Shown here: positions 1 to 61,641 of the stretch, piece after piece | How the letters are laid out: each line of letters opens with the position of its first letter | Numbering within the stretch: position 1 is the first letter of the stretch | Source: Lentisphaerae bacterium GWF2_38_69 | GTDB taxonomy: Bacteria; Verrucomicrobiota; Lentisphaeria; Victivallales; GWF2-38-69 | NCBI GenBank assembly: GCA_001803205.1 | Contig: MHBE01000055.1 | Coordinates: 1 to 61,641, forward strand | DNA: 61,641 nucleotides | Direction: 5' to 3' | The notes under the pieces: model-generated | Seen by the model: the letters and a program-made list of their open reading frames with translations, nothing else | Told to the model about the DNA's origin: nothing | Databases searched by the model: none | Position numbers and translations under genes: made by a program

Positions 1-2
1 AA

Positions 3-803
3 TTAATGAAATTTATTTCCATGGACACCTATGACCTGGCAAATAAATACGCTTACGGTAATGGCGATCCGATTGCCAATGTCGACCCTAACGGACACTC
101 AGCGGGGAGAATCGGACTGGGCGTCGAATTCGGGTTAATGGGCGCTGGTCTTGCTTTCGGAGCTAGAGACGCCTTCAAACATAAAAAAACTAATTTAGGG
201 ATTGGATTGGCAGTGGCTGCGGTTGTAATGGGGGTAATCTCCGCCGGTTGCTTCGGTGATGAGATGAACGAGAGAACCAGGAGAAGGTGGAAACATGCAA
301 GTGCCGCGGAGGGTCGCCACGTGATTGAAGAGTGTGTCTGGCCCAGCTATTTCTCGAAATCTTATGGTACTGGAATTAGGTATGGGGAGGACGAAGTTAA
401 CGAGAAGGCTCTCGAACAAGTGGAAATAACAAAGAAACAAATACTCCATGAAATAAAAACTAAAGACACCGATGCGGAGCTAATCTACGAAATGAACAAA
501 TTTCGTAAGTATAAAGAAGATAACGACTCAATCCCAGACTCTTCAAAGCGAGGCGAGAAGAGTTTCAACGATTTTGGAGATTTTGATTATAAACGTGAAA
601 ATTTTTACGGGAAAGACTATTACAGGATTAAATCAGCCTTTGAATTCAAAGGAAGGTGGTACGCAAGACGCATTGATGTTGAGCTAAACGTTTGGTGTTA
701 CGACGATAAGGCGAAGTATAGCGTAGAGAGAGGCACAAGGAGGAGGTATTTATTGGGAGTCACCCAAAAGCAGATGAATGACTTTTTCGCAAAGGTTGAA
801 TAG
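3..803 (+). CDS. Rhs/YD-repeat protein, C-terminal end with variable tail (5' partial)
   Basis: The reading frame is open to the left edge, so the first ATG (position 6) is probably internal. The first residues contain the end of an Rhs-associated core, with the motif KYAYGNGDPIANVDPNGH. The remaining ~230 residues are a variable C-terminal extension: a glycine/alanine-rich hydrophobic stretch (roughly residues 33-85) followed by a charged, Lys/Glu/Arg-rich region with many aromatic residues. In Rhs/YD proteins the part after this motif is often a polymorphic toxin or effector, but I recognise no toxin fold or catalytic motif here. No immunity-like small gene follows; the next gene-like sequence is transposase debris. 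Rhs identity is fairly sure; the tail's function is unknown. Confidence 0.7.
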   Translation, partial: LMKFISMDTYDLANKYAYGNGDPIANVDPNGHSAGRIGLGVEFGLMGAGLAFGARDAFKHKKTNLGIGLAVAAVVMGVISAGCFGDEMNERTRRRWKHASAAEGRHVIEECVWPSYFSKSYGTGIRYGEDEVNEKALEQVEITKKQILHEIKTKDTDAELIYEMNKFRKYKEDNDSIPDSSKRGEKSFNDFGDFDYKRENFYGKDYYRIKSAFEFKGRWYARRIDVELNVWCYDDKAKYSVERGTRRRYLLGVTQKQMNDFFAKVE

Positions 804-1114
804 TTGTCTAGAAATTAGTCAAGATAATACACTGGGGTAATTGCGTGATTCGCGCTACTGTTAGAGACAAAAAAGACACATCCGAAGGAAATCGCGTGAA
901 GACTTACATTATTAGGTGCGCTTTGCAGACAGATTGAATCCGATTTTCAGGAATTTTGATCTGATGAAAATTCATAAATCAAGATAAGCAATTAAAGTGT
1001 AATTTAATAAAAAAAATATTAGGATTTTTTTGGTTTGAATATGGGGAATAGGTAAACTAACCTTTTTTTTACTTAATCGCAAAAAAAAGCCCAAAAGAAA
1101 GGATCTTTTACATT
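804..1114. other. AT-rich intergenic stretch with no recognised gene
   Basis: About 310 bases between the Rhs-type tail and the transposase remnant. It has oligo-A and oligo-T runs (around 1007-1030 and 1063-1088) but no convincing open frame, tRNA or clear terminator hairpin. It probably includes one end of the degraded element, although I could not match terminal inverted repeats with the sequence after 2269. Confidence 0.4.
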
Positions 1115-2269
1115 ATGCAAGAACCATTGTCTATAATCCCTGTCGGCGCAACTCAGATATCACAAATTTTTTCAGTTGTTTCAGAAAATGGATGAATGAC
1201 CATCCTGAACTCTCAGGAGTCCTTTATGTAGATGGACATGTCAGATTATATGCAGGCAAAGAGCAACTGCCAAAACTGTATGTTTCACGGGAGCGCTTAT
1301 GTCTTAGAGGAATTATGGACTTCTGGATAACCGACATGCTTGGCCAGCCGTTTTTCGTTGTCAGGAACAGCATTAATCCAGGAATGCTGGAAGTTCTTAG
1401 AACTCAAATAGTATCACGGTTGCTTAATGAAGTGCCCAATCAGCCTTCTGAGGAAATACTTGCATCGAATCCATATCTTCATAGATTCATAATTGTTTTT
1501 GACAGGGAAGGCTATAGCCTGGAATTCTTCAAGGAGATGTGGAAGGAGTACCGCATAGCGTGCATCACATATCGCAAATACCAGAAAGAGGATTGGAATG
1601 TTTCAGAATTCAAGGAAGCCAAAGTAAAGCTGGTAAATGCAGAAGAAGTATCAATGCTGCTGGCCGAAAGGGGGCAATTTCCCCTGACTACAGAAGATTG
1701 GAAAAGGAAATAAACTCGATCAATGGCAAACTGAAAAACTTCAAGAGCCGTTTCGCTGATTTTACATTGCATCCTGTCGGAGAAACAGATTTAAAGAAGT
1801 ATAACAAATGGGAGAAGAGCAAAGCAGAGATGGCAGAAGAAATTGTCTTGCTTGAATCAAAACAGTCAGCTTTAAAAGCAGAACAGAAAATAACAGTCAA
1901 GCATATCACAAGATAAGCGAGATGCCCGAAGATAACAGATTCAATGCTCTGGCAACAGACAAGAAGCAGCTGACAGACACAGTCAAAATGATTGCATACA
2001 GGGCAGAAACATCTATGGCCAGCATAATAGCCAAAGAGACAAAAACATTTGAACAGGCCAGAGCTTTGCTCAGAGATGTCTTTATCTCCGATGCCGATCT
2101 TATTCCGGATTCGAAGAATAGAACCCTGACTGTTAAGCTTCACAACCTCTCAACAAAAGGTCTCGACAAGGTACTTGATCAGCTCTTGAAAACCCTTAAC
2201 GAAACAGAAACAAGATACCCTGGTACCAATCTGGTATTAAGATATGAGAGAATCGGCGCAACTACCTGA
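1115..2269 (+). pseudogene. Decayed DDE-type transposase (internal deletions and frameshifts)
   Basis: Pieces of one transposase lie in order but in different frames. A 26-residue N-terminal piece (from ATG 1115) ends in TGA at 1193. A catalytic-core piece at 1192-1713 has the motifs LYVDGHVRLYAG and IIVFDREGYS, which carry likely catalytic aspartates. A linker piece in another frame (about 1690-1915) contains YRRLEKEINSINGKL and KHIT. The C-terminal piece at 1922-2269 has DTVKMIAYRAETSMA and ends GTNLVLRYE. From memory of the family, the DNA-binding region between pieces one and two is missing, as is the segment holding the RWSQENFFKYM-type motif before the linker. A one-base loss or two-base gain near 1911 joins linker and C-terminus. 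It cannot encode an active enzyme. The family assignment is from memory; I give no IS name. Confidence 0.75.
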
Positions 2270-2311
2270 TTGCGTTCTCATCCTTATGTCCCCCAGACAA
2301 GATTCCTGAAA

Positions 2312-3631
2312 TTATGCTTTGATCACATTATCGTTAGCAGCTAATACATTTCTTGTGTCTATTATAAGCCTGGAATTTTTACTTATAAAATTAAAATCAA
2401 TACAATCATGATCTGTTGAAATAATCACCGCTTCAAAATCAGATATATTATTCAAATCTGTAAGAGATTTTTTATTAGCATATTGAGGATAATGTCTTGT
2501 ATCACGAACTTCAGGACAGTATGGGTCATAATAATCAACGGTAGCTCCTTTTGTTTCCAGAAGTTCCCAGAGTTTAAATGATGGACTTTCTCTTATATCG
2601 TCAACATTTTTTTTATACGCAAGCCCAATAATCAGAACTTTTGATCCGTTAAGTGTCTTTTTTCTGTCATTTAAAGCATTAAGAGTTTTTTCCACCACAT
2701 ACCTTGGCATAGCAGAATTTATTTCTCCTGCTAACTCAATAAACTTAGTAGGATAATCAAATTCTCTGGCTTTCCATGTAAGATAGAAAGGGTCAATAGG
2801 GATACAGTGACCACCTAATCCGGGACCTGGATAAAAAGGCATATAGCCAAAAGGTTTGGTTTTGGCTGCATTAATGACCTCCCATATATCAATACCCATT
2901 TTGTCAAATATGATTTTCAGCTCATTAACCATTGCAATATTTATGCATCTGAAAATATTCTCCATAAGTTTTGTAGCCTCTGCTGCTGCTGTTGAAGACA
3001 CAGGAACTGTTTTACATATTACTGTATTGAACATAGCCTGAGCAGCTTTAAGAGAGCTGTTATTATATCCGCCCACTACTTTGGGTATTGTAGAGGTTGA
3101 GAAGTCTTTGTTATTGGGATCTTCTCTTTCAGGAGAGAATGCAAGGAAGAAATCAATACCGGCTTTAAGTCCGCTCTTTTCTAGTATTGGTTTAAGAATT
3201 TCATCAGTTGTCCCGGGATATGTTGTTGATTCCAGGCAGTACAATTGATCTTTGCGGACATATGGAACAAGCGCTTCGGCTGAATCTACAATATATGTCA
3301 TATCCGGTTCGCGTTGTTTCGTCAGAGGGGTAGGAACACATAAAATAACAGCATCGCATTCTGAAGCATGGCTAAAGTCAGAATAAAACTTAAATTTGCC
3401 GGTATCAAGCATCTTCTTGATATTATTTGATTGGATATGCTTTATATAGCTCCTACCCTCGTTTAGAATTCTTCCCTTCTCAGGATCAATATCAAATCCG
3501 ACTACTCGAAAACCTGCTTTCGAAAATTCGATTAACAAAGGCAGTCCGACATATCCCAATCCAAGCACTCCTATGACAGCTTCTTTTGTTTCTATCTTTT
3601 CCAAAAATTTTGCAAGCATACCTAACCTCAC
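2312..3631 (-). CDS. UDP-N-acetylhexosamine 6-dehydrogenase (WbpA/WbpO/TviB family)
   Basis: Oxidises C6 of a UDP-HexNAc sugar with NAD to give the UDP-uronic acid used in capsule, O-antigen or exopolysaccharide. The 439-residue length fits. The Rossmann motif GVLGLGYVGLPL is at the N-terminus, the catalytic-cysteine motif GPGLGGHCIPIDPFYL lies in the middle, and the C-terminal UDP-binding domain has GLAYKKNVDDIRESPS. It lies downstream of a WbpP-type C4-epimerase in the same orientation, so the likely joint product is UDP-N-acetylgalactosaminuronic acid, as in WbpP/WbpO and TviC/TviB pairs. Sequence alone does not decide between UDP-GlcNAc, UDP-GalNAc and UDP-ManNAc as substrate. No glycosyltransferases follow; downstream is transposase debris. 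Confidence 0.85.
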   Translation of the reverse strand: MRLGMLAKFLEKIETKEAVIGVLGLGYVGLPLLIEFSKAGFRVVGFDIDPEKGRILNEGRSYIKHIQSNNIKKMLDTGKFKFYSDFSHASECDAVILCVPTPLTKQREPDMTYIVDSAEALVPYVRKDQLYCLESTTYPGTTDEILKPILEKSGLKAGIDFFLAFSPEREDPNNKDFSTSTIPKVVGGYNNSSLKAAQAMFNTVICKTVPVSSTAAAEATKLMENIFRCINIAMVNELKIIFDKMGIDIWEVINAAKTKPFGYMPFYPGPGLGGHCIPIDPFYLTWKAREFDYPTKFIELAGEINSAMPRYVVEKTLNALNDRKKTLNGSKVLIIGLAYKKNVDDIRESPSFKLWELLETKGATVDYYDPYCPEVRDTRHYPQYANKKSLTDLNNISDFEAVIISTDHDCIDFNFISKNSRLIIDTRNVLAANDNVIKA

Positions 3632-3691
3632 AATCTCAATACTTTTTAATGCGATTGATTAAAAGGTGTCCTCATAATTATTTTATACATA

Positions 3692-4693
3692 TCATTTTCT
3701 GATTTGAGAATTGATTAAAAGGCTCAACCCTTCTTTCAAGCTAATTGCAGGAAAATACTTTAATAGATTTTTAGCTTTGGAAATATCTGCATTGGAATGA
3801 AGGATTTCACCTTTTCTGGAGTCTTTATAAACTGGATATATTCTTGCAATTTCGGGTTTAAATTTTGAAACTTCCGATCTAATCATTCTAAAGAGTTCAT
3901 TTATAGATGTAGTTGCTCCGCATGCAATGTTAAATAAAGATGTTAATTGGGAGGTGGTCGTTAGTTGTTCGTTATTATAATCTGGGAACTTGGTCACTGC
4001 AGCAAGATAGTTTGCTCTAACGACATTATCTACATATGTAAAGTCTCTCGAAACAGATCCATCACCATAAACAATAGGAGCTTCTCCGATCATTAAGGAT
4101 GTAATAAATTTTGGAATAACTGCGGCGTAGGCTCCAGACGGATTCTGCTTTTTCCCAAATACATTAAAATACCTTAACCCTATTATTTCCATTCCATAAA
4201 GTCTGGAAAAATTCTCTGCATACATCTCATTAGTTCGCTTAGTTACTGCGTATGGGGAAAGAGGTTTACCTATTATTGGTTCAACCTTTGGCAAGGTTTC
4301 ATCATCTCCATAAACAGAACTGCTTGAAGCATAGATAACTTTTTTAACTCCGGTTTCTTTTGCAGCTAGAAGCATATTTAAAAAACCTGTAATATTGACT
4401 TCAGCCACAGTTAAAGGATCTTCAATCGAGCGAGAAACTGAACCTAATGCTGCGTGATGAAATACATAGGCAACTCCTAAGCATGCTTTGCGGCACTCTT
4501 CAAAATTACGAATATCTCCCTCAATAAAAGTGAAATTACTGTTCGTAAGATATTCAGATATATTTTCAAACTTCCCTGTGCTCAGATTGTCAAGACATAT
4601 CACTTTATTACCATTCTTCAAAAATGACTCGACAAGGTTTGAACCAATAAAACCAGCCCCGCCCGTAATTAAAACTTTCGAATTAGATAGCAT
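3692..4693 (-). CDS. wbpP: UDP-N-acetylglucosamine C4-epimerase-like SDR (WbpP/TviC type)
   Basis: Extended short-chain dehydrogenase of 333 residues. The NAD-binding motif TGGAGFIGSNLVESF is at the N-terminus. The active site is visible as YASSSSVYGDD and LSPYAVTKRTNE (the YxxxK pair), followed by GLRYFNVFGKKQNP. The serine-rich active-site region and the KKQNP segment resemble WbpP-type enzymes that prefer N-acetylated sugars. It is followed after 60 bases by the 6-dehydrogenase. Both genes trail clpX in the same direction, 73 bases away, so co-transcription is possible but not shown. Preference for N-acetylated over plain UDP-Glc is inferred. Confidence 0.82.
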   Translation of the reverse strand: MLSNSKVLITGGAGFIGSNLVESFLKNGNKVICLDNLSTGKFENISEYLTNSNFTFIEGDIRNFEECRKACLGVAYVFHHAALGSVSRSIEDPLTVAEVNITGFLNMLLAAKETGVKKVIYASSSSVYGDDETLPKVEPIIGKPLSPYAVTKRTNEMYAENFSRLYGMEIIGLRYFNVFGKKQNPSGAYAAVIPKFITSLMIGEAPIVYGDGSVSRDFTYVDNVVRANYLAAVTKFPDYNNEQLTTTSQLTSLFNIACGATTSINELFRMIRSEVSKFKPEIARIYPVYKDSRKGEILHSNADISKAKNLLKYFPAISLKEGLSLLINSQIRK

Positions 4694-4766
4694 TCAGTAA
4701 TATGTTTAATTTTGTAAGTTTTATTATTTCAAGCTCCCCAAAAAATGAGTGAGATGCTCAAATAAA

Positions 4767-6044
4767 CTATTTAATGAGAGGAATGCCTTTAATGACAGTT
4801 TCTCTAGTTATAACGCACTCTTTAACATCGCTTCTTGATGGGACGCTGAACATTATATCAAGCATCAATTCTTCTATTATGGAGCGCAATCCTCTAGCTC
4901 CAGTTCCCTTCCTAACTGCTTTTTCTGCAAGAGCTTTAATGGCACTATCATCAAAATGAAGCTTTACGCCTTCCATCTCCATGAGTTTCTGATACTGCTT
5001 AATAAGAGCATTTTTAGGTTCGGTAAGTATTCTGGCAAGATCTTCTTCCTTAAGTTTTTCTAGCGATGAAAGTACGGGCAGCCTTCCAATGAATTCAGGA
5101 ATCAATCCGAATTTAGTAAGATCTTCAGGTTCAATAAGACTTAAAATATGGTCACTGTCAAGAAGTTCCCTCTCTTTGATTTTTTCTTCAGAAAGATTAA
5201 ATCCAAGCACATGGCTTCCGATTCTTCTTTTTATAATTTTATCAAGCCCGCCAAAAGCTCCTCCGCAGATAAAAAGAATATTTGAAGTATCGACTTTTAA
5301 AAACTCCTGATGTGGATGTTTTCTGCCGCCTTTTGGTGGAATATTTGAAATTGTTCCTTCAAGAATTTTCAACAGAGCCTGCTGAACCCCTTCTCCTGAG
5401 ACATCCCTGGTTATTGAGACATTTTCGGTTTTTCTTGCAATTTTATCTATCTCATCGACATATATTATGCCTATTTGTGCCCTTTCCACATTGAAATCCG
5501 CAGCCTGAACAAGATTGAGAACGATATTTTCGACATCTTCACCAACATAGCCCGCCTCTGTCAATGGAGTGGCTTCACACATTGCAAATGGAACATCCAA
5601 AATTTTTGCAAGCGTCCTTGCTAGTAAAGTCTTTCCTGTCCCTGTCGGACCAATCAGAAGAACATTGCTTTTTTCAATTTCTATATCGTTCTCAACAGAC
5701 TGTAAGCCTTTAGTTCCTCTTTCTTTATTAATCTGCAATCGTTTATAATGATTATGAACAGCTACAGCCAGACTCTTTTTAGCTCTTTCCTGTCCTATGA
5801 CATAAGTATCTAAAACAGCTTTAATTTCAGCTGGTTTTGGCACTTTAATCTTACTGATGACAGGTGCATCTTTTGAATTAGCGTCCGGAGAAATGGTTTG
5901 TTTGAAAAGATCAATACAGACTTCTGAGCAATTTTTACAAATATTTGCCTTGGTCGGACTGGTTATGAATTGGCCTACCTGATCTGGAGTTCCGCCACAA
6001 AAAGAACAGCGCGGAATTCCATCATTGGCTTTTCTGGAAGTCAT
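4767..6044 (-). CDS. clpX: ATP-dependent Clp protease ATP-binding subunit ClpX
   Basis: AAA+ unfoldase that feeds substrates to ClpP in the cytoplasm. The 425 residues show the whole family plan: a C4 zinc finger (Cys13, Cys16, Cys36, Cys39), Walker A GPTGTGKT near residues 132-139, Walker [13 protein letters not shown], the pore loop GYVGEDVEN, an LGF tripeptide at the position of the ClpP-docking IGF loop, and sensor-2 [12 protein letters not shown]. The ATG at 6044 starts 15 bases after the clpP stop, the usual clpP-clpX arrangement. Two UDP-sugar genes follow on the same strand, which is not the usual neighbour set (lon is more common). Identity is certain. Confidence 0.97.
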
Positions 6045-6059
6045 AAATATTACCTGAAA

Positions 6060-6659
6060 TCAAATTTTTAACGCTTTATTAATAGTCAGAACAGAGTCAA
6101 CAATTCCATAATCTTTTGCCTCAGCAGCGCTCATAAAGAAGTCACGCTCAGTATCTTTTTCTATCTTATTTAGCTTCTGTCCGGTGTGTGAGGCAATAAT
6201 TCCATTAAGAGTCGATCTCATCCTGAGAATTTCTTTGGCATGTATGCTTATATCTGCTGCAGTTCCTTCAGCTCCACCCCATGGCTGATGAATCATTATT
6301 CTTGAATTAGGAAGAGCAAATCTTTTTCCTTTGCTGCCGGCACAAAGCAGTACGGCTCCCATTGAAGCAGCCTGCCCAACGCAATAAGTTTTAATATCGC
6401 AGCTCATTATCTGCATAGTATCGTAAATAGCCATTCCGGCAGTAACTGAACCTCCAGGGCTATTTATATACATGTCAATATCCTTTTTAGGATCTTCAGA
6501 TTGAAGATAGAGAAGCTGTGCTACAATCAAATTAGCTATCTGGTCATCAATGGGAGTACCAAGCAGAATTATCCTGTCCTTAAGAAGTCTCGAGTATATA
6601 TCATACCCTCTTTCTCCGTGCCCGGTCTGTTCAACCACCATAGGTACAAGCATAGACAT
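6060..6659 (-). CDS. clpP: ATP-dependent Clp protease proteolytic subunit ClpP
   Basis: Serine protease that forms the tetradecameric barrel of ClpXP. About 199 residues, the normal length. The catalytic serine is in [14 protein letters not shown] and the catalytic histidine in MIHQPWGG. I chose the ATG at 6659, which follows an AGGAG ribosome binding site at about 9 bases; an in-frame TTG six bases upstream is too close to that site. The N-terminal sequence [20 protein letters not shown] is typical, with the axial-pore region intact. It sits between tig and clpX, the classical quality-control operon. Confidence 0.96.
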
Positions 6660-6680
6660 AATCAAAATCTCCTTGATATA

Positions 6681-8033
6681 TTAAGCAGTTTTCGGTACGA
6701 ATTCAACCAAAGCTTTTTCAGCAATAAAATCAGTAACCTTGGCAATAAGCACTTCATCAAAAACCTGTTCAATATGTCCAGATTCGATAAGTTTCTTTCT
6801 TAGTTCTTCCGGCTTATAACCGTAGTAGTAACTCATTGAATCTATGTGCTTTTCGACTTCCTGTTCACTCACCTTGATATCTTCAAGTTTGCCGATTTTC
6901 CTAAGGATTAGAAAGTTTTTAAGCCTTTTAATAGCGCCTTCTTTTGCCTCATTCATGAGCTCATCTCTCTTTTCTTTGAGTTCATTCGCTGTATCTTCTT
7001 TATTTGCAGACTGACTGACTTTAGTATTAACAATATAATTAAGCTCATTGGCAGTCATATCATTGAGCATGTCCGCAGGAAGTGGAAATTCCAAATCTTT
7101 TGTTACAATCTCAACAGCTTTAATTTTCTTCTGATGATTAGCAGCTCCTTCAGATTCCTTATCCATCTGTTTTCTTATCTTGTCCTTTACTTCTTCAATT
7201 GAGGTGAGAGCAAATTTTTTAGCAAGCTCATCATCAGATGAAATAGGAGTCTTCCTCTGAACTTCTAATACTGTGATTTCATAATTTACAGTTTTTCCGG
7301 CAAATTCAGTCTCAATATAGTCTGATGGGAATTCAACTTTGCAGGCCGCCTTATCATCTTTTTTAGAACCGATAAGCGCCTTGTCTATTCCTGGAATATA
7401 GTTATTCTGGTTCATCCAGAAATAGTTAAGATCACATTTTGCAAGTCTTTTTACGCTATCCTTTGCATCTTCAGGGATAACGATGTCAGATGTATAGGAA
7501 ACTTTGAGTGTATCATTTTCTTTTGCAGCATCTTCAACTTTTTCCAGTTTTCCATAGACATCTTTATAATAATCAATTCTTTTAATTACAGCATCATCAC
7601 TAATCTCATCTTTCTCAATTTGAATTTTGACACCCTTATATTCAGGAAGCTGTATATCAGGCGCGACATTAAATCTTACCGCGAAAGTAAAATCAGATCC
7701 TGAATTTAAAACAGGCGCTTTGTCTTTAATAAATGTGTAAGTAAGAACATCTTCAGTAGCGCTTCCCATAGATTTTCTTAGGGAAGTGGAAACAAATTCC
7801 TTAAGAACTTCATCTTCGATTGATTTCTTATGATTTTTTTTGACGATTGGAAGCGGAACTTTACCTTGTCTAAAGCCGTCCATTTTTACATGTTTGGCAA
7901 AATCTGCGGCCATAATATCCAGACATTTCTGAACATTGTCTGAAGTTATTGTAAAAGAAACTTCATTAATGCATGGCTCTAAGGTTTTCTTCTCGATTTT
8001 TACTGACTCGGCAACGATGTTGGCAATTTGCAT
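6681..8033 (-). CDS. tig: Trigger factor, ribosome-associated chaperone
   Basis: Folding chaperone that binds at the ribosome exit tunnel and has peptidyl-prolyl isomerase activity. 450 residues, standard length. The ribosome-binding signature appears as MDGFRQGKVPLPIVKK near residues 51-66. A central FKBP-type domain follows (about residues 155-245), then a helical C-terminal chaperone domain rich in Lys and Glu. It is first in the tig-clpP-clpX group, 21 bases before the clpP start. A likely promoter lies 25-50 bases upstream of the start codon. Confidence 0.95.
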   Translation of the reverse strand: MQIANIVAESVKIEKKTLEPCINEVSFTITSDNVQKCLDIMAADFAKHVKMDGFRQGKVPLPIVKKNHKKSIEDEVLKEFVSTSLRKSMGSATEDVLTYTFIKDKAPVLNSGSDFTFAVRFNVAPDIQLPEYKGVKIQIEKDEISDDAVIKRIDYYKDVYGKLEKVEDAAKENDTLKVSYTSDIVIPEDAKDSVKRLAKCDLNYFWMNQNNYIPGIDKALIGSKKDDKAACKVEFPSDYIETEFAGKTVNYEITVLEVQRKTPISSDDELAKKFALTSIEEVKDKIRKQMDKESEGAANHQKKIKAVEIVTKDLEFPLPADMLNDMTANELNYIVNTKVSQSANKEDTANELKEKRDELMNEAKEGAIKRLKNFLILRKIGKLEDIKVSEQEVEKHIDSMSYYYGYKPEELRKKLIESGHIEQVFDEVLIAKVTDFIAEKALVEFVPKTA

Positions 8034-8057
8034 AATTCCAAACCTTTTAGTTTATTA

Positions 8058-8085
8058 TTTATATACTTAAAGCTTTTTTAAACAA
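8058..8085 (-). promoter_or_regulatory. Putative sigma-70 promoter for tig-clpP-clpX
   Basis: Read on the minus strand: TTGTTT, 16-base spacer, TATAAA, about 25 bases before the tig start. Hexamers were judged by eye; the region is AT-rich, so chance matches are possible. Confidence 0.4.
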
Positions 8086-8220
8086 AATAAGAGCCTTAAA
8101 GTAGCCTACTGTCTGGCTTTTGCTAATCTTCGAGTAAAGAAATTTGAATTCCTAATATTTCGAAGGCTTCTTCTCTTCTCTTTTCGGTGCTACAAATTTG
8201 CCATATCACAAAAGCTGAAT

Positions 8221-8249
8221 TTGAGTTATCAAAAAGATACATATAGATT
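8221..8249 (+). promoter_or_regulatory. Putative promoter for aspS-pepD
   Basis: TTGAGT, 17-base spacer, TAGATT, with the -10 ending 45 bases before the aspS start. It lies in the 260-base divergent gap between tig and aspS. No other leader element was recognised in that gap. Confidence 0.3.
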
Positions 8250-8293
8250 AATGATTATTTTATTAAGCGAAAATTAATAGAGGAGAAAACACC

Positions 8294-10120
8294 TTGACAG
8301 AGATTTCACAAAGATACAGGACAATCCATTGTGGCAGAATAGGAGAGAGTGATATTGACAGAAAAATAAAGGTTTCAGGCTGGATACACAGTGTAAGAGA
8401 TCATGGCGGAATTATTTTTATTGATCTCAGAGATTTTAGCGGCCTGGTTCAGGTAGTAATAGATCCAAAGATGAGTTTTTATCAGAGTCTTGAAAACTGG
8501 AGACTGGAAACAGTCGTGTGTTTTAATGGAACTATCATAGCCAGAACCAAAGAAACTGTCAATTCAAAATTAAGCACTGGAGCAATTGAACTTGTCGCTG
8601 AAGATATGGAAGTTTTAGGCGAATCAGAAGTTCTTCCTTTTCAGATTGCAAAAGATGACTGCGCGCCGGAACACTTAAGACTTAAATACCGCTTTCTAGA
8701 CCTTAGAAGAGAAAAACTCCGTAATAACATATTCCTGAGAGGAAATGTCATTTCTGAAATCAGAGATAAAATGAGGCAGTTGGGGTTTTTCGAATTTCAA
8801 ACCCCAATTCTTACCAGCAGCTCTCCTGAAGGAGCAAGAGACTACCTTGTCCCTAGCCGAATTCATCCTGGAAAATTTTATGCGCTTCCGCAAGCGCCGC
8901 AACAATTTAAACAGCTTCTGATGGTAGCAGGCTTTGACAGATATTTTCAGATTGCACCATGTTTCAGAGATGAAGATGCCAGAGCTGACAGATCCCCGGG
9001 AGAGTTCTATCAATTGGATGTGGAAATGAGTTTTGTGACCCAGGATGATGTATTTCAAGCGATGGAAGAGCTTATGACACATCTCTTCAAAAAATTCTCC
9101 ACTAAAAAAGTTACAGCTACTCCTTTCCCAAGGATATCTTACAGAGAGGCAATGCTTAAATATGGATGTGATAAGCCTGACCTAAGAAACCCATTAACTA
9201 TAATCGATGTTTCTAAAATTTTCGAAAACAGCGCATTCAACGCTTTCTCAGGTGTTGTTAAGAAAGGAGGCGTTGTCAGAGCAGTTAAAGTTCCTGGGAT
9301 TTCCGCTCAGCCTAGAAAATTCTTCGACGATATGGTTAAGTTTGCCCAGGAAGTCGGCTCAAAAGGTTTGGGGTATATTGTATTTGAAACAGAGCAGCTC
9401 AAAAGCCCGATTGTTAAGTTCCTTTCCGAAACAGAGATTGCAAGCATCAGAACAGAAGCGCAGATTTCAGACGGAGATGTAATATTTTTTGTAGCTGAAA
9501 AAGAACAGAAGGCCGCTGAAATAGCTGGCAAAGTAAGAACTGAACTAGCTACTAGACTTAACCTGATTGAAAAAGACTGCTTCAAATTCTGCTGGATTGT
9601 GGACTTTCCCATGTTTGAATTGGATCCTGAAACAAATGCCATTGCATTCAGTCATAACCCATTCTCAATGCCTCAAGGAGGAATGGATTCCTTGGTGAAC
9701 AAAAATCCTCTTGATATTCTTGCATATCAGTACGACATAGTTTGCAACGGCATAGAGCTTTCAAGCGGCGCCATCAGAAACCATAGACCGGAAATTATGT
9801 ATAAGGCATTTGAAATTTGCGGATATGGGAAAGAAACAGTCAATAATAAATTTGGCGGAATGATCAATGCCTTTAAGTTCGGAGCTCCTCCTCACGGCGG
9901 TATAGCTCCGGGAGTAGATAGGATGGTAATGCTTCTTGCAGATGAACCTAATATTCGTGAAGTCATAGCTTTCCCATTCAATCAACAGGCTCAGGATCTG
10001 ATGATGAATGCTCCTTCCGAGGTTACGGAAAAACAGCTTCGTGAATTGCATATAAAAGTAGAAATGCCCAAAAAGATACATGTTCAAGAACCTTTAAAAT
10101 CAAAGGAGCCTGAACAATGA
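8294..10120 (+). CDS. aspS: Aspartyl-tRNA synthetase (bacterial type, with GAD domain)
   Basis: Class II synthetase charging tRNA-Asp; 608 residues is the bacterial length. An N-terminal OB-fold anticodon-binding domain (residues ~1-110) is followed by the catalytic domain with motif 2 [20 protein letters not shown], the inserted GAD domain in the middle, and motif 3 [15 protein letters not shown]. The start codon is TTG at 8294, supported by AGGAG at 8281-8285. His37, in VRDHGG, aligns with the histidine linked to relaxed (Asp/Asn) tRNA recognition in Pseudomonas AspRS, so the enzyme may be non-discriminating; this is inference. pepD overlaps its stop by four bases, indicating translational coupling. 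Confidence 0.96.
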
Positions 10121-11580
10121 AAAATATAAATAATGGCGACTCTCTCAAGCCAACATCAGTCTGGAATAATTTTGATAAAATTCTTGATTATCCTCATCCT
10201 TCTAAACACGAGGAAAAACTTGCTAATTTTATATACGATTTCGGAAAAGGACTTGGTTTGGAAACTCATCGCGACGCAATCGGGAATATACTTATAAAAA
10301 AAGAGCCTTCCAGTCCTGAATTCGCTGGAAAAGCTACTGTTACGCTGCAGTCCCATATAGACATGGTTCCTCAGAAAGCTGAAGGCAAAATTTTTGATTT
10401 TAAAAAAGATACAATAAAGGCTTATGTAGATGGGAAATTTGTCAAAGCAGATGGCACTACGCTTGGGGCTGACAACTGCATTGGAGTAGCTATCATAATG
10501 AGCCTTCTTGAGTCTAAAGATGTTGATCATGGCCCTATTGAAGGCTTTTTTACAATCGATGAAGAAGCAGGAATGACCGGAGTGAAAAATCTCAGACCCG
10601 ACTTTCTGAAGGGGAAATACCTTCTTAACCTCGATTCAGAAGAAGAAAATCAACTTTTCATTGGGTGCGCTGGCGGTATAGATACTGCTGGTGTTTTTAA
10701 ATACAAAAAAACTTCAATACCTCAGGGATATACTGCATACAAACTTACTATTTCAGGACTCAAAGGAGGACATTCAGGGGGAAATATCCATGAATATAGA
10801 GGGAATGCAATTAAGATGCTTGGTAGAATCCTTTATGAGGCGAAATCTGTTGCAAGTCTCAGTCTCTTTGATATAAATGGCGGCACACTCAGGAATGTAA
10901 TTCCTTCTCTAGCTTCTGCTGTTATTCTCGTAAAAATATCTGATGAAAAGGCTTTTATTGATAAAAACAATGATACTGCAGCAGCATTGAAAAAAGAGTA
11001 TCAATATGCCGCCCCAAACTTTACTTTCACGCAGACTAAAGAAAATCTTCCGTCCTATATGCTTGACCAGTATATCAGTAACAATATAATAAGCGCGATA
11101 CACGGATGTTTTGACGGTGTAGTAAGGATGGATGATAATCTACCGATAGTTGAAACTTCTTCCAATATGGGAGTGATTACAACAAGTGACACTGAAATAA
11201 AAATCAGACTCATGCAAAGAAGCTCAGTAGACTCTTCCCGTTATCTTGTTTCCTCAATGGCTGAAGCCATTTTTAGGCTCGCTAATGCTGATGATGTAGT
11301 AATTGACGGAGCTTATACCGGATGGAAACCGAATGTAAACTCACCTCTTCTGAAGACCTGCGTCGAAGTACATAAAGAAGTTTTAGGAATAGATCCTATG
11401 GTAACTGCAATTCACGCAGGACTTGAATGTGGTTTAATAAGCGCAGTTTACCCTGACATGGACATGATTTCGTTCGGACCAACTATTCTTGATGCCCACT
11501 CAATTAATGAAAGAGTTGAAATAGAATCTGTTGAAAAGGCATATAAATATGTCTGCGGGATTCTTAAAAAGGTAAAATAA
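10117..11580 (+). CDS. pepD: Cytosolic Xaa-His type dipeptidase, peptidase M20C
   Basis: Zinc-dependent aminoacyl-histidine dipeptidase acting on short peptides in the cytoplasm. 487 residues matches PepD. Metal-site motifs are visible: [12 protein letters not shown] (His, Asp), [14 protein letters not shown] (Asp), [10 protein letters not shown] (catalytic and metal glutamates), [19 protein letters not shown], and the C-terminal HAGLECGLI and [10 protein letters not shown]. The ATG overlaps the aspS stop (ATGA). The substrate range of M20C enzymes is broad, so the natural peptide is not defined. Confidence 0.92.
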
Positions 11581-11595
11581 ACTACCTTGTTTTTA
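11566..11595. terminator. Small bidirectional terminator between convergent genes
   Basis: AAGGTA (11569-11574) and TACCTT (11583-11588) form a 6-bp stem with an 8-base loop, flanked by A-runs on the left and GTTTTT on the right. It overlaps the ends of pepD and the convergent transporter gene. The stem is short. Confidence 0.4.
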
Positions 11596-12475
11596 CTCCT
11601 ACTGTCAGCGAAAGAAAAATAGCAGCAAAGCCTGCAAGCGCTGACAGATGGAGCCTGTCCCCTAAGAATATAAAAGAAAGGGCTGTTGCAAAAACCGGTT
11701 CAAAATTATATATGAGGGTAGCAAAATGAGGAGCTATTATTTTCTGCCCGATAACCATTAATAAATATGGTATAATTCCTCCAAGGATTGCCAGATTCAG
11801 AATGTTTAGATAGATTATCGGTTTTGAAAGTGTAACAATCGTCCCGAAGTTTCCGGTAAAGAGACAGTATATAAAGCACATCACGCCCATAACTAAAAAG
11901 AAATTAAAAATAATAACAGGGCTCGAAAACTCGGAGGGAATTTTCTCTAAAAGAATAAAATAATATGAGTATCCAATAGCGCTTAACAATGCAAAAAATA
12001 TACCAGGACTAAAGTTATCCGGAAGATGAAAGCCATACGATATGAAATAGATTCCAAGTATTGAAAGTGCTACAGCAAGATAAAATCCACCCTTGAAATG
12101 TTTACCGTAAAATAATTTTTCAATCAAAGGAACAAACACTACAAACAAAGCGGAAATAAATGCGACATTCGACGCAGTAGTAAACTTTAGCGCTTCAGTC
12201 TGGACTATTGTCGCCAACGCACCTATTATTGAAAACGCAACAATAGTTTTATTCCTGAAAGATTTTATAAATCCTTGTATGATGCTTTTTCTGAATACCA
12301 ATAACATAACGAATAAAGATATTATCACTCTGTAAAGAAGGATAGCGCTGACTGAAAGCTCATGAACAAGCACTTTCCCTGTTACAAAAGTACTGCCCCA
12401 GAAAAAAGCAGCTACAAAGAGGACACTTAAACCAAACGCAATATTCTTTTTATTATTTGTTTTTGCCAACGGCAT
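11582..12475 (-). CDS. EamA/DMT-family inner-membrane transporter
   Basis: 297 residues with about ten hydrophobic segments arranged as two EamA repeats (roughly residues 12-145 and 155-295). The first segment holds FFWGSTFVTGKVLV, the typical start of the family. Members export or import small metabolites (amino acids, cofactors, sugars); the substrate cannot be read from sequence. It lies three bases after a QueD/PTPS-like gene on the same strand, so the two are likely co-transcribed, hinting at a pterin or 7-deazapurine link; this is speculative. Confidence 0.85.
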   Translation of the reverse strand: MPLAKTNNKKNIAFGLSVLFVAAFFWGSTFVTGKVLVHELSVSAILLYRVIISLFVMLLVFRKSIIQGFIKSFRNKTIVAFSIIGALATIVQTEALKFTTASNVAFISALFVVFVPLIEKLFYGKHFKGGFYLAVALSILGIYFISYGFHLPDNFSPGIFFALLSAIGYSYYFILLEKIPSEFSSPVIIFNFFLVMGVMCFIYCLFTGNFGTIVTLSKPIIYLNILNLAILGGIIPYLLMVIGQKIIAPHFATLIYNFEPVFATALSFIFLGDRLHLSALAGFAAIFLSLTVGVKTR

Positions 12476-12478
12476 GAT

Positions 12479-12943
12479 CTATTCTCCGGAGTATTCTGCC
12501 CAACAGCTTGAGGTTTCCCAAACTCTCACTCTTTCAAGAAAGACATAATCACCAATAGCATAAGTAACACCATCTTTATTAGTATATACTTTTTCTCTGA
12601 TGAGCTGAGATTCGATATGCTTAAAAAAATATTCTGAGATTATTTCAGATGTAGGATCGGTATCAAACGGAATAACTCTTTCAAAGTTCTCTTTGAAATA
12701 GGAATAATGCTTTGAATTTTTATTTATGAGCATAGCATGGTCAAAAGAATCTATAAACTCTCCGAAAGCACTCTTTATAATTTGAAAATCACAAACCATG
12801 CTGTTTTCATCAAGTTTTTTTGAGGCAAGGACAATTTCGACTTTTCTGCTGTGCCCGTGAGGCATCCGACAGTTGCTGCTATTTTTGCTACTGGAAAGGA
12901 AGTGTCCTGTTTCTATCCACATTATTTTGCATATTCTGTACAT
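12479..12943 (-). CDS. queD: 6-carboxy-tetrahydropterin synthase / 6-pyruvoyl-tetrahydropterin synthase family protein
   Basis: Converts dihydroneopterin triphosphate to a tetrahydropterin, usually as the second step of queuosine (7-deazaguanine) synthesis. 154 residues. The zinc ligands His14, His29 and His31 are present, with the catalytic cysteine Cys25 in the family spacing Cys-x3-His-x-His. FDHAMLINKNSK and RVWETSSCWAEY supply the rest of the active site, including the terminal Glu. No queC, queE or folE is nearby, so queuosine versus pterin roles cannot be separated from context. The gene symbol is the most probable assignment. Confidence 0.8.
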   Translation of the reverse strand: MYRICKIMWIETGHFLSSSKNSSNCRMPHGHSRKVEIVLASKKLDENSMVCDFQIIKSAFGEFIDSFDHAMLINKNSKHYSYFKENFERVIPFDTDPTSEIISEYFFKHIESQLIREKVYTNKDGVTYAIGDYVFLERVRVWETSSCWAEYSGE

Positions 12944-13115
12944 AAAAACTCCATTGGTTTTTTATTGCTAATATCATAGGAGGAAGATTAATATATCAAT
13001 TGGTCTTAAAATAACTATAAACCAGATATATAATTGATGTTTTTGATAAAAGAAGCTAATGTAAAGAATTCTACTTTTCAATTAAAAAATACATATAACT
13101 CTATAAGATAACAAT

Positions 13116-13898
13116 ATGAGCGTTGAAAGACTAGTCCAAATAGTTCGCCATCTTCGTTCTCCTGAAGGATGCCCGTGGGACAAGAAACAGACCCATGAGT
13201 CTCTTAAGCCGATGCTTATCGAAGAAACAGCAGAACTTCTCGATGCTATAGATAATACTGACATTCATAACATCAAAGAAGAGCTTGGTGATATTTTAAT
13301 GCATATCGTTTTCCATTCTATTTTGGCTGAAGAACAAGGGCTTTTCACCTTTGAGGATGTAGCTGCAGAAGTTTCTGATAAAATGGAAAGAAGGCATCCC
13401 CACATTTTCGGAAAAAATCCTAAATTGGACAATCCAGAAGAGGTTATCAAACTATGGCAGGAAATAAAAGCTGAAGAAAAAAGTAAAAGCAAAACTAAAC
13501 AAAACAATTCAATTCTAGGACGAATTCCCAAGAATATGCCTGGCCTCATAAGAGCTGAGATGATACAGAAGAAAGCGCAGGAAGTCGGCTTTGACTGGAA
13601 AGATAAAGAAGGAGTCTTGAATAAAATCCAGGAAGAATTTCATGAGTTTAGAGTTGCATTACAAATTGGAAAATCTAATGGCATCGAGGAAGAAATCGGA
13701 GATATACTCTTTTCAATAGTTAATCTTTGCAGATTTCTGAAACTAAAACCTGCAGAAGAACTGCTCCAGAAAAGTTCAGACAAATTTACAAAAAGATTTC
13801 AGGCAATGGAAAAGTTAATAGATAAGGAAAATAAAAATTTTGAAAATTATTCGCTTGAAGAGCTCGAAACTCTTTGGCAAGAAGTTAAAAAGATATAA
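13116..13898 (+). CDS. mazG: Nucleoside triphosphate pyrophosphohydrolase MazG
   Basis: Hydrolyses (d)NTPs to monophosphates, a house-cleaning role. 260 residues in two MazG repeats. The N-terminal repeat opens LRSPEGCPWDKKQTHESLKP and has the metal-binding EETAELLDAID and EELGDILMHIVFHS. The second repeat has EEFHEFRVAL and EEIGDILFSIVNLCRFL. The ATG at 13116 lacks a strong ribosome binding site. It starts a long plus-strand run of metabolic genes, 30 bases before cimA. Confidence 0.95.
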   Translation: MSVERLVQIVRHLRSPEGCPWDKKQTHESLKPMLIEETAELLDAIDNTDIHNIKEELGDILMHIVFHSILAEEQGLFTFEDVAAEVSDKMERRHPHIFGKNPKLDNPEEVIKLWQEIKAEEKSKSKTKQNNSILGRIPKNMPGLIRAEMIQKKAQEVGFDWKDKEGVLNKIQEEFHEFRVALQIGKSNGIEEEIGDILFSIVNLCRFLKLKPAEELLQKSSDKFTKRFQAMEKLIDKENKNFENYSLEELETLWQEVKKI

Positions 13899-13927
13899 TA
13901 TCAAAATACACGAGAAAGGAAACAACT

Positions 13928-15508
13928 ATGTCTAATTTGGTTCAAGTAAGGATTTACGATACCACGCTCAGAGATGGTTCCCAGGCAGAAGGAATATCTT
14001 TTTCCAAAACAGACAAAGTCAGAATTGCTGAAGCTCTTGACAATTTCGGGGTATCTTACATTGAAGGCGGCTGGCCCGGTTCAAACCCAAAAGATATCTC
14101 CTTTTTCGATGCTGCTAAAAAAATAAAGTGGAAAAATGCAAAAATAGCAGCATTTGGAAGCACAAGACGCTTTTCGAATCCGGTAGAACAAGATGATAAT
14201 ATAAAGAAACTTCTTGAATCTGAAGCTCCTGCTGTAACGATTTTTGGCAAGTCCTGGCTTCTTCATGTAAGTACAGTCCTGAAAATTACACCTGAACAAA
14301 ATATCCAGATAATTGCTGATTCATGCGCATACCTGGCTTCTCATGAAAGAGAAGTAATATTCGATGCAGAACATTTTTTTGACGGTTATAAAGATGACCC
14401 TGATTATGCTAAAGAAATTCTTAAAACAGCAGTTAAAAATGGCGCTAAATCAGTTGTGTTATGCGATACAAACGGAGGAACTCTAGCCTCCCAAATTTCA
14501 GCTATTTGCTCGGATGTGATCCTCTCATTACCTAAAGATATCATTATAGGAATACACTGCCACAATGATTCAGATCTGGCAGTAGCCAACTCCATTTCAG
14601 CTGTGGAGGCAGGCATAAAGCATGTACAGGGAACTATTAATGGTTATGGCGAACGATGCGGAAATACTAATTTATGCTCCATTATTCCCGCACTTGAGCT
14701 GAAAATGGGAATGAAAACATTATTAACAAATAACATTTCAAAATTAAAAGAATTGAGTGTTTTTGTAGATGACATCGCAAATGTCAGACCAAATCATAGA
14801 CTTCCATATGTCGGAGAAAGTTCATTTGCCCATAAAGGAGGAATGCATGTAAATGCGGTTGACAAAAATCCAATCACATTTGAGCATGTAGATCCGTCTA
14901 AAATTGGCAACAAGAGAAGAATACTTGTCTCTGACCTTGCAGGCAAAACTAATATCATTAATAAGATTTCCGAGCACAAACTCGAACAGCTCTCAAATGA
15001 AGAAATAGTAGAAGTCCTTGCTGAACTTAAACGCATGGAAAATGAGGGATATGAATATGAAGCAGCGAGCGCTTCTTTCACTTTGCTCATGAACAAAGCT
15101 ACAAAGAAATTCAAACCTAATTTTTACCTGGAAGGGTACAGAGTGATTGTTGAGAAAAGAGGACACAGTGAGCCATGCCTTACTGAAGCGACCGTTAAAG
15201 TTAATGTGGACAAAGACCTTGAGATTATGGCTGCTGAAGGAGATGGCCCTGTAAACGCCCTTGATAAAGCGCTGAGAAAGGCACTTGAAAGGTTTTTCCC
15301 TGAAATTTCAGCTATTCGTCTTACCGACTATAAAGTCAGGATTCTTGAAGGAGAGAACAGCACATCAGCCAAAACAAGAGTTCTCATAGAAACAACTGAT
15401 GGCACTTCCTCCTGGTCAACTGTAGGGGTTAGCGAAAATATAATTGAAGCATCATGGGAAGCTTTGGTTGATTCAGTTGAGTATTTTCTTCAAAAGAAAG
15501 GCAAATAA
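13928..15508 (+). CDS. cimA: (R)-citramalate synthase
   Basis: Condenses pyruvate and acetyl-CoA to citramalate, opening the threonine-independent route to isoleucine. 526 residues: an HMGL-like TIM barrel (1 to ~280) with IYDTTLRDGSQAEGISFS and metal-binding GIHCHNDSDLAVANS, a linker, and a LeuA-type regulatory domain (~395-525) that would bind isoleucine. Length and DTTLRDGSQAEGI fit the CimA group rather than 2-isopropylmalate synthase, which typically reads RDGEQ. An AGGA ribosome binding site precedes the ATG. Confidence 0.93.
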   Translation: MSNLVQVRIYDTTLRDGSQAEGISFSKTDKVRIAEALDNFGVSYIEGGWPGSNPKDISFFDAAKKIKWKNAKIAAFGSTRRFSNPVEQDDNIKKLLESEAPAVTIFGKSWLLHVSTVLKITPEQNIQIIADSCAYLASHEREVIFDAEHFFDGYKDDPDYAKEILKTAVKNGAKSVVLCDTNGGTLASQISAICSDVILSLPKDIIIGIHCHNDSDLAVANSISAVEAGIKHVQGTINGYGERCGNTNLCSIIPALELKMGMKTLLTNNISKLKELSVFVDDIANVRPNHRLPYVGESSFAHKGGMHVNAVDKNPITFEHVDPSKIGNKRRILVSDLAGKTNIINKISEHKLEQLSNEEIVEVLAELKRMENEGYEYEAASASFTLLMNKATKKFKPNFYLEGYRVIVEKRGHSEPCLTEATVKVNVDKDLEIMAAEGDGPVNALDKALRKALERFFPEISAIRLTDYKVRILEGENSTSAKTRVLIETTDGTSSWSTVGVSENIIEASWEALVDSVEYFLQKKGK

Positions 15509-15534
15509 TTTTTATCTAAAGGAATATTTATTTG

Positions 15535-15921
15535 ATGAACTCCATGTATTTCTGCTTCAGAAAACCCATTTTGATTTTTTTATTTTCCGGAATCCTCATT
15601 TTCTCTTTCCCTATACCGAAGGCAAAAGCAATGGAGCCTGTAACGATAACTATGCTCGCCATTATTCTGGCTCCTTACGCTATTCAGGCAGCAAAGTATA
15701 TTGGCAAAGGGATGGTAAGAACCATTCCATGCTGGATAAACCAGGGAAAGGAGCTTTTTAATATTCTGAAACTTCCCCTTGGGTTATTGCAGTTTACACT
15801 TGGAGCTCCATTTGGATACTTCTGGAACGGCCTCTCTAATTCCTGGACAGGCTTGATTGCGCCATTTATGTTTTTTTATGAATTCATGTGCTTGCCTCTA
15901 TACTTCTTCGGATTCAAATAA
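15535..15921 (+). CDS. Small secreted or membrane hydrophobic protein of unknown function
   Basis: About 128 residues. A positively charged start and hydrophobic stretch (roughly residues 9-27) followed by PKAKA look like a cleavable signal peptide. The mature part has further hydrophobic segments around ALAPYAIQAAKYIGKG-like sequence and near the C-terminus, ending LPLYFFGFK. No known domain recognised. The ATG at 15535 is preceded by AAAGGA; an in-frame TTG lies just before. It sits between cimA and a DUF721 gene, two bases from the latter's start, so it is probably co-expressed with it. Confidence 0.6.
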   Translation: MNSMYFCFRKPILIFLFSGILIFSFPIPKAKAMEPVTITMLAIILAPYAIQAAKYIGKGMVRTIPCWINQGKELFNILKLPLGLLQFTLGAPFGYFWNGLSNSWTGLIAPFMFFYEFMCLPLYFFGFK

Positions 15922-15923
15922 TT

Positions 15924-16361
15924 ATGCCTGACTTTTCTAAAGATGATCAGAAAATGTACTCATCGTTAAGGAGAATCAAACGGCGACGCATCAATGAAAT
16001 AGGCTCACTTCTAAAAGAGTGGTACGGAGAAGAAAGAAGCAAAAGTGAAATAGTATCTTATTTCCCGAAAGTTGTTTCTGTTAAGGAAGTTCTCTCGAAA
16101 ATAGTTTCAAATGAAAATTATCATGAAATAGAGCTGCTTGGAAAAATTCAAAAATCATGGACGGAACTAGTCGGCCAGGAAATAAGTTCAAATTCGAAAC
16201 CTCTCTCTCTCAAGGATGGAAATCTTACTATACAGGCTAAGAACAACGCTTGGCTCGCAGAACTTAAGACTTTTTATGGTAGAATTATTGAAACAAAGAT
16301 ATTATCCGCATTTAAGAATTCAAAACTTAAAAAAATTTATTTCGTTTCAGCGGGAAAATAA
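15924..16361 (+). CDS. DUF721 (DciA-like) family protein
   Basis: 145 residues. The conserved core is WTELVGQEISSNSKPLSLKDGNLTIQAKNNAWLAELK, shown here only in part: W at the start of the helix, VG, then L-x-V/I-x-A-x-N-x-W-x-x-EL. The N-terminal half is basic (RRIKRRRINEIG). DUF721 proteins include DciA, which loads the replicative helicase in many bacteria, and uncharacterised relatives. The ATG at 15924, two bases after the previous stop, fits better than an upstream ATG at 15888 that would overlap the preceding gene by 34 bases. Confidence 0.75.
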   Translation: MPDFSKDDQKMYSSLRRIKRRRINEIGSLLKEWYGEERSKSEIVSYFPKVVSVKEVLSKIVSNENYHEIELLGKIQKSWTELVGQEISSNSKPLSLKDGNLTIQAKNNAWLAELKTFYGRIIETKILSAFKNSKLKKIYFVSAGK

Positions 16362-16369
16362 AGATCCAG

Positions 16370-17350
16370 ATGAATCTTGTCGAACTTAGAAATGTTTCAA
16401 AATACTACAGAGTCAAAGAATCTGCCTTTGATAAAACCAAGCTTCTGAAAGCAGTTGATGATATATCTTTGATTATTAAAGAAAAAGAAACTGTCGGCCT
16501 TGTTGGCGAGAGCGGATGCGGGAAATCAACATTAGGCAAGCTCATTGTAAAACTTGAAAAGCCCTCAGAGGGTGAAATCATTTTGAACAATACTAATCTT
16601 TGGATTTCTAAAACAAAGGATTTAAAAAAGCTCAACGGTTTTTATCAGATGATATTTCAGGATCCCTATAACTCTCTAAATCCTCAAAAAAGAGTTTATG
16701 ATATTCTTGAGGAAATATTGAGACTATTCACTTCTGAAACAATTGAAAAAAGACAAAATAAAATATTAAAAATCCTCGATCTGGTCGGCCTGAAAGAAGA
16801 ACATCTCTTCAGATATCCCAGACAATTCAGCGGAGGGCAGCGACAGAGAATTGGCATTGCAAGAGCTTTAGCAGTTAATCCCAGGATCATTGTAGCAGAC
16901 GAACCTGTATCATCATTAGATGTAAGCATTCAGGCTCAAATCATTAATCTGTTTGCGGAAATCCAAGATCAAACAGGGGTATCTTTTCTTTTTATCTCTC
17001 ATGATCTTGCAGTCATTGAGAGTATTTGTGATAGAATCATGGTTATGTATCTTGGTAGAATAGTTGAATCAGGAAGAGCTGAAGATGTCATAGGACACCC
17101 ATGTCATCCGTACACAAAAGCTTTAATAGAAGCCATACCTGTTCCCGATTTAAATAAAAAAATTAAAGTTACAAGAATGCAAAAAATATCTTCTCCGGTT
17201 AATCTACCTAAAGGATGCCGTTTCAACGACAGATGCCTCATCGTAATTGATAAGTGTTTTAATGAAGAACCTGAACTGGAATTGCTCTCGGATAGAAATG
17301 AGCACTATTGCGCCTGCTTTTTAAAAGACATAAATAAGGGAAACAAATGA
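16370..17350 (+). CDS. Oligopeptide/dipeptide ABC transporter ATP-binding protein (OppF/DppF type)
   Basis: 326-residue ATPase. Walker A GESGCGKST is near residues 45-53, the Q-loop is in MIFQDPYNSLNPQKR, the signature is FSGGQRQRIGIARAL, and Walker B is IIVADEPVSSLD. The C-terminal extension has CRFNDRC and later cysteines, as in the oligo/dipeptide transporter C-terminal domain. It would power peptide uptake at the inner membrane. No permease, binding protein or OppD partner is beside it, so it is an orphan here. Its stop overlaps the rsmD start by four bases. Confidence 0.9.
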   Translation: MNLVELRNVSKYYRVKESAFDKTKLLKAVDDISLIIKEKETVGLVGESGCGKSTLGKLIVKLEKPSEGEIILNNTNLWISKTKDLKKLNGFYQMIFQDPYNSLNPQKRVYDILEEILRLFTSETIEKRQNKILKILDLVGLKEEHLFRYPRQFSGGQRQRIGIARALAVNPRIIVADEPVSSLDVSIQAQIINLFAEIQDQTGVSFLFISHDLAVIESICDRIMVMYLGRIVESGRAEDVIGHPCHPYTKALIEAIPVPDLNKKIKVTRMQKISSPVNLPKGCRFNDRCLIVIDKCFNEEPELELLSDRNEHYCACFLKDINKGNK

Positions 17351-17919
17351 ATATTATTTCAGGGGTTGCAAGAGGCATAAGACTGGAAGTTCCTAACGGA
17401 CTATCAGTAAGACCTACATCAGTTCTCGCAAGAAAATCCCTCTTTGATTCGATAAGAAACTTTCAAAATTTTACAGTAGTAGATCTTTTTGCCGGTAGTG
17501 GAGCATTGGGACTTGAAGCTGCAAGCAGAGGAGCTTCTTCCGTTTATTTTTTTGAGAATTCAAAGCTTCATTCTGAATTTTTAAAAGCTAACATAGAGAA
17601 AGTTATAAAATCCGGAGTTGCCGCAAATCTAAAACAAATAAAGGCTGATGCCCTTGAAGCGCATAAAAATATTCCTGAAATTGCAGGTAAAATAGATTTA
17701 ATTTTTGCCGATCCTCCTTACAATATTTCTTCAGAAGTATTAGATTCTCTGTTAAACGATGATGGCTTTTCTGTTTGGGCAGGAGATGCATTATTCATTT
17801 TTGAAATGCCATCGGAATCTAGCAGAAGACCTAGACTGGAGAACATAAAGTTATGGTCAATAGTTGGTAAACGCAGTTTTGGTCAATCTGTTTTTATCTT
17901 TTTAAAAATAATAAGTTAG
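17347..17919 (+). CDS. rsmD: 16S rRNA (guanine966-N2)-methyltransferase RsmD
   Basis: 190 residues. The N-terminal ISGVARGIRLEVP and RPTSVLARKSLFDSI are the family's RNA-binding start. SAM-binding motif I is VVDLFAGSGALGLEAASRGA and the catalytic motif is FADPPYN. It is coupled to the ABC ATPase (ATGA overlap) and followed by coaD 18 bases later; rsmD-coaD is a very common pair. Confidence 0.93.
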   Translation: MNIISGVARGIRLEVPNGLSVRPTSVLARKSLFDSIRNFQNFTVVDLFAGSGALGLEAASRGASSVYFFENSKLHSEFLKANIEKVIKSGVAANLKQIKADALEAHKNIPEIAGKIDLIFADPPYNISSEVLDSLLNDDGFSVWAGDALFIFEMPSESSRRPRLENIKLWSIVGKRSFGQSVFIFLKIIS

Positions 17920-17937
17920 AACCTTTAGGATTTACGA

Positions 17938-18423
17938 ATGAGAAGAGCATTATTTCCTGGGAGCTTTGATCCTATCACATATGGGCATTTGGATGTTATA
18001 GAAAGGGCTTCAAAACTTTTTGATAAACTTATTATTGGCGTTGCGCTGAATGAGGACAAGCATTCACTTTTCACGATCCCTGAAAGAAAGAAGTTTATAG
18101 AACTTGCCTGTAAAGAAAAAAAAATTGGGAATATTGAAATAATAAATTTTGAAGGGCTCCTTGTCACTGCAGTAAAGGAACTTAAGATTGATGCTGTAGT
18201 CAGAGGGCTGAGAGCCGTTTCAGACTTTGAGTTTGAACTCCAAATGGCACTCATGAATAGAGAAATAGAGAAAGCATGTGAAACAATATTTATGATGCCA
18301 AGCCCAGATTATTCCTTCGTAAGTTCACGCATAATCAAAGAAGTAGCAAGATTGGGCGGCAATATTTCTTCGTTTGTACCTTCTATAGTTAGTAAAGCAC
18401 TTGCAGAAAAAAAACAATTATAA
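17938..18423 (+). CDS. coaD: Phosphopantetheine adenylyltransferase
   Basis: Fourth step of coenzyme A synthesis, making dephospho-CoA from 4'-phosphopantetheine and ATP. 161 residues, normal length. The nucleotidyltransferase motif TYGH lies in FPGSFDPITYGHLDVIERA; RGLRAVSDFEFELQMALMNR and YSFVSSRIIKEVARLGG are conserved CoaD blocks. It sits in the rsmD-coaD-yceD-rpmF-plsX-fabH run linking CoA and fatty-acid synthesis. Confidence 0.96.
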   Translation: MRRALFPGSFDPITYGHLDVIERASKLFDKLIIGVALNEDKHSLFTIPERKKFIELACKEKKIGNIEIINFEGLLVTAVKELKIDAVVRGLRAVSDFEFELQMALMNREIEKACETIFMMPSPDYSFVSSRIIKEVARLGGNISSFVPSIVSKALAEKKQL

Positions 18424-18432
18424 TCTATTGAT

Positions 18433-18897
18433 ATGATAAAAATTTTTACATCTCGGATTACTTATGATGGTATTATTGTTGAAGGAGAAGAGCCCTCTGA
18501 GATTTTTGAACTAGACAACGAAAGAGGCCTTATTGCAGCAAGTCCACTTAAATACAAACTTAAAATTACTCCAATAAATGGCGGCTATCTTGCTACTGGA
18601 AGTGCCGAAGCAATATTTGAGCTAATTTGTGATAAATGTCTTGCTCATTTTAAAGAAAGAGTTAAAAATTCTGATATATGTCATTTATATGAAAATTATC
18701 ATGCTTCTGAACTTGACTTGACAGAAGATATACGCGAAGATATTTTAATTCTTTTGCCGCATAGATTCATGTGTTCGGAATCCTGTAAAGGAATCTGTTT
18801 CAAATGCGGCACTAATTTGAATATCAAACAGTGTTCATGCCACGATACTGAAAAACCAGATTCAGTCTGGAATGAGCTAAACAACTTGAAAATTTAA
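18433..18897 (+). CDS. yceD: DUF177 family protein (YceD-like)
   Basis: 154 residues. The family sits directly upstream of rpmF in most bacteria, as here, and is linked to 23S rRNA/L32 expression. CDKCLAHFKERV (residues ~68-79) and the C-terminal CSESCKGICFKCGTNLN with later CSC carry the DUF177 cysteine pairs, probably binding zinc. The biochemical role is not firmly known. Ten bases separate it from coaD and 21 from rpmF. Confidence 0.88.
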   Translation: MIKIFTSRITYDGIIVEGEEPSEIFELDNERGLIAASPLKYKLKITPINGGYLATGSAEAIFELICDKCLAHFKERVKNSDICHLYENYHASELDLTEDIREDILILLPHRFMCSESCKGICFKCGTNLNIKQCSCHDTEKPDSVWNELNNLKI

Positions 18898-18918
18898 AAT
18901 TTTGCTCAGGAGAAAAAA

Positions 18919-19098
18919 ATGGGTGTACCAAAAAGAAAAACTTCCAAGATGAAGAAAAAATTTCGTCAAGGAGCAAACCGTTACGAAGGAATTGAAGTAG
19001 GAATCTGCACATCGTGCAAAGCTCCTGTTCTTCCACATAAAGCCTGCTCTTCATGCGGTAATTATAATGGAAAACAAGTAATCACTATAAAGGAATAG
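18919..19098 (+). CDS. rpmF: 50S ribosomal protein L32
   Basis: 59 residues starting MGVPKRKTSKMKKKFRQG, the L32 signature. CTSC and CSSC form the C4 zinc site, so this is the zinc-binding (C+) paralogue type. AGGAG at 18908-18912 is an appropriate ribosome binding site for the ATG at 18919. It lies between yceD and plsX, as in many bacteria. Confidence 0.95.
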   Translation: MGVPKRKTSKMKKKFRQGANRYEGIEVGICTSCKAPVLPHKACSSCGNYNGKQVITIKE

Positions 19099-19103
19099 TT
19101 TTG

Positions 19104-20126
19104 GTGAAAATAGCCATTGATGCAATGGGAGGCGATTATGCTCCTTTATCTGTTCTTGAAGGAACAGCAGAGGCCTTGAGCTGCTATGATGGCTTTAATG
19201 TAATCCTTGTCGGCAACCTTCCTGAAATGAAACCAATAGTTGAGAAGTTGGGTCTTGATAGAAATCCAAGGGTTGAGTTCGCGCACGCTGAGCAGGTAGT
19301 AAAAATGGATGAGTCTTCTGTAGTAGCTATCAGAGCTAAGAAGGATTCCTCCATAACTGTCGCTGCCACTCTAGTGGGAAAAGGTAAAGCTGATGCTCTT
19401 GTTACAGTAGGCCACACTGGAGCTGCTGTAACGGCTACTATTGTCAGAATGAGAACTCTACCTGGGGTTGAAAGACCGGCAATAGCTGTTTTAATGCCTT
19501 CCAAAGACAGAAAAGTAGTTATGCTTGATGCAGGCGCGACTGTTGATTGCAAACCCGAGCATCTTGCTCAGTTTGCCGTAATGGGATCTATATATTCGAG
19601 GCTTATTTTGGGAATTGAGAATCCTTCGATTGGAATTATGAGTAATGGAGATGAAGATATTAAGGGCACAGATCTAACTAAGGGAGCTTTTAAATTAATT
19701 TCAAAAATGCCTGTAAATTTTATGGGGAATATCGAAGGCAGTGATATCTTTAACGATGTTGTAGATGTGGTAGTTTGTGATGGTTTTGTAGGAAACGCAA
19801 TATTAAAATCGTGTGAAGGCATATCTAAATCTGCCATGCACTGGCTTAAAACAGCTTTCACTAAAAACCCATTCAGATTGACTACTGCAATTCTGGCGCA
19901 GGGAGCATTTCAGGAACTAAAGGAAATGAGTAGCGGGGAAGAATATGGAGGAGCGCCTCTTTTGGGAATAAATGGCATTGTCATAAAAGGACATGGGTCT
20001 TCGTCTCCACGAGCCGTGAGAAATGCTATACGCGTAGCAGCAGACCTCGTCACAAAACGAATGAATGAACAAATTCTTGCAAAACTTCAAGAATCTAACG
20101 CTTTACTAAAAACAACAACTAAGTAG
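19104..20126 (+). CDS. plsX: Phosphate acyltransferase PlsX
   Basis: Makes acyl-phosphate from acyl-ACP for phospholipid synthesis, acting at the membrane surface. About 340 residues. KIAIDAMGGDYAP at the N-terminus is diagnostic; VTVGHTGAAVTA and EEYGGAPLLGINGIVIKGHG are further PlsX blocks. The start is either GTG at 19104 or the TTG just before it; GTG is better spaced from AAAGGA. Followed by fabH after 12 bases. Confidence 0.95.
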   Translation: MKIAIDAMGGDYAPLSVLEGTAEALSCYDGFNVILVGNLPEMKPIVEKLGLDRNPRVEFAHAEQVVKMDESSVVAIRAKKDSSITVAATLVGKGKADALVTVGHTGAAVTATIVRMRTLPGVERPAIAVLMPSKDRKVVMLDAGATVDCKPEHLAQFAVMGSIYSRLILGIENPSIGIMSNGDEDIKGTDLTKGAFKLISKMPVNFMGNIEGSDIFNDVVDVVVCDGFVGNAILKSCEGISKSAMHWLKTAFTKNPFRLTTAILAQGAFQELKEMSSGEEYGGAPLLGINGIVIKGHGSSSPRAVRNAIRVAADLVTKRMNEQILAKLQESNALLKTTTK

Positions 20127-20138
20127 CGTGGTATAAAC

Positions 20139-21125
20139 ATGGGCATCAGAATAACTGGCATTGGTTCATACGCTCCTGATAGGATTTTAACTAATCAAGA
20201 TCTTGAAAAGATGGTTGAAACAAGCGATGACTGGATAACCACAAGAACTGGCATCAAGGAAAGAAGAATAGCCAAAGATGATGAAACTACTTCAGATATG
20301 GGGACAAACGCCGCGCGAAAAGCGATGGAAATGGCGGGCGTGGCTCCTGATGAGATAGATTTAATTGTCTTTGCAACAATCACCGCAGATACAAGACTCC
20401 CAAGCGCTGCCTGTCACACACAAAGAAAATTAAACATACGTTCGTCTGCTGCCTGTTTTGATTTCCAGGCTGCCTGTTCCGGCACAGTATATGGCATTGA
20501 AATTGTCACAGCAATGATGAAATGCAGCCGCAGCTACAAAAAAGCAATTCTCATAGGATGTGAAAGATTAAGTTCTGTTACAGATTGGACTGATAGAAAT
20601 TCTTGTGTCCTCTTTGGGGACGGAGCCGCCTCATTTGTATTTGAGAAAACTAAAGAACCAGGAGATACCCTTTTGTCCAGTATTATAAAAGCTGACGGAG
20701 CCGAATCTGAAATTCTTTGTATCCCTGGCGGAGGAACACAAACTCCTATAACTCCCGAAAATTATGATAAAAAACTACAGTTTTTAAAAATGGAAGGCAA
20801 TAAAGTCTTCAAGCTTGCAGTTAACGCTATGGTAAATACTTCTAATGAAGCAATTGACCTGGCAAGACTTAAATCTTCTGATATTAACTGGCTTATACCT
20901 CATCAGGCAAATATGCGTATCATTAATGCAATTGGTACAAGATTGGGAATTTCTAATGATAGAGTTATTACAAACCTTTCTAAATACGGAAATACATCAG
21001 CCGCTTCGATTGGAATTGCACTTGATGAAGCTGTCCGATCCGGAAAAGTCAAAAAAGGAGATTTACTGCTTCTTACAGCTTTTGGAGGCGGAATGACATG
21101 GGGTTCCTCGATTCTTAGATGGTAA
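20139..21125 (+). CDS. fabH: 3-oxoacyl-ACP synthase III (KAS III)
   Basis: Starts fatty-acid chains by condensing acetyl-CoA with malonyl-ACP. 328 residues. The catalytic triad is visible: Cys113 in FQAACSGTVYGIEI, His in WLIPHQANMRI and Asn in LSKYGNTSAASIGIAL. The TRTGIKERRIA segment near residue 40 is the CoA-binding region. It completes the plsX-fabH pair. Confidence 0.96.
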   Translation: MGIRITGIGSYAPDRILTNQDLEKMVETSDDWITTRTGIKERRIAKDDETTSDMGTNAARKAMEMAGVAPDEIDLIVFATITADTRLPSAACHTQRKLNIRSSAACFDFQAACSGTVYGIEIVTAMMKCSRSYKKAILIGCERLSSVTDWTDRNSCVLFGDGAASFVFEKTKEPGDTLLSSIIKADGAESEILCIPGGGTQTPITPENYDKKLQFLKMEGNKVFKLAVNAMVNTSNEAIDLARLKSSDINWLIPHQANMRIINAIGTRLGISNDRVITNLSKYGNTSAASIGIALDEAVRSGKVKKGDLLLLTAFGGGMTWGSSILRW

Positions 21126-21147
21126 TAATCTGATTGAGGAATATCCA

Positions 21148-22161
21148 GTGAAGATTTCCAAATTGAAAATAATGTCCAACTTGGCATTAATAGTATTTGG
21201 CTGTCTCTCTATTTTTATTTTAAACTCCTGTTCAAAAGAGAATAAAGCACCTCAACCTCCTCATCTAAAGGCTCAGCTTGTTTACGAACTTTTTTCTGCG
21301 CTCAGGCAAAAAAACTATGAAATAGCCCTTGATAGAATAGACAGACTTAGGGAAATTGATCCTAATGATGTCCCACTTCAATCATTACAATCGAATGTAC
21401 AAAACAATTTTGTCATGCAAAAAGCCCAGGAACTACTTGATAAAGGTGATGTAGATGGAGCAATTAATTCAATAAATGACTTTGCAACTGTCAATGGGCA
21501 AACTAATGAATTAAGAGATGCGCTAGCCGAATTAAATGTTCTTAAAGATATTAAAACGCTAATTAACAATGCTGCTAAAGATACCAATAATATAAACTTG
21601 ACAACTCACTCCCCGAAAAATCTTTCAAGAGACGATCTTATTGGTCTGGAAGATCTAAAAGCTGATATAGACATCTCATGGATAAAAGACAATAAAGATG
21701 TTGATACATTGATAGCTATTCTCGAAACAGAAAATCCATTGGATTCGTTAGTCTCCTATTATAAAGAATCAATGTCAGGCGAATGGCAGAATCTGGATAT
21801 TGTTTCTTATTATCTTAATACTAATGCTGAATTCCTTGTTTTCAGAATATTAGCTGATTCGTCTTTTGAATTAAAAAACAAGCAATTAATTAAAAAAATA
21901 GCTTCTTACGAAGCAAACAACTATCGCGATATGTTAGCTAAAGCCATTATTTTAAACTTTATGAATGATGCAGATAAATCAAATACAATCCTCGAAACCA
22001 TGAAAGAGCAGCTTGATTTATCTGATGAAATTTATAAATCCTGGTTTGCATTTACACCTAAAAACAATTCTCTCGATAATCTTAATCCGCTTGCAACAAT
22101 TCCGTTCTTCATTTATTGTAATCGAAATGCTTATATTAACCCCATTAATAATAATAAATAA
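21148..22161 (+). CDS. Predicted lipoprotein with helical repeats, function unknown
   Basis: 337 residues from a GTG start with TGAGGA upstream. An N-terminal hydrophobic segment ends in a lipobox, ILNSC, so it should be lipidated and periplasm-facing. The mature part is helical: residues ~45-110 look like a TPR-type helical pair (LRQKNYEIALDRIDRLREID). No enzyme motif seen. It lies 11 bases before a parvulin chaperone gene, so the two probably act together in the envelope. Confidence 0.65.
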   Translation: MKISKLKIMSNLALIVFGCLSIFILNSCSKENKAPQPPHLKAQLVYELFSALRQKNYEIALDRIDRLREIDPNDVPLQSLQSNVQNNFVMQKAQELLDKGDVDGAINSINDFATVNGQTNELRDALAELNVLKDIKTLINNAAKDTNNINLTTHSPKNLSRDDLIGLEDLKADIDISWIKDNKDVDTLIAILETENPLDSLVSYYKESMSGEWQNLDIVSYYLNTNAEFLVFRILADSSFELKNKQLIKKIASYEANNYRDMLAKAIILNFMNDADKSNTILETMKEQLDLSDEIYKSWFAFTPKNNSLDNLNPLATIPFFIYCNRNAYINPINNNK

Positions 22162-22172
22162 GGAAAATGAGG

Positions 22173-23273
22173 ATGAATAAAAGAATCAAACAACTTGCAT
22201 CTCTGAGCTGTTTTGTGTTTGCAGTATCAGCATTCGCAGATACTCCCTCCACCGCAACTGCCGCTCCAGCTAATGTACAAAACCAGGTTCAACCTGCTGG
22301 GGAGCAAATGGAAATGCCCAAAACGCCTGAAGTAGATCCTAAAACATGGGACTTTATTCCAGAAGTTGTTGCTACAATAGGCGATTCAAAAATCACTAAA
22401 GACGAACTAGTAAGAATTCTTAATCCTCAGGTTAAGATGATGCTCATGATGGGGCAGAAACCTGAAGAAAAACAATATAAAGACCTTGCTGCCAACATGG
22501 CTGGCGAACTTGTTAAAGCCCGTATCCTTGAAAGCATGGCCGCTGAAGCAGGATACAAAGTTACACCTGAACTTGAAAATGAAGTTTACAATAAATTTAT
22601 TGAAAACATGAAGAAACAGATGCCTCCTGGTTCAGATAAAGACTTCAATTTCGAGGACATTGTAAAACAGCAAGGGTTCACTCTCGCAGAAGTTAAAAAA
22701 CAAATGGCAGAAGGTCAGGCTATTCAAAACTTCGTAGAAGCTAAAATTATGCCATCTGTTACAATCACAGACACTGATGTTAAAGATTTCTATAATGCCA
22801 ATAAAGATAAATACTTCAAAAAGCCTGAAACTATCACTGCTTCACATATTCTTATTAGGCCAAAAGATGACACAGAAGCTTCCTGGACTGCAGCGAAAAC
22901 ACAAGCTGAAGAAATTTATAAAGAACTTCAGAACGGAGCAAACTTCGAACAGTTAGCAGACAAATATAATGAAGGACCAAAAAATGGCGGGCAACTAGGT
23001 TCTTTTGCTAAAGGGCAAATGGTACCTGAATTTGAAGCTGCTGCCTGGAAACTTGCAAATAATGGCATGAAAGGATATGAACTTGTTAAAACCCAATTTG
23101 GCTGGCACATTATAAAAGTAACTGGTTTCGATAAAGGCGGATTTATTCCCCTTGATGATAAACTCACTGAGCAGATTAAACAGAAACTCCAGCAGGATGG
23201 GGTCTTCAAGAAAGTTAATGAACTAATTGATGAGCAGATGAAAAAGGTTAATCCTGTTATTAATCTTAAGTAA
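22173..23273 (+). CDS. Periplasmic parvulin-type peptidyl-prolyl isomerase (SurA/PrsA family)
   Basis: 366 residues from ATG 22173, preceded by GAGG; an ATG six bases earlier has poor spacing. A signal peptide covers residues 1-23 (cleavage near AFA). A helical chaperone region (~55-200) leads into one rotamase domain from about residue 222 with ITASHILIRPK, a GQLGSFAKGQMVPEFEAAAW block and FGWHIIKVTG. It probably folds outer-membrane or secreted proteins. A single parvulin domain makes it closer to PrsA/PpiD-like SurA_N proteins than to two-domain SurA. Confidence 0.9.
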   Translation: MNKRIKQLASLSCFVFAVSAFADTPSTATAAPANVQNQVQPAGEQMEMPKTPEVDPKTWDFIPEVVATIGDSKITKDELVRILNPQVKMMLMMGQKPEEKQYKDLAANMAGELVKARILESMAAEAGYKVTPELENEVYNKFIENMKKQMPPGSDKDFNFEDIVKQQGFTLAEVKKQMAEGQAIQNFVEAKIMPSVTITDTDVKDFYNANKDKYFKKPETITASHILIRPKDDTEASWTAAKTQAEEIYKELQNGANFEQLADKYNEGPKNGGQLGSFAKGQMVPEFEAAAWKLANNGMKGYELVKTQFGWHIIKVTGFDKGGFIPLDDKLTEQIKQKLQQDGVFKKVNELIDEQMKKVNPVINLK

Positions 23274-23292
23274 TTTTAAGATTCTTTTACTG

Positions 23293-23317
23293 AGGCCGGC
23301 GAAAGCTGGCCTTTTTT
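23293..23317 (+). terminator. Rho-independent terminator after the parvulin gene
   Basis: Stem AGGCCGGC / GCTGGCCT (8 bp with one G-T pair), GAAA tetraloop at 23301-23304, then a T-run. It closes the plus-strand run that begins at mazG, just before the convergent rodA. Confidence 0.9.
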
Positions 23318-23323
23318 GTTGTG

Positions 23324-24496
23324 TCAGAATTCAGAATTACTGCTGCGCATATAAATTGATTGCATAATGCCCAGACAAATCATGGCTGTAATCATAAATG
23401 AACCTCCGTAGCTAATAAGAGGTAAAGGTATTCCAGTTATTGGCATAAGTCTGATATTCATGCCGATATTTATGAAAAAATGTTCAAAAAAAAGAACTGC
23501 AGAACCAGCTGCGAAATAGCATCCGAATTTATCTTTTGCTATAAATGCCGTTCGAATCATAGAAAATATCAGAATCATATACATAAGTATCATTGAAATA
23601 GCGCCAATAAATCCTGACTCTTCAGCTATTACAGAAAAAATCAGATCTGAATTTGAAACGCTTTTAGGAAGAAATCCCAACATATTTTGTGTCCCGTTTA
23701 AAAGTCCTTTCCCCGCGACACCCCCGCTTCCTACAGAAAGAAGGGTCTGCCTGCTAGTCCATCCCTGATTCATCGGATCTCTTTCAGGATCAAGGAATAC
23801 TAATATCCTTTCTTTTTGATAGTCATGAAGAAAAGGATAAATTGATGGAATAAAAATGCTTAAGGATATTAGTACTATCAATATCCATTTCCAGCTTATT
23901 CTTGCACAGAAAAGTATTACTCCAAAAATACCTATAAAGGTCAAAGAACTGCCGAGATCCGGTTCCTTTAAAACAAGCAGAAAAGGAATTACCATTAGAC
24001 TGAAGAGATAAAATATATGAGATATTTTATTAACTTTAAACCAATCAAATGAAGCTATGTAGGAAAGAAGAAGAAGAGTAGCTATTTTAGCAAATTCAGA
24101 AGGTTGAACCCTTATGGGGCCAATATCGAGCCATCTTCTGGCACCATAAACTTTTATGCCTATAAAAAAGATCAATATCAAAAGGATTATTGTAAAAACA
24201 TACAATACAGGTGATACAAGAGCTGCAAGATTATAATTGGAATAACTTAAAATAAGCCATACTGCGAAGCCGATTAAGGCCCATATAATCTGTTTTTCCC
24301 AGGCAGTAGTCATAGCGCCTCCTACTTGTTGACCGGCGCTATAAATAAACGATATTCCAAATGAAATCAGACAAAGCACTGATATCAATTGAATAAAATC
24401 AAGACGAAATAATTGATGTTTGAGATTTCTTGCACAGCCAATAATTGTTGAAACTTCACGGTCTTCTTTGGAGTTTAACTGGAAGATATGTTTCAT
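23324..24496 (-). CDS. rodA: Rod shape-determining protein RodA (SEDS peptidoglycan polymerase)
   Basis: 390 residues with about ten membrane segments. Conserved SEDS motifs: ARRWLDIGPIRVQPSEFAK, the GSGGVAGKGLLNGTQNMLGF loop region, and FSVIAEESGFIGA, then GIPLPLISYGGSFM near the C-terminus. The sequence around the loop and the size favour RodA over FtsW. It would polymerise glycan strands with a class B PBP at the inner membrane. Usual partners mreBCD and pbp2 are not in the window; a RodZ-like gene is 5 kb away. Confidence 0.88.
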   Translation of the reverse strand: MKHIFQLNSKEDREVSTIIGCARNLKHQLFRLDFIQLISVLCLISFGISFIYSAGQQVGGAMTTAWEKQIIWALIGFAVWLILSYSNYNLAALVSPVLYVFTIILLILIFFIGIKVYGARRWLDIGPIRVQPSEFAKIATLLLLSYIASFDWFKVNKISHIFYLFSLMVIPFLLVLKEPDLGSSLTFIGIFGVILFCARISWKWILIVLISLSIFIPSIYPFLHDYQKERILVFLDPERDPMNQGWTSRQTLLSVGSGGVAGKGLLNGTQNMLGFLPKSVSNSDLIFSVIAEESGFIGAISMILMYMILIFSMIRTAFIAKDKFGCYFAAGSAVLFFEHFFINIGMNIRLMPITGIPLPLISYGGSFMITAMICLGIMQSIYMRSSNSEF

Positions 24497-24503
24497 TTAC
24501 TGT

Positions 24504-25100
24504 TTAGATTGCAAACCTCAGTTCAATCAGATTTTCTCTTAATTTATAAAGTCTGAATAGGTAATTCTCTATTTTTTCGGAGCCTATATCACCATGCATT
24601 TTTCCCAATATTCCTACAAGTACATTTAGCATAGCTAATTCACTCTTCAGAATAGCTTTTTTTAATTCTGGAAATTCATCTTTATTAAGCTGAAGAAAAT
24701 CCATATAAAGGGACATGGCTCTTCCGGAAACCATGAGCCAGGAAAGCATAGACTGATAATTGAGATTTGTTGAAAAACCTGCGTCCATACATAAATCAGT
24801 TGATATTTTCCCAATATCAAAATAAAAAGCTGATGCTGAAGTTTTATTAATCAGATCATATCCGGAATAATCTAATTCATTTTCTTCTTCAAAAAAATAT
24901 TCGCTGATCTCTTCTCGAATATTAAACTCCTCTTCACTCATTTTCTTACTCTTTAGGCCTGCATAGATAAGATCATCCTCATTAGGTAAATCTAGATGTT
25001 TTTCCAGTTCTTCGAAATAAGCATTAAGATTATTCTCTTCCTTGCTCAGCTGGGCGACCCAGTCAAACTCTGTCCAAAGTTTGTATTTACTGATATCCAT
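24504..25100 (-). CDS. Hypothetical helical protein between rsfS and rodA
   Basis: 198 residues, acidic, mostly helical by composition, no signal peptide or membrane segment. I recognise no domain. It starts 32 bases after rsfS and ends 7 bases before the rodA start, so the three are almost certainly one transcript. A cytosolic role linked to growth or cell shape is suggested only by position. Confidence 0.65.
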   Translation of the reverse strand: MDISKYKLWTEFDWVAQLSKEENNLNAYFEELEKHLDLPNEDDLIYAGLKSKKMSEEEFNIREEISEYFFEEENELDYSGYDLINKTSASAFYFDIGKISTDLCMDAGFSTNLNYQSMLSWLMVSGRAMSLYMDFLQLNKDEFPELKKAILKSELAMLNVLVGILGKMHGDIGSEKIENYLFRLYKLRENLIELRFAI

Positions 25101-25132
25101 ATCAAGTATAAAATCCCAAAAGAGCCAATTTT

Positions 25133-25522
25133 TTATCTTTGAACTCTTTTTTCATTTAGAAGTTTTTCAATTTTTTCGGCATCAGACCAGAGGTTTTCAA
25201 GATTATATTTTTCTCTTGATTCTCTGCTGAAAATGTGAACCATCACATTGCCAAAATCTATTACAACCCATTCTGATTCTTTAGCGCCATCTATCGCAAC
25301 AGGTTTGATATTAAATTGTTCTCTGCTTTTCCTCTGAATCCATTCAGATATGGCTCCTAGATGAGGAGCGGAAGTTCCGCTACATATGACAAAAATTTCG
25401 GAAACAGAACTTATTTCGCCCAATTTTATAACAACGACTTCCTCAGCTTTCCTATCTTCAGCAATTAATGCACAGAAATTAGCAAGCTCTTCAGAAGTTG
25501 GAGGTTTAGTGTTGTCAAACAT
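25133..25522 (-). CDS. rsfS: Ribosomal silencing factor RsfS
   Basis: 129 residues. Binds L14 on the 50S subunit and blocks subunit joining when nutrients fall. Conserved features: the segment VVIKLGEISSVSEIFVICSG, then WVVIDFGNVMVHIFSRESREKYNLENLW, of which the VMVHIF and YNLE-LW parts are diagnostic. A good promoter lies about 55 bases upstream. Confidence 0.93.
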   Translation of the reverse strand: MFDNTKPPTSEELANFCALIAEDRKAEEVVVIKLGEISSVSEIFVICSGTSAPHLGAISEWIQRKSREQFNIKPVAIDGAKESEWVVIDFGNVMVHIFSRESREKYNLENLWSDAEKIEKLLNEKRVQR

Positions 25523-25575
25523 TAATGCTCCTTTGCATTTGAAATTAATATTATTATCAAACTACTCTTAAAGTA

Positions 25576-25606
25576 ATTATAGTGTCAGATGCTAATTGAA
25601 AGTCAA
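25576..25606 (-). promoter_or_regulatory. Putative promoter for rsfS-24504 gene-rodA
   Basis: On the minus strand: TTGACT, 19-base spacer, TATAAT. Both hexamers are strong, but the spacer is long. It lies in the 240-base divergent gap between rsfS and the NDK-domain gene. Confidence 0.45.
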
Positions 25607-25704
25607 TATACAAAATTTGTCAATAAATATGCAAGCTTTCTAAAACTTATTTTGTCTTTTCCTAATTAATCCCTATGACATTTATAAAAACAATTCTTAG
25701 AACT

Positions 25705-25732
25705 TTGCAATCATCGAAGAATACACTAGAAT
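25705..25732 (+). promoter_or_regulatory. Putative promoter for the double NDK-domain gene
   Basis: TTGCAA, 16-base spacer, TAGAAT, 31 bases before the ATG; GAGAGGAT provides the ribosome binding site. Confidence 0.45.
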
Positions 25733-25762
25733 AAGCATAAATTCAAAGAGAGGATATTAATT

Positions 25763-26935
25763 ATGGCAATTGAACTATCATATGTTTTAATCACCCCTTA
25801 TACGATTCAAAAATCAAGGACAGGCGGGATCATAGCAAGGCTTCTTTCAAGAACAGATCTTGAGTTAACCGGTGCTAAAATTTTTGCGCCCAGTCAGGAA
25901 TTCACAGACAACTACTCGGACATAATCAAGGGGACTAATGACAATACATGCTCTCAGGAAGCCCTTAATCTCCTTAGCGATTATGTAAAAGAAAACTTTG
26001 CTCCGCACAAGGGAAGATACCAACGGGTGATAATGCTGCTCTTCAGAGGAGAAAATGCTACAAAAATACTTACTGAGGTAGTTGGACATATCAAGCCTGA
26101 GATCAGAACTGGCGAAACTATCCGTGATACATATTCTGATTATGTGCCCAATAGAGATGGTTCTGTAAGATACTTTGAGCCTGCAGTTATTACCGCGCCC
26201 AACATCCCTGGAACAGATGCTTTCAGGAAAGAAATGCTTTTTCTTGCGAACTATCTTGATTCAACCCCTAACATAATTGACCTGCCTCTTCTTCTTACTG
26301 AAGATGATTCTAACAAAAGAACCCTGGTGATTATCAAACCTGACAACTGGCGCTATCCGAGTTCGAGGCCTGGAAATATAATTGACATGCTCAGCAGAAC
26401 AGGATTAAGGATTGTAGGTTGCAAACTTTACAGAATGTCTCTTGATGAAGCCCTTGAATTTTACGGGCCGGTTAAGAATGCTCTAAGAGAAAAACTAGCC
26501 CCTAAAATTGGGATAAAAGCAAAAGAAATAATAGAAAAAGAACTCAAGATAAAGCTCCAAGAAAATGACAATGAAGTTTTAACTAATTCAGTAGGCATAA
26601 GATTTGCAGATGATCAATTCTCCCAAATAGTTGAGTTTATGTCAGGTCTCAGACCAGGACAGGTTCCTGAATGGCAATCTTCAGATCCTGGCAAAGTTAA
26701 GTGCATGGTACTTATATATCAAGGTGAAAATGCAGTTAATAAAATAAGAGATGTCCTGGGACCTACAGACCCAACAAAGGCTCCAGGCGGAACTATCAGA
26801 AGAGAATTTGGAACTGATGTGATGGTTAATACCGCCCATGCTTCAGATTCTTTTGAAAATGCAAAAAGAGAAATGACTATTATTAAAGCAGATAGAAATA
26901 TTATCGGTGGAATCATTAAGGATTTCTATAAGTAA
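25763..26935 (+). CDS. Tandem nucleoside-diphosphate kinase-domain protein
   Basis: 390 residues, more than twice normal NDK length, with two NDK-like halves. The C-terminal half opens RTLVIIKPDNWRYPSSRPGN and ends with VMVNTAHASDSFENAKREM, where His359 sits at the phosphorylated-histidine position of the NxxHxSDS motif. The N-terminal half opens YVLITPYTIQKSRTGGIIARL, but its equivalent region reads VITAPNIPGTDAFRKEM, with no histidine, so it should be catalytically dead. The C-terminal half has an extra helical insertion (about residues 235-290) before the active site. It may be a pseudo-dimer with one active site or a regulator. Only the fold is sure; dNDP kinase activity is inferred. Confidence 0.8.
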   Translation: MAIELSYVLITPYTIQKSRTGGIIARLLSRTDLELTGAKIFAPSQEFTDNYSDIIKGTNDNTCSQEALNLLSDYVKENFAPHKGRYQRVIMLLFRGENATKILTEVVGHIKPEIRTGETIRDTYSDYVPNRDGSVRYFEPAVITAPNIPGTDAFRKEMLFLANYLDSTPNIIDLPLLLTEDDSNKRTLVIIKPDNWRYPSSRPGNIIDMLSRTGLRIVGCKLYRMSLDEALEFYGPVKNALREKLAPKIGIKAKEIIEKELKIKLQENDNEVLTNSVGIRFADDQFSQIVEFMSGLRPGQVPEWQSSDPGKVKCMVLIYQGENAVNKIRDVLGPTDPTKAPGGTIRREFGTDVMVNTAHASDSFENAKREMTIIKADRNIIGGIIKDFYK

Positions 26936-26990
26936 TTTTCATACTTGCCACACTATGAAAATTTCAAATCCCGGAGCCTCTTTTGAATAA

Positions 26991-29399
26991 ATGAAACAGA
27001 GCAATTCAAGGCGTGCAAAACAGAATATTAATGAGAATATTCCTCATCGCAAGGTTACAATAAGCAAAGTATTGTTTCTAATTTTTTCAATACTTTTTCT
27101 TTTGGCAATTCTCACCCATCATAGCATTGACGATGCAATAGCCGAAGGAGGGAAAAGCGGACAGATTTCAAATTGGATCGGTTACTTTGGAGCTGTAATT
27201 TCAAGAGTTATCTTTAATATCTTTGGACTTGCCGGGTATTTTCTCGGAGTATACCTTTTTATTGCATCACTTCAATCTCTTTTTAAAGATAGCCCAATAA
27301 AGAAAAGAGCTCTATTTTTGTCAATAATTCTATTCTTGGCCGGGTTTTCTATTTTCTTTGCTCTCTGGCCTGAAACATTTGCTCCAATAACTTCAAATAT
27401 TGGCATCAACACCCTATCTGGTGGGGTCTTCGGTCAATTGCTGGCCTCACCCCCCAACAACTTTTATAATTCCGGCTTTATTCGGCAATACATGGGAACA
27501 GTCGGTACTTGCATAATTTCCATTACCCTAATAGCAATAGGTTTTCTTTTTATATGGGAGGAAAAGGTTTTTCTATTTTTCAAAAATTTCTTTTCTTTTT
27601 TTACTTCTCATGCACCTGTTAATGATGAGGTTTCAAAGGCAGTGAAGGGAAAACAATCAAAAGATGAATCTTCTATTGAAAAAATTAAGAAAGAAATAGA
27701 ATTAAAACGAGCAAAAGAAAAACTAAGTTCAACTCAAACTTTTATTATTGATGATGACTTATTTAATCCTGTAAATACAAAATCTGATAATCATAAGGAA
27801 CAACATCTTGAAGTTCCACCTGTTTCTTCTTCTTTATCTCAAAGGACAATGATTATAAGCACCAACAGTAACGAATTTTCCCCAGCAGTCAGGGAAAAAA
27901 TAGTCAGAAAATCACCTCTTGCCAATTCTTCATATAAAATACCCTCCTTAAAAATTCTTGATATGATAGAGGAAGCAAGCGGAGAATCTCGTGATGCCGT
28001 ACAAAAATCTAAAGAAACCCTTCAGGACACTCTAAATAGTTTTGGCGTAGAAGCAAAAGTCACCGATGCTATAACAGGCCCAAGAATCACTCGCCTGGAG
28101 ATTGTGCCTTCCCCAGGGGTCAAACTTGATAAAATAACCTCCCTCGAAGCTAATATTAAACTTGACTTAAGAGCCGAATGTATAAGGATTCTGGCTCCGA
28201 TCCCTGGTAAAGATGCAGTTGGGATTGAAATACCCAACAAGATTTCTTCACCTGTGTCACTTTTCGGAATACTAAACTCCAGCCAATGGAAAAAATCATC
28301 CCATGGCATTCCCGTAGCACTGGGAAAAAGCGTCTCAGGTGAACCGATTATTGCAGATCTTGCCAGGGCACCCCATCTTCTGATTGCCGGATCAACTGGT
28401 AGCGGAAAGAGCGTTTGCATCAATACTCTAATCATGAGCCTCCTTTATAGATTTACGCCTGATGAACTAAGAATGATATTAGTGGATCCAAAAGTTGTTG
28501 AATTTGAAACATATAAAAAACTTCCTCATTTAATTACACCAATTGTCAATGATCCTAGAAAAGTTCCTCTTGCCCTAAGATGGGCAATAAATGAAATGGA
28601 AAGAAGATATAGAGTTCTTGCAAAAGTAAGAGTTAAAAATCTGGAATCATTTAATTCCCGCCCCAAGGGAGAAGAGATTGTTGATGACGATGGCAAACTA
28701 ATTCCTCTTAAACTTCCGTACATTGTTATAATCCTTGATGAACTGGCAGACATAATGATGATAGCTAAAGCTGATGTGGAAACTTCAATCTGCAGAATAG
28801 CGCAAAAAGCAAGAGCTGTAGGAATACACCTTGTAGTAGCAACTCAAAGGCCAAGCAAAGAAATTATTACCGGCGTAATTAAAGCAAACCTTCCTACAAG
28901 AATAGCTTTCAAAGTTTCATCAATGATTGACAGCAGAGTAATTCTTGATCAGAATGGAGCTGAAACACTTCTCGGAAGAGGCGACATGCTGTTTATTCCT
29001 CCCGGAAGCGCAAAATTAGAAAGGATTCAAGGAGCGATGGTAAGCGATGGAGAAATCGAACGGGTTGCGGCCGCCTCCGCCGAACAGATGGAACAGAAAT
29101 TTGACGACAGAGTCATAGCAGAGGAAGAACCGCAGGATGATATTCAAAGTGACGATGAATATTCAGACACTGCCCCATCTGCAATAGATGAAAAAGCTGA
29201 TCTTATGGATAGAGCAATAGATTTAGTTAAACGGGAAAGAAAAGCAACAACAAGTTATCTTCAGAGAAGACTTGGAATTGGGTACAATAAGGCCGCCAAT
29301 ATTATTGAAAACATGGAAAAACAGGGAATGATAGGCCCTATTCTATCTCCTGACGGTAAAAGAGAGATTTACATTACAGAGGAAGATAAACGAATCTAG
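26991..29399 (+). CDS. ftsK: DNA translocase FtsK/SpoIIIE
   Basis: 802 residues. Four membrane segments at the N-terminus (~25-185) anchor it at the septum; a short linker leads to the motor. The alpha/beta motor has Walker A GSTGSGKSV near residue 466 and Walker B VIILDELADIMM near 578. The C-terminal gamma winged helix (~735-800, with LVKRERKATTSYLQRRLGIGYNKAA shown here only by its ends LVKRER and RLGIGYNKAA) reads KOPS-type sites. It resolves and pumps chromosomes during division. Ends in TAG, so TAG is a real stop here. Confidence 0.95.
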   Translation: MKQSNSRRAKQNINENIPHRKVTISKVLFLIFSILFLLAILTHHSIDDAIAEGGKSGQISNWIGYFGAVISRVIFNIFGLAGYFLGVYLFIASLQSLFKDSPIKKRALFLSIILFLAGFSIFFALWPETFAPITSNIGINTLSGGVFGQLLASPPNNFYNSGFIRQYMGTVGTCIISITLIAIGFLFIWEEKVFLFFKNFFSFFTSHAPVNDEVSKAVKGKQSKDESSIEKIKKEIELKRAKEKLSSTQTFIIDDDLFNPVNTKSDNHKEQHLEVPPVSSSLSQRTMIISTNSNEFSPAVREKIVRKSPLANSSYKIPSLKILDMIEEASGESRDAVQKSKETLQDTLNSFGVEAKVTDAITGPRITRLEIVPSPGVKLDKITSLEANIKLDLRAECIRILAPIPGKDAVGIEIPNKISSPVSLFGILNSSQWKKSSHGIPVALGKSVSGEPIIADLARAPHLLIAGSTGSGKSVCINTLIMSLLYRFTPDELRMILVDPKVVEFETYKKLPHLITPIVNDPRKVPLALRWAINEMERRYRVLAKVRVKNLESFNSRPKGEEIVDDDGKLIPLKLPYIVIILDELADIMMIAKADVETSICRIAQKARAVGIHLVVATQRPSKEIITGVIKANLPTRIAFKVSSMIDSRVILDQNGAETLLGRGDMLFIPPGSAKLERIQGAMVSDGEIERVAAASAEQMEQKFDDRVIAEEEPQDDIQSDDEYSDTAPSAIDEKADLMDRAIDLVKRERKATTSYLQRRLGIGYNKAANIIENMEKQGMIGPILSPDGKREIYITEEDKRI

Positions 29400-29489
29400 T
29401 TTGGAAAAAGATATTGCTAATATTGCCTTTTTATGGAATACTTTCTTTATCATATTTTAATTTTTAAATACTCATTTTGATTAAGATTT

Positions 29490-30176
29490 ATGAAAAGTGT
29501 CCTGAAGTCGTATATAAGACTTAAAACTAAACCGCTCTCTGAAGAGACAAAAAACAAACAAGAAGGTCAGTTGCCTGAAACAAAGCAACCAGAAAACACA
29601 CTGCCGAAGCATGACTTTTCGAAGTCTTCTTTAAACGGAGGTAAAACTTCCCTTGGAGATTATCTTCAGGAAGCAAGAGTGAATTTAGGACAAACTATTC
29701 ATCAGGTTTCCCAAATAACAAAAATACACACTCATTATCTTGAAGCTCTGGAAAGAGAAGATTTTGCAAACACACCTCCATCTATATACGTAAAGGCCTA
29801 TATTAAAAGAGTTTGTGATCTTTACAAAATTGATTCTGTTAGTGCTATTGCAATGTATGATGCCCAAATTGGTGAAGGTGATACAGAAGACAAAATACCA
29901 AAAGATCTCGTAAAAAACCTTGAGGAAACAAAACTGCCGAACACTCAACAGGAAGAAAAAATCAGGCAGTATATGAAATTTGGAATAGCTGGTGCAACAT
30001 CTTTGATTTTAGTAATTATTATTATAACTATCATACTTTCTTTTTCCGGAAAAAACAAAATAGAAGACAAACCACTTACAGCTGATGAAAAAGCCCAGCT
30101 TACAACAAATATGGAAAAAATTCTCTCAGCTCAACCTCTTGAAGCTGTAGCTATAAAAATTGATACAAAAAATTAA
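29490..30176 (+). CDS. RodZ-like membrane-anchored helix-turn-helix protein
   Basis: 228 residues. Residues ~53-125 form a HTH_25 domain (LGDYLQEARVNLGQTIHQVS followed by YLEALEREDF), as in RodZ, which binds MreB. A single membrane segment follows (~165-187), then only about 40 residues outside, ending without the beta-domain usual in RodZ. The first ~50 residues are a low-complexity Lys/Pro/Glu region. Probably a shortened RodZ linking cytoskeleton to cell-wall synthesis. Confidence 0.78.
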   Translation: MKSVLKSYIRLKTKPLSEETKNKQEGQLPETKQPENTLPKHDFSKSSLNGGKTSLGDYLQEARVNLGQTIHQVSQITKIHTHYLEALEREDFANTPPSIYVKAYIKRVCDLYKIDSVSAIAMYDAQIGEGDTEDKIPKDLVKNLEETKLPNTQQEEKIRQYMKFGIAGATSLILVIIIITIILSFSGKNKIEDKPLTADEKAQLTTNMEKILSAQPLEAVAIKIDTKN

Positions 30177-30182
30177 ATACCG

Positions 30183-30626
30183 ATGAAAATATTAATAATC
30201 AATGGTCCTAATCTACAATTGCTGGGAACAAGAGAAACGAAAATATACGGATCCTTATCACTCGATAAAATAAATCTAACATTAACAAAAGCAGCTTCCA
30301 AAATAAAGAACATCTCTATAGAATTCTTCCAGAGCAATCATGAAGGGGAAATTATAGACAAAATAGGTACTGCAAAGAAAGAGAAATTTGATGCCTTAGT
30401 GATAAATCCTGCAGCTTTTACTCACACGAGCTATGCCATTTATGATGCAATTAAGGCAATTGATATTCCATCAGTAGAAGTGCATCTTTCAAACATTTAT
30501 AAAAGGGAGGAATTCAGAAAGCATTCAGTTACAGCTCCAGCATCCATTGGGGTAATTTCTGGTTTGGGAATAAAAAGTTACGAATATGCAATTTCTTACC
30601 TGGCAGAGTATATTAAAAATAATTAA
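30183..30626 (+). CDS. aroQ: Type II 3-dehydroquinate dehydratase
   Basis: Third step of the shikimate pathway. 147 residues. IINGPNLQLLGTRETKIYG carries the catalytic arginine and tyrosine; FQSNHEGEIIDKI, INPAAFTHTSYAIYDAI and EVHLSNIYKREEFRKHS complete the active site. Six bases after the RodZ-like gene and just before accB, the frequent aroQ-accB-accC order. Confidence 0.95.
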   Translation: MKILIINGPNLQLLGTRETKIYGSLSLDKINLTLTKAASKIKNISIEFFQSNHEGEIIDKIGTAKKEKFDALVINPAAFTHTSYAIYDAIKAIDIPSVEVHLSNIYKREEFRKHSVTAPASIGVISGLGIKSYEYAISYLAEYIKNN

Positions 30627-30662
30627 ATAAAATTGTCAAATAATAAAAAGGAGTTATGCATT

Positions 30663-31130
30663 ATGAAAATCGAAGAAATAAGATCAATTGTTGAAATGAT
30701 GTCAAAACATAATTTATCTGAATTTAAAATCGAATCTGACGATACCCGCTTGAGCCTAAAGAGAGGCATTCCCGGAGCAACTGCAGTTTCTTTCGCTCCT
30801 CAGCCAATGATTCAGATGGCAGCTCCTCAAACTGTTGCTTCTGCTGCAGCCGCAATCCCTGTAGTAGCTCCTGCTGCTCCAGCTCCTACTGCAAAACAAA
30901 TCACTATCGATGCTCCTATCGTAGGAACATTCTACTCTTCAGCAAGCCCAGACACTCCGCCATTCGTAAAAGTTGGCGACAAAGTAGCTCCAGATAAAGT
31001 TGTATGCATTATCGAAGCCATGAAAGTAATGAATGAAATCAAAGCAGAGAAAGAAGGTATCATTAAAGAAATACTTGTTAAAAATGCACAATCTGTAGAA
31101 TATGGCTGCCCCCTATTCGTAATAGAATAA
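30663..31130 (+). CDS. accB: Biotin carboxyl carrier protein of acetyl-CoA carboxylase
   Basis: 155 residues from ATG 30663, supported by AAGGAG nine bases upstream. The N-terminal [20 protein letters not shown] helix, an Ala/Pro-rich flexible linker (~50-85), and a biotinyl domain with EAMKVMNEI, where Lys121 should carry biotin. It works with AccC and AccA/D in malonyl-CoA formation. Confidence 0.95.
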
Positions 31131-31157
31131 CAATTTCCGCTGAGGAGAAAAACAAAA

Positions 31158-32528
31158 ATGTTTGGAAAAATATTAATTGCAAACCGAGGCGAAATTGCTC
31201 TCAGAATTATACGAGCTTGCAAAGAACTCGGCATAAAGACCGTAATGGTTTACTCAACGGCTGATGCAGAAAGCCTTCCAGTAATGCTGGCGGATGAAGC
31301 TATCTGCATAGGACCACCTCCATCTCTTGAGAGCTATTTAAATTATAAACAGATACTAAGCGCGGCAGAAATTTGCGATGTAGATGCAATTCATCCCGGA
31401 TATGGCTTTCTTTCAGAAAATGCCGAATTTGCTGAAATATGCAAAACCTGCAACATTGAGTTTATTGGTCCTGCCTCTGATCAGATTACTGCTATGGGCG
31501 ACAAAGCAACAGCCAAAAAGAAAATGATTCTGGCAAAAGTGCCTGTTACACCTGGAAGTGAAGGACTTGTTTCTGATGAAAACGAAGCCAAACGAATATC
31601 TAAAAAGATCGGTTATCCGGTAATTATCAAAGCTACAGCAGGCGGCGGTGGAAGAGGAATGAGAATAGCGCACAATGATGCTACGCTTATTATGAATTAC
31701 CATGCAGCCAGATCAGAAGCTGAAAAAGCTTTCAAAAACGGTGCTGTCTACATAGAAAAATATGTTGAAAATCCGAGACATATTGAATTTCAAATACTTG
31801 CCGACAAATATGGAAATGTAGTCCATCTTGGAGAAAGAGACTGTTCTATTCAAAGAAGGCATCAGAAACTCATAGAGGAAACACCTTCTCCCGTTATGAA
31901 ACCGAAACTCAGGGATGTTATGGGTGCTGCTGCCATTAAAGCTGCCAAAGCTGTAAACTATTCCAGTGTTGGAACTATCGAATTCCTCTATGCAGGTGTC
32001 GACACTTTCTACTTTATGGAAATGAATACGCGTATCCAAGTAGAACACCCAATAACAGAACAACTTACAGGGATAGACCTGGTCAAGGCTCAGATTTTGT
32101 CAGCTGCAGGAGAAAAACTGCCTTGGAGACAAAAAGATATTCAGTTTAAAGGCCATTGTATCGAATGCCGTATCAATGCGGAAAACCCATATATGAATTT
32201 TGCTCCATCCCCAGGAAAAGTTGATCTCTTTATACCTCCTGGCGGTCCAGGAATTAGAGTTGACACACATGTTTACAGCGGTTATAAAATTTCACCGCAT
32301 TACGACAGTATGATTGCAAAATTAATCTGCTTTGGCAAAGACAGAGCTGAAGCGATTGCAAAGTGTAAGAGAGCTCTTGATGAATTTCATATTTCAGGAG
32401 TTAAGACGACAATCCCACTGCTTAAGTACATCGTATCAAGAGAAGACTTTGCCAGTGGCGTATATGATACAGGTTATATTGAAAGAATTTTTGATCAATT
32501 CATGTCCGCAAGAAAGGATCTTGAATAA
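31158..32528 (+). CDS. accC: Biotin carboxylase subunit of acetyl-CoA carboxylase
   Basis: 456 residues. ATP-grasp enzyme: [20 protein letters not shown] start, glycine-rich loop [33 protein letters not shown], and [19 protein letters not shown] with the catalytic arginine. AGGAGA ribosome binding site. Directly after accB, as usual. Confidence 0.97.
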
Positions 32529-32542
32529 GAGGAGATGTTTCT

Positions 32543-32962
32543 ATGAAAAAAGCAGAAGAAATTAGTAACCCTACGACAGAACAAGCTATGTATTTCAAAA
32601 CAATTGAATCGATAACCGACTATGGCTCTGTGAAAATAAATGAAAGAGTCATCATGTCGATTGTTAAAAATGCCGCTTTAAAAGTTGATGGGGTAAGCAG
32701 TCTGCCATCCGGCTCTTTTGTAAATTGCCTTACAAATATGATTACAAATGCAAAAAACCATGATAAAGCAATAAAACTCGATATCAATGGTACAGATATA
32801 AAAGTAGATCTTAAGATCAATGTATCTTACGGCAAAAATATTCCAGAACTTGCACTGAAAGTTCAAAATACTATCACTGATGAAGTGAAGACTCTTACAG
32901 GAATGAATGTAATGAAAGTAGATGTAGAAGTTCAGGAGGTAGATTCTCAGGAAGGCCTATAA
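32543..32962 (+). CDS. Asp23/Gls24 family protein (first copy)
   Basis: 139 residues with the family pattern: GSVKINERVIMSIVKNAALKVDGVSSL, then VDLKINVSYGKNIPELALKVQNTI and a C-terminal beta strand VDVEVQEVD. Known members attach to the inner face of the membrane via AmaP and affect envelope stress in Firmicutes. A second copy and an AmaP-like gene follow. Preceded by AGGAGATG. Confidence 0.85.
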   Translation: MKKAEEISNPTTEQAMYFKTIESITDYGSVKINERVIMSIVKNAALKVDGVSSLPSGSFVNCLTNMITNAKNHDKAIKLDINGTDIKVDLKINVSYGKNIPELALKVQNTITDEVKTLTGMNVMKVDVEVQEVDSQEGL

Positions 32963-32980
32963 AAGTTATTGGATTAATAT

Positions 32981-33412
32981 ATGGAATCAGTAGAATTTGA
33001 CAACAATATTACTAAAGTCACAGATAAAGGTACGATAAGTATCAATGAATCTTTAGTTATTTCAATTGTTAAAAATGCTGTTTTACATGTTCCTGGAGTA
33101 GTAAGGCTCACTTCTACAGGAAAATTTTCAGATTCAATAGCTTTTATGCTCGGAAGAGTGAAAGCTAGGCCTGATTCTATAGATGTAATATTAACTTCAA
33201 AAGAACTTTATATATCTGTAAGAGTAATAATTTCATATGGTGTAAATATCAACGAATTAGGATTAAAACTTCAGATGGCGATTGCCGGTTCCATAAAAGC
33301 AATAGCACAAATCGATGCAAGCAGAATTGATATTTTTGTAGAAAACATTGAAGATCAAGAAACCAATAATAATTCATTAGATCTTAGAACCAATATCTTA
33401 GAAAAAGGATAA
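32981..33412 (+). CDS. Asp23/Gls24 family protein (second copy)
   Basis: 143 residues, a paralogue of the previous gene with the same frame of motifs: GTISINESLVISIVKNAVLHVPGVVRL, LYISVRVIISYGVNINELGLKLQ and a C-terminal strand. Eighteen bases after the first copy and two before the AmaP-like gene. Sequence differs considerably from copy one, so the duplication is old; a hetero-complex is plausible. Confidence 0.85.
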   Translation: MESVEFDNNITKVTDKGTISINESLVISIVKNAVLHVPGVVRLTSTGKFSDSIAFMLGRVKARPDSIDVILTSKELYISVRVIISYGVNINELGLKLQMAIAGSIKAIAQIDASRIDIFVENIEDQETNNNSLDLRTNILEKG

Positions 33413-33414
33413 CT

Positions 33415-33879
33415 ATGCAAAATTATATTCACAACTTTCAAAACTACCTCGGATACGATCTGCCTGGATTTAGAGACGGAGTTATAGTCGCTCTCTCTGG
33501 ATTACTTGCTTTCATTATCATACTTAAGATATTAGGTTTCATCTTTTTTAGGAGGAATTCCAGAAAAGCATATGGTTTGTATGTAGAATCAGAAAGAGGG
33601 CAGCTCTATATTTCACGCCAGGCTATTGCAGACCTTGTCAAATCAAAAGAAATAGAAGTCCCGGGTCTTACAGTATACAGCACACATTTACTGCGTAAAA
33701 GAAAAACATATTCAGTAAAAATAGTTGCAGAACTCAATGATAAAGACGGTATTTTCCCTGAACTGGTAATGAGCCTTCAAAAGAAAGTCTTAAATTCATT
33801 AAATGAGAATCTTGGAGTTGATTCTATCAATAAAGTTGACATAGAATTAAAAAGGGTAAATTCACCGGTTACGGTTTAA
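33415..33879 (+). CDS. AmaP-like Asp23 membrane anchor
   Basis: 154 residues. One or two membrane segments at residues ~18-45 (VIVALSGLLAFIIILKILGF), followed by a cytoplasmic domain with Asp23-like pattern: ISRQAIADLVKSKEIEVPGLTVY and YSVKIVAELNDKDGIFPELV. Matches AmaP, which tethers Asp23 to the membrane. AmaP usually has two TM segments; here they may form a hairpin or one long helix. Confidence 0.75.
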   Translation: MQNYIHNFQNYLGYDLPGFRDGVIVALSGLLAFIIILKILGFIFFRRNSRKAYGLYVESERGQLYISRQAIADLVKSKEIEVPGLTVYSTHLLRKRKTYSVKIVAELNDKDGIFPELVMSLQKKVLNSLNENLGVDSINKVDIELKRVNSPVTV

Positions 33880-33891
33880 AGGAATACACAA

Positions 33892-34458
33892 TTGATTATT
33901 CTTGCCTCAACATCACCCAGACGAATAGAAATATTCAATCGTCTGGGTTTATCTTTTAAGGTAGTTCCTCATTTATTTGATGAATCATCGATCGCAGGGA
34001 TTGCTCCATATTATCTGCCAGTTGTTTTAGCCAGAGAAAAAGCAAAATCAATTGCGGGACAAAACAGGGGATGCACAGTTATTGGATTTGATACCATTGT
34101 AATTCATAATAATAAAATTCTTGGTAAACCTAAAGATATTTATGAAGCTAAAGCTTTTCTAACTCAGCTTTCCGGAGAATATCATGATGTTGTTTCAGGC
34201 ACTTCAATAATCAGCTACGAAAATAAAATCGACTGCTCCTTTTTTGATATAAGCAAAGTAAAATTTAAAACTCTATCTTCCGAAACAATATCTGAATATA
34301 TGAAAAAAGTTAATACTCTTGATAAAGCCGGAGCATACGCTATACAGGAATATGGAGAGATGATTATAGAACGCACTGAAGGCAGTATTGATAATATCAT
34401 TGGAATTCCTACTGAAAAACTTATCAAACATCTTAAAGCGTACAAAATAACCTCATAA
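33892..34458 (+). CDS. maf: Maf-type nucleoside triphosphate pyrophosphatase (septum formation inhibitor family)
   Basis: 188 residues from a TTG start preceded by AAAGGA. Motifs: LASTSPRRIEIFNRLGLSF, VIGFDTIVIHNNKILGKPKD and DKAGAYAIQEYGEMIIERTEGSIDNIIGIP. House-cleaning dNTP/UTP pyrophosphatase (YhdE/YceF type). Ends three bases before the convergent SDR gene. Confidence 0.92.
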   Translation: MIILASTSPRRIEIFNRLGLSFKVVPHLFDESSIAGIAPYYLPVVLAREKAKSIAGQNRGCTVIGFDTIVIHNNKILGKPKDIYEAKAFLTQLSGEYHDVVSGTSIISYENKIDCSFFDISKVKFKTLSSETISEYMKKVNTLDKAGAYAIQEYGEMIIERTEGSIDNIIGIPTEKLIKHLKAYKITS

Positions 34459-34461
34459 ATT

Positions 34462-35178
34462 TTATAGAGAAGCTCCGCCATCCATATAAATAGTCTGTCC
34501 GGTAATCGCATCATTTTCCGTAAGAAAAACACATGCGCTTGCTATTGATGAAAGAGCCGTAGGTTTTCCTAGAGGTACTTTTTTAAGGGATTTATCCATA
34601 TTGGAATTTTCCATTCCTTTTGGAGGAATCACGAAACCGGGAGCAACAGCATTTACTCTTATTTTAGGAGCCCACTGAAGAGCAGCCAATTTAGTAAGTT
34701 TGTGTAATGAATCTTTAGTTATAAGATATGTCCCGTCAGAAATTGCAGGTTTCTTTATTCTGTAGTCAAGAATATTAATGATAAGAGAATCTTTGCCATC
34801 CCGTTTATTCCTGAACTCTTTCATTATGAAATATGGAGCCCAAAAGTTCAATTCGAATTGCCTTCTGGCTTTTGAAATATCTTCCTCTAAAAGTCTGCAG
34901 TTATAAAAACTTGCAGCATTGTTTATCAGGATGTCTATATCAGGTAGTTTTGGAAATATTTTTTGGTTAATACTACGGTAATTGCTCAAATTGGCAACAA
35001 TCAGCTCATTTCCTGAACTGAATTTATCAAGTTCTTGAAGCAATCTTGAAGCTTCATTTCGTGATTTGAAGCAATGAATTACGATTGATGCACCCTTCAT
35101 GGCTAAAGCAATGGCAATTTCTCTGCCAATACGGACTGCTGCTCCGGTAATTAGAATTTTTTTACCTTTAATATCCAT
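34462..35178 (-). CDS. SDR-family reductase, pteridine reductase/FolM-like
   Basis: 238 residues. TGAAVRIGREIA resembles the TGxxxRxG cofactor motif of PTR1/FolM pteridine reductases, which prefer NADPH. NNAASFY and the catalytic YLITK (YxxxK) are present, with VNAVAPGFVIPP and GQTIYMDGGASL in the C-terminal part. It might reduce dihydromonapterin or dihydrofolate; a general SDR role cannot be excluded. Downstream of the histidine kinase on the same strand. Confidence 0.75.
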   Translation of the reverse strand: MDIKGKKILITGAAVRIGREIAIALAMKGASIVIHCFKSRNEASRLLQELDKFSSGNELIVANLSNYRSINQKIFPKLPDIDILINNAASFYNCRLLEEDISKARRQFELNFWAPYFIMKEFRNKRDGKDSLIINILDYRIKKPAISDGTYLITKDSLHKLTKLAALQWAPKIRVNAVAPGFVIPPKGMENSNMDKSLKKVPLGKPTALSSIASACVFLTENDAITGQTIYMDGGASL

Positions 35179-35202
35179 AAAAGCCCCTCATGTTTTCAGC
35201 CC

Positions 35203-37146
35203 TTATATATTAGAAACTGGCAGATAAATAAAAAATGTTGTTCCTTCTCCTAGCTTACTTGTAACATGTACAAAACCATGGTGAGCCGTAACCTCTCCAT
35301 ACACCATTGCCAGTCCCATCCCTGTTCCCTTTCCTACTTCCTTCGTTGTATAGAAAGGTTCAAATATTCTCTTCATAGTGTTTTCATTCATTCCAACACC
35401 ATTATCATTAATTGAAACTTCGAAGTAATCGGAAGCTTTCATATCAAGACTGGCTGTTTTAAATTCATCCGGTAATTTAACAGCTTTCTGCAGAATTATT
35501 TCAATTATTTTTTTATCTCTCTTAACTATTTGGAAAGCATCAAGAGCGTTAATTAGAATATTAAGAAAAACCTGTTGAAGCTGGACAAAATCACCTTTTA
35601 CAAAACAGTTATATTCGGGCTTTCTATACTTCACTTCAACACATTTTTTCGTCATTGGAATAAACATATCTTCTATGCCTCTAAGAACTAAACCAAGTTC
35701 TATCTTGTCTTCAATTCTTTTACTTTTCCTGGCAAATCCCAATAATTGAGATGTAATGACTCCTGCTCTTTCTGTCAGGTTTTCAATAGTCTGGAGATGC
35801 CCTTCTACTTCTTTGTCCTGAATCTTGTCAAAAAGAAGCATCAACTCCAAATGCCCCTGGATAGCATGGATAATATTGTTGAATTCATGAGCTACTCCTC
35901 CTGCAAGACGACCTATGGATTCTATCCGCTGGGCATGATAAAGCTGACTTGAAAGTTCTTCTTTCTCTTTCTTGAGCCTGTTCTGCTCGGTCATATTTCT
36001 GCATACAATAATCATAACAGGCATATGATGGATATAACCTCTTGAAAAAGCTGCATCTGCTTCAAGCTTCTGATTGTCATCTACTTTGAGCCTAAGTGGT
36101 TTATTTGCGACGAATACAGATTCATTTGAGGCGTTAGACAGCCTGTCAGCTTCTGACCATAATTGTACCCAGAGACAAGGTGCCGCTGAAAATTCATCAA
36201 CTATGCTAGGAAATTGCCTCCCTTTTATCCGAGATGCTTTCAGCATATCAATTGTTGCAGGATTTGCATCAAGGATCCGACCTTCCCTGTTAACTATAAA
36301 AATCATGTCGCTTGCATTTTCAATAATAAGCCTGTAGCGCCCTTCCCATTCTGTAATATCTTTCTGCAAAGTTCTAGCTAATCCATAACGGCCGAAAAAA
36401 GAAAGAACGATGTCAAATGCGCCTTTGCCTTCAATATGTGTTTCTTTTTCTATTTTTTTAAGGTAAAATCCTACAAGAAAGCTCACAAGAAAAACTATAA
36501 TTCCTTTTTTTAAATAGGACATTCTAATTTGTTCAATCCAGCCTGGGTCATTCCAAAAAACAATACTTACAGAGATAAAAGTGTCAACTACTGTAGCAAG
36601 CAGAAGCGCGCCAAGAACGGAATAGAAAAAATTGATTTTCAGGTTACGGAGTTTCTGAAAGACGATTGGCAGTATAAATAGATCTGCAATTAAGGCAACC
36701 ACCGTACCAGTCATAAATTTCGTGGATTGAACAAACAACATTTCCAGAAAAAGAGCTGAACCGCCCTTAAAAAACATAAAACCTCCAAGAATCTGCTGAA
36801 AATGTGTTATATAGCTTATATAAAGAAACATAAAAAAACATATGACTATACCTACAATGACTCTCTGCATGGCAAGAGTTCCTTCGGTGATATAAACAAC
36901 CATTATCGCCCCGAGAAGCGGAATAAAAAATATCGAACTTGAAAAATGATAAGACGAATCAAATCCCCATTTAATCAAATTCAGTTCAGATGCCGAGAGT
37001 ATCTGGGAAAATACAAAAAGCCCGCCAATGCATAGATAGAGCGCGTACTTTCCGATATAATTTCGAAGCCAATGAATAACTAGAAGTGTGGCTATAACAA
37101 AAGATGCTTCTATAAAAGCAAGGATATCGGCAACAAAAAGTTCCAA
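35203..37146 (-). CDS. Multi-TM PAS sensor histidine kinase
   Basis: 647 residues. About seven membrane helices (~5-235), a PAS domain (~270-400) with YRLIIENASDMIFIVNREGR, a dimerisation/phosphoacceptor helix with GRLAGGVAHEFNNIIHAI (His near residue 420), and an HATPase domain with ILINALDAFQ, NDNGVGMNE, FEPFYTTKEVGKGTGMGLAM and a closing strand. HEFNNI is characteristic of kinases often partnered with NtrC-like regulators. No response regulator is beside it. The membrane part recalls VUT/YhhQ transporters, with low certainty, so the signal may be a small molecule. Confidence 0.88.
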   Translation of the reverse strand: MELFVADILAFIEASFVIATLLVIHWLRNYIGKYALYLCIGGLFVFSQILSASELNLIKWGFDSSYHFSSSIFFIPLLGAIMVVYITEGTLAMQRVIVGIVICFFMFLYISYITHFQQILGGFMFFKGGSALFLEMLFVQSTKFMTGTVVALIADLFILPIVFQKLRNLKINFFYSVLGALLLATVVDTFISVSIVFWNDPGWIEQIRMSYLKKGIIVFLVSFLVGFYLKKIEKETHIEGKGAFDIVLSFFGRYGLARTLQKDITEWEGRYRLIIENASDMIFIVNREGRILDANPATIDMLKASRIKGRQFPSIVDEFSAAPCLWVQLWSEADRLSNASNESVFVANKPLRLKVDDNQKLEADAAFSRGYIHHMPVMIIVCRNMTEQNRLKKEKEELSSQLYHAQRIESIGRLAGGVAHEFNNIIHAIQGHLELMLLFDKIQDKEVEGHLQTIENLTERAGVITSQLLGFARKSKRIEDKIELGLVLRGIEDMFIPMTKKCVEVKYRKPEYNCFVKGDFVQLQQVFLNILINALDAFQIVKRDKKIIEIILQKAVKLPDEFKTASLDMKASDYFEVSINDNGVGMNENTMKRIFEPFYTTKEVGKGTGMGLAMVYGEVTAHHGFVHVTSKLGEGTTFFIYLPVSNI

Positions 37147-37189
37147 AGCTAATCTCTCTCATTCATTTTTTTATTTTCAGACATAAATT

Positions 37190-38254
37190 TCAGTTTATTA
37201 GAAATTTTCTTATAAGTTCAGCTCTCTTGGCATCAAGTTCAGGAGGTTTTAATTCTTTTCTTAAGCATTTTTGAAGATGAGCGTCCTGAACCATTACAAA
37301 AAGAGCATTGACTTTTTCCATATCAAGAGAATCGAACATATTAAGATCTAGCCCCATCCTTATTGCTGAAAGAGCATTTAAAGCTTCCTTTTCAGTAATA
37401 AGATAGCTGTGTCTCATAATAGCGTAGCTTCTTCCAATAAAATCAGAGAGAAAGTCCCTTCTGTTCTGAATTAGAAGCGTTCTTGCATCAAGCTCATGCT
37501 GAATCATCCTGTTAACGGTGCTTCCTACTCTTCCAATTATTTCTTCTTCATTTTCACCAAGAGTACTTTGGTTTGAAAGCTGATAAATATAACCTAAAGC
37601 TTCAGAGCCTTCTCCATAAAGCCCTCTGACGGTCATGCCAAGTTTTCCAGTCGCATATATAATCTGGTTTATCTGAGTGGAAAGAGTAAGGGCTGGCAAA
37701 CTCAGCATTGCCGAAACTCTTATACCTGTTCCAATATTAGTCGGACAAGAAGTCAAAAAACCTAATTTACTGTCAAACGCGAATGGGATTTCATTATTAA
37801 GCAGAGACTCCTTTTGTGAAATATTTTCCCATAATGCCTTAAATTTAATTCCCGGAGAAAAAATCTGCATCCTAAGATGATCTTCCTCATTTATCATGAG
37901 ACCGAAGCTTTCATCTGAATCAATAAATAAAGAACTGCCTTTATTGCCGGAACAAAATTCACGGCTTACAAGATGCCTTTCCAGAAGAAATTTTCTTTCG
38001 ATCTGTGATAATTGACTCATATTGAAAGATAATTTTTCATTAAACAGGTGAACTTTATCACAGGCTCCCGAAATAATTTCAAGGATATAGTCCCTTTCAT
38101 TATCGCTTGAAGTTATTGGAAACTTGAGATTTGCAATATTCCTTGCAAGTCTGATTCTAGAGCTTATTGCTATTTGAGGTTCTGTAGAATCAGCTGATAA
38201 CCAAGCTACAGGTTTTTTGATAAGAATACCGGTATTGTCAAAGTTGCTTTTCAT
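37190..38254 (-). CDS. mcsB: Protein arginine kinase McsB
   Basis: 354 residues from ATG 38254; an in-frame TTG at 38266 is also possible. Phosphagen-kinase fold: ISSRIRLARNIANLKFP near the N-terminus and TSCPTNIGTGIRVSAML in the core with the conserved cysteine. VRGLYGEGSEALGYIYQLSNQ is another McsB block. Phosphorylates arginines on proteins, marking them for Clp degradation in Firmicutes. The C-terminal LDAKRAELIR resembles the phospho-arginine-sensing RDxxRA motif with the first Arg replaced. It follows mcsA after a four-base gap. Confidence 0.93.
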   Translation of the reverse strand: MKSNFDNTGILIKKPVAWLSADSTEPQIAISSRIRLARNIANLKFPITSSDNERDYILEIISGACDKVHLFNEKLSFNMSQLSQIERKFLLERHLVSREFCSGNKGSSLFIDSDESFGLMINEEDHLRMQIFSPGIKFKALWENISQKESLLNNEIPFAFDSKLGFLTSCPTNIGTGIRVSAMLSLPALTLSTQINQIIYATGKLGMTVRGLYGEGSEALGYIYQLSNQSTLGENEEEIIGRVGSTVNRMIQHELDARTLLIQNRRDFLSDFIGRSYAIMRHSYLITEKEALNALSAIRMGLDLNMFDSLDMEKVNALFVMVQDAHLQKCLRKELKPPELDAKRAELIRKFLIN

Positions 38255-38258
38255 AAAT

Positions 38259-38807
38259 TTAAACAATTGTTGATTTAAGCGTGTTTATCTTGTCTCTGAT
38301 AATTGCTGCTTCCTCATAACTTTCGTTCTGAACAAGATTATCAAGCTTAGTCTGAAGTCTAAATATATCTACCATTGCATCATTTCTGTTTTGAATCGAA
38401 GTAATTGGTTTTTTACCTACATGAAAATCTCCTCTGTGAAGGGAGGGGATAGAATATCCCAATATTCCGGAAAAGGCTTTATAGCATTGAGGACAGCCAA
38501 GTCTGCCTGTTTTTTTAAGTTTTTCGCTATCCCAAAGACAGGATGAACAGACAATTATCTCAGGCTGAGTAGTTATATTCGAATCGGGAGTCTTTTGCGC
38601 TATTTGGGGAGCAGCAATAGTGTTATGAACAGTTTTAAATAATTCAGAAAGATTGATTCCGTTCAATCCTGTCACACTTATTCCTTTTGCATCGGCGCAT
38701 ATCTGACAAATGTGAAGCGATTTTTTGGCGCCATTAACAACTTCTTGAATATGAATAGTTGCCTGATTTTTATTACATATATTGCAAATCATTAGATTTT
38801 TTTCCAT
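38259..38807 (-). CDS. mcsA: McsA, activator of arginine kinase McsB
   Basis: 182 residues. CNICNKNQATIHI and CQICADAKGI form the N-terminal cysteine pairs; CSSCLWDSEKLKKTGRLGCPQC is the second zinc site (first and last cysteines given). A UVR-type helical hairpin closes the protein (LDNLVQNESYEEAAIIRDKI). McsA binds and stimulates McsB. The ATG directly abuts the lolD stop codon, so expression is coupled to the lipoprotein exporter genes. Confidence 0.92.
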   Translation of the reverse strand: MEKNLMICNICNKNQATIHIQEVVNGAKKSLHICQICADAKGISVTGLNGINLSELFKTVHNTIAAPQIAQKTPDSNITTQPEIIVCSSCLWDSEKLKKTGRLGCPQCYKAFSGILGYSIPSLHRGDFHVGKKPITSIQNRNDAMVDIFRLQTKLDNLVQNESYEEAAIIRDKINTLKSTIV

Positions 38808-39500
38808 TTATGAGACATGAACTTCAGGTGTATCAACTTTGCCGTCTTTGATTTTGATCATTCTTTCAGCAAGAGCGGCAACTTCATTGTTGTGAGTAAC
38901 CATTATAATTGTTCTGGTTCTATTATTGTGTAGCGCTTTAAATATTTCAAGTATCCCTTCTCCTGTAGCAGAATCGAGATTTCCGGTAGGCTCATCAGTC
39001 AGCAATAATTCAGGATCGTTAACAAGTGCCCTTGCTATAGCTGTCCGCTGCTGTTCTCCCCCTGAAACTTCTGCTGGCCGATGCTTCAATCTGTCTTTAA
39101 GCCCTACACTAATAAGAATTTCTTCAGCTTTAATTTTAGCTAGTTTATCCGAAATACCGCCTATCCGTGCAGGAAGAGCAGCATTTTCCAGGATGCTTAA
39201 TTCAGGAAGAAGATGATATGCCTGAAAAACATAACCTATTTTTTTAAGGCGAAGTTTGCACCTGTCTCTTTTTGAAAGCATTCCAATATCCTTTCCGTCA
39301 TAAAAAACCTTTCCTTTATCTGGTTTTTCAAGGCCGCCAATCAAATTCAATAAAGTGGTTTTGCCGCTTCCTGAAGCGCCAAGCATAGCAAGCCACTCCC
39401 CTCTTAATACTTCAAGGTCAAGCCCTCTTAGCACGCTTATCATTGAGCGTTCTAACTTGTATGTACGAAAAACATTCTGTACGCTGATTATGCTATTCAT
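38808..39500 (-). CDS. lolD: Lipoprotein-releasing ABC transporter ATPase LolD
   Basis: 230 residues. Walker A GASGSGKTTLLNLIGGLE, Q-loop and FQAYHLLPELSILENAALPA, signature VSGGEQQRTAIARALVND, Walker B LLTDEPTGNLD. The YHLLPE block is typical of LolD. Drives release of outer-membrane lipoproteins from the inner membrane. Overlaps lolC by eight bases. Confidence 0.93.
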   Translation of the reverse strand: MNSIISVQNVFRTYKLERSMISVLRGLDLEVLRGEWLAMLGASGSGKTTLLNLIGGLEKPDKGKVFYDGKDIGMLSKRDRCKLRLKKIGYVFQAYHLLPELSILENAALPARIGGISDKLAKIKAEEILISVGLKDRLKHRPAEVSGGEQQRTAIARALVNDPELLLTDEPTGNLDSATGEGILEIFKALHNNRTRTIIMVTHNNEVAALAERMIKIKDGKVDTPEVHVS

Positions 39501-40758
39501 ATCTTAATGCCTTTGCCGGATCTAGTCTGGATGCCCTGAAGGCAGGAATTACTGCTCCGAGCGTGCATAGTATTATTGAACATAACGAAATAAAAACCAC
39601 ATCTCCAGGAACAATTTGGGCAGGAAGCTGACTTAGAAAATAGAACTGCTTAGGAAAAATCTCAATCTGGAAAATATTTGACAGAAAATGTAAAATATCA
39701 GTTCTCCAGTAAATCACACAGCTTCCGAGGACAAGGCCTGTCAGTGTCCCTATTGAGCCGACAAAAAATCCCTGAAGTATAAAAACTCGCATTATCGAAG
39801 AGGGAGTAGAACCAAGAGCCATAAGAAGGCCTACTTCTCTGGTCTTCTGAACAACCACTGTTATAAGAGTATTTGTGATACTTGAAGCAGCTACAAGCAC
39901 TATAAATACCAATACGAAAAACATCATATTCTTTTCTACTGCAAGCACATCAAGAAACTGCTTATTAACTTGCTTCCAGCTCAGTACCTGGTAGTCTGAA
40001 AACTCTTTCACCATTTTTTTATAAATGCCTTCAATATTAAATGGATCTTGTGTAGTTACCGCAATCATTGTCGCAGCGCCAAGGGGATAACCAAAAAGCT
40101 GGTCTGCATCATCAATATTGGAGAATAAAACTTTTGAATCGAAATTATATTCTCCGGCATTATAAATGCCTGATATCACAAACTGAGAAGGAAGATAAAC
40201 TTTTGAAGGATTTTGGGTAACCCGTCCTTTTGAATCGAAATTAACCATTTCTTTTAGTTTTGCAGGAGAGTGAAGAACTATTTTGTCTCCGGCAGAAAGT
40301 CCAAGCTGATTTGCCAGCACATAGCTTATAAGAACCTCTCCATCTTTAAGGGAATACTTACCAGAGATTATATTTTCCTCAACAAAATTTGAAGCTGTCT
40401 CCTGATCAGTATTTACGCCTATCAGATATTGGGGGGATACTTTATCTCCTGCCTGGACAAGCACTTCTCCCTGAGTCCTGGCAATTGCTGTAGCACCCAT
40501 AAGATCGATTTTTTGTATTATTTTTTCAGGATTCTTAATGTATTGCGAACCGTAGCTCTGAATCTGAATATGAGGCCTTGTGTCTATAAGTTTTGTCTTA
40601 ATCTCGTTAGTAAATCCTGTCATTATGGCAAGAACTACCATAAGGACGCATACTCCAATGCTTACGCCGGTAACGGATATAATTGTGATAACAGACACGG
40701 CGTTTCTTTTGGGTTTAAAGTAACGCCATGCCAAAAAAAGGTCTGTCAAAAATCTCAT
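39493..40758 (-). CDS. lolC: Lipoprotein-releasing ABC transporter permease LolC/LolE
   Basis: 421 residues. N-terminal AWRYFKPKRNAVSVITIISV and a first TM helix, a large periplasmic MacB-like domain (~45-265), then three TM helices in an FtsX domain (~270-415) ending FRASRLDPAKALRYE. Only one such permease is present, so a homodimer (LolCD2-type, sometimes called LolF) is likely. Direct evidence for outer-membrane lipoprotein traffic in this organism. Confidence 0.92.
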   Translation of the reverse strand: MRFLTDLFLAWRYFKPKRNAVSVITIISVTGVSIGVCVLMVVLAIMTGFTNEIKTKLIDTRPHIQIQSYGSQYIKNPEKIIQKIDLMGATAIARTQGEVLVQAGDKVSPQYLIGVNTDQETASNFVEENIISGKYSLKDGEVLISYVLANQLGLSAGDKIVLHSPAKLKEMVNFDSKGRVTQNPSKVYLPSQFVISGIYNAGEYNFDSKVLFSNIDDADQLFGYPLGAATMIAVTTQDPFNIEGIYKKMVKEFSDYQVLSWKQVNKQFLDVLAVEKNMMFFVLVFIVLVAASSITNTLITVVVQKTREVGLLMALGSTPSSIMRVFILQGFFVGSIGTLTGLVLGSCVIYWRTDILHFLSNIFQIEIFPKQFYFLSQLPAQIVPGDVVFISLCSIILCTLGAVIPAFRASRLDPAKALRYE

Positions 40759-40812
40759 TAATTTGTCTGCTGGAAATTTATAACCAAAACTAGAATTACG
40801 GAATATACTTTC

Positions 40813-41706
40813 TCAGTAGAGCATTACAATCTCAAGTTCTACAGAGCTGTTAACTGCTTTTAGCAGCTCTCTTGCGGTTCTTAATTGAGAAACAACATTC
40901 TTTTTGGGTTCAACTATCACTGCCCTGACTATATCCTGATAATCAAGTCCGTTCATATTGAGGTAGGAAACAGCTGCTGTCATGGGATTCATACTTATGT
41001 TATAAGCAGCATTTTCGATATATTTACCAGTAAGCATTCTGCCGTCTCTAACCATTAAAGCTACCCCTGAATATGAATTTGAATAAGGCGAATAGCATTT
41101 GTTTGCTGCCATGACAGCTGCGCATATCATCGGATACTCTGGAGAACAAGGATTATTCTTTAAAAGGCCATTGTCTATTTCAGTCATAAATCTTGCGTTT
41201 ATCCCTAAATCTGAAGGGCCAAAAGGATAAGGAACTAATTCTTTAAGAGTTACAGTCTTATCCGGAAGAATTATCTTAAGATCTTCTGCATTGTCAAGCT
41301 CAAGCATAAACTGCCTGCACAAACAACATGGTATATAATTTACCGTAACGCTCTTTACTCCGAGTTCGCCATGAATAAAGGCATTGGAAAGCGAAGCTTG
41401 TTCGGCATGCAAAGTAAAGTTCATAGAAGTTCCAGGAAACTCCTGATTAGCGCCGAAATAAATTGCTCCTGATTTGCCCTGAGTCAGAGCTCCTACATTG
41501 AAATTAGAAATTTTTGGCAGAGCAAAATCTCTTGCTATTTTCATGATCTCAAGAAGAAATTTCTCTTCAGAAAGTCCACTCATGGCCTGAAGCTCTTTTG
41601 CATCAGCTGCGCTTATCATACCTGAATATGACTGTGACGAAAAATTCGAATCAAGCTTTGCATTCATCTGATGCGAAAATGAACTAATTGCATTAATAAT
41701 TTTCAT
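40813..41706 (-). CDS. cdd: Cytidine deaminase, two-domain E. coli type
   Basis: 297 residues, like the dimeric E. coli enzyme rather than the ~130-residue tetrameric form. Catalytic zinc site: TLHAEQASLSNAF (His and catalytic Glu) and YIPCCLCRQFMLEL (two Cys). A second, non-catalytic deaminase-fold half follows (CAAVMAANKCYSPYSNSYSG). Converts cytidine and deoxycytidine to uridine forms. It is followed on the same strand, or opposed nearby, by genes for uridine and uracil breakdown; here it lies downstream of udp in one minus-strand set. Confidence 0.93.
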   Translation of the reverse strand: MKIINAISSFSHQMNAKLDSNFSSQSYSGMISAADAKELQAMSGLSEEKFLLEIMKIARDFALPKISNFNVGALTQGKSGAIYFGANQEFPGTSMNFTLHAEQASLSNAFIHGELGVKSVTVNYIPCCLCRQFMLELDNAEDLKIILPDKTVTLKELVPYPFGPSDLGINARFMTEIDNGLLKNNPCSPEYPMICAAVMAANKCYSPYSNSYSGVALMVRDGRMLTGKYIENAAYNISMNPMTAAVSYLNMNGLDYQDIVRAVIVEPKKNVVSQLRTARELLKAVNSSVELEIVMLY

Positions 41707-41719
41707 ATAATCGTAAACT

Positions 41720-42259
41720 CTATTTTGTTAACCATTCATACGCTCCTATTGCTGAAGTGACTGTAAAAATCGCATTCAAAATCAAAAACAGCCAGGCTAT
41801 TTGAAGTCCATTCAAGATTCCAAAAATTGAATATATAACAATTACAAGCCCACCTATTGTATAATATATTGGATTTAGCAAGCCCACGCCAAGAGCAAGA
41901 AATATCAATCCAAGTGTCCCGACAAGTAATGATTTATCATTGAAAGAGCCTTTAATTGCAAAAACAATAATTGTGACAACAACAAGAATTGCTGTAACAA
42001 TGGCAATAACCATATTTGACAGAGGAAAATAAGTTAATACCGCATCAATAACTATAATCCCTTCAAGCACAGTAAAAAATGCATTTTTTTCAAGAAATGA
42101 TGAAAAGCACAGCAATATTCCACCAATTAGAAAGCACTCTTTCTGTATTGGAGATCCTGGCATCAGAGTACCAACTATAAAAACTAGAAGCCCGGCAATT
42201 CCAATCAAAATATTAACTATGTGATTGCCAATATAAGGTTTAGTCTGAGAATTATTCAT
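41720..42259 (-). CDS. Small multi-TM membrane protein of unknown function
   Basis: About 179 residues from ATG 42259, supported by AAGGA seven bases upstream; a longer form from 42283 is less likely. Six or seven short hydrophobic helices cover almost the whole chain, with GSPIQKECFLIGGILLCFSS in the second. No transporter motif recognised. It sits between a uridine phosphorylase and cytidine deaminase on the same strand, so a role with nucleosides is possible, by position only. Confidence 0.65.
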   Translation of the reverse strand: MNNSQTKPYIGNHIVNILIGIAGLLVFIVGTLMPGSPIQKECFLIGGILLCFSSFLEKNAFFTVLEGIIVIDAVLTYFPLSNMVIAIVTAILVVVTIIVFAIKGSFNDKSLLVGTLGLIFLALGVGLLNPIYYTIGGLVIVIYSIFGILNGLQIAWLFLILNAIFTVTSAIGAYEWLTK

Positions 42260-42334
42260 CGGTAGTTCCTTAAATTTAACCAAATAAGACGAAGGACTTT
42301 AACCCTGTGCCTCATTGTTGAACAATTTTAATTT

Positions 42335-43228
42335 TTACTTCACTGTTTTTTTAAGATAGTTGAAAAGCACTACTCCTGAATTTTCGCTATAAGTATGAAG
42401 TTTTTCTTTTGTGGCTGTTACCTGGTCTCCATTGAGACGGTTAAGGAGGGTGCAGCAAATCATTGCAAATTTGGAAAACCCCCAATGATTGAGGTACCCT
42501 GCCATCATGGCTCCTTCCATTTCTATATTGCGGACGCCGTTTTTATGAATCCAGTTAAGCCAGTTCATTTTGCTCTGAAGATTTTCCATACAAACTGCTC
42601 CGTCTAGGCGGAACTGTTCAAGGAAGAACTCATTGCCTGCTACGGTTTTTCCCATAGCAATGGGAATTCCGCTATCGCAATTTGCATCAATTATATCTTG
42701 AGCGATTTTTACCGGGAATCTCCCGTCAAACCAGTATTCTCCAAGACCTCCATTAAGCGCTCTGTAAGGTTTGAGGTCAGCCATTAAACCATCTGTTGTA
42801 ACAACCACTGTTCCCCCCTCCAGTCCCACTCCTCCGCTTGTTCCAACTCTTGCCCAGAAAACTTTATCCATTTCATCAAGATTTCCGTCCTTGAGGAAGA
42901 AAATCATTCTCATAAGTTCCTGCAGACATATCGAAGCACTAGGCATCCCCATTCCGTGCGATGCAAAAAGAACACCTGCACAGTAGCGTGTTACAAATCT
43001 TTCTTCTTTGGGAAGAGCATATATCTTTTTGTTCTTGTTCATTTTGCTCCATTTATCGGCAAATTCGATGATACGCCCGCCAGAACCGCACATAATAACA
43101 GCTTTTACATCTTTGAAATTTTTTAGTATCGGGTCATCGCTTGAAACTCCAAAATGGTAATAAACATCCGGATATTTTCCTTCAAGTACTCCGTCGAGAA
43201 AAGCATGATTGATATTTTGGGTTTTCAT
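42335..43228 (-). CDS. Uridine phosphorylase, animal UPP1-like
   Basis: 297 residues. Phosphorolysis of uridine to uracil and ribose-1-phosphate. RYCAGVLFASHGMGMPSASI, RVGTSGGVGLEGGTVVVTTD, FRLDGAVC, GVRNIEMEGAMMAGYLNHWG and CCTLLNRLNGDQV correspond closely to the vertebrate UPP1 pattern (SHGMGIPS, IRIGTSGGIG, GRLDGALC, VRNIEMES, LLDRLDCDQI) more than to the shorter E. coli Udp. Glu in EMEG contacts ribose and Arg in RIGTSGG-type motif binds phosphate. First gene of a minus-strand set with cdd and divergent from the dihydropyrimidine dehydrogenase gene. Confidence 0.87.
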   Translation of the reverse strand: MKTQNINHAFLDGVLEGKYPDVYYHFGVSSDDPILKNFKDVKAVIMCGSGGRIIEFADKWSKMNKNKKIYALPKEERFVTRYCAGVLFASHGMGMPSASICLQELMRMIFFLKDGNLDEMDKVFWARVGTSGGVGLEGGTVVVTTDGLMADLKPYRALNGGLGEYWFDGRFPVKIAQDIIDANCDSGIPIAMGKTVAGNEFFLEQFRLDGAVCMENLQSKMNWLNWIHKNGVRNIEMEGAMMAGYLNHWGFSKFAMICCTLLNRLNGDQVTATKEKLHTYSENSGVVLFNYLKKTVK

Positions 43229-43359
43229 GTGTTGTCTCCATTTTAAAATTATTCAATAATGAATACAAAAAACTTAAGTCTAAGTTTAGCAGATCTAAAA
43301 TCTTTTTACTATAACTAAGATTTAAATAAGTTTAATGTATTGTCATTCATTTCGTGTAA

Positions 43360-43388
43360 TTGTAAAAAAACTTCCGCTTCACTATTAT
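43360..43388 (+). promoter_or_regulatory. Putative promoter for the dihydropyrimidine dehydrogenase gene
   Basis: TTGTAA, 17-base spacer, TATTAT, about 40 bases before the ATG at 43428. The 199-base gap to the divergent uridine phosphorylase gene could hold a shared operator, but I identified none. Confidence 0.45.
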
Positions 43389-43427
43389 AAAGCATAAATA
43401 TCAATTGATCAAAAATAAGGTTTAAAT

Positions 43428-45959
43428 ATGGATACTTCGTCAAACTATTACAAAGAACATATCCGTTCGTATACGCAATCAGAAGCGATACAGGAAGCCT
43501 CCAGATGCCTTCTATGCCATGACGCGCCATGTAGCAAAAACTGCCCTGCCGGCACAAATCCTTCCTCTTTCATTCGCTCCATAAGATTCGAAAATTTTGC
43601 TGGCGCAGCAAAAACAATAAGAGAGGCCAATATTCTTGGCGCAACTTGTTCACGAGTCTGCCCATACAGTGAACTTTGTGAAAAAGAGTGTAAAAGAGCC
43701 CTTCTCGACAAACCTATCGAAATAGGTCTTCTTCAAAGGTTCGCTACTGAATATGAAGAAGAAAATGATCTGACTGCTCTTACTAAAGTGGAATTATCAA
43801 AAGAAAAAGTAGCTGTTATAGGTTCCGGTCCTGCAGGATTAGCCGCCAGCGCAAGCCTGGCTCTTAAAGGCTATAAAGTAACTATTTTCGAAAAAGAATC
43901 TGTTTTAGGAGGGGTTCTTTCAACTGGTATTATTCCTTCAAGACTGCCTCAGAATGTAGTTGACAGCGAAATACAAAAAGTTAAAAATCTTGGAGTTGAG
44001 TTCATAGCTAAATGTGAAGTTGGCAAAGATATTACAGTTGATGAATTAAAAAAACAGGGATACAAATCATTGCTTATAGCAACTGGAAACACTAATTCAA
44101 AAATGATGGGTATCCCAAACTCAAATGCTCCGGGAGTTCTTACAGCTATAGATTTCCTTGCAAAAGCCAGGGCAGGAGAACAGATTCAGGTAAAAGATAA
44201 GAGAATAGTAATAGTAGGAGGAGGAGATGTCGCCTTTGATTCCTCTCTTACCGCACTTTTGCAGACAGCTAAAAAAGTTTCCATCCTGTATAGAAGAAGA
44301 CACCAGGATATGCCGGCGACCAAAGAGGAACTCGAAATAGCTTTTGACCTTAAACTGGATATATATACTAATTTCACGCCCACTGAATATACTGTTGAAA
44401 AAGGCATTCTCAAAGGTATAAGAGCAAAAGGAACTTATGATGCTTCAGAAATATTTCTTGACGCTGATATTGTTATCGAAGCCATAGGTCAGACTGCGTA
44501 TGACATTAAAAAGATATTCCCTGAAATTCAAACTGAGAAAAATGGCAGCGCAAAGTTAATTGAAGGAAGAAAAACCAATATAAATGGTGTCTTTGCCGCA
44601 GGAGACATAACTAACGGAGGACAAACAGTAGTTCTCGCTGTAAAAGAAGGCAAAGAAGCTGCTCAGGAAATCGACAAGTATCTTTCAGCTAAACCTCATT
44701 CGTTTAATATAATAAAATCCAAAGAGCATAAATCCCTGGAAATTGACTTCTGTGGTGTAAAGTGCGTAAACCCATTTTTCCTTTCCTCCTCTCCTGTAGG
44801 AAGCAATTACGATATGTGCAAAAAAGCTCTTGAAACAGGGTGGGGCGGTATTTGTTACAAAACAGTTGGAGTTTTTATTCCTGATGAATGTTCTCCAAGG
44901 TTTGATGCTACAGCGAAGGAATCAACACCTTTTGTCGGCTTTAAGAATATGGAGCAGATTTCGGATAAACCTCTTGAAAAGAATCTCGAAATGATGGCTA
45001 AACTCAAAAAAGATTACCCTGAAAGAGTTTTGATAGCTTCAATAATGGGATCTACAGAAGAAGAGTGGACAAAGCTTGCCTCTCTTGTAACTGAAGTGGC
45101 AAAAGCTGATATCATCGAATGCAATTTTTCCTGCCCTCAAATGACAAGTCATGCAATGGGATCAGATGTCGGACAAAATCCCGATCTCGTAAAAGCTTAT
45201 ACAAAGGCTGTAAAAAGAGGCACCCACCTTCCGATACTTGCTAAAATGACTCCAAATATCGGGAACATGGAAATACCTGCTATTGCAGCTATGGAAGGAG
45301 GAGCAACGGGAATAGCCGCTATCAATACCATAAAAGCCATTACTGCAATTGATTCTGACAGATTCGTCTGTCTTCCTGTCGTTAATGGCAAGTCTTCTAT
45401 TTCCGGCTATTCAGGAAAAGCTGTTAAGCCTATTGCGCTTAGATTTATTACCCAAATGCTTCAGCACCCCTCTCTCAAGAATATTCCGATAAGCGGAATG
45501 GGAGGAATTGAAACCTGGAGAGATGCTCTGGAGTTTTTTCTCGTGGGCTCCTCAAACCTTCAGGTCACGACATCAATTATGCAATATGGTTATAGAATAG
45601 TCGAAGACATGAAAGAAGGTTTAGCTCATTATCTGAGTGTAAAGGGATTTAAATCACTTCAGGAAATCGTAGGCCTTGCCCTGAGAAACATAATTCCGGC
45701 TGAAGATCTGGACAGAGACTTTAAAATTATTCCAAAAATAGATCTTGATAAATGCATAGGATGCGGAAGATGCTATATATCGTGTTACGACGCAGCCCAT
45801 CAGGCAATCGACTGGAATTCAGAACTAAGGAAACCTTCTGTTAATGATAACTGTGTGGGATGTCATTTATGCAAACTAGTTTGCCCTGTTGAAGGTTGTA
45901 TAACTGCTGGCGAAGTAAAATTCAAACCAGGCAGAAAAACCCATGATATAATTAAATAA
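43428..45959 (+). CDS. Dihydropyrimidine dehydrogenase, PreT-PreA fusion
   Basis: 843 residues, equal to E. coli PreT plus PreA joined. Reduces uracil and thymine with NAD(P)H. N-terminal half: Fe-S cysteines in [16 protein letters not shown] and [21 protein letters not shown] motif [20 protein letters not shown] and NAD(P) motif [14 protein letters not shown]-terminal half (~435-840): FMN-dependent TIM barrel with catalytic cysteine in [27 protein letters not shown] and two ferredoxin clusters ([23 protein letters not shown]). Same domain order as animal DPD (~1025 residues) but without its N-terminal extension. A fine match in length and motifs. Confidence 0.92.
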
Positions 45960-45979
45960 ACCTGATTATTATTAAAAAT

Positions 45980-47498
45980 ATGACTGATAACTCTATTAAA
46001 GAAATTAACAGGCAATACGAACTTGCCGATATTAATTTTGACTCCCGGTTGTGGAATCATGATTTAGCCCCAATAAAAATTGCATCAAGAGTCTGGACAA
46101 AATGGACTATGATGACATTATGGGAGGCCATGATTATAAGCATTCCAGCTTATATGTTAGAATCAAGTCTTATCGGGAATGGCATGAATATATGGCAGGC
46201 TGTCACGACTATTGCTCTTGGCAATATAATTGTTCTTATTCCAATGGCTCTTATCGCTCATCCCGATCCAAAGTATGGGTTCCATTCCCTGTTCTTATAA
46301 GAAGCAGCTTTGGAACACAAGGAGCAAAATTCACAGCTTTACTTAGAGCCTTTGTAGCGTGCGGATGGTTCGGAATTCAATCCTGCAAGCAGGCAATGCT
46401 CTTTATATAATATTTGTATTATTCTTCCCATCATTAATGACCTCAACCTATCTTGGAAATTTTCTGTCAATTGATTTATGGCATCTCATCTGCATAATAA
46501 TCATTATCATCTTTCAAATGTTTGTCATACATTTTGGCATGCCTATGATCAAGAAGATTGAAGTATTCGCAGCTCCATTACTGTTGCTGCTAGGAATAAT
46601 TCTGCTGGGATGGGCGTGGGTTGCTACAAGAGGATCAACTGAAAGTATTTTTAAAGCTTCTGAATTGCTGTCTCAGAAAAGCCACATAGGGTTCTGGACG
46701 GAGTTTTGGCCCGGGCTAACAGCAATAGTTGGTTTCTGGGCTACTTTAGCCTTAAATATCCCCGATTTTACCAGATTTGTCAGATCACAAAAAGATCAAA
46801 TCCTTGGTCAGGCTATGGGGATGCCCACTACAATGACTCTGATATCATTTATCGGAATAATAGCTACAAGTGCAACAATTATCGTTTTTGGACAGGCAAT
46901 ATGGAACCCCATTGACCTAATCGGGAAATTTAAACCTTCTTACTTTCTTGTTCTTCCTTTACTTGGGCTTATCCTTGCTACTATATGCTGCAATATGGCT
47001 GAAAATATGGTTTCTTCAGCAAACGATTTTTCCAATCTTCTACCTAAATAGATAAGTTTCAAGAATGGCGGATACATCACATGCGTAATTGGCCTCGTGA
47101 TATTACTATGGAAGCTCATAGCCGATCCTCACGGGTATATATTCAGATGGCTGATTGCATATTGGGCTTTGCTAGGTGCTGTTGGAGGAGTGATGATAGC
47201 AGACTATTATGTTATAAGAAAGACCAAACTTAACTTAAAAGCCTTATTTCAAACCGATGGAGAATATACTTACTCTAAAGGATGGAATATTAAAGCCTTC
47301 CTGGCTGTTTTTATTGGAATATTTCCCAACTTGCCTGGTTTTTGCGTCCAGGTAGGATTGATCAATGTATATGCTTTGCCGTCTTGGATTAATGATTTAT
47401 ATAATTATGCATGGTTTATGTCACTGGGAATATCAATAGTAGTATATTTGGTTATAATGAAGATCACTATTAAAAAACTCAAACCACATAAACTCTAA
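45980..47498 (+). pseudogene. NCS1-family uracil/allantoin-type permease, broken by two frameshifts and a stop
   Basis: Three frames together spell a complete NCS1 permease (about 500 residues, ~12 TM). The first part (45980 to ~46278) has NFDSRLWNHDLAP. A missing G in the GGG run at 46277-46279 shifts to VPFPVLIRSSFGTQGAKFTA. A second missing G at 46384-46385 (TGG expected) shifts to QAGNALYIIF, then through IPDFTRFVRSQKDQ to SSANDFSNLLPK. There TAG at 47049-47051 replaces an expected lysine codon before ISFKNGGYIT and MIADYYVIRKTKLNL. Substrate would be uracil, hydantoin or allantoin; the pyrimidine neighbours favour uracil. Either real decay or base-calling errors in G runs. Confidence 0.85.
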
Positions 47499-47509
47499 AT
47501 AAAAAAAAT

Positions 47510-48220
47510 ATGGAAGATATAATTAAAGCTTTTTTTACATCTTTTGCAGGATTGCTCCTTATACTTTTGCCTATATCCAATCCAATCGGCATGGCGCCTA
47601 ACTTTCTATTTTATACTGAAGCTATTCATAATGAAAGCAGAAGAATTGTAGCTAAAAAAGTTGCCCTTCTATCATTCTCTTTCTCTGTAGGAATACTGAT
47701 TGCAGGCCCGCCTCTACTGCGTTTTTTCGGGATAGATGTTTCATTTATAAGAATAAGCGGTGGACTCCTTCTAGCTATAAGCGGATGGCAGATTTTATCA
47801 TCAGAAGGAAATTCATCATCTAATTATTCTGATAAAAACAAGGATGCTCATAAAAAAATAAAAACACTAAAGGATAGAATCTTCTTCCCTATAGTTTTTC
47901 CTGTTACAGTAGGCTCAGGTTCTGTCGCAATTATCATAACTATGGCAACAGACTATTTTCATGGAAGCTTTAAGGCATATATTATGGTTGCCAGTTATAT
48001 TGGCGGAGCAGCAGCGCTTTTTGTAAATGCTTTTCTCTTCTATATTTGCTATAAATACTCAAGAGAAATTTTCTCTCATGTAGGAAAAACTGGAACAATT
48101 GTTATCTGTAAAATTTCAGCATTTATCCTTATTGCAATAGGCTTACAGGTAGCCTGGGGTGGATTCTACAATGTCATCATTGAACTTTTTAAGGTTTTAA
48201 AATCAGCTAATTTACTCTGA
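47510..48220 (+). CDS. MarC-family integral membrane protein
   Basis: 236 residues, six membrane segments in two repeats. LILLPISNPIGMAPNFLFYT near the start is the family hallmark; a second PIVFPVTVGSGSVAII repeat follows in the second half. A charged loop (~100-125, rich in Asp and Lys) separates the repeats. Function of MarC proteins is unclear; it may be a small-molecule exporter. Twelve bases after the broken permease. Confidence 0.85.
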   Translation: MEDIIKAFFTSFAGLLLILLPISNPIGMAPNFLFYTEAIHNESRRIVAKKVALLSFSFSVGILIAGPPLLRFFGIDVSFIRISGGLLLAISGWQILSSEGNSSSNYSDKNKDAHKKIKTLKDRIFFPIVFPVTVGSGSVAIIITMATDYFHGSFKAYIMVASYIGGAAALFVNAFLFYICYKYSREIFSHVGKTGTIVICKISAFILIAIGLQVAWGGFYNVIIELFKVLKSANLL

Positions 48221-48239
48221 ACAAAGACATATTTACCGT

Positions 48240-48262
48240 GCTTTAGTTATGTGAACTAAAGC
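48240..48262. terminator. Perfect 9-bp hairpin between convergent genes (possible terminator)
   Basis: GCTTTAGTT (48240-48248), loop ATGTG, AACTAAAGC (48254-48262). It overlaps the stop codon of the minus-strand aminotransferase. The following TTCTTC is a weak T-tract, so terminator function is uncertain. Confidence 0.4.
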
Positions 48263-49587
48263 TTCTTCACAATCGAATCAGTATACTCAAGGACTTTATC
48301 TATTGCCTCGAGGGATTCGTCAATTTGCTCTCTGGTAATTATTAATGGTGGAGCCATAAATATCTGATCCCACTTGCAATATGTATAAAGCCCCATTTCG
48401 AGACATCTCTTTGATATCTCTCCAGAGATGTTTCTGATAGAATCATTGTAACCTGCAATAGGGGCTTTTGTTTTTCTGTTTGAAACAAGTTCAATACACG
48501 CCCAAAGTCCGATATTTCTCACATCTCCGATAGATTGATGTTTTTCTTTGAGATCGTTCAATTTTTTTGTAAAATATTCGCCCAATATTGCAGTTTTTTC
48601 TATGAGTTTTTCGTTTTTGTAAACTTCTATGTTGGCTATTCCTGCAGCACAAGCAAGAGCATGTCCTGTATATGTTAGTCCGCTTACGAATGGTTTGTCA
48701 TAAAAATAATCCCATATCTTTTTATTCCATATCATAGCACCAAGCGGGACATACCCTGAAGTCAACCCTTTAGCCGTTGTTATTATATCAGGCACAATAT
48801 CAAAGTGTTCTATCCCGAACCATTTCCCTGTCCTTCCCCATCCAGCCATAACCTCATCAGAAATCAAAAGGATCCCATTATCTTCACAAATTTCCTTGAG
48901 TCCTTTCATATAACTCTTTGGAGGAATTATGATTCCATTTGTTCCAACTATAGGTTCAACTATTATTCCAGCAATTGTTTTCGAGCCATCAATCATTATC
49001 TGCGTTTTTAAAACATCAAGAGTCTTTTTCCCACATTCTTCCGGATCATTTGTTCCAAAGGGGCATCTGTATGGATAAGGCCCAAAAAATTTAACAACTC
49101 CAGGCATTCCAGGTTCAGCGGGCCATCTTCTTGGATCGCCTGTGAGAGTGATTGCTCCGGCAGTCGCACCATGATACCCTATCCATGCAGAATATATTTT
49201 GTGCCTGCCGGTAAACCAGCGCGCAGTTTTGATGGCATTCTCATTGGCGTCAGCTCCGCCATTACAAAAAAACACATAATCAAGATCGCCTGGAGTAACT
49301 TCCGATACCATCTTTCCCAGTTTGGCTTTAACCTCAGTAGTCATAGATGGAGAAACATAAGTGAATTTCTCCATCTGATCTTTCATCGCTTTTAGAACAT
49401 GGGGATGACTGTGCCCTACATTAACGCAGATGAGACCTGAAATAAAGTCAGTTATTCGTCGACCCTCAGGCGTGTACATATAAATGCCTTCAGCCCTGTC
49501 TATTGCTATTGGGTTCACTTTGCCCTGCACTGACCAACTGTATATAATGTGTTCTCTATCGAGTTTTTTTATTTCTTCTGATTTCAT
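48256..49587 (-). CDS. Class III PLP aminotransferase (beta-alanine/omega-amino acid:pyruvate type)
   Basis: 443 residues. SGLICVNVGHSHPHVLKAM, AWIGYHGATAGAITLTGDP, the metal/PLP motif LISDEVMAGWGRTGKWF and the PLP lysine in TTAKGLTSGYVPLGAM are all present. Sits 44 bases downstream of an MmsA-type dehydrogenase on the same strand, suggesting beta-alanine to malonate semialdehyde to acetyl-CoA. Taurine, GABA or 3-aminoisobutyrate (from thymine) are other possible donors. Confidence 0.85.
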   Translation of the reverse strand: MKSEEIKKLDREHIIYSWSVQGKVNPIAIDRAEGIYMYTPEGRRITDFISGLICVNVGHSHPHVLKAMKDQMEKFTYVSPSMTTEVKAKLGKMVSEVTPGDLDYVFFCNGGADANENAIKTARWFTGRHKIYSAWIGYHGATAGAITLTGDPRRWPAEPGMPGVVKFFGPYPYRCPFGTNDPEECGKKTLDVLKTQIMIDGSKTIAGIIVEPIVGTNGIIIPPKSYMKGLKEICEDNGILLISDEVMAGWGRTGKWFGIEHFDIVPDIITTAKGLTSGYVPLGAMIWNKKIWDYFYDKPFVSGLTYTGHALACAAGIANIEVYKNEKLIEKTAILGEYFTKKLNDLKEKHQSIGDVRNIGLWACIELVSNRKTKAPIAGYNDSIRNISGEISKRCLEMGLYTYCKWDQIFMAPPLIITREQIDESLEAIDKVLEYTDSIVKKL

Positions 49588-49631
49588 AAAAAGGTCTATT
49601 TAAAATTATAATTATTTATAATGTACTGCCC

Positions 49632-51149
49632 TTATTTCTTTTCCTGCATGTCCAGCATGCCATCCCAGGTGTCAACCTTTTTTCTTGTAGCTTCGGTAAA
49701 CCATTGCGTAGTAATAGATTTTAGCTGAGTATAAAATCTTACACCATCTGTACCCATTACATGTAAGTCGCCAAAGAAAGAGTTTTTATGCCCGGTAAAT
49801 CCGAATATGCCTACAGGAACAGGAGTGCCTACATTAATTCCGACCATCCCTGCATGAGTTCTCTTTGCGAATTCTCTGGCAAAATAACCACTTTGCGTGT
49901 ATATAACTGAGCCATTTGCAAATGGTATGTCATTCATAAGAGTAATGCCTTCCTCAAATGTCTTAACTCGCTTTATACAGATAACAGAGCCAAAAATCTC
50001 TCTTTCTCCGACAGTCATGCCGGGTTTTACATAATCAAATATCGTTGGGCCAATAAAGAATCCGTTTTCATACCCCTTGACCTTTACATTTCGTCCGTCA
50101 AGAACAAGGTTTGCCCCTTCCTCTACTCCTTTTTGTATCCAATTCTTAACAAATTCCATGTGCTTGGCATTGATAACAGGTCCGAGAAGAGAACTCTTAT
50201 CACATCCGTGCCCAACCTTAATCTTCATGGCTTTTTCTTTCAGTTTTTCTACAAGAGCGTTGGCGATATCTTCCTGCACTACGACCACTGGCAGTGCCAT
50301 ACACCTTTCTCCAGCGCAGCCGTAAGTGGCGTTAATTATACCACTAGCAGCCATTTCAAGATTGCAATCATTAAGCACCAGCGCATGGTTTTTGGCCTCA
50401 CATAATGCCTGCACTCTTTTGCCTGCTGCTGCCGCAGTGGCATAAACATGCTTGCCCACAGAAGTAGAACCTACAAAAGTAATTCCTTTCACATCTGGAT
50501 GTTTTACCAGATATTCTGCCATCTCATTTCCACATGTAATAACATTCAACACTCCTTTCGGGAGACCGGACTCAGTCCACAAATCCATAAGCCTTAAAGC
50601 TGATTGAGGAACTTCATTTGCTGGCTTTATAATCATGGTATTTCCAGTTGCGATGCAAAGCGGAGCCATCCATCCTACCGGTATCATTGCAGGGAAATTC
50701 CACGGACAAATACCCAAGAAAACACCAACAGATTCTTTTATCTGAATAGTATCATATCCCTGAGTAATATTCATTACCGTATCACCCTTCATAAGGTGCG
50801 GCGCACCACAGGCAAATTCTATTACTTCTTTACCCTTCAGAACATCCCCCATTCCTTCTTCCCAGCACTTTCCATTTTCAGTACAAACAAGAGTAACAAG
50901 TTCTTCGAGATGTTTATCAATTAGGTTTCTCATATTGAATAGAACCTGGATTCTGCGAACAACAGGAGTATTTGCCCATTCAGGAAATGCCGCTTTAGCA
51001 GCCTGGACAGCCATTTCAACTTCTTCGACTGTAGCCTCAGGAGCCAATGCTATTACTTCACCCGTAGCAGGATTAAAGCATTCAACATATTTATTAGTAT
51101 TGGACTCAACCCCCTGACCGTTAATGAACATTTTTAGTTTCTTCGTCAT
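49632..51149 (-). CDS. mmsA: CoA-acylating (methyl)malonate-semialdehyde dehydrogenase
   Basis: 505 residues from ATG 51149, preceded by GGGAG; a TTG lies one codon upstream. Aldehyde dehydrogenase with FLGICPWNFPAMIP, FVGSTSVGKHVYATAAAAGK and the catalytic cysteine in YGCAGERCMALPVVV, which is the MmsA-type pattern. Turns malonate semialdehyde into acetyl-CoA or methylmalonate semialdehyde into propionyl-CoA. Valine and inositol breakdown are alternative roles, but the pyrimidine genes and aminotransferase support uracil/thymine catabolism. Confidence 0.92.
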   Translation of the reverse strand: MTKKLKMFINGQGVESNTNKYVECFNPATGEVIALAPEATVEEVEMAVQAAKAAFPEWANTPVVRRIQVLFNMRNLIDKHLEELVTLVCTENGKCWEEGMGDVLKGKEVIEFACGAPHLMKGDTVMNITQGYDTIQIKESVGVFLGICPWNFPAMIPVGWMAPLCIATGNTMIIKPANEVPQSALRLMDLWTESGLPKGVLNVITCGNEMAEYLVKHPDVKGITFVGSTSVGKHVYATAAAAGKRVQALCEAKNHALVLNDCNLEMAASGIINATYGCAGERCMALPVVVVQEDIANALVEKLKEKAMKIKVGHGCDKSSLLGPVINAKHMEFVKNWIQKGVEEGANLVLDGRNVKVKGYENGFFIGPTIFDYVKPGMTVGEREIFGSVICIKRVKTFEEGITLMNDIPFANGSVIYTQSGYFAREFAKRTHAGMVGINVGTPVPVGIFGFTGHKNSFFGDLHVMGTDGVRFYTQLKSITTQWFTEATRKKVDTWDGMLDMQEKK

Positions 51150-51510
51150 CAACTCTCCCTTTTAGTTATTTATATTGCGTTAAATGGCATTATCTTAATA
51201 AACTTACCATACCCTGCTTGTCCCAGGGATTCTACCTTATCCTTATTCCGCTTAGCTGCTTTTTCCCATCTTGAGAAAACCATAATGGTATACCTATGAC
51301 TTCTTTTCCTTCGTAAGAATTGTAATCTACATTCATATGGAGTGTCCTATAACTAAGCGTGTATTTCTGTTTGAAATTTTAATTTGCCCTTTTTGTTTCT
51401 TAAACATTTCAATAAATTATTGCAAGCATTTAGCATTTCTTTATAATTCTTTTGAAATTGAATTCCATAAAAGTTTAACTAATGCCTGTTTCATTAAAAG
51501 GTAATTTTTG
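51150..51510. other. Intergenic gap between mmsA and the pilus-like operon
   Basis: About 360 bases. The right end holds the promoter at 51420-51447. The rest has no supported gene; a 34-codon minus-strand frame (starting near 51337, MNVDYNSYEGKEV) has no recognisable homology. No RNA gene seen. Confidence 0.4.
51420..51447 (+). promoter_or_regulatory. Near-consensus promoter for the pilus-like operon
   Basis: TTGCAA, 16-base spacer, perfect TATAAT, 63 bases before the ATG at 51511. AAAAGG at 51496-51501 is the ribosome binding site. Confidence 0.6.
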
Positions 51511-53283
51511 ATGTCAAAAAAGGATTTTGTTCTTACAGTAGATGTCGGAGCATGCAGCCTCAAAGCAGCAGAATTCTTCCAAAAAAGCAATAAATTGGAA
51601 CTTATTGATTTTTCCTGCGTTGAGTATTCATCAGAGATTACTGATGACAACAGACATTCTGAAATATACAAAACTTTCACTGAAATTCTTCAAACTCACA
51701 AATTTAAAGCAAGAAGGCTATACCTTTCCATATCCGGCCAGGAAGTGTTCACAAGATTTGCCAAAATTCCAACAGCTTCAACCGTCAAGGATCAGAAACT
51801 CCAGCAGCTTGTTAATTACGAAGCCAGACAGAACATACCTTATCCCATAGAAGAAGTGACATGGGATTATCAGCTTATTAATATCGCTGATTCCAGTAGT
51901 GAAGAAATGAGCATAATGTATGCTGTAATAAAGAACGATATTATATTGAGCATTGTCAGTGTTTTTGAAAGATGCGGATTTGAAACAGTTCTTGTAGGAA
52001 CGAGCCCTACAGCTACATACAATTGTATGTGTGCTATGAAAATTGATGAAATGGAACCTTCTGCGCTTATAAATATCGGGGGAAGATGTACCAATATAAT
52101 TTTTGTTGGTAAAGGGAAATTTTTCGCAAGATCAATTCCGCTTGGCGGGTATTCAATTACACAGCAGATAAGCAAAGATTTGAACATACCTTTTAACGAG
52201 GCCGAAAATCTGAAAAGAACAACAGGCTATGTATCATTGGGAAGTAATTATCAGGAAGGAGATCAACAAAGCATAGCAATATCCACAAGCATCAGAAATA
52301 TAATGATCAGGATTCACGGCGAAATAAATCGGTCAATAAATATTTATAAATCACAGCACCCGGATAATAATTTTGCGAAAGTTTATTTAGCCGGGGGCAG
52401 TTCTGTAATAAAATATACCGATTCTTTTCTCGAAGAAAAACTTAAACTTCCTATCGAATATCTTAATCCTGCTAACCTGGTATCTATTCATGATTCAGTT
52501 AATAAAGAGGAACTGGCTTCAGTTGTACATATTTTTCCGGAACTCGTCGGGCTTGCTGTAAATTCAGTCACATCCTGTCCAATAGAAATTTCACTTGTCC
52601 CTGAATTCATTAGGAACAAGCATAATTTAAGACGAAAAACCCCTTATTTTTATGCTATTTCAGTTACATTTATTATGTGTCTGGCAATTTTTTATTGGGG
52701 AATGCGCACTCAGCGTGAGCTTATTGATGATCTTATTATAACTACTACGGATCAAACCAGGAAAATACAGGAAAGCGTAACCAATGTAACAGTACTCACT
52801 AAAGAACTCGATACGCAAAAAAAAATATATAATTCTGTTTTCCAGGCTTTAGAAGAGAGGAATTCATGGTATGAAATTCTTGATTCTATTCAAAAAGCTT
52901 TACCGGATAATACTTGGCTGGTGCTTATCGAACCTTCCGGAAAACCTAATATTACTACGGACAAAGAACCTCTGCCTGAAACCGGAATCAAATCTATTTT
53001 TGGCAAGCCTAAAACCCGTTATCCTCAGGCCGTTGTTACTTCTGATTCCACTTCAACTGCTATTGAGTGGATAAGAGTAAAAGCTCATACGCTTGTTTTA
53101 TTTAAAAGCTTAAAAACGACTGAACCTGAAAAATTTAAAGAAAATCTTCTTAAAATGGCCACTTTCTCTGCAAATGCCGAAGATATAGTCATAGTTGACT
53201 ATAAAACTCCATTAAAAGAATCAGATAACATAAGTTCATTTGATATGATAATAAAATTAAGAAAACCTATAAAAGAACCATGA
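51511..53283 (+). CDS. PilM-PilN fusion, type IV pilus-like assembly platform protein
   Basis: 590 residues. The first ~365 form a PilM actin-like ATPase: TVDVGACSLKAAEF, ALINIGGRCTNIIFV, the ARSIPLGGYSITQQIS block and VYLAGGSSVIKY. A membrane helix (~378-396) follows, then a PilN-like periplasmic part with a coiled coil (QTRKIQESVTNVTVLTKELD) and a ferredoxin-like fold region (WYEILDSIQKALPDNTWLV). PilM and PilN are separate in typical type IV pilus operons; GspL of type II secretion has the same fused plan. It organises the inner-membrane ring. The next gene overlaps by four bases. Confidence 0.85.
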   Translation: MSKKDFVLTVDVGACSLKAAEFFQKSNKLELIDFSCVEYSSEITDDNRHSEIYKTFTEILQTHKFKARRLYLSISGQEVFTRFAKIPTASTVKDQKLQQLVNYEARQNIPYPIEEVTWDYQLINIADSSSEEMSIMYAVIKNDIILSIVSVFERCGFETVLVGTSPTATYNCMCAMKIDEMEPSALINIGGRCTNIIFVGKGKFFARSIPLGGYSITQQISKDLNIPFNEAENLKRTTGYVSLGSNYQEGDQQSIAISTSIRNIMIRIHGEINRSINIYKSQHPDNNFAKVYLAGGSSVIKYTDSFLEEKLKLPIEYLNPANLVSIHDSVNKEELASVVHIFPELVGLAVNSVTSCPIEISLVPEFIRNKHNLRRKTPYFYAISVTFIMCLAIFYWGMRTQRELIDDLIITTTDQTRKIQESVTNVTVLTKELDTQKKIYNSVFQALEERNSWYEILDSIQKALPDNTWLVLIEPSGKPNITTDKEPLPETGIKSIFGKPKTRYPQAVVTSDSTSTAIEWIRVKAHTLVLFKSLKTTEPEKFKENLLKMATFSANAEDIVIVDYKTPLKESDNISSFDMIIKLRKPIKEP

Positions 53284-54515
53284 AGCTTAAGTTTAAATTT
53301 AATATAGACTTCATTAAGAGAAATCCATTAATCAGTTCGATTATCGGATTTGCCATTCTTATCTCTATTCTCCTGATTTATATGATATACAGCGAAAATA
53401 ATACGAGGCTTGAATCCGGACAGGGTCTTGAGAGTTTAAAACAAAAAATAGTTATCTTAAACTCTACAACACCATATCCTTCCGAGCAAAACATAAAGTT
53501 GTTAAAAAATGATATTCATTTATTAAAAGTAAATACATATTTTTTTGAAGATGTATTCGGAAATGTATATGCCAAGCCTCTTTTAGCTTTCATAAAACAG
53601 CTTAACAAGCATGATATTAAAATTTATGAATCTTCTTTAGCTGAACTTGAAAAAAATGACACTGCTGAGTCAGAAAAGAAACAGGAAGAAATAAAAGCTA
53701 AAATAGAAGCATTAAAAAATATATCTGATGATAATTTGGTCTATTCCTTTATCAATTCATGGAAATCTTTTATCGAAGATGAGAAGAAAAACAAAGTAGA
53801 GCTTTCTATCAGTGAAATTTTTAATAATTTCAGTAAAAATAAAAATTATACTTCTGAAGACTTTGATGAAGCCAGAAAAGCTTTTCTTATAGAAATCCAA
53901 AAACTTACTTTAGAGCCATTAAATATTGAAATAATAAACGATTACATTCTCGCTGCTTTGGGTATCCCTTTGGATTTCTCAAGAATAAGATGCAAAAATA
54001 CCGTATCGGACATCGAAGTTGAATTAAATCGAATACTTGTAGCAAATAATGTAATGGTTACCGGGGGTAAACTTACTCTTTTTACGGAATTTTCTTCTGT
54101 TCCTAATGATGATGAAATTCCTTATATAATAAATTATTGCAGGTTTCTTGAGGATTTATTTCAAAGAGCTGCTAAATCAAATATTGAATCCATTGAGTAT
54201 TATAAAAAAATTAATGGTCTTAAAGGAACTGAAGACGCTAATTTTCTCATATTTAAATATCAGATAGATGTGATGACATCTATGGAAACTTTGAGAATAT
54301 TCCTAAATAATCTTCAGGAATCATACAAAGAAAACAGAATATACATAATAAAATCGCTAAAAATTTCAACTGTTCAAGACAGTGCTAACAACCTTCCGCC
54401 TTTTGATTCTAAAGCGACTTTACCACAGCAAATTAAAATACTCATTGGAACTTCTGACATGCTCAAAGCTTCAATCATACTTGATTATGTCATTTTCAAA
54501 AAGAAGGTTTTTTAA
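53280..54515 (+). CDS. Inner-membrane pilus-like system protein (PilO / Amuc_1100-like position)
   Basis: 411 residues. One membrane helix (~16-37), then a long Lys/Glu-rich periplasmic part with coiled-coil character (~40-200) and a globular C-terminal region (~270-405) where YQIDVMTSMETLRIFLNNL and an Ile/Lys-rich strand recall PilO-type ferredoxin-like domains. Position between the PilM/PilN fusion and a PilP-like gene also fits PilO. In Akkermansia the equivalent slot is Amuc_1100; homology is by position and plan, not proven. Confidence 0.65.
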   Translation: MKLKFKFNIDFIKRNPLISSIIGFAILISILLIYMIYSENNTRLESGQGLESLKQKIVILNSTTPYPSEQNIKLLKNDIHLLKVNTYFFEDVFGNVYAKPLLAFIKQLNKHDIKIYESSLAELEKNDTAESEKKQEEIKAKIEALKNISDDNLVYSFINSWKSFIEDEKKNKVELSISEIFNNFSKNKNYTSEDFDEARKAFLIEIQKLTLEPLNIEIINDYILAALGIPLDFSRIRCKNTVSDIEVELNRILVANNVMVTGGKLTLFTEFSSVPNDDEIPYIINYCRFLEDLFQRAAKSNIESIEYYKKINGLKGTEDANFLIFKYQIDVMTSMETLRIFLNNLQESYKENRIYIIKSLKISTVQDSANNLPPFDSKATLPQQIKILIGTSDMLKASIILDYVIFKKKVF

Positions 54516-54518
54516 CGA

Positions 54519-55694
54519 ATGAAAACAACCTTTGTCAAAAAGAACTGGGAAAAGATTGTACTTATATTAATCTTTGCCCTTCTCCTTTTGGCCCTTATCT
54601 GGCTGGTTAAACTTTTTCAGGAAACTCAGGAAACAAAAGCAACAGGTCTGACATATATTGTAAACAGGGCTCCCTACAAAACACTTCAGCCTTCTTTCTA
54701 TAATTTTTCAGCTGAACTTCAAAAAAGCATTCTATGGGTGACATCTACAAAGCGCGATACGAATCTTAATGATGAATTTTATATTGTCTCTTATACAGAT
54801 TTTATGAAACCCTTCAAGATAACAAGGTCTAATGCTCCCAAAGCAGACGGCAAGCTGATTCCATACGATTATTATAAGCTCGGTTTCTGCCCCATAACAA
54901 AAGAAAAACTTCAGATTCCAGATGCCGATGTGATTGAAAGAACTTCAGATTCCGATGCTGATACCATTCCTGATCAAATAGAGAAACAATACGGCCTAAA
55001 TCCGGCAAATCCTGCTGACGCCTATTATGACCTTGATAAAGACTCGTTTACAAACCTCCAAGATTATCAGTATAATCCTAACGGCATTGATAATCCCAAA
55101 ATACATCCCCCTATTATAAGAAGACTTATCCTTTCCGGCATATCAAAGGCTAAAGTCCCTTTTATAATTAAGAATATTGTTAAATCAGGCAAAAATAAAA
55201 AATTATGGAATATACAGATTAACTTTGATGATCCTTCAATTTCTCCAAGTACAAAATTCCTAAAAATAGGCTCAACCGTTGAATTGCCAACTCTTTCTTA
55301 TAAAATTACCGATATTATAGAAAAAACATATGAAAAGCTTGACCCTAAACTTGGCACCCTAATTACATATGATAATTCTATTGTCGTACTTCAAACCACA
55401 AAAGGGGAAAAGATTCAAGCTCAAGTTGATAAAACAATTTATGAAAAAGATAATCTTGTAATAGTTAAAGACATTTTTTCCACTGAAGAATATAAAATCA
55501 GGATTAACAACACAGTTACTCTTGGAAATAGTTATATAGGCATAGAGGAATATATTCTTTCTGATATAATTATTGATGATACTTCCGCAAATGAGTCGCT
55601 GGTTTTTGAAAGAGACGGCAAGACCTATAGCGTAAAAAATACTACAGACTATATGAAACCTCTTTCATCTTTAAATGTCCAAAAAAAGGATTGA
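54519..55694 (+). CDS. Inner-membrane pilus-like protein with calcium-binding insert (PilP/GspC or Amuc_1099-like)
   Basis: 391 residues. One membrane helix (~12-31). Residues ~144-184 hold a thrombospondin-type-3/dockerin-like Ca motif: DSDADTIPDQIEKQYGLNP then a second DLDKDSFTNLQDYQ loop. Two strand-rich domains follow (~210-290 and ~300-380), the place where PilP or GspC would contact the secretin. The stop lies ten bases before the preferred secretin start. The motif resembles extracellular Ca-stabilised repeats, so the protein is periplasmic. Assignment to Amuc_1099-like proteins is an inference from layout. Confidence 0.68.
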   Translation: MKTTFVKKNWEKIVLILIFALLLLALIWLVKLFQETQETKATGLTYIVNRAPYKTLQPSFYNFSAELQKSILWVTSTKRDTNLNDEFYIVSYTDFMKPFKITRSNAPKADGKLIPYDYYKLGFCPITKEKLQIPDADVIERTSDSDADTIPDQIEKQYGLNPANPADAYYDLDKDSFTNLQDYQYNPNGIDNPKIHPPIIRRLILSGISKAKVPFIIKNIVKSGKNKKLWNIQINFDDPSISPSTKFLKIGSTVELPTLSYKITDIIEKTYEKLDPKLGTLITYDNSIVVLQTTKGEKIQAQVDKTIYEKDNLVIVKDIFSTEEYKIRINNTVTLGNSYIGIEEYILSDIIIDDTSANESLVFERDGKTYSVKNTTDYMKPLSSLNVQKKD

Positions 55695-55704
55695 TTTACA
55701 TATA

Positions 55705-58152
55705 ATGAAATCGCAATTCAGTAAAAGAATGAGTCAGTTTATTTTATTTGCTATTCTTTTTCCATTTATTCAAATAACTTCATTTTCGGCAGATTCTTCA
55801 AATCCATCAGTTCAAAATAATACGATATCAGATTCAATTGCATCCGAAAGGGAAACTGCTGTATCTTCAGAATCAGATAAAATAAGAAAAAATATCGCCG
55901 CATTCGTATCTGCCGGAAAGTTTCAGGATGCTGAAAAGGAATACTCAAAACTAACCGAGCTCTACGAAACTCTTGGAGATACCCGTTATGCGCAGATAAA
56001 ACGCTCTCTTCTCCTAAGTGATAAGAATGTGTTTTACAAGAAGTGGGCAGATTATCTGGAAGATCAGGCAGCTAATGCTTACCTGAATAAAGAGTATGAC
56101 AAGTCGATAAAACTTTCAGAAGAATCCATTTCAGCTATAAAGAAAATCAATCCAAAGCAAATTACTCAAAATGGACGAACCCCCTTTTCCTTGTTTGAAC
56201 CAACTAGAATACGCAAACCTGACACATCAACGCAAAATAATCTGATTCAAGATTCAAAATACGAACAGCTCAACAATCAGTTTGAAAATGAGACAGATAT
56301 GGATAAAGCTCTCCCTGTCTACAAACATCGGATTATGGACTTGGACATATATATTACTGAAGCTCAAGTTTACATGAAAAACAGAGATTATGAAAAGGCC
56401 AAAGAATCACTGGAAAAAGCTCTTATCCTTGATCCTTACAATTACAAAGCCATGACAATGCTAAAAACACTTTATTCGAATCTTCTTAGAGCAGGAAAAG
56501 CTAGATCACTCAATGAAGCTTACGAAGCAATTGCCGAAACTCAATGGTTGAATAATGAAGCGATCCTTCCAAATGTAGCGACAGAAAATGAAGACTTAAA
56601 AGTAATTGAGGCTGAATCAGATTTAATGGGAAAAATGAAGGAAAAACTCGAAACTCTGATCATTCCTAAAATTGACTTTGAAGAAGCGTCTGTTTCATCG
56701 GTTATCACATATTTAAGCAGAGAGAGTAAAATTGCTGATCCTGATGGGAAAGGAATAAATATAATCTTAAGACTGTCAAATACCCAGCAAGAACCTAAAC
56801 CTGTCACTCTCCAGCTTGACGATCTGCCTATTGGAGAAATTATCCGATATGTATGCTTGTATTCAGGTTTGAAATACAGAATTGAAGACGATGCAGTAAT
56901 AGTAGGAGACGATTCAATATACAAAATGGATACTAAGTTTTTCAACATAAAATCAGGATTAATCAACTCAATTGTTTCTAATCTGGATATTAATGATAAA
57001 GCTGTCAGCACTGATGATAAAAATTTCTATGATACTTCTTCAATGCTTACGAAATCTGTGGTAGGAGAGCAGAAAGTTATTTCAGCTGAACTTCAAAGTT
57101 ATTTTCTGCAAAGAGGTTTGCCTTTTCCTCCTGAATCCAGCATTGCCTGGGACAGCAAAACAGGGATGCTGATAATTACCAATACTCCTGACAATCTCAG
57201 AATAGCAGAAAGCCTTATAAAAGAAATCGATGTGAATATACCATTGGTGCTTATAGAAGCTAAATTTATCGAAATAAATCAGAATGAACTTGAAGAAATT
57301 GCCTTTAAGTGGAGTTTACAATACACTCCAGGCAAAACAGATATATCTTCTAATCCTACAACTTTGGATAACCCTAATGCAAATCAATCAATTATACAGC
57401 ATTACGAGAATCCAGGCGGCACGAGTCAGGCATATACTGAATATGGAGCCCTCATTAATGATTTAAATATCAGCTACAATGACTTTAATCTTCGGTTCTG
57501 GATGTACGCTTTGGAACAAAGCGAGACAAAGGAATTACTTTCTTCCCCTAAGGTCATTACCAAAAGCGGCTCCCAGGCTCTCATACGGATGGTTACCCAG
57601 AAATATTACCCTAACAGCTGGACAGAACCTGAAGTAACTGCAGAAGCTGCCGATGCAGGGTCTACTGTGGATGTAACCTTTTCAGGTCCTGAATTTACTG
57701 ATCCTACGGATCTGGGAATCATACTCTATGCCACTCCTACAGTAAGTCCAAATAACCATACAATCCTTCTTGACCTGAAGCCGCAGGTAATTGATTTTGT
57801 TGGCTGGGATGACTATGCATATAATATAACCAAACAATCAGGAACTGATACTACTCTTTATAATGCCCCTGTCAAAATGCCTCAAATATCTCACAGAGAC
57901 CTTGTTACAAAAGTAAAAGTTTATGACGGAGAGACAATTGTTCTGGGAGGGACTATTTCCGAACACGCTGTCTATGTCGACGATTCAATGCCTTTTTTAT
58001 CTGAAATCCCTATTGCGGGAAGACTTTTCCGTTCTAAATATCAGCAAATAGAAAAAGTGAATTTATTGGTGTTCGTCAGCGCAAGACTTATTAACCCTGA
58101 TGGTACTCCCTATAGAGAACAAACCAATAAATTCTTCGATTTCGAAAGGTAA
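55705..58152 (+). CDS. TPR-containing secretin, copy 1 (PilQ/GspD superfamily)
   Basis: 815 residues from ATG 55705; an ATG at 55675 would overlap the previous gene and displace the signal peptide. Signal peptide ~1-30 ends near SFSA. TPR-like helices lie at ~55-110 and ~205-280. A secretin N-domain precedes (~315-420), then N-domain VLIEAKFIEINQNELEEIAF and the C-terminal beta-barrel domain (~590-805) with VYDGETIVLGGTISE and PFLSEIPIAGRLFRSK. Forms the outer-membrane gate of a pilus or type II secretion-like machine. Followed by a paralogue. Confidence 0.9.
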   Translation: MKSQFSKRMSQFILFAILFPFIQITSFSADSSNPSVQNNTISDSIASERETAVSSESDKIRKNIAAFVSAGKFQDAEKEYSKLTELYETLGDTRYAQIKRSLLLSDKNVFYKKWADYLEDQAANAYLNKEYDKSIKLSEESISAIKKINPKQITQNGRTPFSLFEPTRIRKPDTSTQNNLIQDSKYEQLNNQFENETDMDKALPVYKHRIMDLDIYITEAQVYMKNRDYEKAKESLEKALILDPYNYKAMTMLKTLYSNLLRAGKARSLNEAYEAIAETQWLNNEAILPNVATENEDLKVIEAESDLMGKMKEKLETLIIPKIDFEEASVSSVITYLSRESKIADPDGKGINIILRLSNTQQEPKPVTLQLDDLPIGEIIRYVCLYSGLKYRIEDDAVIVGDDSIYKMDTKFFNIKSGLINSIVSNLDINDKAVSTDDKNFYDTSSMLTKSVVGEQKVISAELQSYFLQRGLPFPPESSIAWDSKTGMLIITNTPDNLRIAESLIKEIDVNIPLVLIEAKFIEINQNELEEIAFKWSLQYTPGKTDISSNPTTLDNPNANQSIIQHYENPGGTSQAYTEYGALINDLNISYNDFNLRFWMYALEQSETKELLSSPKVITKSGSQALIRMVTQKYYPNSWTEPEVTAEAADAGSTVDVTFSGPEFTDPTDLGIILYATPTVSPNNHTILLDLKPQVIDFVGWDDYAYNITKQSGTDTTLYNAPVKMPQISHRDLVTKVKVYDGETIVLGGTISEHAVYVDDSMPFLSEIPIAGRLFRSKYQQIEKVNLLVFVSARLINPDGTPYREQTNKFFDFER

Positions 58153-58221
58153 ATGACTATATATTAAAAATAAATAATAGTTTCACAAATGGATTTAAAA
58201 TTGAAATAGAGATGAACCATA

Positions 58222-60555
58222 ATGAAATATAAGCTTCTTTCAGTTGTTATTTTTCTTTTACTTGTTTTTGATTATTTTTCCGCTGAAGAGTCTTCTCCAA
58301 ACGAAATAGCAAATCAGGCAGCTGTCATTCAGCAGGCAAAAAAACAGGATACAGATACTTTATTGCAAGAAGCTAATAGCGCATATATTGACAAAGATTA
58401 TCCAAGAGCTAAAGATTTATATCTTAAGGCTATTTCCAATATTTCATCTATATCTGGCTCCAATACTAACACTGCTCAAAAGAAAATATCAAGTATCACA
58501 GATTCTCTTTCAAATGTATATACTGCATGGTCACAGGAATTAATTGAAAAGGCAAAAAAAGACTCTTCTCCTGATCAGATTGATAATTCCATAGAATTAT
58601 GCAAAGAGGCAAAAGAAATGAATCCAAAATGCTCTGCACTTGCGGACAGACTTATTGCTTATTATACAGAAAATAAAAAAATTATATCTTATAAGGAGTC
58701 TGTTTCTACAGATAAGGTGCTTCCTGACAATAAAGAAAAAGTTCACAATATTGATGTCTTATATGAACAGGGAAAGCTTCTTTATAGCAATAAATTATAT
58801 AACCAGGCAAAAGATAAGTTCCAGGAACTGCTTTTTATCGATCCATATAATACCAATGCAATTGAATATATAAGGCAGATTAACCTTAAAATAGCATCAG
58901 CGGGAGATTACAGGACAGAAATAACCGCCACTGAGAGATCTGCTGAAATTGAATGGGAAAAGCTTTCACCAATTATGTCAAGAACTCTTAGCGGAGAAAG
59001 AGTTGATCTTATAGAAGCAGAAACTTCCGGAAGAAAAGGGTCTTTTGATTTGCTGAATGAAAAGCTTAAATCAATCATAATAAAAAATATCTCTTTCGAA
59101 CAAGTTCCTATAGATACCGCGATAGCTTTTCTTAAGAGTGAAAGCCAGAAAGAAGATCCGACAGGAAAAGGAGTGAATTTTTTCCTGGATATAAAGCCTA
59201 TAGCGCCGCCACCCCAGGAGCAAAATACAACGCAGCAGTCCAGTAACGCAAATGCTGAAGGATGGGAAGAAGGAAACAATACTTCTTTACAGGAAGAAAG
59301 TATCGCAAACCAATATCTGGTAACAATGGTACTGGAAAATATCCCCCTTGGCAAAGCCATTGATTACATTTGCAAAGCCTCAGGACTCAATTATAAAATA
59401 GGCAGATACGCTGTAGAAATTTACTCTTCCGGTATCCATGATGATAATTTAGATACAGAAGTTATACCTGTCGAAAGAGAAGTTTTCCTTGATTTTGCAG
59501 GCGATAACAAAAGCGCGGATATGAAACAGTTTTTCAAAGAAAGAGGCGTAACTTTTTCTGATGATGCCACATGTGTTTACGACCCTAAAATAAGCAGACT
59601 GATAGTCAGGAACAATCCTTCGGAAATTGAGAAAATTAATAATATTATTTTCAATCTAGAGAAAACTTTACCGCAGGTTTCTATTGCAGCAAAGTTTGTA
59701 GAAATGAGACAAAAGGATTTCCAGGAACTGGGATTTGAGTGGCAATTCAATAAAACAGGTGGAGATGTAAATGTGCAAAATCCTAATCAGATAAACAGGT
59801 TCGCTGATGATGTTAATCCGTCCCTTCTTGATCCTCCGAAACCGGATAAAGAGTTTGGCCTTCTTTACAATACCGGAGGCTATGAAATTGGCGGCACCAT
59901 GCACGCTCTTGAACAAAATCAGAGAACAGAAGTATTGTCAGCTCCTAGAGTTACTACAATAAGTGGACAAAAAGCTACTATCAGATTAATAACTGACAGA
60001 TATTTTCCTATCCAGTGGACAGAGCCTAGTATAGATGAAACAACTGGAACAGTTGGAGCCAATATAACAGTCATCACCCCAACTACGCCAGAAGTAACTA
60101 TGGACGATCCCACTCCTATAGGAATAAGACTGGATGTAACGCCGCAGGTCAGCTCAGACAATTATACAATAGACATGGTGCTCGAACCGCAGGTACAGGA
60201 TTTCGTTGGCTGGACTGAATACGAATATACATCAACAGATACCAGATACGACAGTGATGTGTTAGGAACAGTGATGATGCCTGAAATTACCGCGAGAAAT
60301 ATACAAACTCAGGTAAGGGTTTATGACGGAGAGACTGTTATTCTCGGAGGCGTTTACAAAGATAGCACTCAAATTGTAAACGATAGTGTTCCGATTTTTG
60401 GAGACATTCCACTTGTAGGCCGTTTATTCCAGTCACAAATAGAGGTTCCTGACAAAACGAATCTTCTGATCTTCACAACTGTTCAGCTTATCAGACCTGA
60501 CGGAACTCTGCTGCGCCCTGCAAGGAATGCTGGCTTGCCTACTTTCCGCGATTAA
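58222..60555 (+). CDS. TPR-containing secretin, copy 2 (PilQ/GspD superfamily)
   Basis: 777 residues, paralogue of the preceding gene with the same order: signal peptide (~1-20), TPR-like region (~45-220), secretin N domain, VSIAAKFVEMRQKDFQELGF and secretin core (~555-765) with VYDGETVILGGVYKD and PIFGDIPLVGRLFQSQ. It differs by a Pro/Gln/Asn-rich insert near residues 325-355. Seventy bases after copy 1; the pair ends at the palindromic terminator. Whether they form mixed or separate pores is unknown. Confidence 0.9.
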   Translation: MKYKLLSVVIFLLLVFDYFSAEESSPNEIANQAAVIQQAKKQDTDTLLQEANSAYIDKDYPRAKDLYLKAISNISSISGSNTNTAQKKISSITDSLSNVYTAWSQELIEKAKKDSSPDQIDNSIELCKEAKEMNPKCSALADRLIAYYTENKKIISYKESVSTDKVLPDNKEKVHNIDVLYEQGKLLYSNKLYNQAKDKFQELLFIDPYNTNAIEYIRQINLKIASAGDYRTEITATERSAEIEWEKLSPIMSRTLSGERVDLIEAETSGRKGSFDLLNEKLKSIIIKNISFEQVPIDTAIAFLKSESQKEDPTGKGVNFFLDIKPIAPPPQEQNTTQQSSNANAEGWEEGNNTSLQEESIANQYLVTMVLENIPLGKAIDYICKASGLNYKIGRYAVEIYSSGIHDDNLDTEVIPVEREVFLDFAGDNKSADMKQFFKERGVTFSDDATCVYDPKISRLIVRNNPSEIEKINNIIFNLEKTLPQVSIAAKFVEMRQKDFQELGFEWQFNKTGGDVNVQNPNQINRFADDVNPSLLDPPKPDKEFGLLYNTGGYEIGGTMHALEQNQRTEVLSAPRVTTISGQKATIRLITDRYFPIQWTEPSIDETTGTVGANITVITPTTPEVTMDDPTPIGIRLDVTPQVSSDNYTIDMVLEPQVQDFVGWTEYEYTSTDTRYDSDVLGTVMMPEITARNIQTQVRVYDGETVILGGVYKDSTQIVNDSVPIFGDIPLVGRLFQSQIEVPDKTNLLIFTTVQLIRPDGTLLRPARNAGLPTFRD

Positions 60556-60620
60556 CTTTCGCACTGCTATTTTATGCAAATTACGGAATGAAACTGGCTA
60601 GTAAAGCGAAAATAAGAAGA

Positions 60621-60650
60621 AAAAGGCTGCAATTGCAGCCTTTTTTATTG
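60621..60650. terminator. Symmetric bidirectional terminator
   Basis: AAAAGGCTGC and GCAGCCTTTT form a 10-bp stem around AATT, with T-runs on the right and A-runs on the left, so it can stop both the secretin operon and the minus-strand fragment at 60671. Confidence 0.9.
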
Positions 60651-60670
60651 GATATAAATTGAAACAAAAA

Positions 60671-60790
60671 TTAGCCTTTGTGTTCGAACATATCTCTGAT
60701 TTTTTTGCCTGTAACTTCAAGGATATGATCTCCTAGTGCTTTTCTCTTTGCAAGAAGGTTTGGAGCGTCGTTTTTGTCATGCTCAACCGC
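60671..60790 (-). pseudogene. C-terminal remnant of a truncated gene, family not recognised
   Basis: About 38 residues ending KKIRDMFEHKG, followed by a stop and the symmetric terminator, which is what the 3' end of a real gene looks like. Upstream (higher coordinates) the frame runs into the transposase fragment at about 60783-60790, so the gene body is cut off. I could not name the protein. The longer minus frame up to 60943 is antisense to the transposase and not real. Confidence 0.45.
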
Positions 60791-61333
60791 TGGATCCAGG
60801 AGAATGATTTCAAGTATATGATAAGGCATTTCGGACTCAATGAAATAACATCCTATCAGACTGTAGAGTATATTGATATAAGAGAGAGCTGCACTGATGA
60901 ACTCAAAATGCTTACCATGGAAAAGAAAACCCTCAATAAACATGAAAGCAAAATAGACAAAGTCATTTCAGAAAATAAGTGCAGGTTCCTGGCAGACAAG
61001 AAGGCATACCTTGATGCCGTCAAAATTACGGCAAGAAATATCTTTTATCTCTTGAGCAGAATATTCAGGCCGATCTATAATAACTACAGGAATGATCACC
61101 AGATACTCAGAGAACTTCTCAGGTCTCGCTGGACTCTGATTTCCTGCGGTTCTTTTATGAAAGCAGAACTTGATGTTACAAGAATTTTCCAGCCGGAACA
61201 GCTTAATAAAATAAATCTGTTCCTTGGCGAAATATCTGAAAACATTAACTCTTCAAAGTGTTTTGAGAAACCTATAAAGCTTGTTATCAGGAAAGTGAAA
61301 ATATCAAAAATACAGAAATTACAGATCGTTTAA
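60783..61333 (+). pseudogene. C-terminal half of a transposase, probably the same family as the left-end remnant
   Basis: About 180 residues starting abruptly at NRWIQENDFKYMIRHFGLNE, which matches the RWSQENFFKYM motif following the catalytic core in this transposase family. Later YLDAVKITARNIFYLLSRI aligns in position with DTVKMIAYRAETSMA of the left copy. The catalytic core is missing, so it is inactive. The C-terminus differs from the left copy, so it is a related but different element. The ATG at 60779 is probably fortuitous. Confidence 0.6.
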
Positions 61334-61445
61334 CTTGCGATTGGTGCAATTTTAATTTAGCCTCAAATTAGTGAGCTCTGTGGCGCCAACAAAGCCATGT
61401 CAAAAGGAATTGTTGGTATTTATATAGATATGAATATTAACATGA

Positions 61446-61641
61446 GAGCGCCAAGTTAAGCTGGTGCAAACAAGTTGGAAAAAACCCAACCTAGGTAAAG
61501 CCTAACCAGCAGCCTAGAACTGAACCTCGCATATGGCAAGGTAACAAACCATATGAAGCCGAGGGAAAGGCAGTCTGTCAGCCGCAATGCGTAAGCTCAG
61601 CGTGAAGGTATTCAGCCCCGAAATATTAATTGTTCCGAGAG
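61446..61641 (+). mobile_element. Probable group II intron, 5' part of domain I (runs off the window)
   Basis: From GAGCGCC (61446), similar to the GUGYG intron start, the sequence has conserved-looking helices and motifs: paired AAGTTGG/CCAACCT, GTAAAGCC, AGCAGCCTAGAACTG, CATATG arms around GGCAAGGTAAC, GCCGAGGGAAAGG and CTCAGCGTGAAGG. These are blocks I recall from bacterial group II introns with retron-type ORFs, which would lie beyond the right edge. The 5' boundary is uncertain; an alternative start is near 61380 (GTGGCGCC). Confidence 0.55.

Follow-up and report, generated by a model that had tools for sequence, protein, structure and literature searches.

What machine is encoded when an operon consists of a PilM-PilN fusion, a PilO-like protein, a calcium-motif membrane protein and two secretins, and nothing that could drive a filament? 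Such an operon lies in the window, the whole 61,641-nucleotide stretch analysed here, and an earlier note on this DNA raised the idea of a distinct trans-envelope machine. We conclude that the operon encodes a variant form of a subcomplex already known from type IVa pili and very probably supplies one half of such a pilus machine, namely its alignment apparatus and outer-membrane channel.

Five genes and their products

The five open reading frames, all on the + strand, span 51508-60555 of the source contig MHBE01000055.1. The genes, their domains and the signals at the boundaries are as follows.

51420-51447, + strand: candidate sigma-70 promoter (TTGCAA-16-TATAAT), 10/12 consensus matches
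51508-53283, + strand: PilM-PilN fusion, 591 residues, Amuc_1101 homologue (NF045709, TIGR01175, Pfam PilM_2)
53280-54515, + strand: PilO by predicted fold, 411 residues, Amuc_1100 homologue (profile and Foldseek matches)
54519-55694, + strand: Amuc_1099-family protein, 391 residues, possible PilP/GspC counterpart (Amuc_1099_fam)
54945-55064, + strand: TSP3-type calcium-binding motif, residues 143-182 (alignment, NF047639, Pfam TSP3_bac)
55104-55643, + strand: two tandem beta domains, residues 196-297 and 298-375 (AF2 secondary structure)
55675-58152, + strand: first secretin (PilQ-type), 825 residues, N-terminal TPR, core at 57508-58092
58222-60555, + strand: second secretin (PilQ-type), 777 residues, N-terminal TPR, core at 59905-60495
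60620-60645, strand unassigned: symmetrical hairpin resembling an intrinsic terminator, 11-pair stem and T-run, a consensus match only

Consecutive frames are spaced by -4, +3, -20 and +69 bases, and the gene order is invariant in about 100 other loci, so the operon arrangement is not the product of chance; the single transcription unit proposed in the earlier note is upheld. The promoter, which the note called strong, is an ordinary 10/12 match in an AT-rich region where such sites are common (49 promoter-type sites versus 36 +/- 6.6 in shuffled sequence). The hairpin starts 65 bases past the second secretin gene. Unrelated metabolic genes lie 5' of the operon on the opposite strand, and 60671-61641, on its 3' side, holds nothing that is clearly an intact gene; a frame of 90 residues on the minus strand there is fragment-like and has no family match.

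The first protein joins a PilM part (about 51538-52563) to a PilN-like part (about 52615-53280). The PilM part scores above the TIGR01175 cut-off (142.8 bits; cut-off 133) and matches Pfam PilM_2 at 6.3e-35, and the fusion matches NF045709 (Amuc_1101_fam) over residues 2-537 at 4.9e-117, with 392 bits, below the equivalog cut-off of 650. A transmembrane segment lies near residue 381. For the PilN part, a profile of the fusion family finds the PilN of 3jc8, the M. xanthus pilus machine, with E=0.001, and Pfam PilN is matched by 18 of 35 family members, with no such match in the window's own copy. Taken together, these matches bear out the fused PilM/PilN recognized earlier. A cytoplasmic PilM domain fused to a single-span PilN domain would make PilMN one polypeptide, as in GspL of the type II secretion system (T2SS), and this polypeptide would pair with the PilO protein. 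In the literature, the PilMN complex is taken to correspond to GspL, and PilP to the HR domain of GspC (PMC4471445). As an aside, Lentisphaerae bacterium GWF2_50_93 carries a lone second PilMN paralogue (L131) with the other pilus genes absent beside it, in a genome that also has a complete pilus locus (L126).

The 411-residue protein has no Pfam match by direct search; a profile built from an alignment of 50 relatives matches the Amuc_1100 crystal structure 6lad at 2.9e-9. Its AF2 model (pLDDT 89.8) has a transmembrane helix, a coiled coil, a helical insert and a C-terminal ferredoxin-like domain. In a Foldseek search with this model, Amuc_1100 entries fill the first ten places (2.4e-7 to 2.3e-6), followed by P. 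aeruginosa PilO 2rjz (1.9e-3, probability 1.00), the PilO of 3jc8 and P. aeruginosa PilO 5uvr. The structure comparison therefore agrees with the earlier description of a PilO-like protein, and, as judged from the predicted model, the Amuc_1100-type protein is PilO by fold in this family. This fold predicts a role in inner-membrane alignment and would recast a protein that is usually presented as belonging to a pilus or to the outer membrane.

What, then, stands in the place of PilP? The window's 391-residue copy matches Amuc_1099_fam at 7.5e-7, below the cut-off, and 38 of 40 members of its family match that model. The AF2 model (pLDDT 86.4, pTM 0.59) consists of an N-terminal transmembrane helix (residues 10-41), the TSP3-type calcium motif and two small beta domains. 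No other part of the protein is as well conserved as the motif: 88 of 91 homologues have DxDxD-type loops, Akkermansia-type proteins being among them, and Pfam TSP3_bac matches 26 of 40, with NF047639 matching too. A membrane protein with a calcium motif had been correctly read from the DNA; the thought that the motif might be a lineage-specific insert was rejected, the motif being family-wide. Just before the motif, 78 of the 91 Amuc_1099-like homologues have CxxC pairs of zinc-ribbon-like appearance, which the window's family has lost (54870-54945 and the homologues in the alignment).

The beta domains are harder to place. Foldseek against the PDB with the whole 391-residue chain returned nothing at E<=0.001, and sequence searches with each beta domain separately gave no match. 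In hhalign, beta domain 1 scores 27.0 against GspC (28 decoys reach at most 13.5) and 24.6 against domain 2 (reversed control, 9.9); one reversed-domain control scored as high as 29 on part of a secretin, so the GspC score is by itself no proof. A PilP/GspC (HR-like) role is thus suggested only, in which the calcium-motif protein would span the inner membrane and form a bridge to the secretin. The earlier note had taken a mismatch of both middle proteins to any pilus or T2SS component as grounds for abandoning its reading; those grounds are absent, since the 411-residue protein has both Amuc_1100 and PilO as structural matches, although the 391-residue protein is without a significant PDB match.

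Motor genes and a separate secretion system

Comparison with the type IVa pilus PilMNOPQ of Pseudomonas and Myxococcus reveals both likeness and departure. PilM, PilN, PilO and the secretin are homologous to those of the window, the predicted PilO fold is that of 2rjz and 3jc8, and PilB, PilC and PilT are encoded in the host genome. In contrast to the known pilus, PilM and PilN are fused here, PilO has a large helical insert, a transmembrane TSP3-repeat protein takes the place of the small lipoprotein PilP, and there are two secretins.

The host genome is a Lentisphaeria MAG of 3.12 Mb in 66 contigs, 95% complete, and as in any MAG a gene could hide in an assembly gap. The motor genes are present in the assembly: pilB-pilB-pilT-pilC stand on contig C5 (L024:6880-12711), with PilT at 457 bits, over the cut-off of 319.1, and PilB at 663.9 bits, just below the TIGR02538 cut-off of 675.65. 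A prepilin peptidase (PilD) is encoded on contig C53, and pilins are on contigs C51 and C59. The lack of ATPase, pilin and peptidase remarked on earlier is hence true of the operon and not of the genome. Five PilT-family proteins occur in the genome altogether (L024, L027, L028, L029), one of them a tandem fusion: a 732-residue protein on contig C8 (L027:5740-7938) has two PilT domains in tandem, with the canonical RQxPD box only in the second half, and several relatives have matches in open frames of 730-823 residues.

Do these scattered genes belong with the operon? In G052, a genome of the same family, Amuc_1102-PilMN-O-P-Q1-Q2-PilB1-PilB2-PilT-PilC-coaX follow one another on one strand (L095, L224). 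Compared with the C5 set, the four G052 motor proteins show identities of 59, 63, 64 and 63%, and coaX comes after pilC in both genomes. Physical linkage of core and motor was seen in this one genome, present in two collections. Most simply, a single cluster would account for both operons, that of the window being one half of it and that of C5 the other. The C5 genes would ancestrally have been part of that cluster, and their products, PilB (two paralogues), PilC and PilT, would extend and retract a pilin filament, with the secretins as its outer-membrane port. An ATPase encoded downstream at another locus (L134), first called PilB by a loose search, has PilT-like sequence features and was excluded from the PilB evidence.

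Core and motor genes also occur together in genomes across the phylum. NF045709 (Amuc_1101) matches 277 of 289 phylum genomes at E<=0.001, 19 of these matches being weak and maybe FtsA/MreB-like (hand count), which leaves a strong match in about 258 of the 289 (hand count from tables); the system is found across most of the phylum. All genomes with a strong match have a PilB-grade ATPase (E<=1.4e-146; hand count), a co-occurrence less specific than that of PilT because TIGR02538 also detects GspE. In the genomes sampled, PilT accompanies the locus in 30 of 30 cases and is found in 22 of 31 genomes without a strong match, and the 31 locus-free genomes are mutually related, so the counts are not independent. 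Among close relatives, 38 of 41 have the PilO-like gene; the named ones comprise MAGs of Lentisphaerae, Lentisphaeria and Victivallales as well as Victivallis vadensis, a cultured member (DSM 14823) in which the Amuc_1102-MN-O-P-Q1-Q2 locus is complete (L171).

One could nonetheless imagine a distinct motorless machine, a static channel or a glycan-uptake port that never assembles a pilus. The operon itself has no motor gene, a pilus does not usually come with a second secretin and a calcium-motif protein, and the literature on the MUL2 locus of Akkermansia emphasizes glycan attachment and periplasmic uptake (PMC13174399). However, the search for pilB, pilT, pilC and pilins found all of them in the genome, together with the peptidase, the motor is contiguous with the operon in G052, and among the genomes checked the locus was never found without PilB-grade or PilT genes. 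On the strength of the genome searches and the G052 cluster, we rejected the motorless machine, which we regard as very unlikely, and with it the distinct machine of the earlier note.

A different objection comes from type II secretion: might the operon be an extra GspL/M/C/D set serving a T2SS? GspL unites the functions of PilM and PilN in one chain, as does the window's fusion, GspC has a transmembrane helix and an HR domain comparable to the helix and beta domains of the 391-residue protein, and the genome does contain a T2SS. That system, however, is a separate one, and its secretin, GspE, GspF and pseudopilins are encoded not with the operon but on C59, where one upstream gene matches T2SSM_b; the operon, for its part, scores as PilM, over the model's cut-off, and as Amuc_1101. 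Only 22 of 60 relatives yielded a GspC, and the two same-family genomes did not, so most relatives that keep the operon are without it and the operon is no T2SS accessory. With a T2SS that has its own gene set and is patchy among relatives, we rejected such a role as extremely improbable. The type IVa pilus remains our reading of the operon.

Paired secretins in the host order

Both secretins foreseen in the earlier note are genuine: the first matches Pfam Secretin at 1.7e-28 and Amuc_1098_fam at 1.9e-83, and the second at 7.6e-35 and 1.3e-94, respectively. In pairwise comparison they are 28% identical. The count was limited to loci that extend by more than 9.5 kb on the downstream side; of these, 47 have two secretins, six have one and one has three. 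A secretin tree places 41 first and 41 second secretins in separate clades (SH-aLRT 96 and 99%), the first-secretin clade also taking in two sequences whose loci break off shortly behind the first secretin, and the single secretins of other orders fall elsewhere. The separate clades indicate that a single duplication took place close to the base of the host order (Victivallales), an old tandem event by which the pair would have arisen, with both copies retained since. No fully covered locus of this order has lost either secretin, and the two stand in the same order throughout. What is new here is that tandem secretins from a single basal duplication are order-wide and that both have been kept.

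Why keep both? A second secretin sitting in tandem and derived by duplication might be a redundant or decaying copy with no function of its own. The single duplication is ancient, however, with two well-supported clades of 41, conserved secretin-core positions are retained in both copies alongside copy-specific differences, and neither copy is lost from any fully covered locus of the order; we consider redundancy unlikely. Both secretins are probably needed in the host order, whether joined in a mixed ring, forming two separate ports or acting at different stages, and the first two would be the leading options for the role of the second secretin. We tentatively raise the possibility, to which we would give somewhat less than even odds, that an order-wide type IV pilus requires two distinct coexisting PilQ proteins, descended from one duplication, in a hetero-oligomeric or two-port machine. 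Two Lentisphaeria groups outside the host order, one with three secretins (L109) and one with two (L181), have undergone independent duplications at this same locus. If the proposal is true, these duplications point to the same need arising again.

Amuc_1102 and the Akkermansia locus

The resemblance to Amuc_1098-Amuc_1102 of Akkermansia muciniphila (MUL2 = amuc_1099-1102), on which the earlier note remarked, extends to the same PilMN-O-P-Q order and to homology of every protein from Amuc_1098 to Amuc_1101, and stops at Amuc_1102, whose gene is missing here. Amuc_1101 itself is a PilM whose C-terminal extension is as long as that of the window's fusion. Unlike Akkermansia, with its one secretin, the host has two; the window's proteins all score under the NCBIfam equivalog cut-offs; and the calcium-motif protein has two calcium loops, whereas Akkermansia-type proteins keep about one. 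The Akkermansia locus has been described as pili-like (PMC5332112), and the name PilQ was given in A. muciniphila, with Lentisphaera homologues noted (PMC4960237).

An Amuc_1102 homologue, matching 7dsz at 1.4e-51 and also NF042424, lies upstream of PilMN in 90 of 98 loci. In Akkermansiaceae this protein is MUL2A, regarded as an archaeal-pilin-like attachment factor (PMC13174399). A profile search that detected Amuc_1102 in five other genomes, used as positive controls, came up empty at E<=1 in G028, G040 and the window's own genome; the window's contig covers the expected position, and a few further loci have no Amuc_1102 at the expected place. Also new, then, is that the host genome and one relative have lost Amuc_1102, the putative adhesive subunit, and have retained the core, so the core can persist without it.

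In our literature search, to which most subscription papers were inaccessible, we found no paper equating Amuc_1100 with PilO and none on tandem PilQ secretin pairs, and we claim no priority for either. Most work on Amuc_1098-1102 has been done in Akkermansia, where the locus is treated as pilus-like and linked to immunomodulation or mucin utilization; its likely place is in a phylum-wide type IVa pilus, as the PilMNOPQ core. The lineages in which Amuc_1102 has been lost, several times over and with the core kept, are natural knock-outs for testing which component it is that glycans bind to. The order-wide paired secretins raise a testable question of their own: why should one pilus have two outer-membrane ports?
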